64,000 nucleotides of DNA, taken from positions 1 to 64,000 of the forward strand of contig NZ_CP117260.1 in the NCBI RefSeq assembly GCF_003240565.2, in the 5' to 3' direction. Below, one piece after another: positions 1 to 64,000 of this stretch. Under the pieces are notes generated by a model. It searched no databases, was not told where the DNA came from, and worked only from the letters and a program-made list of their open reading frames with translations. Numbering within the stretch: the stretch's first letter is position 1; each line of letters begins with the position of its first letter. The translations under genes and the position numbers were made by a program. Origin of the DNA: Rhizobium tumorigenes. Its GTDB lineage: Bacteria > Pseudomonadota > Alphaproteobacteria > Rhizobiales > Rhizobiaceae.

Positions 1-1164
1 ATGACGGAAGTCATTGCGGCCGATGGCGCTGCTTTGTCGCAGGAGCTGCTGGCAATGCGTCAGGCACTCTTCCCGCCTGTATCGCAGAAAACCTTGCGGT
101 CTTTTTCCTCTGTCGAGTCGGCAAAGCTCATTGGTATCGCCGATGCCTATCTTCGCCAGCTTTCGCTGAATGGCAAGGGCCCGCAGCCGACAATTACCGC
201 TGGCGGTCGTCGCTCCTATACGCTCGACCAGATCAACGAGATCCGCGTCGTCCTCGACGAAAACTCCAAGGGCAAGCACTATGTGCCGCGTCGTCGCGAG
301 GGCGAGCATTGCCAGGTTATGGCAGTGGTCAATTTCAAGGGCGGCAGCGGCAAGACGACGACTGCGGCGCACCTCGGGCAATATCTCGCCCTGCAGGGAT
401 ACCGCGTTCTCGCCGTCGATCTCGATCCGCAGGCGTCGCTGACGGCCTTGCATGGATATCAGCCCGAATACGATATCGGCCCTAACGAGACGATGTATGG
501 TGCCGTCCGCTACGATGGCGATCGGCGCCCGCTCAGCGACATCATCCGCCGCAGCTATATACCGGGTCTTGATCTAGTGCCGGGTAACCTGGAGCTGATG
601 GAGTTCGAACACGATACCCCCCGTGCCTTGGCAGAACGGTCTGCCGAACCGTTTTTCGGACGCGTTGCATCTGCGCTTGGGACAGTTGCGGACAATTACG
701 ATGTCATGGTGCTCGACTGCCCTCCCCAGCTTGGCTTTCTGACGCTTGGAGCCTTGTGTGCGTCGACCGGCTTGCTGATCACGGCCCATCCGCAGATGCT
801 GGATGTGATGTCCATGTGCCAGTTCCTGCTGATGGCCTCCGACCTTCTCGGCGTCGTGCAGGAATCCGGAGGGGATCTCGACTATGATTTCATCCGCTAT
901 GTGGTGACGCGCTATGAGCCCTCCGATGCGCCCCAGGCACAGATGGTCGGCTTCATGCGCTCGCTGTTCCGTGAACGCGTGCTTACCAACGTCATGTTGA
1001 AATCGACGGCGGTGTCGGATGCCGGGCTTTCCAAGCAGACCCTCTACGAGGTGGGCCGGGAGAACTTTTCCAAGAACACCTATGACCGCGCCATCGAATC
1101 CCTGGACGCGGTAAACGGTGAAATCGAGAGCCTGATCAGGCAGGCCTGGGGGAGGGCCGCATGA
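1..1164 (+). CDS. repA: Plasmid partitioning ATPase RepA (ParA family)
   Basis: ParA-type ATPase of the repABC cassette, which with RepB partitions the replicon and represses the repABC promoter. The deviant Walker A motif KGGSGKTT sits at about residues 113-120 and is followed by VDLDPQASLT; a further Walker-type strand (VMVLDCPPQLG) lies near residue 240. The N-terminal ~100 residues hold the HTH-like region usual for RepA. Length (387 aa) is near the family norm of ~400. The start codon is the first base of the window, so the promoter is not visible. Its stop overlaps the repB start by four bases (ATGA), as expected for translational coupling. Identification is secure from order and motifs. 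Confidence 0.97.
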   Translation: MTEVIAADGAALSQELLAMRQALFPPVSQKTLRSFSSVESAKLIGIADAYLRQLSLNGKGPQPTITAGGRRSYTLDQINEIRVVLDENSKGKHYVPRRREGEHCQVMAVVNFKGGSGKTTTAAHLGQYLALQGYRVLAVDLDPQASLTALHGYQPEYDIGPNETMYGAVRYDGDRRPLSDIIRRSYIPGLDLVPGNLELMEFEHDTPRALAERSAEPFFGRVASALGTVADNYDVMVLDCPPQLGFLTLGALCASTGLLITAHPQMLDVMSMCQFLLMASDLLGVVQESGGDLDYDFIRYVVTRYEPSDAPQAQMVGFMRSLFRERVLTNVMLKSTAVSDAGLSKQTLYEVGRENFSKNTYDRAIESLDAVNGEIESLIRQAWGRAA

Positions 1165-2180
1165 GCAGGAAAGACACTCTGAAAGCCATGCTTTCGCGCC
1201 GTGAACAGGAGTTGCCAACTGGCAACTCCACGGCTGGTGACCCTGCCCCGCAGGTCGAATTGCAAGCGGAAAAGAAGCTTCATCACATCCGCTCCGGTGC
1301 CGTTGGTGCCATGGGTCGCTCCCTCGGCAATATTGCCAGCGCTGCCGATCAGGCGAGAGCCCTGATCGCAGCTGGTGCTGCCGTTGTGGAAATACCGACG
1401 GATAAAATCGAAGCGTCCTTCATTTCGGATCGCCTCGCTGACGATGGTGTCGATCTGGCCCGTCTCACCGATGCAATTCGCGAATCCGGCCAGAAAAGCC
1501 CTATCCTCGTTCGCCCTCACCCTGATAAGCCGGACAGCTACCAGATCGCCTTCGGTCATCGCCGCGTACGCGTCATGGCGGCCCTCAAGCTGCCGGTGAA
1601 GGCCGTGGTGCAAAACCTCAGCGATGAAGAGCTGGTGGTTATCCAGGGGCAGGAAAATTCGGCGCGTGCCGACCTCAGCTATATCGAGCGCGGGCTGTTT
1701 GCTCTTGCGCTGGAAGAACGCGGCTTCGACCGTCGCGTCATCATGTCGTCGCTCGGCATGGAGAAGACGCAGCTGTCGAAGCTGATGAGCGTCGCCCATT
1801 CGGTGCCGCGGTCGCTGATCGAAGCGATCGGTTCGGCACCGAAGGCCGGCCGTCCGCGATGGGTGGCGCTTGCCGAACGTCTCGCCGACCCGAAACGGGG
1901 CGCCGCTCTGCAAAGCTTGCTCGATAGCCGGGCGTTCAAGGATGCCGACAGCGATAGCCGTTTCGGTCAGGTGATGGAATGTCTGGCCGTCCAGAAGACG
2001 CGCAAGAAGCCTGAGGCTGTGAAGAGCAGCGCCGGTGTCCGGCTGGCGACACTCGATCGCGGCGGTTCGAAGATCAATATGGTGTTCGACGAAAAGGCAG
2101 CACCTGCTTTTGCTGATTACGTCGCCGCGCGACTGGCGGAGCTGCATCAATCCTATCTGGCGGAGCGACAGGCAGATTAA
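1161..2180 (+). CDS. repB: Plasmid partitioning protein RepB (ParB family)
   Basis: ParB-type centromere-binding protein that works with RepA. Visible family features are the N-terminal segment with SRKDTLKAMLSRR, a ParB/Spo0J nuclease-like core with ILVRPHPDKPDSYQIAFGHRR at about residues 112-134 (the GHRR box), an N-S-A-R-x-D-L-S box near residue 165, and a central HTH. Length (339 aa) is normal for RepB. It overlaps repA by four bases and is followed by the ctRNA-containing gap before repC. A 16-bp palindrome lies inside its first codons (see the parS-like entry). Confidence 0.96.
   Translation: MSRKDTLKAMLSRREQELPTGNSTAGDPAPQVELQAEKKLHHIRSGAVGAMGRSLGNIASAADQARALIAAGAAVVEIPTDKIEASFISDRLADDGVDLARLTDAIRESGQKSPILVRPHPDKPDSYQIAFGHRRVRVMAALKLPVKAVVQNLSDEELVVIQGQENSARADLSYIERGLFALALEERGFDRRVIMSSLGMEKTQLSKLMSVAHSVPRSLIEAIGSAPKAGRPRWVALAERLADPKRGAALQSLLDSRAFKDADSDSRFGQVMECLAVQKTRKKPEAVKSSAGVRLATLDRGGSKINMVFDEKAAPAFADYVAARLAELHQSYLAERQAD
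1211..1226. promoter_or_regulatory. parS-like palindrome inside the 5' end of repB
   Basis: GTTGCCAACTGGCAAC has perfect 7-bp arms (GTTGCCA/TGGCAAC) around AC. RepB centromeres in repABC replicons are 16-bp palindromes of the form GTT-N10-AAC, usually with GC at the centre. This site fits that form except for the centre. I saw no better match downstream of repC. Function is inferred. Confidence 0.45.
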
Positions 2181-2231
2181 GCCCAGCACCGCAAACCGTT
2201 TTAACGCAGCAAGAGAGGACTATACCGCAAA

Positions 2232-2284
2232 AGAAAAAAGCCCCCGAACGTCGCCGTCACGGAAGCTTTCTCTAAGTCTCGCAG
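2232..2284 (-). ncRNA. repABC counter-transcribed RNA (ctRNA, incompatibility RNA)
   Basis: Small antisense RNA in the repB-repC gap that base-pairs with the repC leader and lowers RepC synthesis, setting copy number and incompatibility. On the minus strand the sequence ends in a GC-rich stretch (reverse complement of 2239-2262) followed by a run of T, an intrinsic terminator. A TTGACA box lies upstream. Position, orientation and the AAAGCCCCCGAACG terminator region match the known ctRNA of repABC plasmids; the exact ends are estimates. Confidence 0.8.
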
Positions 2285-2288
2285 CTTG

Positions 2289-2317
2289 AGAATCGCATTT
2301 CCCGGAATCACTGTCAA
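2289..2317 (-). promoter_or_regulatory. Putative ctRNA promoter
   Basis: On the minus strand TTGACA (2317-2312) is followed after 17 bases by GATTCT (2294-2289), a perfect -35 with a weak -10. The expected start near 2284 gives an RNA of roughly 50 nt up to the terminator, in the size range of known repABC ctRNAs. Confidence 0.55.
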
Positions 2318-2375
2318 GAGTCTTGGCGCCGTTTGGTGAGCAGATTTCTATTGCCTTATTGAAGGTGACGAGAAA

Positions 2376-3698
2376 ATGCAGACAGGAAGTGTAACGACGC
2401 CCTTTGGGCGGCGGCCGATGACGCTTGGCATGCTGGCAAGCCAGTACAAGGCCAACGACATCGCGCCGGAACAATCGGTCGACAAGTGGAAGATCTTTCG
2501 CGCGCTGTGCGAAGCAAAGCCGCTGCTCGGCCTTTCCGACAGGGCGCTGGCGGTGCTTAACGCTCTGCTGAGCTTTTATCCGGGCAATGAGCTCAGTGCA
2601 AAGCACGGCCTCGTGGTCTTTCCGTCCAACGCCCAGCTGTCGATCCGCGCCCACGGCATCGCGCCGGCAACGCTGCGCCGCCATCTGGCAGCGCTGGTCG
2701 AGGCTGGATTGCTGGTGCGCAAGGACAGCCCGAACGGCAAGCGCTTTGCGCGCCGCGACGAGGAGGGGGAGGTCGACCAGGCCTATGGCTTCAATATTGC
2801 CCCGCTGATTGCCCGTGCCGATGAGATCCAGGCGCTGGCAGCGCAGGTCACCGTCGGTCGCGCCCTGTTCAGGGCAATGCGCGAGCGTCTGTCGCTATGC
2901 CGTCGTGACATTGCTAAGCTGATCGAGACGGCGCTGGAAGAGGGTGTACCGGGCGACTGGACGATGGTTCACGGCCATTTCCGCGATCTCGTGGTCCGGA
3001 TCCCGCGCTCTCCCGACATTCATGACATCACCCCTATTGTTGAAGAAATGGAGATGCTGCGCGAGGAAGTGCTCAACCTGTTGGAAGTTCGCATAAATGT
3101 TCGAAATATGCACGCCAATGAGTCCCACGCTGAGCGCCACATACAGAATTCAAATCCCGACTCTAAATCTGATCTTGAACCAGCTTCGGATAAGAAGCAG
3201 GGCGAAACATCGGCAATCCAACCACAGTCGCCTGATATGCCGAGGGAACAAACCGCTGCAGCGGATGAGGGCGGCGAGCGCAAAAGCCTGATGGGTGGTC
3301 CTTTGGTGAAACCGCGAAGGATGGCTGTGGCCGGCGGAGATCAACCTAGCCTGAAGGCGTTTCCGCTCGGGCTTGTGCTGCAGGCCTGCCCGGAAATCCT
3401 ATCCTACGGCCCGGGTGGCAGTATCGGCAGCTGGCGCGACCTGATGGCGGCGGCCGTCGTCGTCCGCTCGATGCTGGGGGTCAGCCCCAGCGCCTACGAG
3501 GAAGCCTGCGCCGTCATGGGGTCCGAGAATGCCGCGACCGTCATGGCCTGCGTGCTGGAAAGGGCCGGCAGCATCACGTCGGCCGGCGGGTATCTGCGCG
3601 ACCTAACCCGCAGGACGGAGCGCGGCGAGTTCGCCATCGGTCCGATGCTGATGTCGCTCGCAAGGGCCAATGCCGGCAGACGCGAGCAGACGGGGTGA
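2376..3698 (+). CDS. repC: Replication initiator RepC
   Basis: Initiator protein of repABC replicons. The N-terminal half contains the conserved RepC segment (VDKWKIFRALCEAKPLLGLSDRALAVLNALLSFYP), followed by a winged-helix region with RAHGIAPATLRRHLAALVEAGLL near residues 90-115. The C-terminal part (SWRDLMAAAVVVRSMLGVSPSAYEEA) is also typical. Length 440 aa is slightly above the common ~400-430. The central segment (about residues 235-310) is polar, low in complexity and coded by AT-richer DNA, where the origin of this plasmid class is known to lie. The start at 2376 follows a weak AAGGTGACG Shine-Dalgarno-like stretch; expression is probably limited by the ctRNA upstream. Confidence 0.96.
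   Translation: MQTGSVTTPFGRRPMTLGMLASQYKANDIAPEQSVDKWKIFRALCEAKPLLGLSDRALAVLNALLSFYPGNELSAKHGLVVFPSNAQLSIRAHGIAPATLRRHLAALVEAGLLVRKDSPNGKRFARRDEEGEVDQAYGFNIAPLIARADEIQALAAQVTVGRALFRAMRERLSLCRRDIAKLIETALEEGVPGDWTMVHGHFRDLVVRIPRSPDIHDITPIVEEMEMLREEVLNLLEVRINVRNMHANESHAERHIQNSNPDSKSDLEPASDKKQGETSAIQPQSPDMPREQTAAADEGGERKSLMGGPLVKPRRMAVAGGDQPSLKAFPLGLVLQACPEILSYGPGGSIGSWRDLMAAAVVVRSMLGVSPSAYEEACAVMGSENAATVMACVLERAGSITSAGGYLRDLTRRTERGEFAIGPMLMSLARANAGRREQTG
3080..3215. other. AT-richer stretch within repC, candidate replication origin
   Basis: This part of repC is visibly richer in A and T than the flanking coding DNA (for example CGCATAAATGTTCGAAATAT near 3090). In repABC plasmids studied so far the origin lies inside the repC coding sequence at an AT-rich patch. 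The position is inference from that knowledge; no iterons are seen. Confidence 0.35.
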
Positions 3699-3948
3699 GT
3701 GGGATGGTAGACGCCTATTTGCTCGATAGGACACCCCGCGGAGTCAATTCGGCCACGCTTACGTCTGAGCAATGGAAGCGTTGTGCCATTTTACTACCGG
3801 TAAACTGCCGCCTGCTAATTACTGCAGATGGTTAACAGTTGGTAAAAATAGTTTTTCGAGGTAGATAGTTCGGGCATGTAAAGAGGTCGCCAAGGCTCGC
3901 GGCAATTTCTTGCTGGGCCCTGGCAATGAGTTTCGAAGTTCTACAGCC

Positions 3949-4914
3949 TCAGGCGGCCTTATTTTCGCCGACTGCCGCAAACTGCTTCGACCAATCGGCA
4001 TACCAGGTCTGGAACAGGGCAAACTGCTTTTCGACGAAACCGCGCTGGCTGTCGGACAGACTGTCCGTTTCGTTGAAGTGCAGCGTGAATTCGGGATGGC
4101 CGGTGAGCACGAGCATGTGCTTGTAGTAGAGAACCAGATCCGGGCCTTCGTCGAAGGAGGACAGGACGCCAAGCGCCGCTTCGAGTTCCAGGGCGTGGGC
4201 GCGCGCCTTTGCATCGCCGGCGGCTGCGGCCTCAGACAGGGAAACAAGATGCAGGACTTCGCGGGGCAGGACATTGCCGATGCCTGTGATGGCGCCAGCC
4301 GCGCCGCAATTGACGAAACCGTGGAAGACGGCGGTATCGACGCCGACCATCAATGTGACGCCGTCGTCGCGGCTGGTGATGTTTTCAGCCGCATAGCGAA
4401 GGTCGGATGGACCGCCGAATTCCTTGAAACCGATGAGGTTCTTGTGTTCGTTGCGGAGTTCGAAAAACAGGTCTGCGCGTGTGGCAAAGCCGTAATAGGG
4501 GCTGTTGTAGATGACAGCCGGAAGCTCGGGGGCAGCCGAGAGAACCGTCTTGAAATGGGCGCGCTGGGCCGAAACCGAGGTACCGCGCGACAGCACGCGC
4601 GGTATGACCATCAGGCCGTGGGCGCCGACGCGCTGGGCGTGGGCTGCGTGAGCGGCTGCCATCCGGGTGTTGACGGCGCCGGTACCGACGATGACGCGAA
4701 GACCGGCCTTCACCAGGCGCTCGACGCCTTCCATCCGCTGCTCGTCCGTCAGCAGTGGCCAGTCGCCCATCGATCCACAATAGACCACGGCAGACATGCC
4801 GGCCGCGACCAGTTCCTTGCCCTTGCGCACGAGACCGTCGAAGTCGGGGCTGCGGTCGGCATTGCATGGCGTCATCAGGGCCGGAATGCAGCCGGTGAAA
4901 ATATTGGAAGTCAT
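3949..4914 (-). CDS. Dihydrodipicolinate synthase family aldolase/deaminase
   Basis: Class I aldolase of the DapA/NanA family, 321 aa. The Schiff-base lysine is about K164 in LIGFKEFGG, with the family tyrosine upstream in VIYNSPYYGF. The overall sequence (CIPALMTPC, VVYCGSMGDWPLLT, GTGAVNT) resembles the subgroup deaminating 1-pyrroline-4-hydroxy-2-carboxylate in hydroxyproline breakdown rather than lysine-pathway DapA; this assignment is from memory of the subgroup and is uncertain. ATG 4914 was chosen because GGAGAG lies six bases upstream; a longer reading frame continues upstream without support. It stands alone, with no other hydroxyproline genes seen nearby. The 275 bases upstream hold an AT-rich promoter-like stretch (about 4965-4990) and nothing else I recognise. 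Confidence 0.8.
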   Translation of the reverse strand: MTSNIFTGCIPALMTPCNADRSPDFDGLVRKGKELVAAGMSAVVYCGSMGDWPLLTDEQRMEGVERLVKAGLRVIVGTGAVNTRMAAAHAAHAQRVGAHGLMVIPRVLSRGTSVSAQRAHFKTVLSAAPELPAVIYNSPYYGFATRADLFFELRNEHKNLIGFKEFGGPSDLRYAAENITSRDDGVTLMVGVDTAVFHGFVNCGAAGAITGIGNVLPREVLHLVSLSEAAAAGDAKARAHALELEAALGVLSSFDEGPDLVLYYKHMLVLTGHPEFTLHFNETDSLSDSQRGFVEKQFALFQTWYADWSKQFAAVGENKAA

Positions 4915-5189
4915 TGCACTCTCCATCATGGGTCGGTCAGCAGCGGTCTCGCGGCAATGTTTCCTTGTATGCAGTTTGTATTTTAATGTCGATGGCGAAT
5001 TTGTAGCACTATGCCGATTGTCGGCCGTGTGCCTTGGTCGGAAAACGGAACGGGAGAGGGGGGTGGCAAAAGGCGCGGGAATGTCACCCAAGACGCCGGA
5101 CAAGCGACGAAGGGTTCGCGATTCGCGCCAACAACGCAAAAGCCCATGAGGCAGGGGCCGCACCACATGATGTAGAATATAAAAGGGGA

Positions 5190-5210
5190 AAAGTCAGCTT
5201 TAAAAGCTGA
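5190..5210 (-). terminator. Palindrome next to displaced tRNA-Pro 3' end, probable original tRNA terminator
   Basis: TCAGCTTTAAAAGCTGA (5194-5210) has 8-bp arms around one base. On the minus strand it follows the displaced tRNA-Pro 3' fragment by two bases and is followed by the T-rich CTTTTCCCCTTTT. This is the layout of a tRNA gene and its terminator, now separated from the intact tRNA by the island at 5.2-6.9 kb. Confidence 0.6.
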
Positions 5211-5212
5211 AG

Positions 5213-5239
5213 TTGGTCGGAGCGGACAGATTCCAAATC
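5213..5239 (-). repeat. Displaced copy of tRNA-Pro 3' end (att-like direct repeat)
   Basis: These 27 bases match 6874-6900, the 3' end of the tRNA-Pro gene, at 23 positions. The first ten (TTGGTCGGAG, covering CCA, discriminator and acceptor strand) are identical. Both copies have the same orientation. Such a displaced tRNA 3' end is the usual trace of integration by a tyrosine recombinase into a tRNA gene. Confidence 0.65.
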
Positions 5240-5406
5240 GCATAGGCTGTTGAAAATCATTGATAATATAGGTTTTTGTAACGGTGTAACGGGCTAACGC
5301 TTGTTAGTAGTTACCGGCGATCACCTTGTGGAAAACTAGCTCGAATCCAATATATCGTCGCAACCGTAGTTATGCTCACTTTTTCGAGTCGCGAGAGGTG
5401 TGGCAA

Positions 5407-6579
5407 ATGAAGACTGAAGCTTTCCAAAGTCTAATTGTGGCTAGAAGCTTGTTTGAGCAGGTGGAAATCCTTATGCTGGCGGATAACAAGTATTCTTCAT
5501 CAGCGTCACTAATCGTTTTGCAAGATGCGTTCGAATTAATAATTAGGGCAGCACTAATCCAGCTTGGAGTTGATGAAGATAAGAACCTGGAAAAATTGAC
5601 TTTCGACGAACTTGTTGCGGAGCTCGTAAAGGCTAAAATTAAAATTACTAAGACAGCGACATTAAAGGCAATGAATAAGGGTCGCGTCACGGTCAAACAT
5701 TACGGCCAACTTGCTGAACATGACACTGTCAAAAATTATGTCAACGCCACTCGCGCTGCCACCGATCTGATTATGGAAAATGTATTCCAGAAGCCTCTGG
5801 CTGAAGTGTTTCCGGGAGGTCAAATCAACGATCTTAGGGTTCGCGCGCTGTTGATAGAGGCTACAAAAAGTTTGGCCGATGGGCGGTCATTTGACGTACT
5901 AGTTGCAGTCCGAAAGGCTATCTTCCTTTCTATCGAAAGGGACTATGACATAAGCTCTTTCGCTGACCCCAAGAAAACTGGCTTTGGCCTACTCGCGTTT
6001 ATGGGCCGTGGAGCGTCAGCCCCGCATTTTACCAAAAATCCAGCTTATATCGAAGAGAATGTGAGAGAGCCTTTTGATTACATAGTCTTTAGCCACGAAA
6101 AGATAAAAATTGATCTGTTGGAGTGGGGTGTCAACACGGAGGATTTTTGGAATGTTTGGCGACTGACTCCTCCAGTATACCTTCCCGAAAAATCGAACGA
6201 ATGGTTTATTAGTACCATCGAGAATGATTTACCTGAAAATCTTGAAATCGAGGCCGCACGATATTGTCTTGATAGAACGATAAATTTGCTACAAAAAAAG
6301 CAGGCTCATATCAGGCAGTCTCGGTGGCGCCGGCAAAAGCAGAGCTTAAAAGAGCTAGCTATTGTAAAGCACACGCCAAGACTCAGAAAGGCGCGCGCTG
6401 ATTCAGAGTCGGCTGGAACTGCGACTGGAGGACAAGTTTATGCATACGAAGTTATTCTACAGGGCCTAGATTCGATACACTATTGCCGATTAGTGGCGCT
6501 TTATGACGAAAAGGAATGGTTCCATACATACGTAAAGTTGGATGATTGTGAATTGCGTGTCTCGGTTCAAGAGCACTAA
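5407..6579 (+). CDS. HEPN-like hypothetical protein with R-x4-H motif
   Basis: A 390-residue cytoplasmic protein with no membrane segment or signal peptide. The N-terminal ~140 residues are helical (SLFEQVEILMLADNKYSSSA, then a second helix pair) and carry RVTVKH at R93-H98, an R-x4-H motif followed by YG. That arrangement is characteristic of HEPN-type ribonuclease or HEPN-like domains common in toxin-antitoxin and phage-defence proteins. The C-terminal ~250 residues are not recognised; a basic stretch (RQSRWRRQKQSLKEL) lies near residue 305. ATG 5407 was chosen over an in-frame start 81 bases upstream because a GAGAGG precedes it and the protein family-like region begins there. Codon use and base composition differ strongly from all neighbours, which suggests recent transfer. 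Enzymatic function is not proven. Confidence 0.7.
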   Translation: MKTEAFQSLIVARSLFEQVEILMLADNKYSSSASLIVLQDAFELIIRAALIQLGVDEDKNLEKLTFDELVAELVKAKIKITKTATLKAMNKGRVTVKHYGQLAEHDTVKNYVNATRAATDLIMENVFQKPLAEVFPGGQINDLRVRALLIEATKSLADGRSFDVLVAVRKAIFLSIERDYDISSFADPKKTGFGLLAFMGRGASAPHFTKNPAYIEENVREPFDYIVFSHEKIKIDLLEWGVNTEDFWNVWRLTPPVYLPEKSNEWFISTIENDLPENLEIEAARYCLDRTINLLQKKQAHIRQSRWRRQKQSLKELAIVKHTPRLRKARADSESAGTATGGQVYAYEVILQGLDSIHYCRLVALYDEKEWFHTYVKLDDCELRVSVQEH

Positions 6580-6874
6580 AACGCCTCTTGATCTCAAATC
6601 GGTTTTGGCTTGAAAACCCGCTTCACAACTGGAGCGCTCGAGCCGGCCCACGCTAAGTTGTTGATGAACATACTGCAGGCTTGCATGTCGCCGACAAGAA
6701 ACGTTGCGCAACTACCAAGTTGCCGTTCACGCGCTGTTGCGCCTTGGCTATGTCACCGTCCTTGGCGCCAAGTGCGCGGGCTACTGAGAAATTCTTATCT
6801 GCGTCCGCCCGCATTGTAGCGTTCGGTTCATCATCATGATAAGCAAGAAGTATTTTGCTTTCAAATAGTTAGAT

Positions 6875-6951
<77 letters not shown>

Positions 6952-7132
6952 AACCGTTGGTGAGGCGGGGATACACAATTCACTCCCCGCCTGCAACAGC
7001 AAATGTGCCGGCATTGCCGTTGCAGGACGATTTTCCTCTGCGGCCCACAAATTGCGACCCGCACTGCCCCTTGTTCATGGCTGCCTGACGGCTTGTCTTG
7101 ATGACAGCTGCCGTCAGCCCTGTATTTTAGGA

Positions 7133-8047
7133 TCAATCGCGCGCGCAGAGAAATGCGGAGACCGTTTGCATGCAGAGATCCTTTTCCTCGACATGCGGCA
7201 TATGGCTGGAATTCTCGAACAGCACCCATCGGCAATCGGGCACCCGGTCTACATAAGGCTTGACCACGAGCGGCGTCGCTTCGTCGTATTTTCCGGAGAT
7301 CAGCAGCGTCGGGGCGGTGATGCGGCCCAGCCGGTCCTCGATCGTCCAGTCCTTCATGGTGCCGATGACGTGGAATTCGGTCGGCCCGTTCATGTTGCGG
7401 TAAACGGTGCTGTCCTCCTCCATGATCTCGAAGGTACGGGCCACCTCGGGAGGCCACGGGGTTACCCGGCAGACGTGGCGATCGTAGAAGACGCGGGAAG
7501 CGGCGATGTAGTCGGGGTCGGTAAGCGTGCCTGCGAGTTCGTGGCGGAGGAGGGTGTCCTGGACGTCCTGTGGCAATGCTTCCCGCAAGCGGTTGGCCTC
7601 CGATACCCAGGTGTGCATGTTGGCCGGTGAATTGGCGATGACGAGCGCCTTCAGGCCGTCTGGTTGCCGCACCGCGTGTTCGGCGCCCAGCATGCCGCCC
7701 CAGGACTGCCCGAGAAAGGCATAGCGGTGCTGGATGCCGAGATGGGCGAGAAGCGCGTCGAGCTCCTCGAGGAACAAGGCGGGCGTCCAGAAGTCCGGGC
7801 CCTTGTCCGGCAGACGCGTCGAGTTGCCGTTGCCAAGCTGGTCGTAGTGGATGACGGCCCTGCCATCGAGGGCCGCAATCTCCTTGAATGCGTCGACATA
7901 GTCATGGGTGCAGCCGGGACCGCCATGGGCCACCACCAGCGGTAGCCGGTCGCTGTCGAGTGATCCGGTGGTGCGGAACCATGTCCGGTAGGTCCGGAAT
8001 GGTAAATAATCTTCTTTCGAGGTCACGTTGGCCACCTGCGTCTCCAT
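7133..8047 (-). CDS. Proline iminopeptidase-family alpha/beta hydrolase (first copy)
   Basis: Serine hydrolase of the S33 proline iminopeptidase group, expected to release N-terminal proline or a similar residue from short peptides or amides in the cytoplasm. Visible elements are the oxyanion-hole motif HGGPG (about residues 41-45), nucleophile motif GQSWGG (Ser115), the acid in SGKYDEAT and the histidine in NSSHMPH near the C-terminus. Length 304 aa is normal. No signal peptide is present. It lies just downstream of the LuxR solo gene in the same direction, with a 53-base gap holding one copy of a repeated dyad. Genes of this family flank plant-responsive LuxR solos in several plant-associated bacteria, which suggests it is a target of that regulator. 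Confidence 0.88.
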
Positions 8048-8097
8048 CTCGATGAACTATTGGGAGCAGCATAGAGGCGCAGGCGTGCCACTGGCAG

Positions 8098-8113
8098 CTA
8101 TCACAAGTTATAG
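8098..8113. promoter_or_regulatory. Repeated dyad, candidate LuxR-solo operator (copy 1)
   Basis: CTATCACAAGTTATAG, overlapping the last codons of the luxR-type gene and about 50 bases upstream of the first proline iminopeptidase gene. It matches the copy at 8912-8927 at 13 of 16 positions, with all differences in the three central bases. A short palindrome TGCCACTGGCA (8086-8096) lies next to it. Confidence 0.5.
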
Positions 8114-8883
8114 GATGGCGGGGTTTCCAGCAGCCGGTAATGGGTGGCGCGGACGACGGCCTGGGTGCGGTTCCTGGCGCCGAGCTTCCGGGCAGCGGCA
8201 TTCAGGTGCATGACGACGGTCGGCACGGAGCGCTCGATGATCCGCGAGATCTCCTTGGCCGAAAGTCCCTCGGCGGAATAGCGCAGGCATTCCCGCTCCC
8301 GCTCCGTCAATCGCATCTTGGCGACCGTCAGGGCAGAATTGTCGAACAGGCAATAGGCCGCCTCGTGGAAGACATGGGCAAGCAGCCCGAAGTCGGCGAT
8401 GTAGCGCAGGGCATGTTTCTCGAAGTCGCCGTTCTGTCCAAACCTGATGCCGGTGACCGTTGCATAGTCGCCGCGCGGCATGTGAACCGGCACGGTGACG
8501 CCCGTCGACATGTCGTGCTCGCTGAGATAGCGGGCAACGGGTTCGCTGTCTTCTCTCATGAACCTGTTGATGACCGTACCGGCGCGCCGGTCGTAGTCCC
8601 AGAAGAACGGCGTCGAGGTGCGCAATGCTACCTGCTGTACCGGGTCGAGCCGGAAATAACCGCGGTCGAACCAGTATTCGTGCATGTCGTCGGAGATATT
8701 GCGCAGCTTAAGCAGCGAGGGAAGCATGATGCCGCCCTCGAGATCATAGGGCACTGGCGTGTAGTCGTAGATCAGCGCCTCGAAACCGAGCTTCTTGATC
8801 GCCTCGAACGCGTGGTCGATGCGCCCGTCGAGGGTGTTATGGGCAGTGAACTGCCGTCGGATCGTCCCAATCTCATCAAGCAT
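8101..8883 (-). CDS. LuxR solo regulator of the plant-signal-responsive type
   Basis: LuxR-family regulator (260 aa) with an N-terminal autoinducer-binding domain (about residues 20-170) and a C-terminal GerE HTH (LTERERECLRYSAEGLSAKEI, about 190-250). Aligning DDMHEYWFDRGYFRLDP with TraR numbering places Met at position 57 and Trp at 61, in place of the Trp and Tyr of acyl-homoserine-lactone receptors. Asp70, Trp85 and Gly113 are kept. These M57/W61 changes are the known mark of the OryR/XccR/PsoR/PipR group, which answers plant-derived compounds rather than AHLs. No luxI gene is present in the window. It sits between two proline iminopeptidase genes, the arrangement typical of that group, and next to a peptide ABC importer as reported for PipR loci. 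Confidence 0.9.
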   Translation of the reverse strand: MLDEIGTIRRQFTAHNTLDGRIDHAFEAIKKLGFEALIYDYTPVPYDLEGGIMLPSLLKLRNISDDMHEYWFDRGYFRLDPVQQVALRTSTPFFWDYDRRAGTVINRFMREDSEPVARYLSEHDMSTGVTVPVHMPRGDYATVTGIRFGQNGDFEKHALRYIADFGLLAHVFHEAAYCLFDNSALTVAKMRLTERERECLRYSAEGLSAKEISRIIERSVPTVVMHLNAAARKLGARNRTQAVVRATHYRLLETPPSYNL

Positions 8884-8911
8884 CGCTGTTCCCCGGTCGT
8901 CGAACCGCGAC

Positions 8912-8927
8912 CTATCACTTCTTATAG
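8912..8927. promoter_or_regulatory. Repeated dyad, candidate LuxR-solo operator (copy 2)
   Basis: CTATCACTTCTTATAG in the divergent gap between the LuxR solo gene (start 8883) and the second proline iminopeptidase gene (start 9008). Its outer arms are identical to the copy at 8098-8113. The position suits control of both directions. Confidence 0.5.
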
Positions 8928-9007
8928 CTGGTAACGCAGCCGGTTTCCGGTAAAAATTTAGTCATGCCCAAAAGTTGAGCAAGAGAAATCTTACCGGAGC
9001 CCCATCG

Positions 9008-9898
9008 ATGTGGCATGAAATGCAGCCGGACGCCCGCTACGAGGTCGAAGTTGATGGCTTCAAGGTCGTCGCTTACAGCTTCGGCAGCGGCAGTGAAACG
9101 GTGTTTTGCCTGAATGGCGGACCGGGGCTTGCCTGCGACTATCTTCGTGAAGCGCACAGCTGTCTTGCCGCAAAGGGTTATAGGGTCGTTACTTTCGACC
9201 AGCTGGGAACGGGGGCATCGGATCGGCCGGACGACGCCGCGCTATGGACAATCGAGCGCTATGTGGAGGAGACCGAGACGGTCCGCCAGGCGCTGGGCCT
9301 CGGCAAGGTGCATCTGCTCGGTCACTCCTGGGGTGGTTGGCTCGCCATCGATTATGCATTGCGCTACCCGGACAATCTCCATAGCCTCATTCTCGAAGAC
9401 ACCGTCGCCGACATGCCGCATCTGATCCAGGAACTAGACCGCTTGCGGGCGGCGCTCGGGCCCGAGACCGTGGCGATGATGCAGAAGCACGAGGCGCAAG
9501 GGACCTACGAACATCCCGAATACCAGGCGGCGCTGACCATCCTCAGCTACCGCCATGTCTGCCGGCTTGCCGAATGGCCGGCGCCTGTCCGCCGCTCGCT
9601 CGATGACTGGAACATGGCGCCCTACATGGCGATGCAGGGGCCTAACGAATTCCTCTATATCGGCAATCTCAAGGATTGGAACCGCATCCCGGATCTGGCG
9701 CGCCTGACGCTGCCGGTGCTGATCACGGTGGGCGAGCACGACGAATTGACGCCGGCCTGTGCCCTGCGCATGACGCTGGCCCTGCCGAATGCCGAGCTGA
9801 AGGTTTTCTCCAACGCCAGCCACATGCCGTTCTACGAAAATCCTGGCGACTACTACCCGGCGCTTCTCGATTTCCTGTCCCGGCAAAAGGCTGCCTGA
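9008..9898 (+). CDS. Proline iminopeptidase-family alpha/beta hydrolase (second copy)
   Basis: Second S33-type hydrolase, 296 aa, divergent from the LuxR solo. It shows NGGPG (about 36-40), nucleophile GHSWGG (Ser107), the acid in VGEHDELT and the histidine in NASHMPF. Similarity to the copy at 7133-8047 runs along the whole length (for example YRHVCRLAEWP against [12 protein letters not shown]), so the pair probably arose by duplication and has diverged. ATG 9008 was preferred to an in-frame TTG at 8975 because GGAG lies eight bases upstream of it. The peptide importer genes follow on the same strand after ~50 bases, so the gene is probably the first of that operon and acts on imported peptides. 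Confidence 0.88.
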   Translation: MWHEMQPDARYEVEVDGFKVVAYSFGSGSETVFCLNGGPGLACDYLREAHSCLAAKGYRVVTFDQLGTGASDRPDDAALWTIERYVEETETVRQALGLGKVHLLGHSWGGWLAIDYALRYPDNLHSLILEDTVADMPHLIQELDRLRAALGPETVAMMQKHEAQGTYEHPEYQAALTILSYRHVCRLAEWPAPVRRSLDDWNMAPYMAMQGPNEFLYIGNLKDWNRIPDLARLTLPVLITVGEHDELTPACALRMTLALPNAELKVFSNASHMPFYENPGDYYPALLDFLSRQKAA

Positions 9899-9949
9899 TG
9901 CCATGTGAGTACAACCAAGTCCGGCCGGAGCGAGGGGGTATGCGCCACG

Positions 9950-10888
9950 ATGCATCGCTATAAGTTCATCCTGACCCGGCCGCTGCAGTTCGTGCCGGTG
10001 TTGTTCGGCATCAGCGTCATCACCTTCATCCTCGTCCGTCTCATTCCCGGCGATCCCGTGCGCAATATTCTCGGCACCCGCGCGACGCCCAGTGCCATCG
10101 CCAATATCCGCGCCCAATACGGCCTGGATGAGCCGATGTGGGTGCAGTACTTCTATTTCCTGCGCAATCTCGCCAATGGCGAAATGGGCAAATCCATCCT
10201 CTACAAGATCGACGTGCTGAAGCTCATCCTCACCCGTATAGAGCCGACGCTGGCACTGGTCGCGACAAGCGTCGTCCTGTCTGTAGTGATTGCCGTGCCG
10301 CTGGCAGCGATTGCGGCGCGCAGCAATGGGCGCGCGCCCGACCACATCATCCGCGTGGTCTCGACGTTCGGGATCGGCTTCCCGCCGTTCTGGCTGGGGC
10401 TGATGCTGATCATCCTCTTCAGCGTCGATCTCGGTTGGCTTCCGGTCTCCGGCTACGGCAATACGCTCGGCGAAAAGGCCGCCCATCTGCTGTTGCCGAG
10501 CCTGACCATTGCCTTGTCGCTCTCCACCGTTCTCACCCGCAGCCTGCGCACCGCGATGATCGAAGGTTTGAAATCCGACGTCGCAACTGCGGTGCGGGCG
10601 AGGGGCATGCCGGAAAGCACCGTCTTCTGGCGCCACGTCATGCCGAACTCTCTGCTGCCGACCATCAATCTGCTCGCCGTCAACATCGGATGGCTGATCG
10701 GCGGGACCGTTGTCGTCGAAACCGTCTTTGCCTTGCCCGGCATGGGGCAACTGCTGGTCCGCGCCATTTTCTCCCGCGACTACATGGTGGTCCAGGGTGT
10801 CGCCATGGTCTTTGCCTGCGCCACGGTGTTCATCAACTTCATTGCCGATATCGCGACGGTGATGGTCGATCCGAGGGTGCGGCTATGA
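9950..10888 (+). CDS. Peptide ABC transporter permease, DppB/OppB type
   Basis: Inner-membrane permease of a dipeptide/oligopeptide importer, 312 aa from ATG 9950. The family opening (LTRPLQFVPVLFGISVITFILVRLIPGDPV, broken here as a first membrane helix followed by the PGDP turn) and the EAA-type loop (AVRARGMPESTVFWRHVMPN) are visible, with about six membrane segments. GAGGGGG lies 11 bases upstream of ATG 9950; a GTG at 9905 would add 15 polar residues not seen in the family. Stop and next start overlap (ATGA). Forms the membrane channel with the next gene. Confidence 0.9.
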   Translation: MHRYKFILTRPLQFVPVLFGISVITFILVRLIPGDPVRNILGTRATPSAIANIRAQYGLDEPMWVQYFYFLRNLANGEMGKSILYKIDVLKLILTRIEPTLALVATSVVLSVVIAVPLAAIAARSNGRAPDHIIRVVSTFGIGFPPFWLGLMLIILFSVDLGWLPVSGYGNTLGEKAAHLLLPSLTIALSLSTVLTRSLRTAMIEGLKSDVATAVRARGMPESTVFWRHVMPNSLLPTINLLAVNIGWLIGGTVVVETVFALPGMGQLLVRAIFSRDYMVVQGVAMVFACATVFINFIADIATVMVDPRVRL

Positions 10889-11736
10889 GTGTACCATTGG
10901 CGTTTTCCACTGCGTTCGGTTGGCGCCGCGTCTTCGGGGGCCGGCTGACACTGGCCATCGGCGCGGGCATCCTGCTTTTCTTCGTGCTCGTGGCAGTCGG
11001 TGCGCCGTTGATTGCGCCCTACGACCCGATCCTCCAGGCCGCCGACGTGCGTCTGCAGGCACCGACTTTGCTGCACCCTTTCGGCACCGACAATTTCGGG
11101 CGGGATATCCTGTCCCGCGTCATCTGGGGTACTCGGATCGATCTACAGATTGCGGTGATCGGGGTTCTCTTTCCCTTCATGATCGGCACGATGGTCGGCA
11201 CCATCGCCGGTTTCTTCGGTGGGCCGGTTGACGCGGTTTTCATGCGGCTCGTCGATATCATCCTTGCCTTCCCTTTTCTGGTGCTGATGCTGTCGATTAT
11301 CGCCATCCTCGGGCCGGGGCTCGGCAGCTTCTATATCGCCATGGCGCTGGTGGGATGGGTGTCCTATGCGCGGCTGATCCGAGCCCAGATGCTGGTGCTG
11401 AAAAGCAGCGACTACGCGGTCGCGGCCGTCAGCCTCGGTTTCAGCCGCCCGCGCATCATGTTCCGGCATCTGCTGCCCAATGCTATCGCCGGATCGCTGG
11501 TGTTCTCGATGTCGGATGCCGTGCTGGTTCTCCTCAGCGGCGCCGCAGTCAGCTATCTCGGCCTCGGCGTGCAGCCGCCGCTGGCCGAATGGGGTGTCAT
11601 GGTGGCCGAGGGGCAGAGCTTCCTGACGACGGCCTGGTGGATCACGCTGTTTCCCGGCTTGTCCATCGTCTTCCTGGCTTTCGGTTTCAGCATGCTCGGC
11701 GATGCGCTTGGCGAACTCTTCGGAGTACAGGAATGA
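10885..11736 (+). CDS. Peptide ABC transporter permease, DppC/OppC type
   Basis: Second permease of the importer, 283 aa. Hallmarks are the first membrane helix, APYDPILQAADVRLQAPT, the HPFGTDNFGRDILSRVIWGTR segment (residues about 56-77) that is nearly invariant in DppC proteins, and the EAA loop (AAVSLGFSRPRIMFRHLLPN). The start at 10885 overlaps the stop of the preceding permease and its own stop overlaps the ATPase start, both as ATGA, so all three are translationally coupled. Confidence 0.92.
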   Translation: MSVPLAFSTAFGWRRVFGGRLTLAIGAGILLFFVLVAVGAPLIAPYDPILQAADVRLQAPTLLHPFGTDNFGRDILSRVIWGTRIDLQIAVIGVLFPFMIGTMVGTIAGFFGGPVDAVFMRLVDIILAFPFLVLMLSIIAILGPGLGSFYIAMALVGWVSYARLIRAQMLVLKSSDYAVAAVSLGFSRPRIMFRHLLPNAIAGSLVFSMSDAVLVLLSGAAVSYLGLGVQPPLAEWGVMVAEGQSFLTTAWWITLFPGLSIVFLAFGFSMLGDALGELFGVQE

Positions 11737-13436
11737 TCAGTCCCATTCTCTCTGTCCGGGATCTGACGGTCAGGCTGCATGGCCTCGGCGCGGAGAGGAC
11801 GCTCATCGATGCTGTCTCGCTCGATGTCGGCAAGGCCGAGATTGTCGGGCTCGTCGGTGAAAGCGGCTCCGGCAAGAGCCTGTTCTGCCGCTCGCTGGTG
11901 CGGCTGATGCCGTCGTCGCGCCTGAAGATCGACAGCGGCTCCGTGCTGCTGGATGGCCGCGACCTAACCGAAATCAGCGACGCCGAGATGCTGAAGGTCC
12001 GCGGGGCCGAGATCGGCATGATCTTCCAGAACCCGACCAGCCACCTCGACCCTGTCATGCGGATCGGCGATCAGATCGCCGAAGGTATCCGATATCATCA
12101 GGGTGCGAGCCCGCGTGACGCGAAGGCCGCAGCCATCGACATTCTTGGCCAGGTCGGGCTTCCCGACCCGGTCCGCCAGTACGACAGCTATGCCCACGAA
12201 TTTTCCGGCGGAATGCGGCAGCGCGCAATGATCGGGGTTGCGCTGTCCTGCAATCCCAAGATCCTGATTGCCGACGAGCCGACGACTGCCCTCGATGTCA
12301 CCATCCAGGCGCAGATCCTGCGGCTGCTGATGGACATCCGCGACAAACGCGGCCTTTCGATCATTCTCATCACCCATGACCTCGGCATCGTTGCCCAGAC
12401 CTGCGACCGGATCGCGGTGCTGCGTGGCGGACGATTGCTGGAAGTTGGGCCGAAGCGCCAGGTCCTGTCGGCGCCGCGCGATCCCTATACGGTCAGCCTG
12501 ATCGCCAGCCATCCTTCTATCGTCGAAGAGGCGCCGCTCACCGTCGCATGCTTCCCCGCCTCAACGCCGGTGGAACGGCCGCTTCTCGAGGTGGACGACC
12601 TCTATGTCCGCTTTGCTTTGGGCGGGGGCCTGTTCAAGGCCGGCGCCAAAACCGTCACTGCGGTTGCTGGCGTGAGCCTGCAGATCATGCCCGGCGAAAG
12701 TGTAGGCGTCGTCGGGGAATCCGGCAGTGGCAAGAGCACGCTCGCCCGCGCCATTCTGGGCCTGACGCCGCTCTCCTCCGGCCATGTCTCGTTCGAGGGC
12801 GTGGACCTTGCCCAGCAGAAGCGCGCGGCCCTCAACAAGTTGCGCCACGAGGCGGCTATGGTGTTTCAGGATCCCTACAACGCACTCAATCCCCGGCTGC
12901 GCATCGGCGAGATGCTTGCCGAAGTGCTGCGCGTGCAGGGCAAGACCTCTGCCGCCGATATCCCGGCGCGGATCGGCGAGCTTCTGGACCTTGTCGGGCT
13001 GGAGCGTGAGTTTGCCAACCGCCGGCCGCGCAGCATGAGCGGTGGGCAATGCCAGAGGGCGGGGATCGCCCGGGCGCTGGCCGTCGATCCGAAGCTGATC
13101 ATCGCAGACGAATGCGTCGCCGCCCTCGACGTGACGATCCAGGCGCAGATCATCGAACTGTTCCGGGATCTGAAGCGGAAGATGAACCTGACGCTGATCT
13201 TCATCGCCCATGACCTCGCCATCGTGCGCAATCTTTGCGACCGGGTCGTCGTCATGTATCGCGGCGAGATCGTCGAGGAGGGGCTCTGCGCAGAGGTTTT
13301 CGCCCGGCCGAAGCATCCCTACACCGCAGCCCTGATAGCAGCGATTCCCGATATCGATCCGGACAAGCCCTTGCTTGCCGACATCGCCTGCGAGCTGCGA
13401 TTGACGCTACCACCTTCACTCGAACGACTGTCATAA
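11733..13436 (+). CDS. Fused peptide ABC transporter ATPase (DppD-DppF type)
   Basis: One 567-residue protein holding both nucleotide-binding domains that are usually two separate proteins. Domain 1 (about 1-255): Walker A GESGSGKS, signature FSGGMRQR, Walker B ILIADEPTTALD. Domain 2 (about 285-560): Walker A GESGSGKST, signature MSGGQCQR, then LIIADECVAALD, where Cys replaces the usual Pro after the catalytic Glu. Both H-loops (LITHDLG, FIAHDLA) are present. It energises the permease pair encoded just upstream. Such fusions are seen in some glutathione/peptide importers (GsiA-like). Coupled by ATGA to the permease gene and followed after 19 bases by the binding protein gene. Confidence 0.92.
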   Translation: MISPILSVRDLTVRLHGLGAERTLIDAVSLDVGKAEIVGLVGESGSGKSLFCRSLVRLMPSSRLKIDSGSVLLDGRDLTEISDAEMLKVRGAEIGMIFQNPTSHLDPVMRIGDQIAEGIRYHQGASPRDAKAAAIDILGQVGLPDPVRQYDSYAHEFSGGMRQRAMIGVALSCNPKILIADEPTTALDVTIQAQILRLLMDIRDKRGLSIILITHDLGIVAQTCDRIAVLRGGRLLEVGPKRQVLSAPRDPYTVSLIASHPSIVEEAPLTVACFPASTPVERPLLEVDDLYVRFALGGGLFKAGAKTVTAVAGVSLQIMPGESVGVVGESGSGKSTLARAILGLTPLSSGHVSFEGVDLAQQKRAALNKLRHEAAMVFQDPYNALNPRLRIGEMLAEVLRVQGKTSAADIPARIGELLDLVGLEREFANRRPRSMSGGQCQRAGIARALAVDPKLIIADECVAALDVTIQAQIIELFRDLKRKMNLTLIFIAHDLAIVRNLCDRVVVMYRGEIVEEGLCAEVFARPKHPYTAALIAAIPDIDPDKPLLADIACELRLTLPPSLERLS

Positions 13437-13455
13437 CAAAAAAGGGAACGACATC

Positions 13456-14970
13456 ATGACCAGGAAATGGAAGACTGCCGGCCTTGCGCTCATCGTCGCG
13501 GGCCTCACCCTCAGCGCCAGCTTTGCCGAAGCGGCCGGCGTTCTGACCATCGGCCGCCGCGAGGACTCAACCACCTTCGACCCGATCAAGACGGCCCAGA
13601 ATATCGACAACTGGGTGTTCTCCAACGTCTACGACGTTCTTGTCCGCGTCGACAAGACCGGCACGAAACTGGAACCGGGACTGGCCGAAAGCTGGACAAT
13701 CTCAGACGACGGCCTGACCTACGTCTTCAAGATCCGTGACGCCAAGTTCTCCGACGGCTCGCCGCTGACGGCGGAAGATGCCGCCTACAGCCTGCTGCGT
13801 ATCCGCGACGACAAGGCATCGCTTTGGGGCGACTCGTTCAAGGTGATCGACACCGCTGTCGCGACCGACCCCCGCACCCTGACGATCAAGCTCAAGAACC
13901 CCTCCGCGCCCTTCCTGTCGACGCTGGCTCTGCCCAACGCCTCCGTGATTTCGAAGAAGGGCATGGAAGCGCTCGGTTCGGATGGCTACAGCGAGAAGCC
14001 GATTGCTTCCGGTGCCTTCGTCGTCGATGAATGGCGTCGCGGAGACCGGGTCATCCTGAAGAAGAACCCGTATTTCTGGCAGGCCGATCGCGTCAAGCTC
14101 GACGGCGTGGAGTGGATTTCGGTTCCCGATGACAACACCCGCATGCTGAACGTGCAGGCCGGCCAGCTCGACACCGCGATCTTCGTTCCCTTCTCCCGCG
14201 TCGCCGAATTGAAGAAGGATCCCAATCTCAACGTCGATACCGACCCGTCCACCCGCGAAGACCACCTGCTGATCAACCATGAGCATGGCGCTCTTGCCAA
14301 GAAGGAAGTCCGGCAGGCGCTCGATCTGGCCATCGACAAGAAGGCCATCGTCGATGCCGTGACATTCGGACAGGGAACCGTCGCCAATTCGTACATTCCG
14401 AAAGGCGCACTCTATTACTACGCCGACAACTTGCAGCGCCCTTACGATCCGGAAAAGGCAAAGCAGATGCTGGCTGCTGCGGGCGCCTCGGACCTGAAGC
14501 TCAATTATCTGCTGCGTGCCGGCGACGAGGTCGACGAGCAGATTGCCGTGCTCTTGCAGCAGCAGCTGCAGAAGGCCGGGATCACCGCAACCCTGCAGAA
14601 GGTCGATGCCAGCCAGGAGTGGGACATGATCGTTGCCGGCGACTACGATGTGTCGGTCAATTACTGGACGAACGACATCCTCGATCCGGACCAGAAGACG
14701 ACATTCGTGCTCGGCCATGACTCGAACAACAACTATTCGACCCATTACAAGAATGAAAAGGTGAAGGCGCTGGTGGCTGCCGCTCGCCTGGAACTCGACC
14801 CCGTGAAACGCCAGCAGATGTATGTCGATCTCCAGAAGATCGCCAAGGACGATGTCAACTGGATCGACCTCTACTATAGCCCCTACATCAACGTCTCGCG
14901 CAAGAATATCGACAACTTCTACCAGAACCCGCTCGGCCGCTTCTTCCTCGAAGACACCGTCAAGAACTGA
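13456..14970 (+). CDS. Peptide ABC transporter substrate-binding protein, DppA/OppA type
   Basis: Periplasmic solute-binding protein of family 5, 504 aa, with a clear Sec signal peptide ending at about ASFAEA-AG (residue 26-27). Family features are the early TFDPIKTAQNIDNWVFSNVYD region, LEPGLAESWTISDDGLTYVF and FSDGSPLTAEDAAYSL. It binds the peptide or amide ligand and delivers it to the permeases encoded upstream. It is last in the operon, and an unusual AAAAAAGGGAACGAC leader serves as Shine-Dalgarno. A strong bidirectional terminator follows. In PipR-type loci the corresponding binding protein is needed for response to the plant signal, so this one may feed the LuxR solo; that is inference. 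Confidence 0.93.
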   Translation: MTRKWKTAGLALIVAGLTLSASFAEAAGVLTIGRREDSTTFDPIKTAQNIDNWVFSNVYDVLVRVDKTGTKLEPGLAESWTISDDGLTYVFKIRDAKFSDGSPLTAEDAAYSLLRIRDDKASLWGDSFKVIDTAVATDPRTLTIKLKNPSAPFLSTLALPNASVISKKGMEALGSDGYSEKPIASGAFVVDEWRRGDRVILKKNPYFWQADRVKLDGVEWISVPDDNTRMLNVQAGQLDTAIFVPFSRVAELKKDPNLNVDTDPSTREDHLLINHEHGALAKKEVRQALDLAIDKKAIVDAVTFGQGTVANSYIPKGALYYYADNLQRPYDPEKAKQMLAAAGASDLKLNYLLRAGDEVDEQIAVLLQQQLQKAGITATLQKVDASQEWDMIVAGDYDVSVNYWTNDILDPDQKTTFVLGHDSNNNYSTHYKNEKVKALVAAARLELDPVKRQQMYVDLQKIAKDDVNWIDLYYSPYINVSRKNIDNFYQNPLGRFFLEDTVKN

Positions 14971-14986
14971 GCGCTTTAAACGTGCG

Positions 14987-15018
14987 AAAGGCTGCTGCGA
15001 GCGATCGCGGCAGCCTTT
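14987..15018. terminator. Bidirectional intrinsic terminator
   Basis: Arms AAAGGCTGC (14987-14995) and GCAGCCTTT (15010-15018), with an extra inner GCGA/TCGC pairing. A-run and T-run on the two sides allow use by the importer operon on the plus strand and by the converging transaminase gene on the minus strand. Confidence 0.8.
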
Positions 15019-15033
15019 TCAATTTAGAGACAG

Positions 15034-15888
15034 TCAGATCGCCGAGGAAAGGCGGCTTGCCGTGTAGAGATCGCGCAGCTGCCGGCAGATCGGGCCGGGC
15101 TTGCCGTCGCCGATCGTCGTGTCGTCGATCCTGACCACCGGCGTCGCGAAATTGGTCGCGGATGTCACGAAAGCCTCTGCAGCCTGCTTGGCTTCCTCGA
15201 CGCTGAACCCGCGTTCCTCGACGGCAATGCCCGCGCCACGCGCAAGGTCGATGATGCTTGCCCGGGTAATTCCGTGCAGGATCGCGTGGGAGAGGCCACG
15301 AGTTACCAGCGTACCATCGGTCTTGACGATATGCGCCGTTGCAGAGCTGGCCTCGGTGACAAGCCCGTCCTCCACCAGCCAAGCGTCGTCGGCGCCGCGC
15401 CGCATCGCTTCCATCTTTGCCATCGACGGGTAAAGCAGCTGGACGGTCTTGATATCGCGGCGTTCCCACCGCCAGTCCGGCACAGTGGCGATCGCGATCC
15501 CGGTTTCATTGCGGGGATTGGCGAGCACCGGTTTTGCCTGGGTAAAGAGCACGATGGTCGGCTCCGGCTTTGCCGGAAAGGCGAAATCGCGGGCGGCAGG
15601 ACCACGGCTGATCTGCAGATAGATCAGCCCCTCATCGAGCCCGTTTCGGCTCACGAGTTCCCGATGCACGGAAAGCAGTGCGGTCTCCGACAGTGGGCAG
15701 GCGATATCGAGTTCGGACAGCGAACGCTGCAGGCGGGCGGAGTGGCCTTGGTAGTCGATCAGCTTGCCGCCGATCACGGCAGTCACTTCGTAGATGGCAT
15801 CGGCGAACAGAAAGCCGCGGTCGAACACGGAGACTTTCGCGTCGGGTTCAGCAAGCCAGTCGCCATTCAGATAAACAATACGGGTCAA
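15034..15888 (-). CDS. D-amino-acid transaminase (class IV PLP enzyme)
   Basis: Fold-type IV PLP aminotransferase, 284 aa, interconverting D-amino acids and 2-oxo acids, or possibly a branched-chain relative. Visible features: VYLNGDWLAEPDAKVSVFDRGFLFADAIYE at the N-terminus (DRGFLFAD is the class IV signature), the PLP lysine about K147 in RDIKTVQLL, and the phosphate-binding TSATNFATPVV near residue 255. The start is TTG at 15888, eight bases after GAGG; the first ATG inside would remove the conserved N-terminus. A longer frame continues upstream over pxpA but has no support. It follows pxpA by 14 bases on the same strand, so D-glutamate or D-pyroglutamate turnover is a reasonable guess. 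Confidence 0.85.
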   Translation of the reverse strand: MTRIVYLNGDWLAEPDAKVSVFDRGFLFADAIYEVTAVIGGKLIDYQGHSARLQRSLSELDIACPLSETALLSVHRELVSRNGLDEGLIYLQISRGPAARDFAFPAKPEPTIVLFTQAKPVLANPRNETGIAIATVPDWRWERRDIKTVQLLYPSMAKMEAMRRGADDAWLVEDGLVTEASSATAHIVKTDGTLVTRGLSHAILHGITRASIIDLARGAGIAVEERGFSVEEAKQAAEAFVTSATNFATPVVRIDDTTIGDGKPGPICRQLRDLYTASRLSSAI

Positions 15889-15902
15889 GTTCAGGTCCTC
15901 GG

Positions 15903-16676
15903 TCAGAGAGCGGGTTTTGCGAAAGGGGCGATGTCGATGCCATGCGCGGAAAGCGATGCGCGCAGGGCACGGGCCATGGCGACGGCGCTGGGGTTGTCGC
16001 CATGGACGCAGATCGTTGCAGCCTCGACCGGCAGCATCTTGCCGCCGATGGTAGGGATCAATCCATCCCGGACCATGGACAGGACCTGGTCGACGCTCTG
16101 TTGCGGGTCGTGGATGACCGAGCCCTCCCGCTGCCGCGATGTCAGCATGCCGGTATCGTCGTAGGTGCGGTCCGCGTAGACCTCGCAGGCAACCCGCAGG
16201 CCGACGGTTGCCGCCGCCTTCATCGTCTCGGAATAGGGGAGCGTGACGAACACCAGAGACGGGTCGACGGCCTTGATGGCGCGAACGCAGACGCCTGCAA
16301 GCTCCGCATCTTCCGCCGCCATGTTGCCGAGCGAGCCATGGGTCTTGACGTGGGTCATCGGCCAGCCGAGCGCTCTTGCCATCCCCTGCATTGCGGCGAT
16401 CTGGTAGATGATCTGGGCTTCCAGATCTTCCGGCCTTTCGCCGGAGATGTGACGGCGGCCGAAGCCGTAGAGATCCATGAAGGACGGGTGCGCGCCGATG
16501 GCCACACCCCGCGCCTTGGCGGCAAGGATTGTATCGCGCATCACCACGGGATCGCCGGCGTGAAAACCGCAGGCTATGTTGGCGGTGGAAATTACCTCCA
16601 GCATAGCGCTGTCGTCGCCGATCTTGTAGGCGCCGAAACTTTCGCCCATGTCGCAATTGAGGTCTACGGTTGCCAT
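15903..16676 (-). CDS. pxpA: 5-oxoprolinase subunit A (LamB/YcsF family)
   Basis: PxpA works with PxpBC to open 5-oxoproline (pyroglutamate) to glutamate at the cost of ATP. The family pattern is complete: DLNCDMGESFG at residues 5-15, NIACGFHAGDP (about 33-43), GAHPSFMDLYGFGRR (about 61-75), VKTHGSLGNMA, and the C-terminal ICVHGDNPSAV. Length 257 aa is standard. In most genomes pxpB, pxpC and pxpA form one operon; here pxpA is divergent from pxpBC and shares an operon with the D-amino-acid transaminase. The divergent gap holds a TTGACA box and a GGTATACTGAA motif also found upstream of the amino acid importer at 24 kb. Confidence 0.95.
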   Translation of the reverse strand: MATVDLNCDMGESFGAYKIGDDSAMLEVISTANIACGFHAGDPVVMRDTILAAKARGVAIGAHPSFMDLYGFGRRHISGERPEDLEAQIIYQIAAMQGMARALGWPMTHVKTHGSLGNMAAEDAELAGVCVRAIKAVDPSLVFVTLPYSETMKAAATVGLRVACEVYADRTYDDTGMLTSRQREGSVIHDPQQSVDQVLSMVRDGLIPTIGGKMLPVEAATICVHGDNPSAVAMARALRASLSAHGIDIAPFAKPAL

Positions 16677-16769
16677 GGCTGGGATCTCCTTGCAGGATAG
16701 GCGTCAGGCCAGCAGACTGATGTCCTGCCCAGTCTACGACCCTACTGTCGCGCGCAAAAGCAGTTTCGG

Positions 16770-16806
16770 TTGACATACAGTTGGTATACTGAAATAGCAA
16801 TATAGT
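16770..16806 (+). promoter_or_regulatory. Promoter-like element with GGTATACTGAA motif in pxpA-pxpB gap
   Basis: TTGACA lies at 16770-16775, with TATAGT at 16801-16806 and weaker -10 options nearer. Between them, 16783-16793 reads GGTATACTGAA, an 11-base match to 23978-23988. The GTATAC core resembles operators of GntR/FCD regulators, two of which are encoded in this operon. Operator role is inferred. Confidence 0.45.
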
Positions 16807-16859
16807 ATGACTACCGACAATCGCACCTTACTCGGATGGACGGAAGGGGACCGCAGACA

Positions 16860-17573
16860 ATGGTAAGGACGTTTCCCCGCATTCTTGCTTGCGGCGATAG
16901 CGCCCTGTCGGTTGAGCTCGCGGATACCATCGACGAGGCCGTCAGCGAACGGGTGATCGCGCTCGCCGCGAGCATGGCCGACAGCCCGGTGGATGGCGTC
17001 CAGGAACTGGTGCCGACCTACCGCTCGCTGATGGTGGTCTACGATCCCGCCGTCGTTCGCGGCAGCAGCCTGGCGCTGACGCTGCAGCAGCGGCTGGATG
17101 CGCTGGTAGTCGGCAGCGTCCACCCGCAGCGCTTCGACGTCCCCGTTGTCTATGGCGGCGCGGTGGGACTGGATTTGCAGGAACTTGCCGGCATGAAGGG
17201 GATGACGGTGTCCCAGCTTATAGAGCTCCATTCCTCCGTCGAATATCGCGTCTACATGATCGGCTTTGCCCCCGGGTTTGCCTATCTCGGCGGCCTGCCG
17301 GAGATATTGCACACGCCGCGACTGCCTACGCCTCGCCAGAGGATAGAGGCTGGCGCCATCGGCATCGGTGGCAAGCAGGCAAGCATTAATTCCGTTCCCG
17401 GGCCGAGCGGCTGGCGTTTCATCGGCCGGACCCCACTTCGTTTGTTCGACGCCTCCCGGGCCGCACCCTTCCTGCTCGGGGCGGGCGATCGGGTCCGCTT
17501 CCGGCCCGTCAGCGAAGACGAGGCATCGCAGCTCGATCGGATCCCGGCTGCGGGGGAGGGGGCGACGCCATGA
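16860..17573 (+). CDS. pxpB: 5-oxoprolinase subunit B (KipI/PxpB family)
   Basis: Allophanate-hydrolase subunit 1-like protein, 237 aa, part of the ATP-dependent 5-oxoprolinase. Seen in the sequence: ACGDSALSVELAD near the N-terminus, VPTYRSLMVVYDP, and the conserved YMIGFAPGFAYLGGLP block with LPTPRQRIEAGAIGIGG after it. ATG 16860 was chosen because GGAAGGGG precedes it; an in-frame ATG at 16836 would place that sequence inside the gene. Stop overlaps the pxpC start (ATGA). First gene of a run of five coupled genes to 20758. Confidence 0.94.
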   Translation: MVRTFPRILACGDSALSVELADTIDEAVSERVIALAASMADSPVDGVQELVPTYRSLMVVYDPAVVRGSSLALTLQQRLDALVVGSVHPQRFDVPVVYGGAVGLDLQELAGMKGMTVSQLIELHSSVEYRVYMIGFAPGFAYLGGLPEILHTPRLPTPRQRIEAGAIGIGGKQASINSVPGPSGWRFIGRTPLRLFDASRAAPFLLGAGDRVRFRPVSEDEASQLDRIPAAGEGATP

Positions 17574-18541
17574 GCTTTCTCGAAATCCACACCACTGGAC
17601 CGATGACGACCGTCCAGGACCTCGGCCGAAAAGGCCTGCAGCATGCCGGCGTCTCCGGTGCCGGCCCGATGGACGGGCCGTCCTTTCGCATTGCCAATGC
17701 CCTTGTCGGCAATCCGGCGACATCGGCGGCGCTGGAGTTTGCAGCCGTCGGCGGTAGCTTTACCGTCACCCGGGCGGTTCGCTTTGCCGTCACCGGCGGC
17801 GATGTCGATGTCAGGATCGATGGCGGCAAAGTCTACCCATGGGAGAGCCATTCCCTGTTGCCCGGCATGACGCTCGCCATCGGCGCGCTCCGCGACTGCG
17901 TCTGGGGATATCTGGCGATTTCGGGCGGCATCGATACCGTTCCGGTTCTCGGATCGCGTTCCACCCATTTGCGCACCGGGCTCGGTGGCCACGAAGGCCG
18001 GCGGCTGGAGATTGGCGACCGGTTGCCCCTCGGCGACGCTGCCCCGTTGCCCAATCTTGCCCTTCGGCAGCCCTTTCGGCGCAGTGGCGGCCCGATCCGC
18101 GTCGTCTGCGGGCCACAGGACGATTATTTTTCCAGAGCCGCAATGGAGACATTTCTCGAGGCATCGTTCGTGGTGTCACCCGCGCGGGATCGCATGGCCC
18201 AGATGCTCGACGGGCCACCGATTGCGGCAGACCGCGGGCATGACATCGTTTCGGACGGCACTTCGGCCGGCTCGATCCAGGTCCCGGCGTCGGGCAGGCT
18301 GATCGTGCTGATGGCGGAGCGGCAGACGACCGGCGGCTATCCGAAGATTGCCACGGTGGCCTCCGTCGACCTTCCTCGCCTGGCGCAGGTCGTCAGCGGC
18401 CGGTCGATCCGTTTTGCCCGCATCGCGCAGGATATGGCCGAGGAATTGCTCATCGCGGAAAGACATCTTCTACGGGGCATTCTCGACAATCTCGCCGTCA
18501 AGCCCGAAAGCAGCGATCGACCAAGAGGCAGAGTGCCATGA
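17570..18541 (+). CDS. pxpC: 5-oxoprolinase subunit C (KipA/PxpC family)
   Basis: Allophanate-hydrolase subunit 2-like protein, 323 aa, which completes the PxpABC enzyme. Family features: TTVQDLGRKGLQHAGVSGAGPMD at residues 13-35 (here quoted in part), the ISGGID motif, RVVCGPQDDYF around residue 180, and the C-terminal MAERQTTGGYPKIATV. Overlaps by four bases with both neighbours. With PxpA encoded divergently, the full enzyme can be made from this locus. Confidence 0.94.
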   Translation: MSFLEIHTTGPMTTVQDLGRKGLQHAGVSGAGPMDGPSFRIANALVGNPATSAALEFAAVGGSFTVTRAVRFAVTGGDVDVRIDGGKVYPWESHSLLPGMTLAIGALRDCVWGYLAISGGIDTVPVLGSRSTHLRTGLGGHEGRRLEIGDRLPLGDAAPLPNLALRQPFRRSGGPIRVVCGPQDDYFSRAAMETFLEASFVVSPARDRMAQMLDGPPIAADRGHDIVSDGTSAGSIQVPASGRLIVLMAERQTTGGYPKIATVASVDLPRLAQVVSGRSIRFARIAQDMAEELLIAERHLLRGILDNLAVKPESSDRPRGRVP

Positions 18542-19182
18542 GCCAGCCGCTTGCCCAACGGGCCTATGGTAAAATCATCGAGATGATCCTGTCCGGCGCG
18601 CTCACGCCCGGAGATGCGTTGCAGGAGGCGAAGCTGGGCGAAACGCTTGACATGTCGCGGACCCCGGTGCGCGAAGCGATCAAGCGTATTGAGGCCGAAG
18701 GTCTCGCGGTGCAGGATGGTCGTTTCCTGAAGGTGCGAAGGCTGACGGTGGCCGAAGTGGAGGAAATCTTCTTCCTGCGCCGGGTGCTTGAATCCTATTG
18801 TGCCCAGCAGGCCGTCGCGGTGCCACCGGCGATGCTGGAGGCGCTCGAAGTGCGCGTGCGCCGCCTGCACGACGAAGGTCCCGGCGAAGACGACGAGCAG
18901 AGACGGGTGGATGACGACCTCCACCGGGTTGTCGCCGAGGCCAGCCGCAGTGAGATGATGGTGTCCACCATTGCCGACCTTCGCCGCCGGACCTGCATGT
19001 TCGACCACACTCATTTGCCGGACCGCTTCCTGAAAAGCTGCGACGAGCATCTGGGAATTCTTGCCGCCTTGCGCAGCGGCGATGGCGACCGGGCAGCGCT
19101 GTTGATGGCCGAGCATATCACCCACGCGCGCGATGCGGTTCTCGAGAAACTCGCGCTGCCCCCCGGAGGAACCGGCGCATGA
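18538..19182 (+). CDS. GntR family regulator, FCD-type (first)
   Basis: 214-residue regulator with an N-terminal winged helix (ILSGALTPGDALQEAKLGETL, then SRTPVREAIKRIEAEGL, residues about 18-60) and a C-terminal all-helical FCD ligand domain. Acidic and histidine residues of the FCD metal/ligand pocket are visible (DDDLHRVVAEA, DEHLGILAAL and AEHI). The ligand is unknown; 5-oxoproline or a related acid fits its place in the pxp operon. Coupled by ATGA to pxpC and to the dehydrogenase. Candidate target sites are the GGTATACTGAA motifs at 16783 and 23978. Confidence 0.9.
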   Translation: MSQPLAQRAYGKIIEMILSGALTPGDALQEAKLGETLDMSRTPVREAIKRIEAEGLAVQDGRFLKVRRLTVAEVEEIFFLRRVLESYCAQQAVAVPPAMLEALEVRVRRLHDEGPGEDDEQRRVDDDLHRVVAEASRSEMMVSTIADLRRRTCMFDHTHLPDRFLKSCDEHLGILAALRSGDGDRAALLMAEHITHARDAVLEKLALPPGGTGA

Positions 19183-20126
19183 GATGCCTTGTCGTTCAGC
19201 CGGTCCATGCGGATGGACTGGATTTGTTGCGCCGCGCCGGCGTCGAGCCCGTCCTCTGCCCGAAGCCGGACATGGAAACGGTCGCACGGATGATCCCCGG
19301 CTGCGATGCGGCGATCACGCGCGATGCCGGTCTTTCGGCTGAGGCCATCGGCGCGAGCGATATCCTGCGCGTCATCGTCGTCCACGGCGCCGGCCACGAT
19401 GCGGTCGACAAGGATGCAGCCTCCGAGAAGGGCATCCTCGTTTGCAACACACCGGGCGCAAATGCGCGGTCCGTGTCCGAATTGGCATTGGCGCTGGCGC
19501 TGGCTGCGGCCCGTCGTATTCCAGCAGCCGACCGCAGCGAACGCGGAGGCGCCCATGGCTTCCGCGAGCGCGAGACGTTCACCGAGCTTTCCGGAAAGAC
19601 CGCGCTGATAATTGGCTGGGGTGCCACCGGCGCCGGCCTTGGCCATATGCTCAGGGCGGCACTCGACATGCGGGTGCTAGTCTATTCGCCAAGGGTGGCC
19701 GATATCGACGGTTTCGAGCGCGTGAAGACGCTGGAAGCGGGATTGCAGCAGGCGGACCTCGTGTCGCTCCATACGCCACTGCGCCCTGAGACGAAGCATC
19801 TCATCGGCAAACGGGCGCTTTCGCTCGTCAGGCATGGGGCAATTCTGGTCAACACCGCACGCGCCGGGCTCGTGGACGAAGACGCGCTTGCTGCTGCCAT
19901 CGATACCGGACGCGTGTCGGCAGCCGGTCTCGATGTCTATAGCCGTGATGCGCCGCTGGGGCCGCTTTCCTCGACCGGCCGGGTGATTTTTACGCCGCAT
20001 CTCGGTGGAGCGACCGAAGAAGCGTTGCGCCGCGTGGCCGTCGGGTCTGCTCGCAACGTGTTGACTGCGCTCTCCGGAGAGCGGCCGGCGACCGCCCTCA
20101 ACGATCCCTTGAGGATATCCCGATGA
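19179..20126 (+). CDS. D-isomer-specific 2-hydroxyacid dehydrogenase
   Basis: NAD(P)-dependent dehydrogenase of the phosphoglycerate dehydrogenase group, 315 aa. The dinucleotide-binding turn is GWGATGAG (about residues 146-153). Catalytic Arg is in NTARAGLVDEDAL, the Glu follows, and the His is in FTPHLGGATEE. The N-terminal substrate domain includes VVHGAGHDAVD. It may reduce a 2-oxo acid produced by the D-amino-acid transaminase encoded at 15 kb, or act on an unrelated hydroxy acid; the substrate cannot be read from the sequence. Overlaps both GntR genes by four bases. Confidence 0.9.
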   Translation: MRCLVVQPVHADGLDLLRRAGVEPVLCPKPDMETVARMIPGCDAAITRDAGLSAEAIGASDILRVIVVHGAGHDAVDKDAASEKGILVCNTPGANARSVSELALALALAAARRIPAADRSERGGAHGFRERETFTELSGKTALIIGWGATGAGLGHMLRAALDMRVLVYSPRVADIDGFERVKTLEAGLQQADLVSLHTPLRPETKHLIGKRALSLVRHGAILVNTARAGLVDEDALAAAIDTGRVSAAGLDVYSRDAPLGPLSSTGRVIFTPHLGGATEEALRRVAVGSARNVLTALSGERPATALNDPLRISR

Positions 20127-20758
20127 GCGACAAGGAAACACTGGCACAGCAGGCCTACCGGGACATCAAGCAGCGCATTCTCGAAGGTGCGATCAAGGCT
20201 GGCGACCTCCTGACCGAGCGGACGCTGGCAGTCGAATCCGGCATTTCCCGCACGCCGCTCAGAGCCGCGATCTCGAGGCTTCAGAAGGAAGGCGTGGTCT
20301 CGCGCCTGACCAACGGCACGCTGATGATCCTGCCTGTGAGTGTCGAGCAATTGCTGGAGATCGTCCAGATACGCCGTCTTCTCGAAGGGGCTGCTGCAGC
20401 CCGTGCGGCGGGACGCCCGATGACGGCGGCACTTGTCGAGGCGCGCCGGGTCATGCGCGCCTATGTCGAGGCCGAGGATGTCGCCTTCGATCGTTTCTGG
20501 ATGGATGACGACGCATTCCACGAGGCGGTCGCCGCGGCCGCTGGCCTGCATCTTCTCCCCGGCATGCTGCAGGAGATGCGCAGCATCGCCCGACGCTGCA
20601 CGATCACACGCACCCATGACAGGTTCGCCGAACAGGCTGCCGAGCACATCGCTGTCATCGACGCCATCGAGGCGCGGGATGCCGATGCCGCCGCGGCTGC
20701 CATGGAGGCGCATTTCGACAGCGTCCGCAGCCGGTTTCTGAAATGGCTCGCGCGCTGA
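20123..20758 (+). CDS. GntR family regulator, FCD-type (second)
   Basis: 211-residue FadR-subfamily regulator: winged helix with ILEGAIKAGDLLTERTLAVE and SRTPLRAAISRLQKEGVV (about residues 17-60), then an FCD domain with DDDAFHEAVAAAAG and HIAVIDAIEARD. It is a second, clearly different FCD regulator in the same coupled operon, so the locus may answer two ligands. A 105-base gap with a GC-rich repeat AGAGCGCGCGCC separates it from the next gene. Confidence 0.9.
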   Translation: MSDKETLAQQAYRDIKQRILEGAIKAGDLLTERTLAVESGISRTPLRAAISRLQKEGVVSRLTNGTLMILPVSVEQLLEIVQIRRLLEGAAAARAAGRPMTAALVEARRVMRAYVEAEDVAFDRFWMDDDAFHEAVAAAAGLHLLPGMLQEMRSIARRCTITRTHDRFAEQAAEHIAVIDAIEARDADAAAAAMEAHFDSVRSRFLKWLAR

Positions 20759-20863
20759 GAGCGCGCGCCGTTGCCGTGTGCGGGGCGCGTCGTCCATCAC
20801 TGACTGACCAGCCGCTCTTCTGTCCCGATCCCGGGACGCCATGCCCGAACCGAGTAACGTGAT

Positions 20864-22030
20864 ATGCACGAATATGCCGAATTCCGAGGTTGCGAGGCCT
20901 CGTTCACCGAGAGCGAGTTCAAGGCGCGGCAGGACCGGGCCCGGGTTGCCATTGCTGCTGCCGGCCACCGGGCCCTGATCGTCACGACGCCCGAGAACAT
21001 CTACTGGCTGACCGGCCGTCAGACGGCGGGCTATTTTGCCTTCCAGGCGCTGGTCATGCCGGTCGACGGGGAAGCGACACTGCTGGTTCGCCAGCTTGAA
21101 CTGGTGGGTTCCATCGCCAATACCTGGCTCAACGACATCGTCGCCTACCAGGACGGCGAGGCGCCGGCCGTTGTCCTCGCTGACGTCCTGCGCGAGCGAG
21201 GTATCCATGGGCCTGCCATCGAACTCGGCGGCTGGTTCTTGCCGCCGGTCCTGGCAGACGAGATCTCGCTCCGGACCGGTGGCAAGGCGCTCATCGACGG
21301 TTCCGACATCATTGCCCCTCTCCGGGCGGTGAAGTCGCCTGCGGAACTTGCCGCCATCCGGCTGGCTGCCACCTACGCGCAGGCCGGGATTGCGGCCGGG
21401 ATTGCGGCCTGCGGGGCAGGGACGAATGAAAACGCCGTAGCCGCTGCCATGCTCGATGCGGCCACGCGCGCAGGGTCCGAGGCAATGGCGATGGAGCCGC
21501 TGGTGTCGTCCGGGCCGCGCAGTGGCCTGCCGCACATGACGTGGCGCCGCCGCCGTCTTGAGGTCGGCGATCCGGTGTTCCTCGAACTGGCCGGCAGCCA
21601 TGCCCGTTACCATGCCGCGCTGATGCGAACGGTGTGGATCGGCGGGCCACCCGTCGAAGCGCGGCGGATGATGGATTGCTCGCTTCATGCGCTTGAGGCC
21701 GCGCTACGGGAACTCAGGCCGGGTAGGCCCTGCTCGGCGCCGCACGAGGCGGCCCAGCGGGTCATCGACGAGGGAGGCTACACTGCCGCATTCCGCAAGC
21801 GGATCGGCTATTCCATGGGCGTGGCCTTTGCGCCGGATTGGGGGGAGGGGAGCATGCTCAGTCTGTTTTCCGGCGTGGCCGGGATCATCGAGCCCGGCAT
21901 GGTGTTTCACCTGCCGGCGACCTTGCGCAGCTACGGCGTGTGGACCGTCGGCGCTTCCGAATCCGTCATCGTCACCGAAAACGGTTGCGAACCTCTGTCT
22001 ACCCTACCACGCGATCTGACCATCCGGTGA
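20864..22030 (+). CDS. M24 peptidase-fold protein, ectoine hydrolase/creatinase-like
   Basis: Pita-bread-fold protein (388 aa) with an N-terminal creatinase-type domain (ALIVTTPENIYWLTGRQTAG) and a C-terminal M24 domain. Usual M24 metal ligands appear changed: the first Asp pair region reads VFLELAGSHARYHAALMRTVW, the GHG position reads GYSMGVAFAPDWGE, and Glu is kept at ASESVIVTENG. This pattern is like DoeA-type ectoine hydrolases and creatinases, which hydrolyse small amides without the two-metal site. No other ectoine genes are nearby, so a proline- or pyroglutamate-derived amide is also possible. ATG 20864 has no strong Shine-Dalgarno. Confidence 0.8.
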   Translation: MHEYAEFRGCEASFTESEFKARQDRARVAIAAAGHRALIVTTPENIYWLTGRQTAGYFAFQALVMPVDGEATLLVRQLELVGSIANTWLNDIVAYQDGEAPAVVLADVLRERGIHGPAIELGGWFLPPVLADEISLRTGGKALIDGSDIIAPLRAVKSPAELAAIRLAATYAQAGIAAGIAACGAGTNENAVAAAMLDAATRAGSEAMAMEPLVSSGPRSGLPHMTWRRRRLEVGDPVFLELAGSHARYHAALMRTVWIGGPPVEARRMMDCSLHALEAALRELRPGRPCSAPHEAAQRVIDEGGYTAAFRKRIGYSMGVAFAPDWGEGSMLSLFSGVAGIIEPGMVFHLPATLRSYGVWTVGASESVIVTENGCEPLSTLPRDLTIR

Positions 22031-22071
22031 AGCCGGTTCCTCCCCGTTCCAACACTGAAAAGGATTTCTCC

Positions 22072-22485
22072 ATGCGTTCGCTTTTCCATCTCGCCTACCA
22101 TGTCATCGATCTCGATGAGGCGCGTCAGTTCTATGGCGGCGTGCTTGGCTGCGAAGAGGGCCGGTCCACCGACACCTGGGTGGATTTCGACTTTTTCGGA
22201 CACCAGATTTCGCTGCATCTCGGCAAGCCGTTCGAGGTGACCCGTACCGGCAAGGTGGGCGATCACATGGTGATGATGCCGCATCTAGGCGTCGTCCTGC
22301 CGCTCGAGGCCTGGCTTGCCCTGTCCGAACGGCTGCAGCATGCCGGCATTGCCTTCGACATACCGCCGGTCATACGGTTTGAAGGCGAGCCGGGCGAGCA
22401 GCGCACGATGTTCTTCTTCGATCCGAGCGGCAATCCGATCGAGGTCAAGGGCTTCAAGGATTTCGACGGCGTTTTCGCCCATTGA
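22072..22485 (+). CDS. VOC (glyoxalase/dioxygenase-fold) family protein
   Basis: A 137-residue single-chain protein with two beta-alpha-beta3 modules: HLAYHVIDLDEARQFYGGVLG at the start and MFFFDPSGNPIEVKGFKD at the end. Candidate metal ligands are His in FHLAYHV, His in GHQISLHL and Glu in NPIEVKG. Similar small VOC proteins are often annotated as glyoxalase-like; the substrate is unknown. AAAAGGA lies upstream of ATG 22072. It follows the M24 gene by 41 bases and is the last plus-strand gene of the pxp region. Confidence 0.85.
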   Translation: MRSLFHLAYHVIDLDEARQFYGGVLGCEEGRSTDTWVDFDFFGHQISLHLGKPFEVTRTGKVGDHMVMMPHLGVVLPLEAWLALSERLQHAGIAFDIPPVIRFEGEPGEQRTMFFFDPSGNPIEVKGFKDFDGVFAH

Positions 22486-22539
22486 GGCAAGGCCACCGGC
22501 GGCTTCGGCCGCCGGCTTTTCCGTCAACGCATTAGGCGC

Positions 22540-23718
22540 TTACCACCAGTATGCGGGCGAGCGGGTCAGCAGTTCGTTTTCATGTCCGCCGATAATCAGG
22601 ATGTCTTCGAAGAACGCCGCCCCGACGCCATCGAGCGACAGGAAAGCTTCGACACCGAATACCATGTTCTCATCGACGACATCGTCCGGCTGCGACATGA
22701 CAGTCGAGATACGCGGCTGCTCGAAGCCGAGGCCGATCCCGTGCCCGTAGAACGGGAAATTCTTCATGATCGGCGAGACCGATCCGCCAAAGGCAGCTGT
22801 CAGGCGGTCGCCTTCCGCAGCGACATCCAGGAGTTTCGTTCCAGGGCGCATCATGTCGGACAGGCGGTGGACGATGTCAGCCGTTGCCTCGATCAGCCTC
22901 CGCTGGTCGGCGGTCGGCCTGCCGCGTACGCCGGTGCGGCCGGGGTCGAGGTAGTAACCCTGGTGAAAGGCGCCGTGCAGGGTGCCGGTGACGATATCGC
23001 CCGGCTTCGGCGTATCGGCGCTGTAGCCCGTCAACGGAAAGCGCTGGTCGAAGCCGAGGGTTTCGCCGTGGTTTGTGCCGATCATCTGCAGCCGGCCGCC
23101 GCGCCGCACCACCTCGCGGGCCGCCTCGCCGGCAGCTTCCCGCTCTGAGAGGCCGGACGTCAGACCCTCCATCAGGCGATTGAGCCCGGCCGTGGCCGTC
23201 TCGCCGCCGATGCGATAGCACTCCAGTTCGAGCGGGCTCTTGATGCGCCGCGCGGCGCGCACCAGATCGTCTGCGGGCACCCAGTCGATGCCGGGCGCTT
23301 CCTCGAGCAGTTGCTGGTAGAATTTCATCGGAATGAACTGCGTACCGACCAGCGCCACGCGCCCCGTGATGCCCCTGTCGTTCAGCGCCCTCGCCACGCT
23401 GCGGAACGGATGGTTCGAACAATGCGCGTCAGAGATAGAGACTAGGTCGGTCCGAACCTCGGGTTCGTCGATGTGGAGTTGCGGCTCCGTGCCCTGTTGA
23501 AGAATGATGCCTGAGAACGACCGCGCCGACCAGATCAGCGAATCCGTGCCGCCGCTGATGGCATAATGGTTCGAAAGATAGAGGATGTCGCCGCAATTAT
23601 CGGTGGTGCCGCCACCACGTCCGAAGACGACGGCCGTCTCGAAGCCATGCGACCGCATGTTTTCCAGCACGCTGTCCCACCGGCTTTGATATTCGTGCAG
23701 CGGGAAATATCGGCTCAT
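22540..23718 (-). CDS. M24 family Xaa-Pro peptidase-like protein
   Basis: Creatinase/prolidase-fold protein, 392 aa from ATG 23718 (GGAG nine bases upstream; the frame continues upstream without support). N-terminal domain has TAVVFGRGGGTTDNCGDILYLSNHY. In the M24 domain the ligand positions read GTLHGAFHQGYYLDPGRTG (second Asp kept), FYGHGIGLGFEQP (His kept), VFGVEAFLS and AFFEDILIIGG (Glu kept), so the metal site is only partly conserved. It converges on the VOC gene. Together with the other M24 protein and the two iminopeptidases it adds to the proline-peptide theme of the region. Confidence 0.82.
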   Translation of the reverse strand: MSRYFPLHEYQSRWDSVLENMRSHGFETAVVFGRGGGTTDNCGDILYLSNHYAISGGTDSLIWSARSFSGIILQQGTEPQLHIDEPEVRTDLVSISDAHCSNHPFRSVARALNDRGITGRVALVGTQFIPMKFYQQLLEEAPGIDWVPADDLVRAARRIKSPLELECYRIGGETATAGLNRLMEGLTSGLSEREAAGEAAREVVRRGGRLQMIGTNHGETLGFDQRFPLTGYSADTPKPGDIVTGTLHGAFHQGYYLDPGRTGVRGRPTADQRRLIEATADIVHRLSDMMRPGTKLLDVAAEGDRLTAAFGGSVSPIMKNFPFYGHGIGLGFEQPRISTVMSQPDDVVDENMVFGVEAFLSLDGVGAAFFEDILIIGGHENELLTRSPAYWW

Positions 23719-24074
23719 CGTCAAACTCCAGTCGGCGGATCGTGGCCAAGCGCCGGTTGCCGCCTTGCAGATCCTACGCATTCGAGGCGGCGGCGGATTT
23801 GCAAAATGACCGAACTTCACGCTTACGAAAATTTCGGTACACCAAGCGTGTTCCCAAGTCAAATGTCGGGTCGTCCGCAAATGATTATTTAATGGGCCAG
23901 ATGAAATTTTAATCAATCAGAACAGTCTGATGACGCATCGGCTGGTAAATGTATGAAATCAGTTCTTGAATTCCAGCGGTATACTGAATACCCTTCTTGT
24001 GGGCGGTGAGGCAAAGACAATCCTGGCAAGAGGCTTAGAGCCGTTTCCGGGTGAGAGTATTGGGTAACCGAACG
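23719..24074. other. Intergenic region upstream of the amino acid importer
   Basis: No gene seen. The centre (about 23860-23960) is AT-rich, suiting divergent promoters for the M24 gene and the importer. The only repeated signal is GGTATACTGAA at 23978-23988. Confidence 0.6.
23978..23988 (+). promoter_or_regulatory. GGTATACTGAA motif, candidate GntR operator
   Basis: Exact 11-base match to 16783-16793 in the pxpA-pxpB gap, about 90 bases upstream of the importer ATPase gene. The GTATAC core is self-complementary, as in operators of FCD regulators. Confidence 0.45.
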
Positions 24075-24929
24075 ATGACAGACATTTCCGAGATCGCACC
24101 CTCTGGCCAAGCTATGACGCCCTCCACAACGCCGCTTCTGGTCCTCAAGGACATCAGAAAGAGCTTTGGCGACAACGAGGTCCTGAAGGGTGTTTCGCTT
24201 GCGGTCGAGCCCGGTGAGGTTGTTTCGATCATCGGCGCCAGCGGCTCCGGCAAAAGCACTTTCCTGCGCTCGATCAACGGTCTCGAGATGCCGCAGTCCG
24301 GCTTTCTGAAATTCGAGGAACTGTCCTTCGATTTCCGCACGGAATCGCGTTTCCTTCCCACGCCGGCGCAGATGCAGTCGTTGCGGACGCGTGTCGGCAT
24401 GGTCTTCCAGAGCTACAATCTCTGGCCGCACATGACGGTGCTCGAAAACGTCATCCACGCACCGATGAAACTGCTGAAGCTTCCCAAGGCCCAGGCCGTC
24501 GAAGAGGCGGAGGCACTGCTGTCGCGCATCGGTCTCTATGACAAGCGCCACAGCTATCCGTCGCGGCTTTCTGGCGGCCAGCAGCAGCGCGTCGCCATTG
24601 TCCGGGCGCTGGCCATGAAACCGCGTCTGATGCTGTTCGACGAGGTCACCTCGGCCCTCGACCCCGAACTGGTGCATGAGGTTCTGGTGCTGATGGCCTC
24701 GCTTGCCGCCGAGGGCATGACGATGCTTCTGGTGACCCACGAGATCGCCTTTGCGCGCGACGTGTCGTCCCGCGTGCTGTTTTTCGACAAGGGTGTCATC
24801 GCTGAAGCGGGGTCGCGCGATATTCTGCGCAACCCCGAGAGCGACCGGCTGCGGCAGTTCCTCCATCGTATCCTCCACGATGGCCTGGCCTATGGCGCCG
24901 CGCCTGCTGAAACTGTCGAGGGAGCATGA
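24075..24929 (+). CDS. Polar amino acid ABC transporter ATP-binding protein
   Basis: GlnQ/HisP-type ATPase, 284 aa, with Walker [10 protein letters not shown] (about residues 52-60), signature LSGGQQQR, Walker [15 protein letters not shown] and H-loop LVTHEIAFA. The insert [28 protein letters not shown] is typical of the HAAT family. The chosen ATG 24075 lacks a strong Shine-Dalgarno, and an in-frame start exists at 24051. Start of a three-gene importer operon; overlaps the permease gene by four bases. The shared motif with the pxp promoter suggests 5-oxoproline or a related acid as substrate, which is inference. Confidence 0.92.
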
Positions 24930-25591
24930 TCATGCTGGCTGATTTTCTGGCGGATGTCCGTCTTTACGGATCTGGCTTCCTGGTGGCATCCTGGACCGTC
25001 TTCTGGCTGACGATCCTCACCATTGTCGTCAGCTGGATTTGCGGTCTGCTCGCAGCCCTCGGCCAGCGGTCGAAATGGCGTGCAGTTCGCTCGGTCACGG
25101 CCTTCTACATCTGGTTCATTCGCGGCACGCCGACGATCATCCAGATATTCATCGTCTATTTCGGCTTTCCGCAGATCGGCATCCGGTTGTCGCCGTTTAC
25201 CGCCGGCGTGCTGGCGCTCGGCATAAACAGCGGCGCGTATGTGGCTGAAATCATCCGCAGCGGCCTCATGGCGATCCCGCGCGGGCAGACCGAATCCGCA
25301 CTGGCGATCGGCTTCAGCCAGGCTGCCACCATGCGGACGATCGTCTTGCCGCAGGTCTTCCGCATCGTTCTGCCGTCGCTCACCAACGAGGCGATCTCGA
25401 CGCTGAAGAATACCTCGTTGCTGTCGACAATTACGGTTGTGGAATTGACGCTCTATGCCCAGACGCTGATCGCGATGACCTTCCGTCCGTTCGATTTCTA
25501 CATTGCGGTCGCGGTTATCTACCTGCTGCTGACGACGATCCTGACCCAGCTTGCCGCCTGGCTGGAGCGCCGCTACGCGGTGAACAGCTGA
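24926..25591 (+). CDS. Polar amino acid ABC transporter permease
   Basis: HisM/GlnP-type permease, 221 aa, about five membrane helices. Family marks are [20 protein letters not shown] (about residues 70-90) and the EAA loop [22 protein letters not shown] single permease gene implies a homodimer. Start overlaps the ATPase stop. The binding-protein gene follows after 95 bases. Confidence 0.93.
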
Positions 25592-25686
25592 GCGCCTGCC
25601 TATTCCTCGTGCACCATGCCCGAAGAAACTGACCCCTGTTGTCAACGGCAGGGGGATATCGATCAAGAAAAATGAAGGGAACAGAC

Positions 25687-26475
25687 ATGAAACGCCAGCT
25701 TATCGCCCTTGCGCTTGCCGCAGCGGCCGCCTTTTCCAGTTACGCTCCGGCTTCGGCCGCCGACCTCGAACTGCTGCAACCCGGCAAATTGCTGGTGGCT
25801 ACCGAGGGCACCTTTCCGCCGTTCAGCATGCGTGGTGCCGATGGCAGCCTCGACGGACTGGAAATCCGCGTCATGAAGGAAATCTCCAAACGTCTCGGTC
25901 TCGAATACACACCCGTCATCATCAAGTGGGAATCGCTTTTGATCGGGCTGCAGGCCGACCAGTATGATATCACCAGCGACGCCATGGATATCACGCCCGA
26001 GCGCCAGAAGCAGGTCGTCTTTGCCGATGGCTGGCTCGAATCCGGCGCGGCTGTGGTCGTTCCGAAGGGCTCCGCCATCAAGACTCCCGCCGACCTCAAG
26101 GGCAAATCTGTCGGTGCGCTGGCATCCTCGACCTTTGCCAAGCTGGCGGAAGACAAGGGCGCCACGGTCAAGGCCTACAAGGCCGAGACGGATGGCATCC
26201 AGGATCTCCTCAATGGCAACATCGACGCCGAGATCACCGACGCCATCGGGGCCGGTTACATGATCAAGTCGGCAAAGATGCCGCTTGAGGTGCTTCCGGA
26301 AGCCATCAGCCATATTCAGAAGGGTTTTGCGGTCAAGAAGGGCAAGCCTGAGCTCGTCAAGGCCGTCAACAAGGCTCTGGCCGAGATGGTTGCCGACGGC
26401 ACCTATGCCAAGCTGACGACAGATCTCGTCGGCTTCGATCCGGCTCCGAAGAACCCCATCAGGACCATCCAGTAG
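25687..26475 (+). CDS. Polar amino acid ABC transporter substrate-binding protein
   Basis: Family 3 periplasmic binding protein, 262 aa, with a signal peptide ending near SSYAPASAAD (residue ~24). The family core is seen in LLVATEGTFPPFSMRGADGSLDGLEI, LQADQYDITSDAMDITPERQK and the C-terminal AVNKALAEMVADGTYAKL. ATG 25687 is preceded by AAGGGAACAGAC. It is the last gene of the importer operon and is followed by a stem-loop. Confidence 0.93.
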   Translation: MKRQLIALALAAAAAFSSYAPASAADLELLQPGKLLVATEGTFPPFSMRGADGSLDGLEIRVMKEISKRLGLEYTPVIIKWESLLIGLQADQYDITSDAMDITPERQKQVVFADGWLESGAAVVVPKGSAIKTPADLKGKSVGALASSTFAKLAEDKGATVKAYKAETDGIQDLLNGNIDAEITDAIGAGYMIKSAKMPLEVLPEAISHIQKGFAVKKGKPELVKAVNKALAEMVADGTYAKLTTDLVGFDPAPKNPIRTIQ

Positions 26476-26503
26476 AGATCACCGCAGACATCGCATGAGA
26501 GGT

Positions 26504-26533
26504 CGCTGCAGCGGTTTTGCCGCAGCGGCCTTT
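26504..26533 (+). terminator. Probable intrinsic terminator of the amino acid importer operon
   Basis: CGCTGC (26504-26509) pairs with GCAGCG (26522-26527), with CGG/CCG pairing possible inside. A short GGCCTTTAT tail follows. The T-run is weak. Confidence 0.45.
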
Positions 26534-26545
26534 ATCCTGTATAAT
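26516..26545 (+). promoter_or_regulatory. Putative promoter of the SARP-like regulator gene
   Basis: TTTGCC (26516-26521), 18-base spacer, then a perfect TATAAT (26540-26545). It lies about 95 bases upstream of ATG 26641. Confidence 0.45.
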
Positions 26546-26640
26546 TTAAACAAAAGACATCGATCATTACCTTGCCTTGAAAGCCGTATCGTGTGAACAG
26601 GTGATATATCCTGACAGACAGAGACTTGTGGGAAGCAACC

Positions 26641-28584
26641 ATGAAGTTCAAACTGCACACCTTCGGTCGCTTAAGACTTGTTGATCGCGTTGGTGATGTT
26701 TCTTTTCCTGAAAAGGCTCTTCTGGCCCTCTGCTATCTTCTTGATACCAAGCAAATAGAAGCAAAGCGCGAAGATTTGGCTGCGTTATTGTGGAGCGGCC
26801 CGAGTCAATCCGGCCTGCTCGCCAACATGCGCAAGCTCATCTCACGGATCAAGGACAGGCAGAGCGAGCTCGGCGTCGAATTCCTGACATTTACCGACAA
26901 GACAGTTCGCGTCGAGGTCGGGTCGCTCGAGTTCGACCCCACATCCATCGACACTCTGGAAGACGAGGATGCGGTCCGGTCTCTGCACCGGCTGGTGAAC
27001 GTCACTGGTTCGGAGTTTCTGCAGGACTTCGCACCGATGGATACGCTGCTCGACGCCTGGGTAGAGGAAAAACGCAAGGGTTGTTCGGACCGGCTGCTGC
27101 GGGCGTTTAAACGCGCCCTGCCGATGCTGTCGGCGCGTGACAGCGACACCATATTACAGACGGCCGTGCTTCGCCTTTTCACGCTCCATCCGCAGGACGA
27201 AGACGTCCAGCGCTTCCTTCTCGAATGCTCGGGGAGCGAGCGCAGCCTGGAGGGTTTGCCATCCGGCGCCAGCCTGAATGAGGATACGCCATCCGACTCT
27301 GCGGATGCAGGGCAAGACCTGCTTTCGCTGGATTTGGCCAGCAGGATGTTCAACAAACAGTTTGCGGAAGCTCGCGCGTCGCTGCTGGCTCGTCCGTCGC
27401 CCTTCCTGTCTCCCTATGGCGGCGGCCATCTCAAGCTGCCGCGTCTGGCACTCCTGCCTCCGCAACTGGACAGCGGGAATATTGTCGCGACGCTGCTCGC
27501 GGCTTCCCTGATCGAGGACATCACGATCGGCTTCGGCGCCCTGAAAAGCGTGCGCGTGATAGCCCCCCACACGGCTGGCCAGTTTTCCCGCGATCCGGAC
27601 AAGGCTGCCACATTCGCCCGCCATTCCATTTCCTACATCCTCGACACCCGGATCAGCTACGACGAGGAGGTTTCGCTTTTTGCCCAGCTGATTTCCTTTG
27701 CCAATGACGAGATCGTCTGGGCTGAACGTTTCAGCCTCGATGCTTCCAACCTGACTCGGCAGAGGCGGGAAATTTCCAAGCGTATCGCGGTGACAGTTGC
27801 CTCGCAGATCGAGCGGGACGAGCTGTCGCGGGCTTATTTCGAGGCCAGCCCGGAGGCCTATCACAGCTATCTGGTCGGGCAGCGTCATCTCAAGGATCTG
27901 ACATTACCGAATTTGCGAAGGGCCCGTCGGGAATTCCGGTCGGCGCTGCAAACCAACCCGCATTTTGCCCCGGCGCTGAGCAGTCTCGCGCGTACGTATT
28001 CCAAGGAATGGCTCCTCACGGCGCGCGGTGACCAGGAGTTGCTGGCCTTGGCTTCGGAGTTTTCCACCAAGGCGATTGCTGCCGGTTCCGATCTCGGGGG
28101 AGGGTATCGCGAGTTGGGAGTGGTCAGGCTGCTTCAGGGCGACCTCGACGAGAGCGTCGAGGCAATGAAGCTTGCAGAGAAGCTCAGCCCGCACAACGCC
28201 GATATCATCGCTGACCATGCCGATACGCTGGTTCACTATTCGCAGCCGGCGGCGGCGATGGAAAAAATTGTCAATGCCATCGACCTCAACCCGCTGACAC
28301 CGGACACTTATCTCTGGACTGCCGCCGGAGCCAGCTACTGCCTCGGGAATTTCGAGGCTGCGCTGGCTTATATCGCCATGACGCACGACAAGAGCCTCAC
28401 CGATCGGCTCTCTGCGGCCTGCTGGGCGATGCTTGGCGACATCAGGAAGGCGCGTTCCTTCGTTCGCAAGGCTCGGCACAGCAATCCCGATTTCGATGTG
28501 GATAAGTGGCTGTCAGTCATCGCCATGAAAGAACAGTGGCAGAAAGATCTGTATCGCGAAGGCCTGCGAAAAGCTGGATTTTGA
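26641..28584 (+). CDS. SARP-like winged-helix/BTAD/TPR transcriptional regulator
   Basis: 647-residue soluble protein. The N-terminal ~95 residues (KLHTFGRLRLVDRVGDVSFP, KALLALCYLLDT, LLWSGPSQSGLLANMRKLISRIK) form the OmpR/SARP-type winged helix; residues ~105-200 resemble the BTAD helical domain. A middle domain (about 270-390; LALLPPQLDSGNIVATLLAASLIEDI) resembles the adenylate-cyclase-associated or TolB-like N-terminal segment found in similar rhizobial regulators. The C-terminal ~230 residues are TPR-like (AYHSYLVGQRHLKDLT, then repeats). There is no NB-ARC domain. ATG 26641 follows GGGAAG; an in-frame start 15 bases upstream lies within it. SARP-type regulators often control secondary metabolism, and an unusual enzyme operon lies 1.3-6 kb downstream on the other strand. 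Confidence 0.8.
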   Translation: MKFKLHTFGRLRLVDRVGDVSFPEKALLALCYLLDTKQIEAKREDLAALLWSGPSQSGLLANMRKLISRIKDRQSELGVEFLTFTDKTVRVEVGSLEFDPTSIDTLEDEDAVRSLHRLVNVTGSEFLQDFAPMDTLLDAWVEEKRKGCSDRLLRAFKRALPMLSARDSDTILQTAVLRLFTLHPQDEDVQRFLLECSGSERSLEGLPSGASLNEDTPSDSADAGQDLLSLDLASRMFNKQFAEARASLLARPSPFLSPYGGGHLKLPRLALLPPQLDSGNIVATLLAASLIEDITIGFGALKSVRVIAPHTAGQFSRDPDKAATFARHSISYILDTRISYDEEVSLFAQLISFANDEIVWAERFSLDASNLTRQRREISKRIAVTVASQIERDELSRAYFEASPEAYHSYLVGQRHLKDLTLPNLRRARREFRSALQTNPHFAPALSSLARTYSKEWLLTARGDQELLALASEFSTKAIAAGSDLGGGYRELGVVRLLQGDLDESVEAMKLAEKLSPHNADIIADHADTLVHYSQPAAAMEKIVNAIDLNPLTPDTYLWTAAGASYCLGNFEAALAYIAMTHDKSLTDRLSAACWAMLGDIRKARSFVRKARHSNPDFDVDKWLSVIAMKEQWQKDLYREGLRKAGF

Positions 28585-28607
28585 CCAAATACGAGAAGGG
28601 GACATCA

Positions 28608-28826
28608 GTGGCGAAAGTGGTTGTAATCGGACTGCCAGGGGAAGATGGTTTGTGGATCGCGGATTTTGGTGCGGGGACAGTGACCGCTCTTGCCGCCCCG
28701 ACTTCCGGAGCGCTCAAACAGGCGAACGATCTGAGGGCGGCCGGCGCTACGGTCGTAAAAGGGGTCGATCTGGCGGTTGCCGTTAGCAGTACGGCCGACG
28801 TGGCCTCCGGGTTCCTCGACGGCTAG
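28608..28826 (+). CDS. Small 72-residue protein of unknown function
   Basis: Starts at GTG 28608, eight bases after AAGGGG, 23 bases behind the SARP-like regulator gene and on its strand. The protein (MAKVVVIGLPGEDGLWIADF at the N-terminus) has no signal peptide or membrane helix. Its C-terminal half is small and hydrophobic, rich in Ala, Val, Gly and Thr. I do not recognise a family with certainty. Close coupling to the regulator makes it a candidate accessory factor or peptide substrate of the enzymes encoded at 29.9-34.7 kb. The frame is open well upstream into the regulator gene, so only the Shine-Dalgarno supports this start. Confidence 0.55.
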   Translation: MAKVVVIGLPGEDGLWIADFGAGTVTALAAPTSGALKQANDLRAAGATVVKGVDLAVAVSSTADVASGFLDG

Positions 28827-28930
28827 TGCCTCGTTTCCCGGGTTGCGCGGCGGGGTGGCAGAGGCTACCACAGTCAGGCAATCACACGCTGCAAGCCTTG
28901 AATAGGCCATTCGTGAAGAGGGGAACACCG

Positions 28931-29815
28931 ATGAAAGCACTTTCACTCCTGGCAATGTTGAGCGCCTCCGTTGCCGGACAAGCCTTTGCGATCGAGACCG
29001 GGCCGGTTGCGGCGGAACCTGCGGCGAAGACATTCACAGTCGGCAGTATCAAGGTGACGGCGCTGCGAGATGCGCAGTTCGTTGCAGCCAATGACGGAAA
29101 GCTTTTTGGCGTCGGGATTGAACCGGAGGCCGTTTCCAAGGTGCTGAAGGCAGCCGGACAGCCGACTGACCGTGTCACGCTCAGTGTCGACGGGCTGCTC
29201 GTTCAGTCCGGCAACCAGAAAATCCTGATCGATACCGGCCTTGGGCCATCGGCGCACGGTGTTCTGCTGGAAAGCCTTGCCAAGGCCGGGAGCAAGCCCG
29301 AGGACATTTCCGACGTGCTGATCACCCATGTTCACGGCGATCACATCGGCGGGCTGGTAAAGGCGGATGGCTCGCTCGCATTCGCCAACGCGACGATCCG
29401 CATTTCGGCGCCCGACTGGACGTGGCTGCAGACCCAGCCGAAGATGGCTGCGCTGGTGACCGCCATCACGCCCAAGGTCAAGATATTCGCGCCTGGCGAC
29501 AGCGTTGCCGAGGGCATCACCTCCGTGCCGATCAAGGGACATACCCCGGGTCATGTCGGCTATCAGATTGTCTCCGGCAAGAAGCGGCTTCTGGACATCG
29601 GTGACACCGCCCATAGCTCCATTGTATCGCTAGCCGAGCCCGATTGGGCGATGGGCTTCGACAACGATGCAGCCGAGGGCAAGGTCAGCCGCCGGGAAAT
29701 CCTGTCGCAGCTTGCCAAGGATCACGAGCTTATCTTTGCACCTCACTTCCCGTTTCCGGGTGTCGGCCACATCGTGGCAGTGGGCGATCACTTCGCCTGG
29801 AAGCCGCAAAAGTAA
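28931..29815 (+). CDS. Exported metallo-beta-lactamase-fold hydrolase
   Basis: 294-residue protein with a Sec signal peptide (MKALSLLAMLSASVAGQAFA). The MBL metal motif HVHGDH is at H133-H138, with further ligands in GHTPGHVGY and LDIGDTAHS and a C-terminal FAPHFPFPG. This set matches the group of MBL hydrolases that includes AHL lactonase-like enzymes and other lactone or ester hydrolases; the substrate is unknown. ATG 28931 follows GAGGGGAACACC. It follows the 72-residue gene by 104 bases and converges on the PLP decarboxylase operon, with an inverted repeat between. Confidence 0.88.
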   Translation: MKALSLLAMLSASVAGQAFAIETGPVAAEPAAKTFTVGSIKVTALRDAQFVAANDGKLFGVGIEPEAVSKVLKAAGQPTDRVTLSVDGLLVQSGNQKILIDTGLGPSAHGVLLESLAKAGSKPEDISDVLITHVHGDHIGGLVKADGSLAFANATIRISAPDWTWLQTQPKMAALVTAITPKVKIFAPGDSVAEGITSVPIKGHTPGHVGYQIVSGKKRLLDIGDTAHSSIVSLAEPDWAMGFDNDAAEGKVSRREILSQLAKDHELIFAPHFPFPGVGHIVAVGDHFAWKPQK

Positions 29816-29869
29816 ACACGCTTAGCCGGCTCTACGCTTCGGTTTACGATAGCCGAGACGGGGTGATCC

Positions 29870-29896
29870 GGAATGCAGGGTGCTTTCCTGCATTCC
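29870..29896. terminator. Stem-loop between convergent genes
   Basis: Perfect 10-bp arms GGAATGCAGG (29870-29879) and CCTGCATTCC (29887-29896) around a 7-base loop. No T-run on either side, so it may end transcription weakly or protect mRNA ends. Confidence 0.5.
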
Positions 29897-29915
29897 ACCT
29901 CGCTCAGTCAGCGCT

Positions 29916-31376
29916 TCAGTAGCCCTTGTCGGCCAGATAGCTGTCGATGATGTCGATGAAGCTGTCGATATCGGCGGATGTCGTCCTGTGGTTGACGATT
30001 GCGCAGCGCACCGCCAGCTCGCCGCCGACCGTCGTCCAGGACGGGGCAGCCAGGCCGGATTGCTGGAGGTCGAGCACCAGATCCCGGACAAAATCGGAAC
30101 CTGCTCCGCGAACACCGAAGCAGACGATGTTCAAGGCGACCGGTGCCCTGAGTTCCAGCAGCGGGTGCAGCTCGATATGACGGGCCAGATGGGATGCGAG
30201 TTCGCAGGTGCGCGCGATGGAATTGCCGATGCGCTCCGTGCCGAGCGTTTCGATCGTCATCCAGGTCTTTAGCGCCCGAAAGCCGCGCGACAGATCGGGG
30301 CCGAGATCGCAGGGCCAGGTCTCACCGGCTGCAAGGCCGCGATCAGCGCGCTGGAGATAGGCTGCCGGCTGCGCGAAAGCCCGCTTGTGGGCGGCACCGT
30401 CCCTGACCAGCAGAAACCCGGCATCATAGGGAACATGGCCCCATTTGTGGAAGTCCAGCGCCACAGAGGCTGATTTCTCGATGCCCGCAAACAGATCCCG
30501 CAGATCGTCCGAAAGCACTGCCAAAGCGCCGATGGCGCCGTCGACGTGGAACCACAGATTTTCCTGGACCGCGATGTCGGCGATAACAGAAAGCGGATCG
30601 ATGGCCCCGGTATTGACGGTGCCGGCAGTGCCGACGACGAGAAACGGCAGGTGTCCGGCGGCACGGTCGGCGTCGATCATGGCGCGCAGCACGCCCGTTT
30701 GCATTCGTCCGTCAGCGTCCACAGCCACCGTTCGCAAATTGGCCGAGCCTATGCCGGAAAGCTCCATCGCCTGGGCGATGCAGCCATGGGCTTCGCTTGA
30801 GGTATAGGCGACGAGTTGACGGTCCCGATTCCACAAGCCGTTTTGGCGGACGGACTGGCCGAGAGCCTCGGTTCTGGCGATCGTCACGGCCAGGAAGTTG
30901 GCCATGGAGGAGCCTGTGAGAAACAGGCCGCTGGCGCCTTGGGGATAGCCGAGGGCCTCGCTCATCCAGCGGACGATCTGCTGCTCGACCTCCAGCCCGA
31001 CATGGTCGCGGCCGCCGCAGTTGAGATTCATTCCGGCAGCGACGATCTCGGCCACCATGCCGACGGGCGTGCCCGCGCCGTGGACCCAGCCCATGAACAG
31101 CGGATGCAGGTTGCCGGTGCCGAAGGGAAGGATGTGGGTACGGACGTCATCGAGGATGTCGCCGAGTTCGCGGGGGTCTGCAGGCAACGGACGGGCAAAC
31201 CGGGCGCGCGTTTCGGCGGCCGGCGGTTGCCAAACCGGCCGTTCGCGGACGGTCTCGATATGGCTGATCATGTCGTCCAGCATGCCGTGGGCCAGCGCGC
31301 GAAATTCGCTCCAGTCCACCGGGTCTAGGCTGGTGGAGCGCTCAGCCGTTATATCGCCGCGCGTCCCTTCCGGCAT
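29916..31376 (-). CDS. Group II PLP-dependent decarboxylase (aromatic amino acid/glutamate decarboxylase family)
   Basis: Fold-type I PLP enzyme of the pyridoxal-dependent decarboxylase family, 486 aa. Seen: HPLFMGWVHGAGTPVGMVAEIVAAGMN (substrate/PLP entrance), GLFLTGSSMANFLAVTIAR, the PLP-pocket Asp in NLWFHVDGAIGALA and the Schiff-base lysine about K311 in LDFHKWGHVPYD. Start ATG 31376 shares one base with the stop of the preceding gene (TGATG), so the two are translationally coupled; the frame continues upstream but inside that gene. The family removes CO2 from aromatic or acidic amino acids; some members are aldehyde synthases. It is last in a three-gene operon with another PLP enzyme and an ATP-grasp protein. 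Confidence 0.88.
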   Translation of the reverse strand: MPEGTRGDITAERSTSLDPVDWSEFRALAHGMLDDMISHIETVRERPVWQPPAAETRARFARPLPADPRELGDILDDVRTHILPFGTGNLHPLFMGWVHGAGTPVGMVAEIVAAGMNLNCGGRDHVGLEVEQQIVRWMSEALGYPQGASGLFLTGSSMANFLAVTIARTEALGQSVRQNGLWNRDRQLVAYTSSEAHGCIAQAMELSGIGSANLRTVAVDADGRMQTGVLRAMIDADRAAGHLPFLVVGTAGTVNTGAIDPLSVIADIAVQENLWFHVDGAIGALAVLSDDLRDLFAGIEKSASVALDFHKWGHVPYDAGFLLVRDGAAHKRAFAQPAAYLQRADRGLAAGETWPCDLGPDLSRGFRALKTWMTIETLGTERIGNSIARTCELASHLARHIELHPLLELRAPVALNIVCFGVRGAGSDFVRDLVLDLQQSGLAAPSWTTVGGELAVRCAIVNHRTTSADIDSFIDIIDSYLADKGY

Positions 31377-32920
31377 CAGAGAGCCCGAACGTGGTGAAGA
31401 ACGGCCGCCAGCTTGTCGAACACTGCGTCGAGCCGCGATTCGACCGGATGGAATGCCTGGTGCAACGGCAGAGCCGCTGCCATGCGGGCCGAGACATCGA
31501 GAACGTCGCTCGCCGAGGCCGCGACCCGCAATACTGTGCGAGATCCCAGGCGGACGGCTTGGCCGAGATGGCAAACGGGACCGTCGTCGCGTTCGCGCAT
31601 GAGCAGATGGATCATCTGCGAGTGCTCGAAGGAGGCAAAGCCGCCGGTGCGGTTTGAGATCGTGAAGGGCACGATCGTTCGAGCGTCCAGATGGGCGCCC
31701 TCATCGTTGGCGTGCAGGCGGATACCGGCGACGCTGTCGATACGCGTGCGTACCAGTTTCACGAAATGGGCCTTGATGAGGGCCTGCTCGTCGTGCGGGA
31801 TGCCGGCGTAGCGATCGAGGGCGGCCGAGGCTGCTACCCATCGAAGGCCGAGGCCGAGGTTAAAGTGCGAGCCGAATGTGAAATCCATCTTTTCGCGAAG
31901 TGCCGATGGCCAGTCATGGGCTGCCGTGTAGGCCGAAAGGCCGGACGGAATAGCGCCGCTGGTGGCGAGTGCCTCACCGAGGGAGGTCGGCACAAGGAGG
32001 GCGCCGGAAAAGGGTGGCCCGCCGACGAATTTTGAGCCAGTCAGTACGACAAGGAAGCCGTCGGCAAGATCCTGCCGGATATCGGACGCCGAGCAGCGGA
32101 ACTGACAGGCATCGACGATCACATGCACGCGGCCTGGCGCAAGCGAAGCCGCATGCCGAGCTGCCTGCCTGGTCACGCCGGACAGGCCTGTCTTCGATGT
32201 ATCGAGCACATGGACGAGGACGTCGCGGTCGCGCTTCAGTTCCCGCTCGACGGCCGCGATCATGTCATCGTCGATGTCGCCCTGCCGGCGCGGTTCGCCT
32301 TCGGCATTGCGGATGGTTACGGTGCACACCTCGATGCGGTCGGGATCGAGGCCACCGAGCGGCTTCCCGGCTTCGACGGTGCTGCCGAGGGCAGCAAGAT
32401 CCGAATAGTGGCATCCGGCTGCAGCACGGGGCACACCGCTGCCGGTCTCCTCGGGGGCAACGAGGATATTGGTAAGGGGCCGCGCGGAAAGCTCTGCAAA
32501 CAGGCAAAGGGCCATTAACTCCGCGTCTGTCCCGGAGGCTGCGAGAATGATCTCCGCGTCGGTAGACCCAAGGCTGGTGGCGATGCCCTTACGGATATCG
32601 GCAAACCATTGGTCGATTGCCACCGGATCGGCGGATTGGCGATCAACGAGCCGTTCTAGAGCGATCCCGGCCGCGCGGAACCCGTCGCCGGATATATTGC
32701 TGGCCGTCGTCGACGAAAACGAAATTTCGTGTTCGGCGGGCGTCGTCAACGTGCCGTAGCGGTTTCGCCGATGGACGGGATCCGGCGAAATGCGCTGGTC
32801 GCCGCCGGCCCCTAGCAGCAGCGGAACGGAGGCGAGCGACTGCCCTAGAAACGCTGTCTCGGCTGGTGTCGATGATGGATCGACTGGCATCGGTAGGATT
32901 AGACGCTGACTTGCAGCCAT
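31376..32920 (-). CDS. PLP-dependent fold-type I enzyme of unknown specificity
   Basis: 514 aa. The PLP-binding pattern is visible: a Gly/Thr-rich phosphate loop (LAASGTDAELMALCLF, about residues 125-140), the cofactor-ring Asp in VHVIVDACQFRCS (about 270), and the Schiff-base lysine about K297 in VVLTGSKFVGGPPFSG. DACQ in place of DxxH resembles class V aminotransferase and cysteine-desulfurase relatives. The N-terminal ~70 residues (RNRYGTLTTPAEHEISFSSTTASNIS) are not a family I know. ATG 32920 follows GGAG by eight bases. It is coupled to the downstream decarboxylase gene and lies 34 bases after the ATP-grasp gene. Function is open: transaminase, lyase or decarboxylase. Confidence 0.8.
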   Translation of the reverse strand: MAASQRLILPMPVDPSSTPAETAFLGQSLASVPLLLGAGGDQRISPDPVHRRNRYGTLTTPAEHEISFSSTTASNISGDGFRAAGIALERLVDRQSADPVAIDQWFADIRKGIATSLGSTDAEIILAASGTDAELMALCLFAELSARPLTNILVAPEETGSGVPRAAAGCHYSDLAALGSTVEAGKPLGGLDPDRIEVCTVTIRNAEGEPRRQGDIDDDMIAAVERELKRDRDVLVHVLDTSKTGLSGVTRQAARHAASLAPGRVHVIVDACQFRCSASDIRQDLADGFLVVLTGSKFVGGPPFSGALLVPTSLGEALATSGAIPSGLSAYTAAHDWPSALREKMDFTFGSHFNLGLGLRWVAASAALDRYAGIPHDEQALIKAHFVKLVRTRIDSVAGIRLHANDEGAHLDARTIVPFTISNRTGGFASFEHSQMIHLLMRERDDGPVCHLGQAVRLGSRTVLRVAASASDVLDVSARMAAALPLHQAFHPVESRLDAVFDKLAAVLHHVRAL

Positions 32921-32954
32921 GATGGTCTCCGGATTTTGGCTGCGAACGACGGCT

Positions 32955-34667
32955 TCAGAGAATGGGCTCGTCGACCGCCACGGCGCCGGCGATATAGGAG
33001 ATTTGTGTTTCGTGCTGGATCAGCGGCGCAAGATCACGGGCGCGCTGGGTAAACTCCAGCCCGCAACGGTCGATATAAGCGCGGTCCACGCGTGCGCTGG
33101 AGCCGGGGTCGATGATCTTCTCGCCGTCCCAGAAGACTGCATGCCCGGTGTCGGGGACTGTCGGGGAGACAACGCCGATGATCCCAGGCTTGTCCCACAG
33201 CATGTAGATGCCGCTGAGAAGAACGAGGCCGCAAGCGTTGGCGACGCCGCGCATGATGGAGTGGCTCATCGGCCCGCCCAGGGGGAACCGGGGGTCGCTT
33301 TTGGTCGCCATGTCCTGGATGTCTTCGTAGGTCCTGCCGGAAAACATCGCCAGCGCACAGATCAGGCAGTCGTCGTCGGTTCTCTGGTAGACAGCCGGTT
33401 TCCCCGTATGGGCACAGGTGACATCGGAGGTGGAGGTCGCGCGCAGCATGCGATCTTTCAAGGCGCCCTCGAAGGCGGCGAACAGCTTGGTCGTCGCCTG
33501 TTTTTTATAGGGGAAGACCTTTTCGGAATCCATCGAGTGGACGATCATGGCGACGTCCGCTTCGAACATCAGCAGCCGTCCGTCTGACAACTCGGCACAA
33601 TCGATGGCGAAGTAGTCGAGCCCGAAGCGGCGATGCAGGGCATCAAAGGCCGCGGCGTGGCGGACGGCGAAGTCGGTGTCGAAACTGGCCATCCATCGGC
33701 CTTCTTCCTCGCGGCGTTCGGCGTGCTCAGCCATGCCGGCGCTGAGGTAGTGGACCATCCAGTGGTCGGAAATCGCCAGATGGCTGACATAGGCCTTGCC
33801 ATTGATGAAGGCGATGCGCTGCTTGCGGAACTTTCCGTCCGTATCACTGTAGTCGATGAAAGGCGTCAGGTAGAATTCGGTGTCGGCGTGCGCGGCGAGA
33901 TAGCCCGAAAGCTCCCAGCGGGCCGAGATTTTCTCCATGCCCTTGCCGGCATGCGTGCCGTGTGGCCGGACGATGATCGGAAAGCTCGTTGCGTCGAGGA
34001 TGGAGCCCAGTTCGATTTCGCCAGCGGCGAGCCGCTGAAGCTTCTGACGATCGACGCGAACGGTTGCCGGCGCGAGAACCCAGCGCTCGTCCCTGAAGGC
34101 ATTTGAAACGCCGTCCCTGGAAAGATCCATGATGGACTGCGGCGCATTGTTCAGTATCGGTCCTGACCAGTCGCGCAAAAGCCGCTTGAGGTTTTCGAGC
34201 ACCGGGAGATTGTCCGTGGATTCACCGACTGCGACAAAGGCGACGTCGTGTGCGGGGATATCGGAGAGATCCTGGGTTTCCGCGTCGATATAATAGAGCA
34301 GGAGGTTGGTATCGGAATGCTCGAGCAGAAACTCGATCGGCGTATTTGCCATGAAATCGCCAGCCGTCATGAACACCAGGATGTCCAGGCCTGTACCCTT
34401 GCCGTTCTGGATCCGATAATGGCGGCTGATGTCGAGTGCAGCCTTCTGGCTGATGACTGCCTTTTCCTTCTCTCCCACCGTATGCAGGACGATCGAGGCA
34501 TCCATAAAGGCGGCAGCATCGCCGAGATCGGCGGAAGCCCGCTCCAGCAGTTGGTTCCAGAGGGGTGTGATATCTCTCTGCTCATAGATCGCCCGCACGA
34601 TCGGCGCCTTGCCGATGATCAGGTTGGGGTCCGCAAATGTCTGGATCTGAGCCGCTGCACCAATCAA
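32955..34667 (-). CDS. ATP-grasp ligase fused to a C39-like cysteine peptidase domain
   Basis: 570 aa with three parts. Residues ~1-170: helical TPR-like segment followed by an alpha/beta region (LDILVFMTAGDFMANTPIEFLLE). Residues ~170-400: ATP-grasp fold of RimK type, with PIIVRPHGTHAGKGMEKI as the nucleotide loop and YFAIDCAELSDGRLLMFEAD as the Mg-binding segment. Residues ~425-560: papain-like C39-type domain with Gln and Cys in YQRTDDDCLICAL (Cys about 434), His in DTGHAVFWDG (about 509) and Asp in KIIDPGS (about 520), a complete Cys-His-Asp set. Start is TTG 34667. ATP-grasp enzymes join a carboxylate to an amine; a fused peptidase could trim or transfer the product. First gene of the operon. 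I do not know a described protein with this layout. Confidence 0.85.
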   Translation of the reverse strand: MIGAAAQIQTFADPNLIIGKAPIVRAIYEQRDITPLWNQLLERASADLGDAAAFMDASIVLHTVGEKEKAVISQKAALDISRHYRIQNGKGTGLDILVFMTAGDFMANTPIEFLLEHSDTNLLLYYIDAETQDLSDIPAHDVAFVAVGESTDNLPVLENLKRLLRDWSGPILNNAPQSIMDLSRDGVSNAFRDERWVLAPATVRVDRQKLQRLAAGEIELGSILDATSFPIIVRPHGTHAGKGMEKISARWELSGYLAAHADTEFYLTPFIDYSDTDGKFRKQRIAFINGKAYVSHLAISDHWMVHYLSAGMAEHAERREEEGRWMASFDTDFAVRHAAAFDALHRRFGLDYFAIDCAELSDGRLLMFEADVAMIVHSMDSEKVFPYKKQATTKLFAAFEGALKDRMLRATSTSDVTCAHTGKPAVYQRTDDDCLICALAMFSGRTYEDIQDMATKSDPRFPLGGPMSHSIMRGVANACGLVLLSGIYMLWDKPGIIGVVSPTVPDTGHAVFWDGEKIIDPGSSARVDRAYIDRCGLEFTQRARDLAPLIQHETQISYIAGAVAVDEPIL

Positions 34668-35154
34668 ACTCTCAAGCCTTCCACTATGCGGCGCGCCCCG
34701 CCTTGCCGGCGCGGTTCCGCTTTCAGATACATGTTGCCATGATATTCGCTCCCCGTGCTTGCGCGAGCCTTGTCCGGGCTACCTGGACCTGACGAACGAT
34801 GAGATGAGTGCGTTTCGAAGCGCGCGCCAGGACCGTTCGCGATTCGCAAAGTCAGCCCTCCCCGCACATCCCGGTCGTAAGGCTCAGGCGCGCGAAATGC
34901 GTCTTCCGGGTGACTATTACAAAACGTAGTCGTGCTAGCCGTTTTCTAAATGTGTTTTAACAGCCGCGTCGCCAGAAATCGGCTTCTCCGGCGGACCCGT
35001 TTGGCGAGACGGAAGTTGTGCGGCCGCACCCTTTCGCCATAGCCTTGGTCCACGGGCGAAAGCTCCGGATAAAACAGGCTCCCACCTAGCAGGCTTCAGA
35101 CCGTATCGACCGTCTCGATATAAGCGACCTGCACCGAAGAAATGGATTTTAAAG
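34668..35154. other. Divergent gap between ATP-grasp operon and porin gene
   Basis: No gene I can support. It must hold promoters for both directions. A GGGGAG followed by ATG at 34740 (minus strand) opens only a five-codon frame; a 67-codon frame (34664-34867) overlaps the TTG start of the ATP-grasp gene by four bases but looks unlike coding DNA. Confidence 0.5.
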
Positions 35155-36273
35155 ATGATGATTAAGGGTCTTCTCCTTGCATCGGCTGCCGCCCTCTCGG
35201 CATTCTCGGCTGCCAATGCGGCGGACGCAATTGTTGCAGCTGAGCCGGAACCGCTCGAATACGTTCGTATTTGCGATGCCTACGGCGCCGGCTACTTCTA
35301 CATTCCAGGCACGGAAACCTGCCTGAAGATCGGTGGCATGGTTCGTACCGAAGGCGAGTGGAAAGATGCCTACCAGCCTGATCACAAGATCGGCACGCTT
35401 TGGCACACCCGCGCTGAACTCAGCCTCGACACTGCCAGCGATACCGAATACGGCGCGCTGAAGACCGACATGGTCATGCGTTGGGACTCGCAGGAAGGCA
35501 ATAACTCGACCAAGCTGCTGTTTGCCAATATCAGCCTCGGCGGCTTCCTCGTCGGCAAGGCCGACTCGCAGTTCTCGTCCTATCCAGGCTACGCTGGCGA
35601 CATCATCCAGGACGACGTGGTTTCCTACGGCCCTGGACCAACGAACACCGAACTCAACCAGCTGACCTACACGTTTGATCCGGGCAATGGCTTCACGGCC
35701 GTCGCTTCGATCGAAGACAGCAATTCGAGCGGCGACAGCTTGTACGACTCCAGCTTCACCCAGAGCAACGGCAAAAGCTGGCAGATCTCCAAGAATGACC
35801 AGTACGTTCCAGACGGCGTCCTGGGCTTCGGCTTCAAGTCGGGCGCATGGGGCATCAAGGTTGTCGGCGGCTACGACTCGATCGTTGAAGAAGGCGCCAT
35901 CAAGGCTCGCGTCGATGCCGATTTTGGCACCTTCTCGGCATTCCTGATGGGCGGTTGGAACACAGACGGCGACAAGCTCAACAAGTATGCTTCGGGCTAT
36001 GTGACCGACGGCGCTTGCCCTGCGAACAAGGAAGAGCTTTGCGGCTGGGGTGATTGGGCAGTCTGGGGCGGTGGTTCTGCAACCATCAACGACAAGCTCA
36101 AGGCCAACGTTCAGGTCGCCTACACAGACTCGAAGATCTTTGCCGCTGCTGCGAACGTCAAGTTCCAGCCAGTCAAGGGCCTGACAGTCGAGCCTGAAGT
36201 CGAATACACCAACTGGGATTCGACAAACGAACACTCCTGGGCTGGTATCCTGCGTTTCCAGCGCAGCTTCTGA
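35155..36273 (+). CDS. Outer-membrane porin (Porin_2 / RopA-Omp2b type)
   Basis: 372-residue trimeric-porin-type protein of alphaproteobacteria. A signal peptide (MMIKGLLLASAAALSAFSAANAADA) is followed by the family block PEPLEYVRICDAYGAGYFYIPGTETCLKIGG with its two conserved cysteines, repeated amphipathic beta strands, and a terminal strand ending in RFQRSF with C-terminal Phe. This gives general diffusion of small solutes through the outer membrane. Codon use is strongly biased, as in highly expressed genes. A textbook terminator follows 26 bases after the stop. Confidence 0.96.
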   Translation: MMIKGLLLASAAALSAFSAANAADAIVAAEPEPLEYVRICDAYGAGYFYIPGTETCLKIGGMVRTEGEWKDAYQPDHKIGTLWHTRAELSLDTASDTEYGALKTDMVMRWDSQEGNNSTKLLFANISLGGFLVGKADSQFSSYPGYAGDIIQDDVVSYGPGPTNTELNQLTYTFDPGNGFTAVASIEDSNSSGDSLYDSSFTQSNGKSWQISKNDQYVPDGVLGFGFKSGAWGIKVVGGYDSIVEEGAIKARVDADFGTFSAFLMGGWNTDGDKLNKYASGYVTDGACPANKEELCGWGDWAVWGGGSATINDKLKANVQVAYTDSKIFAAAANVKFQPVKGLTVEPEVEYTNWDSTNEHSWAGILRFQRSF

Positions 36274-36298
36274 TAGACAGCTTCTTTAAAGCAGTCTG

Positions 36299-36333
36299 AG
36301 CATGGCCCGGCTTCTGTCGGGCCATGCTTTTTT
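36299..36333 (+). terminator. Intrinsic terminator of the porin gene
   Basis: GCATGGCCCG (36300-36309) pairs with CGGGCCATGC (36318-36327), followed by six T. Strong and correctly placed. Confidence 0.93.
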
Positions 36334-36504
36334 GTCGCTCACAAAGCATTGCCGGCGTGCCACCGGGGCGGGTTTGCTGAACGCCATGACGCAAGCCGTT
36401 TTATTAATGTGCACAAGCAGCCACGTCTCCCAGAAGATGTGATCGTGGTCCTGCTGCTAGCGCAGGAATGCGTTGCCGAAAACTTTCGCTAGGCTAACAG
36501 TACT

Positions 36505-36600
36505 GATGCTACGCACAGCATCCCTGCCGCTCAACGTAGCACACCAATTGGATTGACCTCCAATGGCGGAGGCCTGGTCTCCCTGGCCAGGCCTCTTTCT
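36505..36600 (+). ncRNA. Candidate structured small RNA with terminator
   Basis: In the 512-base gap between the porin and GGDEF-EAL genes three hairpins stand in a row: GATGCT/AGCATC (36505-36522), ATTGGA/TCCAAT (36547-36564) and GAGGCCTGG/CCAGGCCTC (36569-36595), the last followed by TTTCT. The porin already has its own terminator 240 bases upstream, so this second terminator needs another transcript. Single-stranded GACCTCC and the loop TCTCCCTGG resemble anti-Shine-Dalgarno stretches of rhizobial regulatory RNAs. No clear promoter was found; the 5' end is a guess. Confidence 0.5.
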
Positions 36601-36785
36601 CCCCCGCTAGATCTGGGTGAAACTCAGGCCCTCTGCAAGGCTGCCTCCAACGGTCTGTTGGCTAAAGGGCGGCCGGCTGCGCCGTAAATGACCAAAATTC
36701 CCCGCCGAAACCACCTTAACCCCGCTGAAATATATATTCGGTAAAATGCATAAACAGCGGCGGGAGATGTATTCCGACGATAGGC

Positions 36786-38363
36786 ATGAAGCCATTTTCC
36801 GTCTCCGGGAGTAGCTCCGTGCAATCACTGGGCCGAAATCGCGCCAAGGTCGAAGCAATCCTCTGGATTGCGGCATTTCTGGTGATCTACGGATTGGCCG
36901 TTCACTACAACGGGCACGAGGCTCTCGATGCGTTTTTTCGCGCAAACGAAAAATACGATTTCGATGAGTTCTTCACCGCCCTGAATATCGCCGGCGCCCT
37001 GGGCCTAGTCTATTCCCTCATACGCATAAAGGATATGGCGGAAGAAATTCGCCGGAGACATGCCGCCGAGAAAAATGTCGACTGGATTGCCTGCCACGAT
37101 CCCCTGACCGAGCTCCCCAACAGGCGTTTTCTCGGAGCGGATGTGGCGACGCGAGAAAACCTTGCCTGCAAGGATGGATATGCAGTCTTCAGCATCGACC
37201 TCGATGGCTTCAAGAAGATCAACGACCTTCTCGGCCACGATTACGGCGATCAGGTGCTGAAGATCGTGGCGGAGCGGCTCCGCTACATTTTTCCGGATGC
37301 CAATGTCTACCGTCTGGGTGGCGACGAGTTCCTCGTCATCACGGAGAGAATGGGAAATCCCGATCTTGTCGCGGTGGGAAACCGCATCGTCAGCAATATC
37401 TCGAAGCCGATATCAATCAACGCTGCAAACGTCGACGTGGGTGCCAGCGTCGGCATCGCGCGGATCCCCGAGGACGGCGCCACCTTGGCGGAGGCTATCC
37501 AGCAATCCGACTGCGCGATGTATGCCGCGAAGAAAAGAGGTCGCAACGGCGTCCGGGTCTTTGTGCCAGCCATGCAGACCGAGCTCGAAAAGCGCGTCCA
37601 GATGGAGGCCGCTCTGAAGCGCGCCATGAAAACGGGCCAGATCCGTCCGCACTACCAGCCGCTGGTCGATCTCAAGACCCGGGAGATTGTCGGCTACGAG
37701 GCGCTTGCACGATGGGAGGTCTCGCCGGGACAATTCATTCCGCCCAGCGACTTCATTCCGCTCGCCGAGGATAGCGGCCTGATTGTCGAACTGACCGACA
37801 GTCTCTTTCGAACGGCCTGCCGGGATGCGTTGTCCTGGCCAGTTCATACCGTGCTGTCGTTCAACATCTCTCCCGTGCAACTGGGCGACAGGATGCTGGG
37901 ACTTCGCCTGATGAAAGTGCTCGGCGAGGTTGGCCTTCCCGTCCACCGGCTGGAACTGGAGGTCACGGAGAGCGCGCTCATCCAGGATCCCGAGGCGGCA
38001 CGCTATGTCCTCGATCAGTTCACCAAGGCCGGCATCAAGATCGCGCTGGATGATTTCGGCACCGGCTATTCCAGCCTCTCCCAGCTGTCCGCATTCCAGT
38101 TCGACAAGATCAAGATCGACAGGAGCTTCGTCGCGACCTTCGAAAACAGCGACAAGCAGGACAAGGTCGTCAGGGCAATCATCTCGCTGGGAAGCGGGCT
38201 CGGCGTCAAGATCACGGCAGAAGGCATAGAGGAGGAGAGCCAGCTCCAGCGTCTGCAGGCCCTGGGATGCGACATCGGCCAGGGCTACCTGCTCGGCAGA
38301 CCGCAAGCGATAGCCCAGGCCGTCCTCGCAAACGAGCAGCAGGAGACATCGTCTTCCCGCTGA
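36786..38363 (+). CDS. Membrane-anchored GGDEF-EAL protein (cyclic-di-GMP turnover)
   Basis: 525 aa. Two N-terminal membrane helices (about residues 25-42 and 65-82) are followed by a short linker, a GGDEF domain (about 95-260) with an intact LGGDEF, and an EAL domain (about 275-515) with YEALARW, ESALIQDPE, DDFGTGYSSL and the late AEGIEEE. Both catalytic motifs are intact. The inhibitory I-site Arg is missing: the position five residues before GGDEF reads IFPD rather than RxxD. It may make or break c-di-GMP, or do both. No sensory domain beyond the membrane helices is seen. Confidence 0.93.
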   Translation: MKPFSVSGSSSVQSLGRNRAKVEAILWIAAFLVIYGLAVHYNGHEALDAFFRANEKYDFDEFFTALNIAGALGLVYSLIRIKDMAEEIRRRHAAEKNVDWIACHDPLTELPNRRFLGADVATRENLACKDGYAVFSIDLDGFKKINDLLGHDYGDQVLKIVAERLRYIFPDANVYRLGGDEFLVITERMGNPDLVAVGNRIVSNISKPISINAANVDVGASVGIARIPEDGATLAEAIQQSDCAMYAAKKRGRNGVRVFVPAMQTELEKRVQMEAALKRAMKTGQIRPHYQPLVDLKTREIVGYEALARWEVSPGQFIPPSDFIPLAEDSGLIVELTDSLFRTACRDALSWPVHTVLSFNISPVQLGDRMLGLRLMKVLGEVGLPVHRLELEVTESALIQDPEAARYVLDQFTKAGIKIALDDFGTGYSSLSQLSAFQFDKIKIDRSFVATFENSDKQDKVVRAIISLGSGLGVKITAEGIEEESQLQRLQALGCDIGQGYLLGRPQAIAQAVLANEQQETSSSR

Positions 38364-38404
38364 CTTCTGAGATACGATCTCACGGGCATGACGGGGTTAT
38401 GCTT

Positions 38405-39949
38405 CTAGCTCCGTTTTGTCTCCGAGCGCACCCTGATGGCAAAGGGCACGCAGGCCAGGGCGGCGAGCGTCAGGATGGCCACCATGGCCCATGCCTCATT
38501 GATGGACTGGGTTAGCGCTGCCTTTTCGACCAGCGGCTGCAGCATGGATCGGGTGGCGTCGTCGATAGGTCCTGACGGGCGGGAGGTGAACATGTCGAGC
38601 GGTATGCCAACATAGGTCGCCGTGGCGACATCTCCGGCGGCAAGCTTTTCCATCAGTACCGTTCCGTGGCCCGGCGAGCGGCCGTAGATCACCGTGTCGA
38701 TCAAGGCGAGGCCGATGGCACCGCCGAGGTTGCGCATCAGATTGAAAAGACCGCTGGCGTCGGGAACGCGGCTTTCTGGCAGGTTGCCAAGGGCAAGGCG
38801 CGTCGGTGGCAGCAGGCAGAACATGATCGCCACGCCACGAATGACCTGGGGCCAGAACATCGCCGCAGAATCGCTGTCCGGCGTCTGGAATGCGCTCATT
38901 CCGAGGCCGACGGCAAAAAGCGTGAACCCTGCCGCCGAGAGAAGTCGCGCGCCGAGGCGCTGTTCGAGAAAGACGGCGATCGGCGCTGTCAGCAGTTGGG
39001 CGACGCCGGTGACCAGCATGATGGTGCCGATTTCGAGCGCATTGTGACCGCGCACGAACGCCAGGAACACTGGCATCAGATAAACCGAGCCGAACAGTCC
39101 GATGCCGAGCACGAAGCTCAGGATGCAGCCGACCAGGAACGACCGGTCGGCGAAGTTTCCGAGGTCAACGATGGGAACCCCGGCCTTCAGCGTCCGGCGC
39201 ACGAACATGGAAAGGCTGGCGAGGCTGAGCACCAGCAGGCCCAGTACGAGGCCGGACAGCCATCCGCGCTGCGGGGCTTCCTTGAGGGCAATTTCGAGGG
39301 CCGCGAGTGCTACCGCCATCGCGACTAGCGACACCAGGTCCAACGTCTTCAGCGTGCCCAAGCGCATCGTCGATCTCGGCAGCAGGAACCCGGCGATACC
39401 GGCTGACAGGATGCCCGGAATGATGTTGATCAGAAACAGCCAGTGCCAGGAGTAGGTTTCGGTGATCCAGCCGCCGACGACCGGGCCGACCGTCGGGGCA
39501 AGAACGGCAAGAACACCGGCGATGGTGGTGGCGATACCCTGCCGCGCTACCGGGAACAGGATGAAGACGGCAGAGAAAACGGCCGGGATCAGCGTGCCGC
39601 CGGAGAAACCCTGCAGCACCCGCCAGGCAATCAGTTCCGAAAAGCTGCCGCTGGCGGCACAACCGGCCGAGGAGAGCGTGAACACCGTGACGGCAAGCAC
39701 GAACAGCCAGCGCATCGTCAGGGTACGGGTCAGCACGCCGGTCAGCGGGATCGCGATAACCTCGGCGATGAGATAGGCGGTCTGCACCCAGCTCATCTGG
39801 TGCTGGGGAATATCGAGGGCGCTCTGGATGGTCGGCAAAGATGTCGCCACCACCTGGACATCGAGGATCGCCATGAACATGCCGACACACATAACGATAA
39901 AGCCCAGCCAGGTGGCCGTACCGGTTGCCGTCGCTTGAGATTGGCTCAC
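38405..39949 (-). CDS. DHA2-family MFS drug exporter (EmrB/QacA type)
   Basis: 514 aa with about 14 membrane helices. Family motifs: DVQVVATSLPTIQSAL in helix 1, LTGVLTRTLTMRWLF (motif A), LQGFSGGTLIPAVFS, and GPVVGGWITETYSWHWLFLINI (motif C). Start GTG 39949 has GGAGG seven bases upstream; the longer frame upstream is unsupported. Drug/proton antiport is the known role of the family. No TetR regulator or membrane-fusion partner lies next to it. Its 3' end converges on the GGDEF-EAL gene with a 41-base gap. Confidence 0.92.
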   Translation of the reverse strand: MSQSQATATGTATWLGFIVMCVGMFMAILDVQVVATSLPTIQSALDIPQHQMSWVQTAYLIAEVIAIPLTGVLTRTLTMRWLFVLAVTVFTLSSAGCAASGSFSELIAWRVLQGFSGGTLIPAVFSAVFILFPVARQGIATTIAGVLAVLAPTVGPVVGGWITETYSWHWLFLINIIPGILSAGIAGFLLPRSTMRLGTLKTLDLVSLVAMAVALAALEIALKEAPQRGWLSGLVLGLLVLSLASLSMFVRRTLKAGVPIVDLGNFADRSFLVGCILSFVLGIGLFGSVYLMPVFLAFVRGHNALEIGTIMLVTGVAQLLTAPIAVFLEQRLGARLLSAAGFTLFAVGLGMSAFQTPDSDSAAMFWPQVIRGVAIMFCLLPPTRLALGNLPESRVPDASGLFNLMRNLGGAIGLALIDTVIYGRSPGHGTVLMEKLAAGDVATATYVGIPLDMFTSRPSGPIDDATRSMLQPLVEKAALTQSINEAWAMVAILTLAALACVPFAIRVRSETKRS

Positions 39950-40218
39950 TTTCGATCCTCCGCACGCCGTTCGTGCACGATGATTGATATCGTCGGATCG
40001 TGGCCGTTGGCAATGGAGCGGCGGGGATGGCAATCCGACGCGTGAACACTGCAACTGCAATGTCGGCCGATATACTCGCTCCATCGTTGAGCCGGGCCAT
40101 CTCGCGGATGCGTCCGGTGGCGGACAGATTTGCGTTCCGACCTTGCTAACGGCAGTCATCGGTCCATATCGTCAAGTTCGCGAACCATTTTTACCAGTGT
40201 TCGCCGTTGAAAGCTTCC

Positions 40219-41916
40219 ATGACCCGCATCGCTATTATAGGCTCCGGCCCGACCGGCATTTATACGCTGAAGGGTCTGGTAGGCTCGTCTGTGCCGCTGT
40301 CCATCACGATCTTCGAGATCGAGCCGGATCCGGGCAAGGGAACGCCCTATCATCCGGCATTGAACGACCAGGCGATGCTGTCGAATATCGCCAGCATCGA
40401 GCTGCCGCCGATCTGCGAGACGCTGGTTGCCTGGCTTCGGCGCCAGACGGACACCGAACTGGAGAGACTGCACGTACTGCGAGAAGCAATAGACGAGCGC
40501 GAATTCTATCCGCGCGTGGTCCTCGGCGAGTATCTGCAGGCCCAGTTCTCGCAACTCGTGCAGGCAGGGACGGAGCGGGGGCATAGGATAGACATCAAAC
40601 CGCGCCACCGCGTCATAGACATCGCGTTGCAGGTTGACGACATCGCCCTCGTGGCTCAGCGGACGGATGGGACGCAGGCCGACTACGGGTTCGACCATGT
40701 CGTCATGGCGACCGGTCACGACTGGCCCGATAATATCGAGATCAAGCCCGGATATTTCATGTCGCCATGGCCGGCCGTCAATCTGAAGTCGATCGGCAAT
40801 TGCGCCGTTGGCATCCTCGGGACATCGCTGAGCGCAATCGATGCTATGGTGACCGTGGCGACGGCCCATGGCGCATTCTATGTTGATGCCAGCGGTTTGC
40901 TCGAATACCAGCAGGCCGCCGGTTCAGAGGGCTTCGGCATCACCATGATGTCTCGCAAGGGGCTGCTGCCGGAAGCCGATTTCTACCACGAGATCCCCTA
41001 CCTTCCCTTGCAGTTCTGCACAAAGGAAGCGATCGACACCTTGCTGGCGACGGGCCGTGGCAATTTGCTGGACGACATCTTCGACCTGTTCAAGGCCGAG
41101 CTGCTTGCCAGCGATCCGGAGTATTCGGCGACTATCGGACTGTCGTTGCGGACGATCGAGACCATCGGACCCGCCTATTTTGCCGAACGCGAATCCCGCG
41201 ATCCATTTGCGTGGGCGGCACTAAACCTTGCCGAAGCCGCGCGCAACAAGCAGCAGCGCCATACCGTGCCTTGGCGCTATGCGATCTTGCGCATGCACGA
41301 GGCGATTGCCCGCGCCGTCCCGCAGCTGGACAGCGACGACCTCAAGCGGTTTCACAAGCACTTCAAAAGCATTTTTATCGATGACTACGCCACCGTGCCG
41401 CACGAATCCATCAAGAGGATATTGGCGTTGCGGAGGGCGGGAAAGCTGGACATCGTTGCCCTCGGCGATGAATACGAGATCGACAACGAGCGGGTCGAGC
41501 GCGGTGCAGAGGTCACCTACGATGGCAAGACACTCGCCTTCGGCGCCTTCATCGACGCGACGGGGCAGCATCCGCTGTCGGTACGGGACATTCCATTTCC
41601 AACCCTCCTGAAGCAGGGCGTCATTCGCAAGGCAGCCACAAGTGCCGCGTCGTCGATCATCTTGCCGGGCGATCATCAGGCCGTCGTGCGGACGGGCGGT
41701 ATCGACCTCGATGATGCATTCAGGCCGAGATTCGAGAGCCCGGTATCAAACAAGCTCTATTGCGCCGCAATTTCGTTTCTGCTGCACAAGCTCCCCTTCG
41801 TCCAGGGCATTACCAGCGCAAACGATATCGGCGGCGTGGTGTCTGCGGCGATACTGGCCGACAGCATGCCGGCTGGCGCCATCGCTAGCACGCCGGAGCT
41901 GCTGGCTGCCAGTTGA
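40219..41916 (+). CDS. FAD/NAD(P)-binding protein of the HI0933/lysine hydroxylase-like group
   Basis: 565-residue flavoprotein-like protein. The N-terminal Rossmann motif is IAIIGSGPTGIYTLKGL (about residues 4-20), with a second nucleotide-binding region VGILGTSLSAIDAM near residue 200 and a late FIDATGQHPLS. This is the layout of single-component flavin oxidoreductases annotated FAD-NAD(P)-binding. The substrate is unknown. ATG 40219 is preferred over an in-frame TTG at 40207, though neither has a strong Shine-Dalgarno. It is divergent from the MFS gene; the 269-base gap holds nothing I recognise. Confidence 0.8.
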   Translation: MTRIAIIGSGPTGIYTLKGLVGSSVPLSITIFEIEPDPGKGTPYHPALNDQAMLSNIASIELPPICETLVAWLRRQTDTELERLHVLREAIDEREFYPRVVLGEYLQAQFSQLVQAGTERGHRIDIKPRHRVIDIALQVDDIALVAQRTDGTQADYGFDHVVMATGHDWPDNIEIKPGYFMSPWPAVNLKSIGNCAVGILGTSLSAIDAMVTVATAHGAFYVDASGLLEYQQAAGSEGFGITMMSRKGLLPEADFYHEIPYLPLQFCTKEAIDTLLATGRGNLLDDIFDLFKAELLASDPEYSATIGLSLRTIETIGPAYFAERESRDPFAWAALNLAEAARNKQQRHTVPWRYAILRMHEAIARAVPQLDSDDLKRFHKHFKSIFIDDYATVPHESIKRILALRRAGKLDIVALGDEYEIDNERVERGAEVTYDGKTLAFGAFIDATGQHPLSVRDIPFPTLLKQGVIRKAATSAASSIILPGDHQAVVRTGGIDLDDAFRPRFESPVSNKLYCAAISFLLHKLPFVQGITSANDIGGVVSAAILADSMPAGAIASTPELLAAS

Positions 41917-41933
41917 GGAAGCGCTTCTAATCT

Positions 41934-42113
41934 TTAGGAGTCGAGACGCAGCTTCAGTTGCTGCCCCGGCTTTTCAAGATAATGTTCGAGCGAGCGACCG
42001 AATTGCAGGCGGGAGTAGGTTTCCTTCCGCTGTCGTTCGGCATGCTCGCGCGCAGCTCTTGATTTGGCGACAATTTCGAGAGTCTTCTGAATGACGAGGT
42101 TGGCACTGTCCAT
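41934..42113 (-). CDS. Small 59-residue helical protein, unknown
   Basis: ATG 42113 has GGAG nine bases upstream. The protein is highly charged and helical (TLEIVAKSRAAREHAERQRK) with no membrane helix. Not recognised. It converges on the flavoprotein gene with a 17-base gap and follows another small gene on the same strand. A longer in-frame start at 42167 exists but lacks a Shine-Dalgarno. Confidence 0.6.
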   Translation of the reverse strand: MDSANLVIQKTLEIVAKSRAAREHAERQRKETYSRLQFGRSLEHYLEKPGQQLKLRLDS

Positions 42114-42217
42114 CTGCACGTCTCCATTTGTTCTCTTTATGTTCTCATTTTTCGCGAGGTATGTCAATGCATGCCGAAGCAGGCGTTTTTAAAAGCCGTA
42201 CGTGCGGCTGGAAGGCG

Positions 42218-42526
42218 TCAGGCCGACTGCTGCGCCAGGAAAGATTTTGCCGTTTCGATCGCCGGGCGGCAGTTCGGCACGGCGTCCGACAGGATGCGAT
42301 CGGGTGCCGTGCCGAGCACCCAGATGTCGAATGCCATGGATACGAGCGGCAAAGGATTGGTGGTGGCATGATCGGTTATCACCTGACCGGCGCTTGTCGT
42401 GCATGCCCTGACATTGGCAACGACCTCGTAGGGCACGTTGGCCTTGGATAGGCGGCTGGTAATCTCCGTTTGAAACGGGTCGAGGATGAGGAGTTGCACG
42501 AAATAAAAGACGAGGGCGCTGAGCAT
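42218..42526 (-). CDS. Small exported or membrane-anchored protein, unknown
   Basis: 102 aa from ATG 42526 (GGAAA seven bases upstream). The N-terminus MLSALVFYFVQLLILDPFQT is a hydrophobic signal or anchor. The rest contains two cysteines (VRACTTSAGQ and AVPNCRPAIE) that could form a periplasmic disulfide. Resembles short secreted proteins annotated as hypothetical in Rhizobiaceae. Function unknown. Confidence 0.6.
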   Translation of the reverse strand: MLSALVFYFVQLLILDPFQTEITSRLSKANVPYEVVANVRACTTSAGQVITDHATTNPLPLVSMAFDIWVLGTAPDRILSDAVPNCRPAIETAKSFLAQQSA

Positions 42527-42834
42527 TCTGGTTTCCAGTTGGCCGTGACGTGCGATCCGACATCGCACAAGCAGCCAAAGCTTGCACCAGAGGGGCCCGG
42601 ATCAGGGTAGTTCCTATGTAGGAAGCCTGCGGCGATCCGCAACATGGTGGGCAAGCGTTCCAATGCCTTCCGTTTTCATCCTCCGCTCACGGGTATAAAG
42701 GACAGTGGCGCGCGTCCCAAGAATGCCTTCGTTCAGGTAGATGTCAGGAAAGTCGCACACTGTTTTCTGCTGCATTGCCAGGGTGCAGCCGGCGCTGTGC
42801 CGCCCGCCCGGGCATGCCATTTTGGAGACCTTCT
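42527..42834. other. Gap upstream of eptA-like gene
   Basis: 308 bases without a gene. A GGTATAAAG (about 42693) could be part of a plus-strand promoter. Nothing else recognised. Confidence 0.4.
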
Positions 42835-44496
42835 TTGAACGATCGTAACACCGAAAACGCGCGGCCCTTCGGTCGGCCCGCGCTGGGAAGCGTGGCGCTT
42901 TGCTTCCTGACGACGCTCTATCTGCTGGTCGTCACAAACTGGACGTTCTGGCAAAAGGCCCATGGCTACCTGACCGGAAATGCACTCGCCTTTACCGCGT
43001 TCGTCATCGGCATCTCCGCGCTTTTCATGGCCGTCGTCACATTGTTCTCGGCGAAATATGTCACGAAGCCGATCCTGATCTTCTTCGTGCTGGTATCGTC
43101 CGCCTGCTCCTGGTTCAACGACCAGTTCGGCGTCGTCATCGACAAGGACATGATCCGCAATGCGGCCGTTTCGACCGGCGCCGAGGCCGGGCACCTCATC
43201 ACTTTCCGATTTGCCGTTCATTTGCTGCTGACAGCATTGCTGCCGTCTCTGCTGATAATCTGGGTGCGTATCCGCCACCGGACGATCCTGCCGAAGCTGG
43301 CGCAGAACACGGCGATCATCCTCGGCTGCCTTGCGATTTTTGCCGGCGCCGGGATCAGCTATTACAAGGTATTTGCCGGCGTCGGGCGCGCCCACCGCGA
43401 TATCCTGGCTACCCTTAACCCGTTCATGCCGATCAACAATGCCGTCAGCTATGTGGTGTCGGCACAGCAGGATGCGCATGTCGTTGCCGAACCCTTGGGG
43501 AAGGACGCCCACCGGGTCAATATCGATCCCTCCGGCAAGCCACGTGTGACGATCATCGTTGCCGGCGAAACGGCGCGCGCCTCGGATTTCTCGCTCGGCG
43601 GATATAACCGCGATACCAATCCCGAGATGAAGAAGCAGGACGTCGTCTATTTCCCCAACACGACCAGCTGCGGCACGGCGACGGCGACGTCAATTCCCTG
43701 CATGTACTCGATCTACCCGCGCGCCGACTACACCCATCGCAAGGGGCTGCAGACCCAGAATCTTCTGGATGTCCTCAGTCATGCCAAGGTGGATGTCTCC
43801 TGGCTCGACAACGACACCGGCAGCTACAACGTCACCGACAGGGTGGCCTACGAATACCTGCCGAATTCCAAGGATCCGCGCTTCTGCAAGGATGGTGAAT
43901 GCCTGGATGCGATCCTTCTCGACAAGGTCGATGCCTGGCTCGACCACGTCAGAGGTGACAGCGTGCTGGTTCTCCACCAGCTCGGCAGCCACGGACCGGC
44001 CTATTTCCAGCGCTATCCCGAAGAGTTCCGACGCTTCACACCTGATTGCCGCGCCAACGATTTTGGCGCCTGTACGCCTGTGGAGATCACTAACGCCTAC
44101 GACAATACGATCCTCTATACGGACCATGTCGTTTCGGTCGTCATCGACAAGATCAAGCAGCGCGCTGCAAAGCTGGATGGTGCCGTCGTCTATGTCTCCG
44201 ATCACGGAGAGTCACTCGGCGAAAATGGTATCTACCTGCACGGCACGCCCTACTTCATCGCGCCGACGCAACAGACGCATGTGCCGTTCCTGGCCTGGGT
44301 ATCCGACGACCTATCGAAATCCGCCGGCTTCGATATGAAATGCCTCGGGCAGCACGCCGAAGGGCAGTATTCGCACGATAATTTTTTCCACTCGATCCTC
44401 GGCCTTATGGATGTGTCCACCACGGTCTACAATGCGAAGATGGATGTTTTTGCCCAATGCCGCCGGCCCGCCGGAGCGCTCGCCAGCGCTGGATGA
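42835..44496 (+). CDS. eptA: Phosphoethanolamine transferase, EptA/MCR family
   Basis: Inner-membrane enzyme with a periplasmic catalytic domain that moves phosphoethanolamine from phosphatidylethanolamine to lipid A, lowering affinity for cationic peptides. 553 aa: five membrane helices in the first ~180 residues, then the sulfatase-fold domain with the nucleophile Thr about 246 in VAGETARASDFSLGGY, PNTTSCGTATATSIPCM, LHQLGSHGPAYFQRYP and the zinc motif YVSDHGESLGENG. Cysteine pairs expected in the periplasmic domain are present. Start TTG 42835 has GGAG eight bases upstream; the in-frame extension to 42775 looks non-coding. Substrate could also be another glycan, since Rhizobiaceae lipid A is unusual. 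Confidence 0.9.
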   Translation: MNDRNTENARPFGRPALGSVALCFLTTLYLLVVTNWTFWQKAHGYLTGNALAFTAFVIGISALFMAVVTLFSAKYVTKPILIFFVLVSSACSWFNDQFGVVIDKDMIRNAAVSTGAEAGHLITFRFAVHLLLTALLPSLLIIWVRIRHRTILPKLAQNTAIILGCLAIFAGAGISYYKVFAGVGRAHRDILATLNPFMPINNAVSYVVSAQQDAHVVAEPLGKDAHRVNIDPSGKPRVTIIVAGETARASDFSLGGYNRDTNPEMKKQDVVYFPNTTSCGTATATSIPCMYSIYPRADYTHRKGLQTQNLLDVLSHAKVDVSWLDNDTGSYNVTDRVAYEYLPNSKDPRFCKDGECLDAILLDKVDAWLDHVRGDSVLVLHQLGSHGPAYFQRYPEEFRRFTPDCRANDFGACTPVEITNAYDNTILYTDHVVSVVIDKIKQRAAKLDGAVVYVSDHGESLGENGIYLHGTPYFIAPTQQTHVPFLAWVSDDLSKSAGFDMKCLGQHAEGQYSHDNFFHSILGLMDVSTTVYNAKMDVFAQCRRPAGALASAG

Positions 44497-44522
44497 GAGC
44501 TCAGTGGCAGGCAAGCAGATAT

Positions 44523-44552
44523 AGAAACGCCCACCGGAAAGTGGGCGTTTCT
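44523..44552. terminator. Bidirectional intrinsic terminator
   Basis: AGAAACGCCCAC (44523-44534) pairs with GTGGGCGTTTCT (44541-44552), loop CGGAAA, followed by GTCTTTTT. Serves eptA and the converging hydrolase gene. Confidence 0.9.
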
Positions 44553-44570
44553 GTCTTTTTAGGGGATGGC

Positions 44571-45542
44571 TCAGGCCTTGAAGAAGGCCAGCAGGTCGGG
44601 GTTGAGAACGTCGGCGTGGGTCGTCAGCATGCCGTGCGGGAAGCCCTTGTAGACCTTCAGCGTGCCGTTCTTCAGAAGCTTGACCGACAGCATGGCGGAA
44701 TCGGCGATCGGCACGATCTGGTCGTCGTCGCCATGCATGACGAGGACGGGAACGTCGATATTCTTAAGGTCATCGGTGAAGTCCGTCTCGGAGAAGGCCT
44801 TGATGCAATCATAATGGGCCTTGGCGCCGCCCATCATGCCCTGACGCCACCAGTTGTCGATCACGCCGGGATAGGTCTTGGCGCCATCGCGATTGAAGCC
44901 GTAAAACGGGCCGGTCGGAATGTCCCGGTAGAACTGAGCCCGGTTGGCAACGAGCGCCGAGCGGAAGCCGTCGAAGACCTCCATCGGCAGGCCGCCCGGA
45001 TTGCTCTCGGACTTCAGCATGATCGGCGGTACGGCACCGACGAGCACTGCCTTAGCGACCCTGCCGTTCCCGCCGTGCTTTGCCACATAGCGGGCGACTT
45101 CGCCGCCGCCCGTGGAGTGACCGATGTGAATGGCATTCTTCAGGTTGAGATGTGCGACCAGGGCTGCGACGTCGGCAGCGTAGGTGTCCATTTCATTGCC
45201 GTGATCCGTCTGGCTGGAACGGCCGTGGCCGCGGCGATCGTGGGCGATGACCCGGTAGCCCTGGCCGAGGAAGTAGAGCATCTGGGCATCCCAGTCGTCG
45301 GCGCTGAGGGGCCAACCATGGTGGAACACGATCGGCTGACCCGTGCCCCAGTCCTTGTAGTAGATCTGCGTGCCGTCCTTGGTCGTGAAGATGCTGCTGC
45401 TCATGGTCGTTCCCTTCGGTTGTGAAGCTTTGGGTGTTGCGGCGTCTGCAGTTGCAACCAATGGCATGGTCGCTGCTGCAGCGGCAAGGCCCAACCCGGC
45501 GGTCATCACGCCACGGCGTGTCGTGTGATTATTCGAAGCCAT
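44571..45542 (-). CDS. Tat-exported alpha/beta hydrolase (non-haem chloroperoxidase-like)
   Basis: 323 aa with a twin-arginine signal ([20 protein letters not shown]) cleaved near ATADAAT. The hydrolase core starts at a second Met ([21 protein letters not shown]). Catalytic residues: Ser in [10 protein letters not shown], Asp in [11 protein letters not shown], His in [11 protein letters not shown]. This is the pattern of cofactor-free chloroperoxidase/esterase proteins such as AkeH- or Cpo-like enzymes, in practice esterases or lactonases that can also make peracids. It is divergent from an OhrR/MarR gene with several palindromes between, so peroxide- or electrophile-responsive control is likely. 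Confidence 0.88.
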
Positions 45543-45579
45543 CGTTCTGCTCTCCTGATAAGTGAGATCGCAAAAATAT

Positions 45580-45666
45580 TTATCGCGATAATGAAAACCT
45601 AGACCGAAACTTTTGGCCAGTCCAGCAAAATCGATATCGCGACATTATTTTTTATGATATCGATAT
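45580..45666. promoter_or_regulatory. Palindrome cluster between the hydrolase and MarR/OhrR genes
   Basis: Three related AT-rich palindromes: TTATCGCGATAA (45580-45591), CGATATCG (45632-45639) and ATATCGATAT (45657-45666). They flank both divergent promoters, as MarR-family operators do. The usual OhrR site (TACAATT-AATTGTA) is not seen. Confidence 0.45.
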
Positions 45667-45683
45667 TTGCTTATAAACGGGAG

Positions 45684-46151
45684 ATGACGAATTTGAGCCA
45701 AGCGCTCTTGCCATTGGATGACCAGCTCTGCTTCTCGCTGTATGCGGCAAGCATTGCTGTCAACCGCACTTACAAGCCGATGCTCGATTCCATGGGCATT
45801 ACATACCCGCAATATCTGGTGCTCAGTGCGCTCGGCCAGGAGGATGGCCTGACGGTGGGCGCGATCGCTGAGCGGCTGGGGCTGGATTCCAGCACAATCA
45901 CCCCGCCCGTCAAGCGCCTCGAGGCGGCAGGCCTGGTGGAGCGTCGACGCAGCAAGGTCGACGAGCGTCAGGTCCATGTCTGGTTCACTCATGCGGGGCG
46001 GGCCCTGCTGAAGAGATGCAGCTGTCTGGCGGAGGCGCTGCTGCGGAAATCGGGCATGACGCTTGAGGAGGTGCACGCCCTGAACAGGCAGGTTCGAACC
46101 TTGCGCGCCGCGCTGGCGGCAGAGGAACAGCCCGGCACAGGCTCGCAGTGA
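45684..46151 (+). CDS. OhrR/MarR-family peroxide-sensing regulator
   Basis: 155-residue winged-helix repressor. LPLDDQLCFSLYAASIAVNR at residues ~8-27 holds the N-terminal reactive cysteine position of OhrR, and ITYPQYLVLSALGQEDGLTVGAIAERL followed by DSSTITPPVKRLEAAGLVERRR is the family HTH and wing region. No ohr gene is adjacent; the divergent Tat-exported hydrolase is the probable target. ATG 45684 was chosen because the palindrome at 45657-45666 would otherwise lie inside the gene; an in-frame ATG at 45654 is the alternative. Neither start has a well-spaced Shine-Dalgarno. Confidence 0.85.
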   Translation: MTNLSQALLPLDDQLCFSLYAASIAVNRTYKPMLDSMGITYPQYLVLSALGQEDGLTVGAIAERLGLDSSTITPPVKRLEAAGLVERRRSKVDERQVHVWFTHAGRALLKRCSCLAEALLRKSGMTLEEVHALNRQVRTLRAALAAEEQPGTGSQ

Positions 46152-46174
46152 ATATGATGACTTCGGTGGGAATA

Positions 46175-46202
46175 TTGTGACAGCGGTGCATTGCACTATA
46201 TA
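46175..46202 (+). promoter_or_regulatory. Putative promoter
   Basis: TTGTGA (46175-46180), 16-base spacer, TATATA (46197-46202), about 110 bases upstream of the next gene. Confidence 0.35.
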
Positions 46203-46314
46203 AATAGCAGAGCCTTCCGGGAGGCGATTTTCAATCTTTCCTGTTGAGGGCTGCGCTGAAACAAAAATTGTCACCCAACGGTCGTTCTTCGTTGTAATAT
46301 GGTGGAAGAAATGA

Positions 46315-47034
46315 ATGAGGTTTGATTTGTGGCAGTTCTTTCAGACTACGCAGGGCAGCATCATCCTCGGTGTGCTGTTGGGCGCCGGTAGTATTGCAAC
46401 AGGCGTCATGCTTTCCAGATCGCTCTTATGGGCGGGTATCCGACGCCCGCAGCGGGTCAACCGTAGGCGGGAGACACGCATGCTGGCCATGCGGGTCGTG
46501 CTCGCATTGGACGATTTGGTCGGCGGCTGCCACAGTGCAGCAATAGACGCACCTGAATTCAATCCCTCCGATGCCGGCGATTTCGTCCTGCACACGGAGG
46601 ATCCGCGCCTGATCCTGCCGAAAGATGTCGACTGGAGCCTGCTTTCGCCAGAGTTGGCCGAAGAAGTCCTCTGGATGCCGAACCGCCTGCGCAACATACT
46701 GGACGCGCTGGAATCGCTTGACGTCAACGCGCCCGAATTCGACGACTTTTTCCTGCATCGGCAAGCGGATTTCTCGAAGCTCGGCCTGCGTGCGATGGAT
46801 ATCATCGACACCCTCTGTGCAGAATATGGCATCGAGGCGCCCGAGCGTCCTCTCTACTACGACCCGCGCGCGACCTTCGAGGAAGGCGTTGCACTGGCCG
46901 TAGACTTCACGGATCGCCGTCGCAAGTCGCAAAAAAATGCCTCGACCGGGCGCTCAAACGTGACGCCGCTGTTTGGCAACGGCGGTATCGAACCCAAAAC
47001 CGTCAAGCCGTCGGACAAGGATCCGATCGCCTGA
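46315..47034 (+). CDS. Single-pass membrane protein of unknown function
   Basis: 239 aa. One N-terminal membrane helix (IILGVLLGAGSIATGVML, about residues 16-33) is followed by a basic stretch (RRPQRVNRRRETR), which places the remainder in the cytoplasm. The cytoplasmic part is acidic and helical, without a known motif, and ends in a polar tail. The Shine-Dalgarno is weak. A long inverted repeat terminator follows. Function unknown. Confidence 0.65.
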   Translation: MRFDLWQFFQTTQGSIILGVLLGAGSIATGVMLSRSLLWAGIRRPQRVNRRRETRMLAMRVVLALDDLVGGCHSAAIDAPEFNPSDAGDFVLHTEDPRLILPKDVDWSLLSPELAEEVLWMPNRLRNILDALESLDVNAPEFDDFFLHRQADFSKLGLRAMDIIDTLCAEYGIEAPERPLYYDPRATFEEGVALAVDFTDRRRKSQKNASTGRSNVTPLFGNGGIEPKTVKPSDKDPIA

Positions 47035-47057
47035 GCATCTGATATATGACCATCGAA

Positions 47058-47102
47058 GAGGCCACCGGCGAAGCATAGTTCCTATGCAGCGCCGGTGGCC
47101 TC
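47058..47102 (+). terminator. Long stem-loop terminator
   Basis: GAGGCCACCGGCG (47058-47070) pairs with CGCCGGTGGCCTC (47090-47102), and the enclosed GCATAG/CTATGC also pairs, giving nearly 20 bp of stem. GGCGTTTT follows. Confidence 0.7.
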
Positions 47103-47218
47103 GGCGTTTTATGGATGGTGTGCCTCAACCTTCCCGGTTGACGCGGAAACTGAAAACCTGCAACAGCCTCTTCACAACCGTGCCATCCGGCGCAGCACTT
47201 TCTGGACTTTGCCCGACG

Positions 47219-48841
47219 ATGATACGTATCGAGAATATCAGCAAGCAGCTCAGCCATCGCATCCTGTTCATCGAGGCATCTGCCGCCCTCAACAAGGGTG
47301 AGAAGGTCGGGCTGGTCGGGCCGAATGGTGCCGGCAAGACCACGGTCTTCCGCATGATCACCGGCGAGGAACATCCCGACGAAGGTCAGGTCGCCGTCGA
47401 TAAGGGCGTGACCATCGGCTATTTCAACCAGGATGTCGGCGAAATGCACGGTCGCAGTGCCGTTGCCGAAGTCATGGAAGGTGCCGGCCCGGTCAGCATC
47501 GTCGCCGGCGAACTGCGCGAACTCGAAGCCGCCATGGTCGATCCCGATCGTCTCGACGAGATGGATGAAATCATCGAACGCTATGGAGAAGTCCAGGCCC
47601 GCTACGAAGAGCTGGACGGCTATGCGCTGGAAGGTCGCGCCCGGGAAGTGCTGGCTGGCCTCAGCTTCAGCCAGGAAATGATGGACGGCGATGTCGGCGG
47701 GCTGTCAGGCGGCTGGAAGATGCGCGTGGCGCTCGGTCGCATCCTGCTGATGCGCCCCGACGTGATGCTGCTCGACGAGCCGAGCAACCATCTGGATTTG
47801 GAAAGCCTGATCTGGCTGGAGGAGTTCCTCAAGAACTACGAGGGCGCATTGTTGATGACCTCGCACGATCGCGAGTTCATGAACCGCATCGTCACCAAGC
47901 TTATCGAGATCGACGGCGGCACGCTGACGACGTTCTCCGGCGACTATGCCTTCTACGAGCAGCAGCGGGCGCTCAACGAAAAGCACCAGATGGCGCAGTT
48001 CGAGCGCCAGCAGGCGATGCTTGCCAAGGAAATCAAGTTCATCGAACGCTTCAAGGCGCGTGCTTCGCATGCCTCGCAGGTCCAGAGCCGGGTGAAGAAG
48101 CTGGAAAAGATCGACCGCGTCGAGCCGCCGAAGCGCCGGCAGGTCGTCTCCTTCGATTTCGCGCCGGCGCCCCGCTCCGGTGAAGACGTGGTGAACCTGA
48201 AAAACGTCTACAAGAGCTACGGTAGCCGCAGCATCTATGCTGGCCTCGATTTCATGGTCCGCAGGCGCGAGCGCTGGTGCGTCATGGGCATCAACGGTGC
48301 CGGTAAATCGACTTTGCTGAAACTGGTCACCGGCTCTACCGATCCGGACGAGGGTGCGGTTGCACTCGGCGCCAGCGTCAAGATGGGCTATTTCGCCCAG
48401 CACGCCATGGACCTGCTCGATGGCGAGCGCACCGTGTTCCAGTGGCTCGAGGATTCCTTCCCGCAGGCGGGGCAGGGGCCTTTGCGGGCGCTGGCCGGCT
48501 GCTTCGGCTTTTCCGGCGACGATGTCGAAAAGAAATGCCGGGTGCTGTCAGGTGGAGAGAAGGCCCGCCTTGTCATGGCGGCGATGCTGTTCGACCCGCC
48601 AAACCTGCTGGTGCTGGACGAGCCCACCAACCATCTGGATCTCGACACGAAGGAAATGCTGATCAAGGCATTGTCGGAGTATGAGGGTACGATGCTGTTC
48701 GTCTCGCACGACCGCCATTTCCTCGGTGCCCTGTCGAACCGTGTGCTGGAAGTCACGCCCGATGGCGTGCAGCAATATGGCGGTGGATATACGGAATATG
48801 TGGCGCGCACCGGCCACGAGGCCCCCGGCCTGCACGGCTGA
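47219..48841 (+). CDS. ABC-F family ribosome-associated ATPase
   Basis: 540-residue soluble tandem ATPase without membrane domain. Domain 1: Walker A GPNGAGKTT, signature LSGGWKMR, Walker B VMLLDEPSNHLD. Inter-domain linker rich in charged helices (about 245-320; EKHQMAQFERQQAMLAKEIK). Domain 2: Walker A GINGAGKST, signature LSGGEKAR, Walker B LLVLDEPTNHLD. These are hallmarks of ABC-F factors (YbiT/Uup-like) that act on stalled ribosomes; no antibiotic-resistance-type extended linker is seen. Start ATG 47219; the longer frame upstream overlaps the preceding gene and its terminator. It ends one base before the vapC stop on the other strand. Confidence 0.93.
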   Translation: MIRIENISKQLSHRILFIEASAALNKGEKVGLVGPNGAGKTTVFRMITGEEHPDEGQVAVDKGVTIGYFNQDVGEMHGRSAVAEVMEGAGPVSIVAGELRELEAAMVDPDRLDEMDEIIERYGEVQARYEELDGYALEGRAREVLAGLSFSQEMMDGDVGGLSGGWKMRVALGRILLMRPDVMLLDEPSNHLDLESLIWLEEFLKNYEGALLMTSHDREFMNRIVTKLIEIDGGTLTTFSGDYAFYEQQRALNEKHQMAQFERQQAMLAKEIKFIERFKARASHASQVQSRVKKLEKIDRVEPPKRRQVVSFDFAPAPRSGEDVVNLKNVYKSYGSRSIYAGLDFMVRRRERWCVMGINGAGKSTLLKLVTGSTDPDEGAVALGASVKMGYFAQHAMDLLDGERTVFQWLEDSFPQAGQGPLRALAGCFGFSGDDVEKKCRVLSGGEKARLVMAAMLFDPPNLLVLDEPTNHLDLDTKEMLIKALSEYEGTMLFVSHDRHFLGALSNRVLEVTPDGVQQYGGGYTEYVARTGHEAPGLHG

Positions 48842-49231
48842 TCAGGGTTCGCGGACTTCGTCGGATCCGGCAGCTCGGGCCGCCTTGATAAACCTGCGGT
48901 CGAACGTCATCATGGCTTCGCAACCGCCGATGCTACCCAGATGGAGGGCATCAGCGAAATCCATGCCTTGCTCGGTGCGTTCGAGCGCCCGCGCCACCAG
49001 CCCTGGATTTTCCAGCGTCACCCGACGCAGGCCGGCGAAGGCCCGGAGCGCCGCACAAACCTGCTGCGGCTGATAGCTGTAGACGCTCCGCAGGACCCAT
49101 TCGCATTCGAGCATGACAGTCGTTGCCACGAACACATCGTTATCCTCGACAGCGGCGCGTGCTTTCGTCGATTGCTCCGAATGATCGCGGGTGAGGTAGC
49201 GAATGATGATATTGGTATCAATCGCCAGCAT
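48842..49231 (-). CDS. vapC: VapC-family PIN-domain ribonuclease toxin
   Basis: 129 aa. The PIN active-site acids are visible: Asp5 in AIDTNIIIRYL, Glu in LECEWVLR, Asp in GMDFADALHLG and Asp in MMTFDRRF. VapC toxins cleave tRNA or rRNA and are neutralised by the partner antitoxin. The start overlaps the antitoxin gene by 14 bases. All catalytic residues are kept, so it is probably active. Confidence 0.92.
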   Translation of the reverse strand: MLAIDTNIIIRYLTRDHSEQSTKARAAVEDNDVFVATTVMLECEWVLRSVYSYQPQQVCAALRAFAGLRRVTLENPGLVARALERTEQGMDFADALHLGSIGGCEAMMTFDRRFIKAARAAGSDEVREP

Positions 49232-49493
49232 GGCGGCGCCTTGCCTCGGCGATGATGCCCGCGTCCATATCCTCTATCGATTTCGAGGTGCCGGCATAGG
49301 CAAGCGATCCGAAAACCTCGTCTGGCTCGGTGGCCGCAAAATGCGGTGCCGCGCGTAAAAGCACACCGTCGGCGGTTTCCTCCACCACTAGGCGCGTGCC
49401 CGGCTCCCACTGCTGGTGCAGACGCACCGCCTTGGGCAGGATGACCTGCCCTTTGGTGGACACGACGGTTGTCAGTTTTTCCGGCACGGCCAT
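49218..49493 (-). CDS. vapB: VapB-type antitoxin with AbrB/SpoVT DNA-binding fold
   Basis: 91 aa. The swapped-hairpin AbrB motif TTVVSTKGQVILPKAVRLHQ is at residues ~7-26, followed by a toxin-binding tail (EDMDAGIIAEARRRHAG). Two ATG codons lie in tandem; the second (49493) is six bases after AAGGAG and is preferred. Antitoxin before toxin with overlap is the normal order of the module, which normally represses itself. Confidence 0.92.
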   Translation of the reverse strand: MAVPEKLTTVVSTKGQVILPKAVRLHQQWEPGTRLVVEETADGVLLRAAPHFAATEPDEVFGSLAYAGTSKSIEDMDAGIIAEARRRHAGD

Positions 49494-49565
49494 CATCGGC
49501 TCCTTGTAAGACGGAGGTAAGATAGCACGGCAGGGTGCCGACGGCAATTGGACGATATCGCGGGG

Positions 49566-50644
<1,079 letters not shown>

Positions 50645-50648
<4 letters not shown>

Positions 50649-52918
50649 GGGGTTGCCGCTTCCTGCTGGGTCGAGTTGACCGCCGTGAGTTCTACCGTGG
50701 TGCCGGCAAAGCGGGGCGAGGTGACCTCGATGCTGATGGCGCCGCTCTTGCCGGTCGATTCCAGCCAGAAGCCGGTCGTGCCGCCCTGGAACGGAATGAC
50801 GTCGGGGCCGACGATCTTTGCCGGGCCAGACACTTTCAGAGTCACAACATCGTTGATGAACGGGAGGCGCGAGCCGACCTGATCGAGCGCGCGGACGATA
50901 ACGCGAGTGCTGTCGCGGCCCTCGGCGCGTATCGTCTTGCTGTCGGCCTCGACCTGCAGCGTCGTCGGCAAAGGATCGGCGACCATGTGCAGCCTGGCGA
51001 CGACTTCACCGGCGACAAATCCTGTGAAATGCGCGTCTTCCCACTGCATGCCCCAGACGCCGAGCTCGTCCTTGGTGAAATGACGATGGTCGACGACGAT
51101 GGGCGGGTGCGGCAGGTGTGGAAACGTCTCGCGGTCAGGACCGACGCGCTTGACCAGCGAGCCGTAACGCAATTCGATCTCGTCGCAATTGCTGAGGATG
51201 ATCAGCGGCAGCACGCCGCCGATGTTGCGCTCGCCACGCGCCCAGAAGGTGACTGGTTTCATCACCACTTCTTCTGATGGCTCGCACTGGCTGGCATAGA
51301 CATAGGCTGCAAATTTCGGCTCGCGGAACATGTCCATGACGCCGTGGTAGCAGATGCGGTCGCCGGAGCCGAAGTCCTTGTGGGTGTTGTAGTCAAACAT
51401 GCACCAGCCGATGGCACCGGAAATATTAGAATCGCCATAGGCAGCGTTCAGCACTTCCAGATGGCGCCGCACATGCTCGGCCTGCCGCTGTTCCTGGTCG
51501 TAGATTTTCGTCGGATACATATGGCCGCCGAATTCGGTGATCAGGTATGGCACGACCTTTTGAAGGCCGGTGCATTCCTTTTGGCTTCTCAGCGCTGTGC
51601 GCGGCCGGTTACTTCCGGGCAGCTCCTCGTTGCCGAGAATGAAGTCGTTCATCGTGAAGACGTCTTCGAGGAACTCGCTGTCGAGGATGAAGCGGACGCC
51701 GCCAGTCTGGCGCGTGCTGTCCAGCTCGTGGGCGAGCCGGTTGGTCTCGAGATAGAAGTCGTGGCTATCCTTGGATTCGTTGATGCGCACGCCCCAGATG
51801 ATGATCGACGGATGGTTCCAGTCGCGCTCGATCATACGGCGGACGTTCTGGATCGATTCCTGCTTCCACTCCTCGCCGCCGATATGCTGCCAGCCGGGGA
51901 TCTCCTCGAACACCAGGAGGCCAATGCGATCGCACCGATCGAGAAACCATTTGGACTGCGGATAGTGCGAGGTGCGGACGAGATTGCACTTCAGCGTGTG
52001 CTTCATGATGTCGGCGTCCAGCTCCTGGGCGGACTGCCCGGCGGCATAGCCGACATAGGGGTAGGACTGGTGACGATTGAGGCCGCGAATCTTTAGCTTG
52101 CGACCGTTGAGCTTGAAGCCTTCGGTCGTGAACTCGGCTGTGCGGAAGCCGAAGTGCGTCTCGACCTGGTCCGAACCCTGGTCGCTCTCGAGCGAGACGG
52201 CGACGGTATAGAGGACCGGGTCGTCGATATCCCAGAGCGACAGGCCTGTGAGGTTGGCGAAGGCCAGTGTCACGCTTGTGCCTGTCGTCTCGGATGAGGC
52301 GGTGGCAATTTCCTTGCCTGCGGCATCGGTGATGACGGCGGTCACTGTGCCGTTGAACGTCACGCCCTGAGGATTGGAGAAGTCGCAGCGCACCGTTGCC
52401 GACTTTGCCTCGCTAAGCACATGGCCGGTCTCGATCTTGATGTTGCCGATCGACACCGCATCGGTGACCTTCAGCCAGACATCGCGATAGATGCCGGCAT
52501 AGGTGAGATAGTCGATACGGCCACCGAAAGGCGGGATTTCCGGGTTTTCGCTGCCGTCGATCTTGACGGCGATCAGGTTGTCGCCCTTGCGCAGACCATC
52601 GGTCAGTCGTGCCTCGAATGGCGTGTAGCCATCCTTGTGGGCGACGATCTCCTTGCCATTGAGATAGACGACGGAGTCAGCCATGGCGCCGTCGAATACC
52701 AGCGACACTTCGCGGCCGTCAAACTCCGGCTGCCACTTCAGCACGGCCTGATAGGTGAAGGCGCGCTGATAGGATTTCTCGTCGAAATAGTTGAACGGCA
52801 GGTCTACCGCATTGTGCGGCAGGGTGACGGACTGGCCGGAGGTCAGGGCCTCGGTGAGACCAGGGGCGAAACCCTCGTGAAAGGTCCAGGTATCGTTGAA
52901 GGAAACAACAGAACGCAT
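50645..52918 (-). CDS. Glycoside hydrolase family 2 enzyme (beta-galactosidase/beta-glucuronidase type)
   Basis: 757 aa. Order: jelly-roll sugar-binding domain (about 1-170), Ig-like domain (about 175-275), TIM barrel from RKLKIRGLNRHQSYPYVGYA (about 285-560) and a C-terminal beta region. The acid/base Glu is about residue 381 in IIIWGVRINES and the nucleophile Glu about 462 in PYLITEFGGH. No signal peptide, so it works in the cytoplasm on imported glycosides. ATG 52918 is six bases after AGGA; another ATG lies six bases upstream. Sugar specificity cannot be read; the family includes beta-galactosidases, glucuronidases and mannosidases. Confidence 0.92.
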
Positions 52919-52926
52919 TTTCATTC

Positions 52927-53751
52927 CTATTTGACGGAGCCCAGCATGCCCTGGACGAATTGACGTTGCATGAGAAAGAAGACGACGAGCGTGGGCAGCG
53001 TCGCAAGCACGGTGCCGACCATGACGACACCGAAATCGGGGTAGTAGGCGGAAGCCAGTGACGAGACGACCAGCGTGATCGTCTTTGTGTCGTTCGACTG
53101 CAGCACGATCAGCGGCCACAGATAGTTGTTCCACGCCGTCATGAAGACGATGATGAAGGCGGCCGCATAGGTCGAGCGCATCACCGGCACGTAGATGAAC
53201 AGGAAGATCTGCCATTCCTTCAGCCCGTCGACCTTTGCGGCATCGCGCAGCTCGGACGGAAAGGCTTTTGTGCTCTGGCGGAAATAGAAGATGATGAAGG
53301 CCGAGCCGATAGTCGGCAGCAGCACGGCGATGTGGCTGTTGATCAGGCCGGCATGTCCCATCAGCACGAAGAGCGGGATCATCAGGGCGGCGAATGGGAT
53401 CATCAGTGTCAGCAGGATGGCGCTGTAGACCCGCTCGCGAGCCCTGGACTTGAACATCTCGAAGCCGTAGCCGGCAAAGGAAGAGACGGCGAGCGTGAGA
53501 ATGGTGCTGAGGATGGCGATCTTGGCCGAATTCCAGAAGATCAGCGGCACGTCGACCTGCGAGAAGAAGCCCTGGATATTGGTCCACAGCGCCGAGCCTA
53601 TCGTCAGGCGGCCCTTGATGATGTCTATCGACGAATTGCTTGTGCCGATGATCATCCAGAGAAAGGGAAAGATCGAAATGAACGACATGATGCCGATGAA
53701 GCCATAGGTGAAAACCTGGATGGCGAGTGCCTTGAAACGGTCTCCGCTCAT
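52927..53751 (-). CDS. Carbohydrate ABC transporter permease (MalG type)
   Basis: 274 aa, six membrane helices. The EAA loop ELRDAAKVDGLKEWQIFLFIYVP (about residues 165-187) is the family mark, with SIFPFLWMIIGT in the first helix. Overlaps the upstream permease gene by four bases and precedes the glycosidase gene by eight. Confidence 0.94.
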   Translation of the reverse strand: MSGDRFKALAIQVFTYGFIGIMSFISIFPFLWMIIGTSNSSIDIIKGRLTIGSALWTNIQGFFSQVDVPLIFWNSAKIAILSTILTLAVSSFAGYGFEMFKSRARERVYSAILLTLMIPFAALMIPLFVLMGHAGLINSHIAVLLPTIGSAFIIFYFRQSTKAFPSELRDAAKVDGLKEWQIFLFIYVPVMRSTYAAAFIIVFMTAWNNYLWPLIVLQSNDTKTITLVVSSLASAYYPDFGVVMVGTVLATLPTLVVFFLMQRQFVQGMLGSVK

Positions 53752-54641
53752 TGGTCTTTCTCCCGTGCCGCGTAGAACTGCACGAAGGCCAGCATCGCCA
53801 CCAGCACGACGATGACGTAGGAAACAGTCGCCGCATAGCCGAGATTGGGGATGAACTTGAAGGTCAGGTTGTAGATGTAGAGCGACAGGGTCAGCGTCGA
53901 ATCCGAAGGACCGCCCTGGGTGATGTTCATCACCTCGTCGAATAGCTGCAGCGTGCCGATGGTCGAGATTACCGAGGTGAACAGGATAACCGGCTTCAGC
54001 AGCGGGATGGTGATGTAGACGAACCGTCCCCAGGCATTGATTCCGTCGATGCGCGCCGCCTCATAGATCGACTTGTCGATGTTCTGCATGGCGGAGAGGT
54101 AGAAAATCATGTTGTAGCCGGTCCACCGCCAGGTGATGGCAAGAATGATCAGCATCTTGGCCCAGAAACCGTCGGTCAGCCACGGGATCGGCGACGCGAT
54201 GATGCCGATGGCCTCCAGCGTGCTGTTGACCACGCCCTGCTCGGCAAACATCCCTTTGAAAAGCGCGGAATAGGCCACCAGCGAGGTGACGCACGGCAAG
54301 AAGATCGCGGTACGGAACAGGCCCCTTCCGACGAGCTTCGGCATGTTCAGCACGGCCGCCAGCGACAGGGCCAGCAGGATCATGATGGGAACCTGGATGA
54401 TGAAGAACGTCACCGTATTGGTCAGCGCGTGCAGGAAGACCGGATCGTTGGCGAGGCGGACGATATTGCCGAAGCCGACGAACTTTACCATCGCGCCGCG
54501 GCCGGACTGGGACGACATGAACAGCGACCAGAGGATCGGATAGACCATGAACAGGCCGATCAGCACCAGCGCCGGAGCGATGAAGAGCCATCCGTTGACA
54601 TTATAAAAGCGGCGAACGCCGCCGGGACGCGCAAAAGCCAT
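53748..54641 (-). CDS. Carbohydrate ABC transporter permease (MalF/UgpA type)
   Basis: 297 aa, six membrane helices. First helix WLFIAPALVLIGLFMVYPILWSLFMS and EAA loop YEAARIDGINAWGRFVYITIP (about residues 193-213) are typical. Pairs with the MalG-type permease encoded next. A stem-loop lies between this gene and the binding-protein gene. Confidence 0.94.
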   Translation of the reverse strand: MAFARPGGVRRFYNVNGWLFIAPALVLIGLFMVYPILWSLFMSSQSGRGAMVKFVGFGNIVRLANDPVFLHALTNTVTFFIIQVPIMILLALSLAAVLNMPKLVGRGLFRTAIFLPCVTSLVAYSALFKGMFAEQGVVNSTLEAIGIIASPIPWLTDGFWAKMLIILAITWRWTGYNMIFYLSAMQNIDKSIYEAARIDGINAWGRFVYITIPLLKPVILFTSVISTIGTLQLFDEVMNITQGGPSDSTLTLSLYIYNLTFKFIPNLGYAATVSYVIVVLVAMLAFVQFYAAREKDQ

Positions 54642-54670
54642 CGATCGCCCTCGAAGCTGCAGAAGAGATG

Positions 54671-54692
54671 AGGGCGGCTCGAAAGCCGCCCT
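54671..54692 (-). other. Intercistronic stem-loop in the sugar importer operon
   Basis: AGGGCGGCT (54671-54679) pairs with AGCCGCCCT (54684-54692) with a 4-base loop, in the 66-base gap after the binding-protein gene. Such stem-loops commonly raise binding protein over permease by protecting the upstream mRNA or ending part of the transcripts. Confidence 0.65.
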
Positions 54693-54707
54693 TTCGGGGA
54701 GGAAATC

Positions 54708-55982
54708 CTACTGGATCTGGGTCTTCGCCTGGGCGTCGATGGCCTTCAGCGCCTCGTCGACAGAACCGCCCTTGGCGATCGCCGGGATCTGTGCCGTGAC
54801 AGCCGCATCGACTTCGTTCGTGTAGATGCCGTAGTTGACCGGTGGAACCTTGGCCAGCCAATCGGCAAAGCTCTGCCACACCTTCTGGCCACCGAAGAAC
54901 GGGTCGGCCTGTTCATAGGCAGCACCGGTGCGGGCGGCTGTCAGCGAGCCGACAGCGCCACGATCGGTCAGGATCTTCTGATAGAAATCGATGTCCTTTG
55001 CGTATTCCGCGTTGAGGAAGTCGATCGCTTCGTCCTTCTGCTTGGACGCAGACAGAACGTACCAGCTGGAACCGCCGAGGTTCGACGCATGCGTTGCGCC
55101 CTCGACGTTCAATGCCGGGATCGGGGCAACACCCCATTTGCCGGACTGGTCCTTCTGGGCCTTGATTGTGCCGGTAATCCACACGCCGGTCACTGTCGAG
55201 GCGACATCGCCCGAGGTGAACGTGTTGACGTAGTTCGACCAGCCGACAGCCTGCTTGGCGATACCCGAGGCCATGATCTTGCCGAAGGTTTCAAGCGATG
55301 CCTTGAGCGCCGGATTGTTGAGGATGTTGGGGTTGCCGTCCTTGTCGAAATACCAGCCACCAGCCGACTGCATCAGGATGCGGACGAGACCGGCGTCATT
55401 CGGGTCGGTGCCCATCATTTTCTTGCCGGTCTTGGCTTCGACCTGCTTGCCGATCTCGATGAAACGGTCCCAGGTGATGTTGTTGAGGTCTTCGCCCTTG
55501 AAGCCAGCGGCTTCCAGGTAGTCCTTGCGATAGTAGAGGCCGGTGACGCCGGAATCGAACGGCATGCCGTAGACCTTGCCGTCGACCGTCATCAGTTCGA
55601 CCTTGTAGGGCGCGAACGCCTTGTAGTCGACCTTGTCAGACATCGGCGCAAATGCGCCCGGGAAGGACTGGAGATATTTCTGTGCGCCGTAGTCCTCGAT
55701 GAGGACGATATCCGGCAGGCCGCCGCCAGCACCCGACGACAGGCCGGTCTGCAGCTTCTGCTCGACGTCAGCCTTGGCGAAGTCGACGACGTTGAAGGTG
55801 GTGTCCGGGTGTGTCTTGGTGTAGCGGGCGCCGGCTTCCTTCATGATTGCGACGTTGAAGTTCGGATCCCAGCACCAGACGGTGATTTCTTTTGCCTCGG
55901 CGGCTGTAACCGCCAAAAGGCTGACGCCGGCCAGAGCCAGAGCGATGATGCGCGGCGCGCGGGCGCGCAGAAAATTGTCCAT
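54708..55982 (-). CDS. Carbohydrate ABC transporter substrate-binding protein
   Basis: Family 1 periplasmic binding protein, 424 aa, signal peptide up to about AVTAAEA-KE (residue ~29). Family features: EITVWCWDPNFNVAIMKEAG, LPDIVLIEDYGAQKYLQSFPG, PFDSGVTGLYYRKDYLEAAGF and GVWITGTIKAQ. GGGAGGAAGCA precedes ATG 55982. First structural gene of the operon; a LacI-type operator lies 89 bases upstream. Confidence 0.95.
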   Translation of the reverse strand: MDNFLRARAPRIIALALAGVSLLAVTAAEAKEITVWCWDPNFNVAIMKEAGARYTKTHPDTTFNVVDFAKADVEQKLQTGLSSGAGGGLPDIVLIEDYGAQKYLQSFPGAFAPMSDKVDYKAFAPYKVELMTVDGKVYGMPFDSGVTGLYYRKDYLEAAGFKGEDLNNITWDRFIEIGKQVEAKTGKKMMGTDPNDAGLVRILMQSAGGWYFDKDGNPNILNNPALKASLETFGKIMASGIAKQAVGWSNYVNTFTSGDVASTVTGVWITGTIKAQKDQSGKWGVAPIPALNVEGATHASNLGGSSWYVLSASKQKDEAIDFLNAEYAKDIDFYQKILTDRGAVGSLTAARTGAAYEQADPFFGGQKVWQSFADWLAKVPPVNYGIYTNEVDAAVTAQIPAIAKGGSVDEALKAIDAQAKTQIQ

Positions 55983-56070
55983 TGCTTCCTCCCAGAAGTC
56001 ACGTTGACGAGACAAGCCTCCTGTCTCCGAAACGCAGTATTCCTCATAAAAGAAAAAGAAGCAATATTTT

Positions 56071-56086
56071 CAGTAAATTTTTACTG
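56071..56086. promoter_or_regulatory. LacI-type operator upstream of the sugar importer operon
   Basis: CAGTAAATTTTTACTG, perfect 7-bp arms around TT. It matches 57254-57269 at 15 of 16 positions. Placed between the lacI-type gene and the binding-protein gene it should control the operon. Confidence 0.75.
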
Positions 56087-56127
56087 CGCTGCACAAAGAG
56101 CTCCTTTGTCGGCGCCGTTTCGGCCCG

Positions 56128-57153
56128 TCAGCGCGTGCTTTCTCGCCAGATAATGTCTGTGGATAAGATCACCGTCTTGACGATATCGCGGCCGGCAAAC
56201 CGCTCTAGCAGCAGGTCGACAGCGGTCTCGCCGATCAGTTCGGCCGGTATGCGCACGGTCGACAGCGGCGGATTGAGCAGCTGCGCCACCGGAATGTCGT
56301 TGAAGCTGGCAATGGCCACATCCTCCGGGATCTTGAGGCCGAGTTCCAGCATCGCCCGGTAGGCGCCGATGGCCATGTTGTCGTTACAGGCGACGATGAT
56401 GTCGGGCGGCGATGCGATCTGCATCAGCGCTTTCGCAAGCGTGTAGCCGCTGTCGGGGGTGAGGTGCTCGGTGACGCAAAGCTCCGGGTCGAAAAGGTCG
56501 TGCTGCTTCATCCACTCGATATAGGTCCTGCAGCGCCGCTCGGTGAAGTGATTGGGGACCTGGTTGATATGTTCGAGCCAGCCAATAAAGCCGATGCGCC
56601 GGTAGCCGCGCTCGCGGAGTGCAGAGAGCAGCTTGCGCATGGCCAGCTGAATGTTGCTCTCGACACTGTCCTCGAGGTCGATCTGCGGTGAAAAGTCCGC
56701 AAAAACCACCGTACGGCTGTGTTCGCGCAGCCATTCCACCTCCTCGTCCGTATGCCGCCCGATGGCGATGACGCCCGAGGCCTCGCGCAGGAGGGTTGCA
56801 TCCGGCAGGCTGTCGGCGTGGTAGACCTTCACCACATCGATCTGCAGCGCGCGACAGCGGTTCTCGATGCCGAGGCGAACGCCGATATAGTAGGGATCTG
56901 TCAGCTCCTGCGGCGGCCGCAGGAAATGGACGAGGGCAATGCGTCCCGCGCCGGAGACCAGCGCTTGCGCGCCGTTGAGGCCGTTTGCCCTGTTGCGGCT
57001 GCGCGGCGTCGCATAGTTCAATGCCTCGGCGGTTTCGATGACGGCCTGGCGCTTGGACGCGGAAATCGACAAGGTCGCATCGTAGTTCAGAACGCGGGAA
57101 ACCGTAGCCGAGGAGACGCCGACCGCATTTGCTATTTCCTTGATCGTCACCAT
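56128..57153 (-). CDS. LacI family transcriptional regulator of the sugar operon
   Basis: 341 aa. N-terminal HTH and hinge: VTIKEIANAVGVSSATVSRVLNYD (residues 2-25), then a periplasmic-binding-protein-like sensor domain with FLRPPQELTDPYYIGVRLGIE, RRIGFIGWLEHINQ and DIIVACNDNMAIGAYRAMLELGLKIPEDVAIASFND. It resembles EbgR/MelR-like regulators of galactoside use. It is transcribed toward the importer genes it probably represses, and a second operator copy lies upstream of its own start. Confidence 0.94.
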   Translation of the reverse strand: MVTIKEIANAVGVSSATVSRVLNYDATLSISASKRQAVIETAEALNYATPRSRNRANGLNGAQALVSGAGRIALVHFLRPPQELTDPYYIGVRLGIENRCRALQIDVVKVYHADSLPDATLLREASGVIAIGRHTDEEVEWLREHSRTVVFADFSPQIDLEDSVESNIQLAMRKLLSALRERGYRRIGFIGWLEHINQVPNHFTERRCRTYIEWMKQHDLFDPELCVTEHLTPDSGYTLAKALMQIASPPDIIVACNDNMAIGAYRAMLELGLKIPEDVAIASFNDIPVAQLLNPPLSTVRIPAELIGETAVDLLLERFAGRDIVKTVILSTDIIWRESTR

Positions 57154-57253
57154 TCTACTGATTGCCTATCACTGCAGCGCCGCAGTGCCGAGTCTGCCCC
57201 AAGATTATATTCATATTTGCGCTTGCGACACCGCAATGGGAAGTCTTTTCCAT

Positions 57254-57269
57254 CAGTAAATTTTTACTT
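57254..57269. promoter_or_regulatory. LacI-type operator upstream of the lacI-type gene
   Basis: CAGTAAATTTTTACTT, about 100 bases upstream of the regulator start at 57153. One base differs from the copy at 56071-56086. Suggests autoregulation. Confidence 0.7.
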
Positions 57270-57420
57270 CCTGTATGGGGTGCGATGCAGCAAGGTCCGA
57301 ATTTTACTCCATGCGGCTCCGGGCGGCGACAATCGCCGGCAGGATAGCAACCCAGGAATGATCTCTGGATATCGGATTTCTCTTCCGTTAGCCTGCTGCC
57401 TGTCTCGAGAGGAGTCCTTC

Positions 57421-57885
57421 ATGCGCCTGCCTGCCTTCGTTTTCGCCGTTCTTGCTGCCGTCGCCGTCGGTCCAGCCTCTGCTGCCAGTTTCGAAACACC
57501 GCAGGCGCTTTTGAAGGCGCTCTATGATGACAAGGTCGGCTCGTCCGATCCCGCTTCCGTCACGCGGTACCAAGACTACTTTTCGGATCATCTGAATGGT
57601 CTGTTCAAGGCCGATGCGGCAAAGACCGAGCCCGGGGATTCACTGTCTCTCGATTTCGATCCCGTCATTGCCGGCCAAGACGGCGAGGCCGAGCACCTGA
57701 AGATCGAAAAGCCTGACATCAAGGGCGACAAGGCGATGGTCGTCGTCAAGTTCATCAACGGCGTACCCGTGACCTTGTACTACAGACTCGTTCACCAGGC
57801 CGACGGCTGGAAGGTCGACGACATCGAGGACAAGGGCGCGCAGTTTCCCTGGAAGATCAGCACCATCTTTGCCGATGCGAAATAG
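57421..57885 (+). CDS. Small exported protein (DUF3828-like)
   Basis: 154 aa with a Sec signal peptide (MRLPAFVFAVLAAVAVGPASA). The mature part (LKALYDDKVGS, YYRLVHQADGWKVDDIEDK) resembles DUF3828-type periplasmic proteins, a loose NTF2-like fold assignment made by eye. ATG 57421 follows GAGGAGTCCTTC. It stands alone on the plus strand. Confidence 0.7.
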   Translation: MRLPAFVFAVLAAVAVGPASAASFETPQALLKALYDDKVGSSDPASVTRYQDYFSDHLNGLFKADAAKTEPGDSLSLDFDPVIAGQDGEAEHLKIEKPDIKGDKAMVVVKFINGVPVTLYYRLVHQADGWKVDDIEDKGAQFPWKISTIFADAK

Positions 57886-58012
57886 CGGCTCGGGCGCCAC
57901 GCAGATGTGCATCGCAGCTTGAAGTCAGAGCGCCGATCAGTCATGTCGTTCGCCACGCTGGATGCCGCCGGTCAGCCGTGCGATATCATGGCGCCAAACC
58001 AAGGAGGCCGCG

Positions 58013-58267
58013 ATGGCTTTGGACCCGATCAAAGTTCTGAACGACTACGCCATGGCCGATTGCTCGGTCCAGTTCTGGGTTCCGGGCGCGACGGCCGTGC
58101 AATTCCGTGGTCTGAAGGCGGCCGTCAGATACGCCAAGGAAAATGCCGGTCGCTGGAACGAAGTCGAGATCACCGTTCACCTGCCGCAGGAAGACATCGT
58201 CTACGCGACGGACAAGGTCCACCGCCTGATAGACGCCCTACGCCCGCCCCGTCGCCCGAAATCCTAG
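58013..58267 (+). CDS. Small conserved-looking protein, unknown
   Basis: 84 aa from ATG 58013, five bases after AAGGAGG. Compact soluble sequence (DYAMADCSVQFWVPGATAVQ, then HLPQEDIVYATDKVHRLIDAL) without signal or membrane helix. Not recognised; the strong Shine-Dalgarno supports translation. Confidence 0.6.
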   Translation: MALDPIKVLNDYAMADCSVQFWVPGATAVQFRGLKAAVRYAKENAGRWNEVEITVHLPQEDIVYATDKVHRLIDALRPPRRPKS

Positions 58268-58627
58268 CAATTTCTCCAGATCGCGTTGGCGAGGCTCGAT
58301 AGCCTGGTAGACGATAGGCATGTTTATTCGGGTAGGCCGACGAAGCTGTGAGTCTGATGACGCCTCCTCAGCGATGTTGTGGGACAGCGCTTGATCCCGT
58401 CCGCTCGTTTAAAAACGCAAATTCGAGGAGCGTAAAAGGGCGTCATGAAGTCTAATAAAAGGCCAGGGTCAGCCTAAATAATATGCGTTTTGCGGAGTGC
58501 GTGATTTTTTAGGCATAAATCTACAATAAATCGTGTGGCTTGCGACAATCGCTCTCATCGGCAACATCGCTAAGCTTCCCTCCGTCGAGTGCAGAACACT
58601 GCACCACTCACAAGAACGGAGCGGGAA
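58268..58627. other. Intergenic region upstream of amide importer operon
   Basis: 360 bases with no gene. The part near 58440-58540 is AT-rich and probably holds the promoter of the binding-protein gene. No repeat or operator stands out. Confidence 0.5.
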
Positions 58628-59551
58628 ATGATGAAGCTGAAAAATGGGAGCCGTAATGCGCTGAAGCCATGGCTGGGCCTGTGCATCATGGCGCAGTTGT
58701 TTGTAGCGACGGCGACCGGCGCAACGCTGGTTTCAATGGGAAGTGCCGAGGCGGCTTCCGCGACGCCTGCCGCCTGCGCCGATCTGCAAGCCAAATACCC
58801 GGCTCTGAAAGGCAAAACGCTCGTCAATGCCATCAATCCCCATACGCCCGGCTACGAGACGATCGACCCCAACAATCCGGACGCCTATATCGGCTTCGAC
58901 GTCGATTTCGGCGAAGCCATCGGTGATTGCCTCGGCTTCAAGCTGACTTACAAGCCGGTGACATTTGCCGCGCTGCTGACCACGGTTCAGGCCGGCCAGG
59001 CTGATATCGTCATCTCCGACATCTACGCAACGAAAGACCGCGCCAAGGCCGCCGACTTCGTTACCTACCTGAAGGTCGTCGACGGCGTGCTCGTCGCCAA
59101 GGACAATCCGAAGAAGATCACCGGCATCAACATCTCGCTGTGCGGCGCGGTTGCGGCTGAAAACACCGGCTATGTCGAGGTGCCGCTCATCCAGGCGCTG
59201 GAAGCAGACTGCAAGGCTGCCGGCAAGCCGGCGCCTGAAATCCAGCTCTACGACAATAACGACAATTGCATCCAGGCAATCCTCGCTGGTCGTGCCGATA
59301 CCTACATCAACGATGCCAACACCGTCGACGGTGCGGTCAAGGCCTATCCGGACAAGCTCAGCAAGGCCACCGCAGTGACGCTGCCGTATTCGGTCGGCAT
59401 CGCTGTGCCGCGCAACAATGTCGCATTTCGCGATGCTGTCGTTGCGGCCGTGACGGAGATCCAGAAGTCGGGCCTGCAGCTCGAACTGATGAAGAAGTGG
59501 AGCCTGCCGGCAGACCAGATCGAAGCGCCTTCGCTCATTCTGGCCGACTAA
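58628..59551 (+). CDS. Family 3 ABC transporter substrate-binding protein
   Basis: 307 aa. A long signal region (hydrophobic from CIMAQLFVATATGATLVSM, cleavage near GSAEAAS) is followed by LVNAINPHTPGYETIDPNNPDAYIGFDVDFGEAIGDCLG and GQADIVISDIYATKDRAKAADFVTY. Four cysteines are present in the mature protein, in keeping with disulfides. Two ATG codons lie in tandem; 58628 has GGAG six bases upstream. It leads an operon with a fused permease-ATPase and an acetamidase, so an amide or amino acid amide is a likely ligand. Confidence 0.9.
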   Translation: MMKLKNGSRNALKPWLGLCIMAQLFVATATGATLVSMGSAEAASATPAACADLQAKYPALKGKTLVNAINPHTPGYETIDPNNPDAYIGFDVDFGEAIGDCLGFKLTYKPVTFAALLTTVQAGQADIVISDIYATKDRAKAADFVTYLKVVDGVLVAKDNPKKITGINISLCGAVAAENTGYVEVPLIQALEADCKAAGKPAPEIQLYDNNDNCIQAILAGRADTYINDANTVDGAVKAYPDKLSKATAVTLPYSVGIAVPRNNVAFRDAVVAAVTEIQKSGLQLELMKKWSLPADQIEAPSLILAD

Positions 59552-59563
59552 TGCACCTTCTCC

Positions 59564-59587
59564 CGGCCGGGCTCATACGCCCGGCCG
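59564..59587 (+). other. Stem-loop after binding-protein gene
   Basis: CGGCCGGGC (59564-59572) pairs with GCCCGGCCG (59579-59587), followed by CTTTTCC. It may act as a partial terminator before the permease-ATPase gene. Confidence 0.65.
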
Positions 59588-59615
59588 CTTTTCCCTGGAC
59601 ATTGCGAAGGCCATC

Positions 59616-61232
59616 ATGGATCTTTTCCTCCACTATCTCAGCCAGCCCTACCTCATGACCGGGATCGTCTACACCCTCCTGATCACGGTTTTCGGTCTCG
59701 CCGGCGGCTTGGTCATGGGCCTTCTTCTGGCCGGCATGCAATTGAGCCGGTTTCGCGCCCTCTCGCTGCTTTCCCGCACCTACGCCATCATTTTCCGTGG
59801 CACGCCGCTCATTTTGCAGATGATCTTCTGCTACAACGTCTTGCCGATGATCGGCATCAAGCTGACGGCCATTGAGGCTGCCAGCCTTGCCCTTGCTCTC
59901 AACGAAGCGCCGTTTATCGCCGAAATCATCAGGGCGAATGTCATCGGCGTCGATCGCGGTCAGGTGAGTGCCGCGCAGGCCCTGGGCATGACGCCAGGTG
60001 CCATCATGTGGCGCGTGATTGCACCGCAGGCGATGCGGTCGATGGTGCCGGCGCTCGGCAACGAAGCCGTCAGCGCGCTGAAGAATTCGTCGCTCGCCTC
60101 TGTCGTCTCCGTGCAGGAACTGACGCTTCGAAGCACACAGCTGGCGTCTGCAACGTTCGACTTCTTTTCGATCTTCTGCGCCTCCGGGCTGATGTATCTC
60201 ATATTGACCGGCGCGATTGCGATCATCCAGATTGTCGTCGAAATGCTCCTGGATCTCGATCGCCCGAAACCCAAGGAACAGATAGCACGGTTTTTCCGCG
60301 CGCTATCCCCGGGCCGCGCTGTGATAGCCACTACCGCGACGCCCGCTGTTGTCGGCACGGATATCCCGGCAGCGGAATGCGATCCGCTGCCGCCGGCCTC
60401 GCCGAAAGTGACGGCAGCGGCGCGCGGCATCGATCGACAGGCCCGCGCCGCACGGCTGGCCGGAAACCAGGTCGCGGTGGACGTGCGCGGCCTGCACAAG
60501 GCCTATGGCCCGAATGTTGTCCTCGACGGCATCAATCTGACGGTCAAGGCCGGCGAAGTCGTGGCCCTGCTCGGACCAAGCGGCTCCGGCAAGAGCACCT
60601 TGCTTCGCTGCATCAACCGTCTCGAAGGCTGGGAGGAGGGCTCCATCGACGTCGGGGGTCGGTCGCTGGCGTTGAATGAAAACGGCAGGGCCCTGTCGCC
60701 ACGGGCAATCGCGCAGATGCGCGCCAGTGTCGGCGTCGGCATGGTGTTCCAGCAATTCAATTTGTTCGCCCATCTTACGGCCAGGGAGAATGTCGCCGAT
60801 CCGCTGCAATGGGTTCAGCGGCTTTCCCGCCTCGACGCAAATCGTCGGGCCGAAGCGCTGCTGCAGAGAGTGGGCCTGTCGCACCGGGCCGATGCCCTGC
60901 CGCGCCATCTGTCCGGCGGCCAGCAACAGCGTGTCGCCATTGCCCGTGCCGTTGCTCCCGGTCCGACCGTCCTTCTGCTGGACGAGCCAACCTCGGCACT
61001 CGATCCGGAACTGGTCAACGAAGTGCTCGAAGTCATCCGTCGTCTTGCGGTCGAAGACGGCCTGGCGATGATCATCTCCACCCATCAGCTGCGTTTTGCT
61101 GCCGAAGTCGCAGATCGCGTCGTCTTTCTCTCTGGCGGCTCCATCGTCGAGGAAGGGCCGGCCGAGGAAATACTGAACAGGCCCCGGCATCCGTTGACGG
61201 CGCGCTTCCTTAGCAAAATGGAAGGCGAATGA
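59616..61232 (+). CDS. Fused amino-acid-type ABC permease and ATPase
   Basis: 538-residue protein joining two usually separate subunits. Residues ~1-225: HisM-type permease with FRGTPLILQMIFCYNVLPMIG and EAA loop VSAAQALGMTPGAIMWRVIAPQ. Residues ~225-285: Ala/Pro-rich linker. Residues ~285-538: GlnQ-type ATPase with Walker A GPSGSGKST, signature LSGGQQQR, Walker B VLLLDEPTSALDPE and H-loop IISTHQLRFA. In the H-loop region the sequence reads STHQ where THE/THD is common; the His is kept. Start ATG 59616. Such fusions occur in scattered proteobacteria. Confidence 0.92.
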   Translation: MDLFLHYLSQPYLMTGIVYTLLITVFGLAGGLVMGLLLAGMQLSRFRALSLLSRTYAIIFRGTPLILQMIFCYNVLPMIGIKLTAIEAASLALALNEAPFIAEIIRANVIGVDRGQVSAAQALGMTPGAIMWRVIAPQAMRSMVPALGNEAVSALKNSSLASVVSVQELTLRSTQLASATFDFFSIFCASGLMYLILTGAIAIIQIVVEMLLDLDRPKPKEQIARFFRALSPGRAVIATTATPAVVGTDIPAAECDPLPPASPKVTAAARGIDRQARAARLAGNQVAVDVRGLHKAYGPNVVLDGINLTVKAGEVVALLGPSGSGKSTLLRCINRLEGWEEGSIDVGGRSLALNENGRALSPRAIAQMRASVGVGMVFQQFNLFAHLTARENVADPLQWVQRLSRLDANRRAEALLQRVGLSHRADALPRHLSGGQQQRVAIARAVAPGPTVLLLDEPTSALDPELVNEVLEVIRRLAVEDGLAMIISTHQLRFAAEVADRVVFLSGGSIVEEGPAEEILNRPRHPLTARFLSKMEGE

Positions 61233-61278
61233 ACCTGCGGTTCCTGCATTCCAGTCTGTATTCTCAAAGAGGTCTTCC

Positions 61279-62520
61279 ATGACGAACCACCATTTGCCAG
61301 CGACGTCTTCCACCGTTCACTGGGGCTATTTCAGCAAGACGCTCGCCCCCGTGCTGACGCTGAAATCCCATGACCGCGCCACGATCGAAACCATTACTCA
61401 CCATGCCAATGATGACTTTGATCGCATGATTGCAGGGGACGCTGCGGCAGAAGAGATTTTTCGCTGGACGAGCGAGGAGAAGACCATGGGCCGTCGTGGC
61501 GCAGGTGCTACCGAGGGTCCCTTCACCCATGGTGCCGGTGAAGGCCTCGGCGTGCATCTGCTGACGGGTCCGATCGCCATCGAGGGTGCGGAGCCCGGCG
61601 ATGTGATCGAAGTCCGGATCCTGAATGCCTATCCACGACCCAGCGCCAACCCCGCCTATGAAGGCCGCTATTTCGGCTCCAACCCATCGGCAAACTGGGG
61701 CTTTCAGTACAATGATTTGGTCGAGGAGCCGAAGCAGCGGGAAGTGGTGACGATCTACGAGCTCGACATGAAGGAGCCCGCCACCGTCTCGGCCGTATAC
61801 TCTTACCTTTGGACACCGCAGACCGATCCGGATGGCATCGTCCATGCGACGATCGACTATCCCGGCGTCAGGGTGGACCACAATACCGTTGTCAAGAAGG
61901 ACGGGGTTCTCGCAGGTATCAAGGTGCCGGCTCGCCTGCATTTCGGCACGATGGGGCTGGCCCCGGCCGAAGCCGATTTCGTCAGCACGATCCCGCCAAA
62001 TTATACCGGCGGCAACATGGATGATTGGCGGATCACCTCAGGGGCACGGATGTACTATCCGGTCGCGGTGCCCGGCGGCCTGTTCTCCGTGGGCGATGCC
62101 CATGCCTCACAGGGCGATAGCGAGTTGAGCGGCACGGCGGTCGAGATCTCGCTGACGGGAGAGTTCGAGTTCATCCTGCACAAAAAGGCAGACCTGCCTG
62201 GCACCGTGCTCGAGGGACTGAACCATCCGCTGCTGGAGAACGACGACGTCTGGTCGGTCTACGGTTTCAGCTATGCCAATTATCTGTCCGAACTCGGTCC
62301 CGATCACCAGCAGGAAATCCTGAAACGGTCCAGCCTAGATCTCGCGATGCGCGATGCCTTTCGCAAGCTCCGCCGTTTCCTGATGACCGTGCACAATCTG
62401 TCGGAAGACGAGGCAATTTCGCTGATGTCGGTGGCTGCGGATTTCTCGGTGACGCAGGTCGTCGATGCCAATTGGGGGATCACCGGTTCGATCCGGAAAT
62501 GCGTGTTCGCCGGCAAATGA
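61279..62520 (+). CDS. Acetamidase/formamidase family protein
   Basis: FmdA/AmdA-family zinc amidohydrolase, 413 aa, that releases ammonia from short-chain amides. Seen: VHWGYFSKTLAPVL (metal-binding N-terminal block), IETITHHANDD, GAGEGLGVHLLTGPIAI, GALHFGTMGLAP-like segment (RLHFGTMGLAPAEADF) and VGDAHASQGDSELSGTAVE. ATG 61279 follows AAGAGGTCTTCC, 46 bases behind the transporter gene. Stop overlaps the next start (ATGA), so the amidase and the AraC-amidase fusion are coupled. Confidence 0.93.
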   Translation: MTNHHLPATSSTVHWGYFSKTLAPVLTLKSHDRATIETITHHANDDFDRMIAGDAAAEEIFRWTSEEKTMGRRGAGATEGPFTHGAGEGLGVHLLTGPIAIEGAEPGDVIEVRILNAYPRPSANPAYEGRYFGSNPSANWGFQYNDLVEEPKQREVVTIYELDMKEPATVSAVYSYLWTPQTDPDGIVHATIDYPGVRVDHNTVVKKDGVLAGIKVPARLHFGTMGLAPAEADFVSTIPPNYTGGNMDDWRITSGARMYYPVAVPGGLFSVGDAHASQGDSELSGTAVEISLTGEFEFILHKKADLPGTVLEGLNHPLLENDDVWSVYGFSYANYLSELGPDHQQEILKRSSLDLAMRDAFRKLRRFLMTVHNLSEDEAISLMSVAADFSVTQVVDANWGITGSIRKCVFAGK

Positions 62521-64000
62521 CGAGCAGGCTGGCATTCTCTTCTTCGCATGTGCAATATGGATCCGAAGGGATCCAGGCGGGGGCTGTTGCAGACCCTGCC
62601 GCCACTGCAGATCAAGGGATGACCATTAGGCAATTTCTCAGCGAAGCCTATCCGACACGCTCTCGTAAAGGGGCGTGGCAGGATATCCTGTCCGAGTTCG
62701 GCCTTAGATCCGATGCTGCCGATCAGGGGCTGGAGAGCTTTGCCACTGCCTCGCTGAGGGGCGACCGTCAGTCGTTGCTCCTGGCGCGACTGACCGCCGG
62801 CGACCAGACGTTGTCACCGCTTGCCCGGCGACCCGGCGGCCCGATTGCACTGATCTCCCTCGACGAAAGCCTTGAGATGCGGCTCGGCAGCGAGACGCTG
62901 TTGATCGAGGCTGGCAGTCTGGTGATCGTGCCGGCTGTCGGCGAGTGGCAGCTATGCCTTCGCAAGAGCGCCCGGATGATCGTTCTTTCCATTGCGGACA
63001 GCCTGTTTCCCGGCCACAAGGCCGGCCTGCAGACCTTGAAGGCGCCGCGGCATTACGTGGCCACCGGGCTTGCGGCAATCTTCATAAAGACTATCGAGGC
63101 GGCCGCTGGCGAGATGGATAGCGTTTCGGAGTCGGAGTGGCGCTCGCTCGAAGGCGCCATCGCGGATCTGTTCGTTGCCCTCGTGCTGCAGGCGGAGACA
63201 TCCGACGCCGCCGCAAGTCCCGGTTCTGCGGCGCTATTTCATCGCGTCACGCTGGGTATCGAGCGCCATCTCCACGAGCCGGAATTGACCGCACTGCGCA
63301 TTGCCCGCCTCGAAGGCATTTCCGAGCGCTACCTGCAGAAGCTGTTCTTGCAGAACGGCGAAAGCGTCAGCAACTATATTCGTGAACGCCGCCTCCAGCG
63401 TGCGAGGGCAGCGCTAGTCGCCCCCGGCGAGATCCGTCTGCCGATTGCCGAAATCGCCTATAGCTGCGGTTTCGGAGATGCAGCCAATTTCAACCGTCTG
63501 TTCAAGGAGCGCTTCAGCTTGCCGCCTGGCGCATTTCGCAGCCGGCACGTTGAGCAGCTGGCTGCCAACACGAATGCAGAGCAGCGCGGCTGGCCGTTGA
63601 GCGCACTGGTCGCCAAGCGGCTCCAGCAGCGATCGATCGCCACGGGCGATGCATTGGCCGATAGCGATGGCAGCGAGGGCGAGACCGGCTCATCCGTGCG
63701 TCACGTTCTTGCCGCCTCTGCTGCGACCGTGCACTGGGGCTATTTCAGCCGGGCGCTACCGGCTGTCCTCGAGATCCGCTCGGGCGATACCGTTGAAATC
63801 CAGACGTTGACGCAGCACGCCTCAGACGCGCCTGAATTTATGATCGACGGGGATGCGGCGGCCGAGGACGTGTTTTACTGGACCGCCCAGAGAAAGTCAG
63901 TAGATCGCCGCGGTGCAGGTCCGATCGACGCCTCAATTTACGGCCGCGGTGCCGGCGAGGGCTTCGGGGTCCATATCTGCACGGGCCCGATCTATGTGAA
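62517..64000 (+). CDS. AraC-family regulator fused to an acetamidase/formamidase domain (partial, runs off the window)
   Basis: Open reading frame from ATG 62517 to the window end, about 494 codons without stop. Residues ~80-225: AraC sensor-like domain (SLDESLEMRLGSETLLIEAG). Residues ~238-348: AraC/XylS double HTH (ALRIARLEGISERYLQKLF; IAEIAYSCGFGDAANFNRLF). After a ~50-residue linker, from residue ~398, an FmdA-type domain begins: ATVHWGYFSRALPAVLEIRS, GDAAAEDVFYWTAQRKSVDR, GAGEGFGVHICTGPIYV. This aligns along its length with the N-terminus of the separate acetamidase encoded just upstream. The frame stays open across the junction, so the fusion is not due to a missing stop in this sequence. 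The C-terminus is not visible. A regulator that carries an amidase-fold domain as amide sensor is the simplest reading. Confidence 0.85.
   Translation, partial: MTSRLAFSSSHVQYGSEGIQAGAVADPAATADQGMTIRQFLSEAYPTRSRKGAWQDILSEFGLRSDAADQGLESFATASLRGDRQSLLLARLTAGDQTLSPLARRPGGPIALISLDESLEMRLGSETLLIEAGSLVIVPAVGEWQLCLRKSARMIVLSIADSLFPGHKAGLQTLKAPRHYVATGLAAIFIKTIEAAAGEMDSVSESEWRSLEGAIADLFVALVLQAETSDAAASPGSAALFHRVTLGIERHLHEPELTALRIARLEGISERYLQKLFLQNGESVSNYIRERRLQRARAALVAPGEIRLPIAEIAYSCGFGDAANFNRLFKERFSLPPGAFRSRHVEQLAANTNAEQRGWPLSALVAKRLQQRSIATGDALADSDGSEGETGSSVRHVLAASAATVHWGYFSRALPAVLEIRSGDTVEIQTLTQHASDAPEFMIDGDAAAEDVFYWTAQRKSVDRRGAGPIDASIYGRGAGEGFGVHICTGPIYV

Follow-up and report, generated by a model that had tools for sequence, protein, structure and literature searches.

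An ATP-grasp ligase with an optional C39-like cysteine domain heads a decarboxylase operon and has domain-less relatives in flagellar gene clusters

The ligase–C39 protein and its operon

This study analyzed a DNA stretch of 64,000 nucleotides (the window), in which a reverse-strand gene at 32955..34667 encodes a 570-residue protein (P0001) that joins an ATP-grasp ligase to a C39-like papain domain. Three parts were distinguished on this strand: TPR-like helical hairpins at approximately residues 20–80 (34428..34610), recognized through the structure model and the family profile; a RimK/LysX-like ATP-grasp domain at approximately residues 94–410 (33438..34388); and a C39/papain-like cysteine domain at approximately residues 413–545 (33033..33431). 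The TPR-like part was modeled as helices at residues 20–28, 34–46, 51–63, and 67–80, and its family profile matched designed TPR proteins, with single repeats found at E values of 0.01–0.6 only. The structure models support the presence of both catalytic folds in the one chain, as the original prediction, made from the sequence, had proposed. That prediction had also named a scarcity of characterized relatives as supporting evidence; a PDB sequence search returned synapsins only (E 2e-5 to 9e-5) and no close characterized kin.

The ligase gene is the head of a tight three-gene operon on the reverse strand. After a gap of 34 bases it is followed by PLP1 (31376..32920) and then by PLPdc (29916..31376), whose start lies 1 base inside the PLP1 stop (TGATG), a start shared with the Rhizobium tumorigenes ortholog. 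The same three-gene order is annotated in this 98.6% ortholog, which lies on a R. tumorigenes plasmid. PLPdc is a group II pyridoxal-dependent decarboxylase of 486 residues (PF00282, E 1e-53), and tryptophan, DOPA, and diaminobutyrate decarboxylases are among its closest relatives of solved structure. PLP1 is a divergent enzyme that, judging from its motifs D270 and K297 (the latter in TGSKF), is probably a fold-type-I PLP enzyme; both residues are invariant among 17 rows. PLP1 had no match in Pfam or NCBIfam, a PDB profile search returned nothing relevant, and its profile reached E values of 0.09 against a SerC-type protein and 0.39 against PLPdc, neither of which is significant. The operon is flanked in the window by genes for an MBL-fold hydrolase of the AidB-lactonase type (28826–29815) and for a Porin_2 porin divergent from the operon (35155–36273).

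The ATP-grasp domain departs from standard RimK-like enzymes

A fold comparison placed the ATP-grasp domain nearest to RimK/LysX. Standard RimK-like ATP-grasp enzymes carry a Lys before the Gly-rich loop and an E-x-N metal site. In the ligase family examined here, the residue before the Gly-rich loop was not the usual Lys but Arg (R234) in 16 of 16 rows, and position 371, where the metal-site Asn is usual, was Asp in 12 rows, with the remaining four divided between Gly (2) and Asn (2); both Asn-bearing rows are long-TPR paralogs from the window's own genome. Because R234 and D371 are not the residues usual at these ATP-grasp positions, we regard the ligase as divergent and lowered its assignment to the standard RimK enzymes, while retaining the view that it works like them. 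Identity to the RimK/LysX/ArgX ligases was just 10–16% over the aligned part, and the window ligase further differs from them in its TPR-like N-terminus, its C39 fusion, and the presence of R234/D371 instead of Lys/Asn. Carboxylate–amine ligation is the putative reaction of the domain; in the established chemistry of ATP-grasp ligases, as given in the available part of one source (PMC12568646), the carboxylate is phosphorylated and then attacked by an amine.

The C39-like domain is conserved at its active site

The codons of the presumed active site lie on the reverse strand at 33384..33386 (Gln428, an oxyanion-type Gln), 33366..33368 (Cys434, the presumed nucleophile), 33141..33143 (His509), and 33108..33110 (Asp520). 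In the alignment of ligase relatives, Gln428, Asp433, His509, and Asp520 were invariant in all 45 domain-bearing rows; Cys434 was kept in 43 of them and was Ala or Ser in the other two. The model and the alignment thus agree on a papain-like fold with the Gln, Cys, His, and Asp of peptidase C39, and the Cys/His/Asp set, which the original prediction had listed as intact, is apparently complete. Two proteins, P0059 and P0063, have C39-like domains in which Cys434 is replaced by Ala or Ser and the His and Asp are retained.

The curated Pfam C39 model had no match in the full 570-residue protein and gave weak matches in 5 of 11 domain sequences (best E 0.028); since this match failed, the domain is designated C39-like rather than C39. 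It was compared with relatives in a 28-row family alignment made up of the window protein, small proteins encoded separately, and a few fragments. The Cys434 column was Cys in 25 of the 25 covering rows, most of which are separate proteins of approximately 155 residues, and 17 of the 27 non-window rows begin shortly before a CAHTG-type motif. The contigs that encode some of these small proteins measure 117 kb to 4.5 Mb, which indicates that they are genes of their own. Against eight relatives, the dN/dS of the domain was 0.045–0.136, with dS mostly saturated, and the domain is under strong purifying selection.

The window domain differs from the C39 peptidase domains of ComA and PCAT1 and from PeiR in having no ABC transporter, only a weak Pfam C39 match, and no visible leader peptide. 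No ABC transporter is fused to the protein or annotated next to the ligase gene in the ortholog, and the double-glycine leader type was not recognized here; an amino acid ABC permease is annotated approximately 8 kb from the ligase gene in the ortholog. The Pfam search also gave the window protein no sequence match to the BtrH acyltransferase or to phytochelatin synthase.

A collection of viral contigs contained no ligase relative and yielded one phage C39-like protein when searched with the C39-like family alignment. A 150-residue protein on a viral contig (L099:7971-8423) matches the family profile with 31 bits, and both the Asp-Cys and the Gly-His-Ala-Val-x-Trp-Asp-Gly motifs are retained in it.

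The C39 domain is an optional addition to the ligase

Among 70 genome loci with ligase relatives, the C39 domain was present in 10 (L001–L009 and L012). A 95-row tree was built by a quick method, with ORFs longer than 650 residues dropped (and hence the fused L036 and L069), loci above L070 dropped, L001 excluded because it nearly duplicates the window, and 27 proteins picked by hand. All 31 C39 rows of this tree fell in one 58-row clade, with a support of 87 only, and presence and absence of the domain alternated within the clade, requiring at least 13 changes, 10 of which are forced by well-supported branches. A tblastn search of 21 close C39-less loci found no remnant of the domain (best E 1.5), which suggests that its loss is clean and apparently tolerated.

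Profile searches found the domain in 6 of the 51 genomes or records behind the loci, and all six were fused copies. In 397 order-level and 385 class-level genomes, in each of which the 10 best first-look candidates were scored, the C39-like profile found the window's genome only, a result that we treat as a weak negative; a search of one family, run without a positive control, found the domain in 0 of 150 genomes. On these sequence comparisons, the C39 domain is an optional add-on to a decarboxylase-linked ligase. Ligation coupled to processing, which the original prediction had drawn from the fusion, may occur as an optional extra of this ligase, but it does not hold as an essential unit in view of the 10 of 70 loci and the at least 10 state changes on the tree.

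Decarboxylase and PLP1 accompany or are fused to the ligase

The three genes occurred together in every one of the 9 C39-bearing loci counted, and the same held for 43 of 95 C39-less loci. A search with the fused L036 protein listed 77 proteins, 70 of them new. Among these 70, 25 combined PLPdc with the ATP-grasp ligase (21 with the decarboxylase first and 4 with the ligase first), and 4 combined the ATP-grasp ligase with PLP1. With the decarboxylase, PLP1, and the C39-like domain each found fused to it, the ligase is the hub with three different partners. The simplest reading is that an amine made by the decarboxylase would be the substrate of the ligase.

Distant C39-less relatives cluster with flagellar genes

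Distant C39-less relatives accompanied by PLPdc had flagellar genes within 8 kb in 24 of 37 loci, 8 of the 24 having been picked for this feature. The proportions were 8 of 11 loci in the genome collection, 8 of 18 in the phylum-wide sample, and 8 of 8 in loci chosen on the grounds that smaller fetches had shown flagellins next to the same paralog. The comparison groups, which were taken from within the ligase family, gave no such neighbors at this distance: 0 of 28 and 0 of 7 loci (0 of 35) for distant relatives without PLPdc, 0 of 23 for close C39-less relatives, and 0 of 9 for C39-fused loci. The annotated surroundings of the ortholog also held no flagellar genes.

The phylum sample consisted of 27 fetched loci; 28 of the 398 genomes searched had a match, the 28th being the window's own. 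Its negatives include the short contigs L160–L166 (5–12.5 kb), which lowers the count. Seven of its eight flagellar loci belong to one genus (g41) of the same order, in which the module is bordered on one flank by flagellins and FlbT and on the opposite flank by FlgL-like, FlgK, and FlgE genes. At the eighth locus, L141, Pfam identified FlaG and FliD immediately upstream. Every one of the 8 loci (L100–L107) fetched in the window's genus for a paralog with 49–52% identity has a C39-less ligase–decarboxylase pair surrounded by flagellin genes and close to a TPR-GT41 protein of the FlmG type; this pair is by itself a candidate for flagellin modification. Smaller fetches placed flagellins beside the same paralog in three more genomes, which makes 11 of the 12 such places found; these 11 are all the places viewed, G031 being the twelfth. 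The module directly adjoins FlgA–FlgE genes in Ferrovaceae and related MAGs. The flagellar loci represent a handful of lineages and are not independent counts.

The queries for this analysis were cut from L037, L040, L100, and L141, and these source loci match themselves. When the search was repeated without self-matches and without the L141 queries, 22 loci were still flagged at E 1e-5, with matches accepted at any position in the locus. These did not include L141 and L100, whose flagellar status comes from Pfam, with L141 counted only through its own queries plus Pfam. The identities of the flagellar genes at the source loci were assigned by Pfam, except for a gene in L037 that had no Pfam match and that, from its position, we take to be FlgL.

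A location within a flagellar cluster, as would be expected of flagellin-modification enzymes, was found for the distant PLPdc-bearing relatives and not for the window's branch. In the window's genome, the flagellins are on contig C1 and the operon is on C6. The genomes G035 and G036 hold a flagellin-side copy (L104, L107) plus a separate copy of 59–63%, which suggests that the substrate may differ between the two branches. The position of the C39 branch away from flagellar loci suggests that it has a different target of its own.

Comparison with known systems

The original prediction regarded the layout as belonging to no described family. This claim falls, because trypanothione synthetase, as covered in the available part of one source (PMC11124245), pairs a C-terminal ATP-grasp synthetase with an N-terminal cysteine amidase that reverses its reaction. 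Glutathionylspermidine synthetase/amidase likewise combines an ATP-grasp amine ligase with a papain-superfamily cysteine amidase in one chain, according to the portions available (PMC11124245, PMC10318531). These enzymes differ from the window protein in their reversed domain order, their CHAP-type amidase, and their other ATP-grasp subfamily, and they have no TPR and no PLP enzymes in an operon; in the window protein the ligase is N-terminal, the C39-like domain is C-terminal, and Pfam found no CHAP match.

Single features recur in other systems, each described here from excerpts of the source. The RimK glutamyl ligase works with a protease, RimB (PMC9855851), and in the E-64 clusters an ATP-grasp ligase is accompanied by a PLP decarboxylase, which proved dispensable in the test host (PMC12568646). 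The TPR part of FlmG binds and chooses flagellins (PMC7591256), and SfmE is an ATP-grasp-domain protein of the Shewanella flagellin-modification operon (PMC3765264). FlmG has a TPR part like that of the window protein, yet it transfers a sugar, and the likeness is one of description; SfmE likewise shares the ATP-grasp domain with the window ligase by description only, not by sequence comparison. By contrast with both, the window operon is not at a flagellar locus. A ligase and a papain-like amidase in one chain is a known kind of enzyme, though with the domains in the reverse order. The present family (a divergent RimK-like ligase, PLP1, PLPdc, an optional C39-like domain, and flagellar-clustered relatives) is apparently undescribed in the open-licence full-text literature, in which we found no account of it.

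Proposed function

We tentatively favor a decarboxylase-fed amide-conjugation module with a two-headed ligase/C39 enzyme. The group II decarboxylase of the operon would make an amine; the RimK-type ATP-grasp domain would phosphorylate a carboxylate, either on a protein side chain or C-terminus or on a small acid, and would join the amine to it, and the short TPR-like part would probably steer this domain. The C39-like domain would form a thioester at Cys434 and in this way act on the same bond or product. By analogy, its most likely role, which we propose with caution, would be that of an amidase removing or editing the modification, like the amidase half of trypanothione synthetase; an acyl-transferase, also argued from analogy, ranks next and seems doubtful. 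For the C39-less branches in flagellar clusters, a flagellar protein would be the obvious candidate substrate, and the C39-bearing branch, having left these loci, would act on something else.

A bolder form of this proposal, which we hold to be unlikely as a whole, is reversible protein tagging. The TPR-steered RimK-like ligase would place the decarboxylase-made amine onto flagellar proteins in several proteobacterial lineages and onto another target in the rhizobial C39 branch, where the papain-like domain would serve as a built-in deconjugase, with writer and eraser in one chain. If the ligase does conjugate amines to flagellar proteins, this flagellin modification would be neither glycosylation nor methylation, and it would be encoded in flagellar clusters of rhizobia and iron oxidisers, for which genome sequences have been publicly available for a long time. 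A writer–eraser role of the C39 branch on a different target, if real, would be a counterpart to trypanothione synthetase in a new context.

The operon may instead serve a small-molecule pathway, an alternative that is possible and leans toward the unlikely. PLPdc and PLP1 would make building blocks that the ATP-grasp domain joins into a pseudopeptide, and the C39-like domain would be an acyl-transferase (BtrH-like) or a transpeptidase (phytochelatin-synthase-like) that moves an acyl group to the final acceptor. However, no carrier protein, exporter, or tailoring gene was conserved with the operon in the tabulated loci, and a protein partner is suggested both by the TPR-like part and by the clustering of relatives with flagellar genes.

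It is quite unlikely that the C39-like domain is a non-catalytic binding or regulatory module with a papain fold, the ATP-grasp domain alone being active. The repeated loss or gain of the domain on the tree, its clean and apparently tolerated loss in the 21 close loci, and the two rows in which Cys434 is replaced would fit such a module, whereas the invariant Gln, Asp433, His, and Asp, the retention of Cys434 in both alignments (43 of 45 and 25 of 25 rows), and the low dN/dS argue for a catalytic domain.

Envelope modification, in which the operon would attach an amine to the carboxylate of a lipid or polysaccharide within a response of the antimicrobial-peptide or lipid A type, is very unlikely. 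A cluster with an EptA-like phosphoethanolamine transferase lies near 8 rhizobial loci (L008 with the C39 domain; L016–L021 and L068 without it), the EptA-like gene being confirmed by Pfam and NCBIfam in L008 only. Nevertheless, the C39-bearing Mesorhizobium loci and the window have no such cluster, and the flagellar clustering of relatives does not fit this reading.

RiPP-type maturation, in which the ATP-grasp domain would cyclise a ribosomal peptide and the C39 domain would cut its leader, is scarcely credible: graspetide loci often encode C39 peptidase–ABC transporters, as stated in the available part of one source (PMC8939145), but here the genes abut with no room between them for a precursor-sized gene, the annotated operon surroundings in the ortholog hold no precursor-like gene or peptidase ABC transporter, and the C39 domain is of a standalone type not attached to a transporter, so the leader-peptide cutting suggested in the original prediction is not sustained. 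A role in anti-phage defence was rejected, PADLOC having matched neither the ligase nor PLP1 and having given PLPdc nothing beyond weak SspA/DndA (cysteine-desulfurase-type) matches.

Additional observations on the relatives

Small tyrosine-phosphatase-like genes and, in several loci, response-regulator genes lie near the operon in L008, L016–L021, and L068 (Pfam was run on L008 and L016 only). The window's genome encodes two more ATP-grasp proteins, at C1:1990888-1991811 (L086) and C1:2831194-2832078 (L087), which have longer TPR parts and keep the usual Glu-Val-Asn metal motif, with no PLP partner seen alongside. At L069:4938-9197, ligase homology occupies the end of a 1419-residue ORF, the remainder of which has no Pfam match, indicating either a large fusion or a spurious start. 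Ligase relatives lacking PLPdc are adjoined by a SerC-type class V aminotransferase at L090:9212-10306 and L142:7700-8794.
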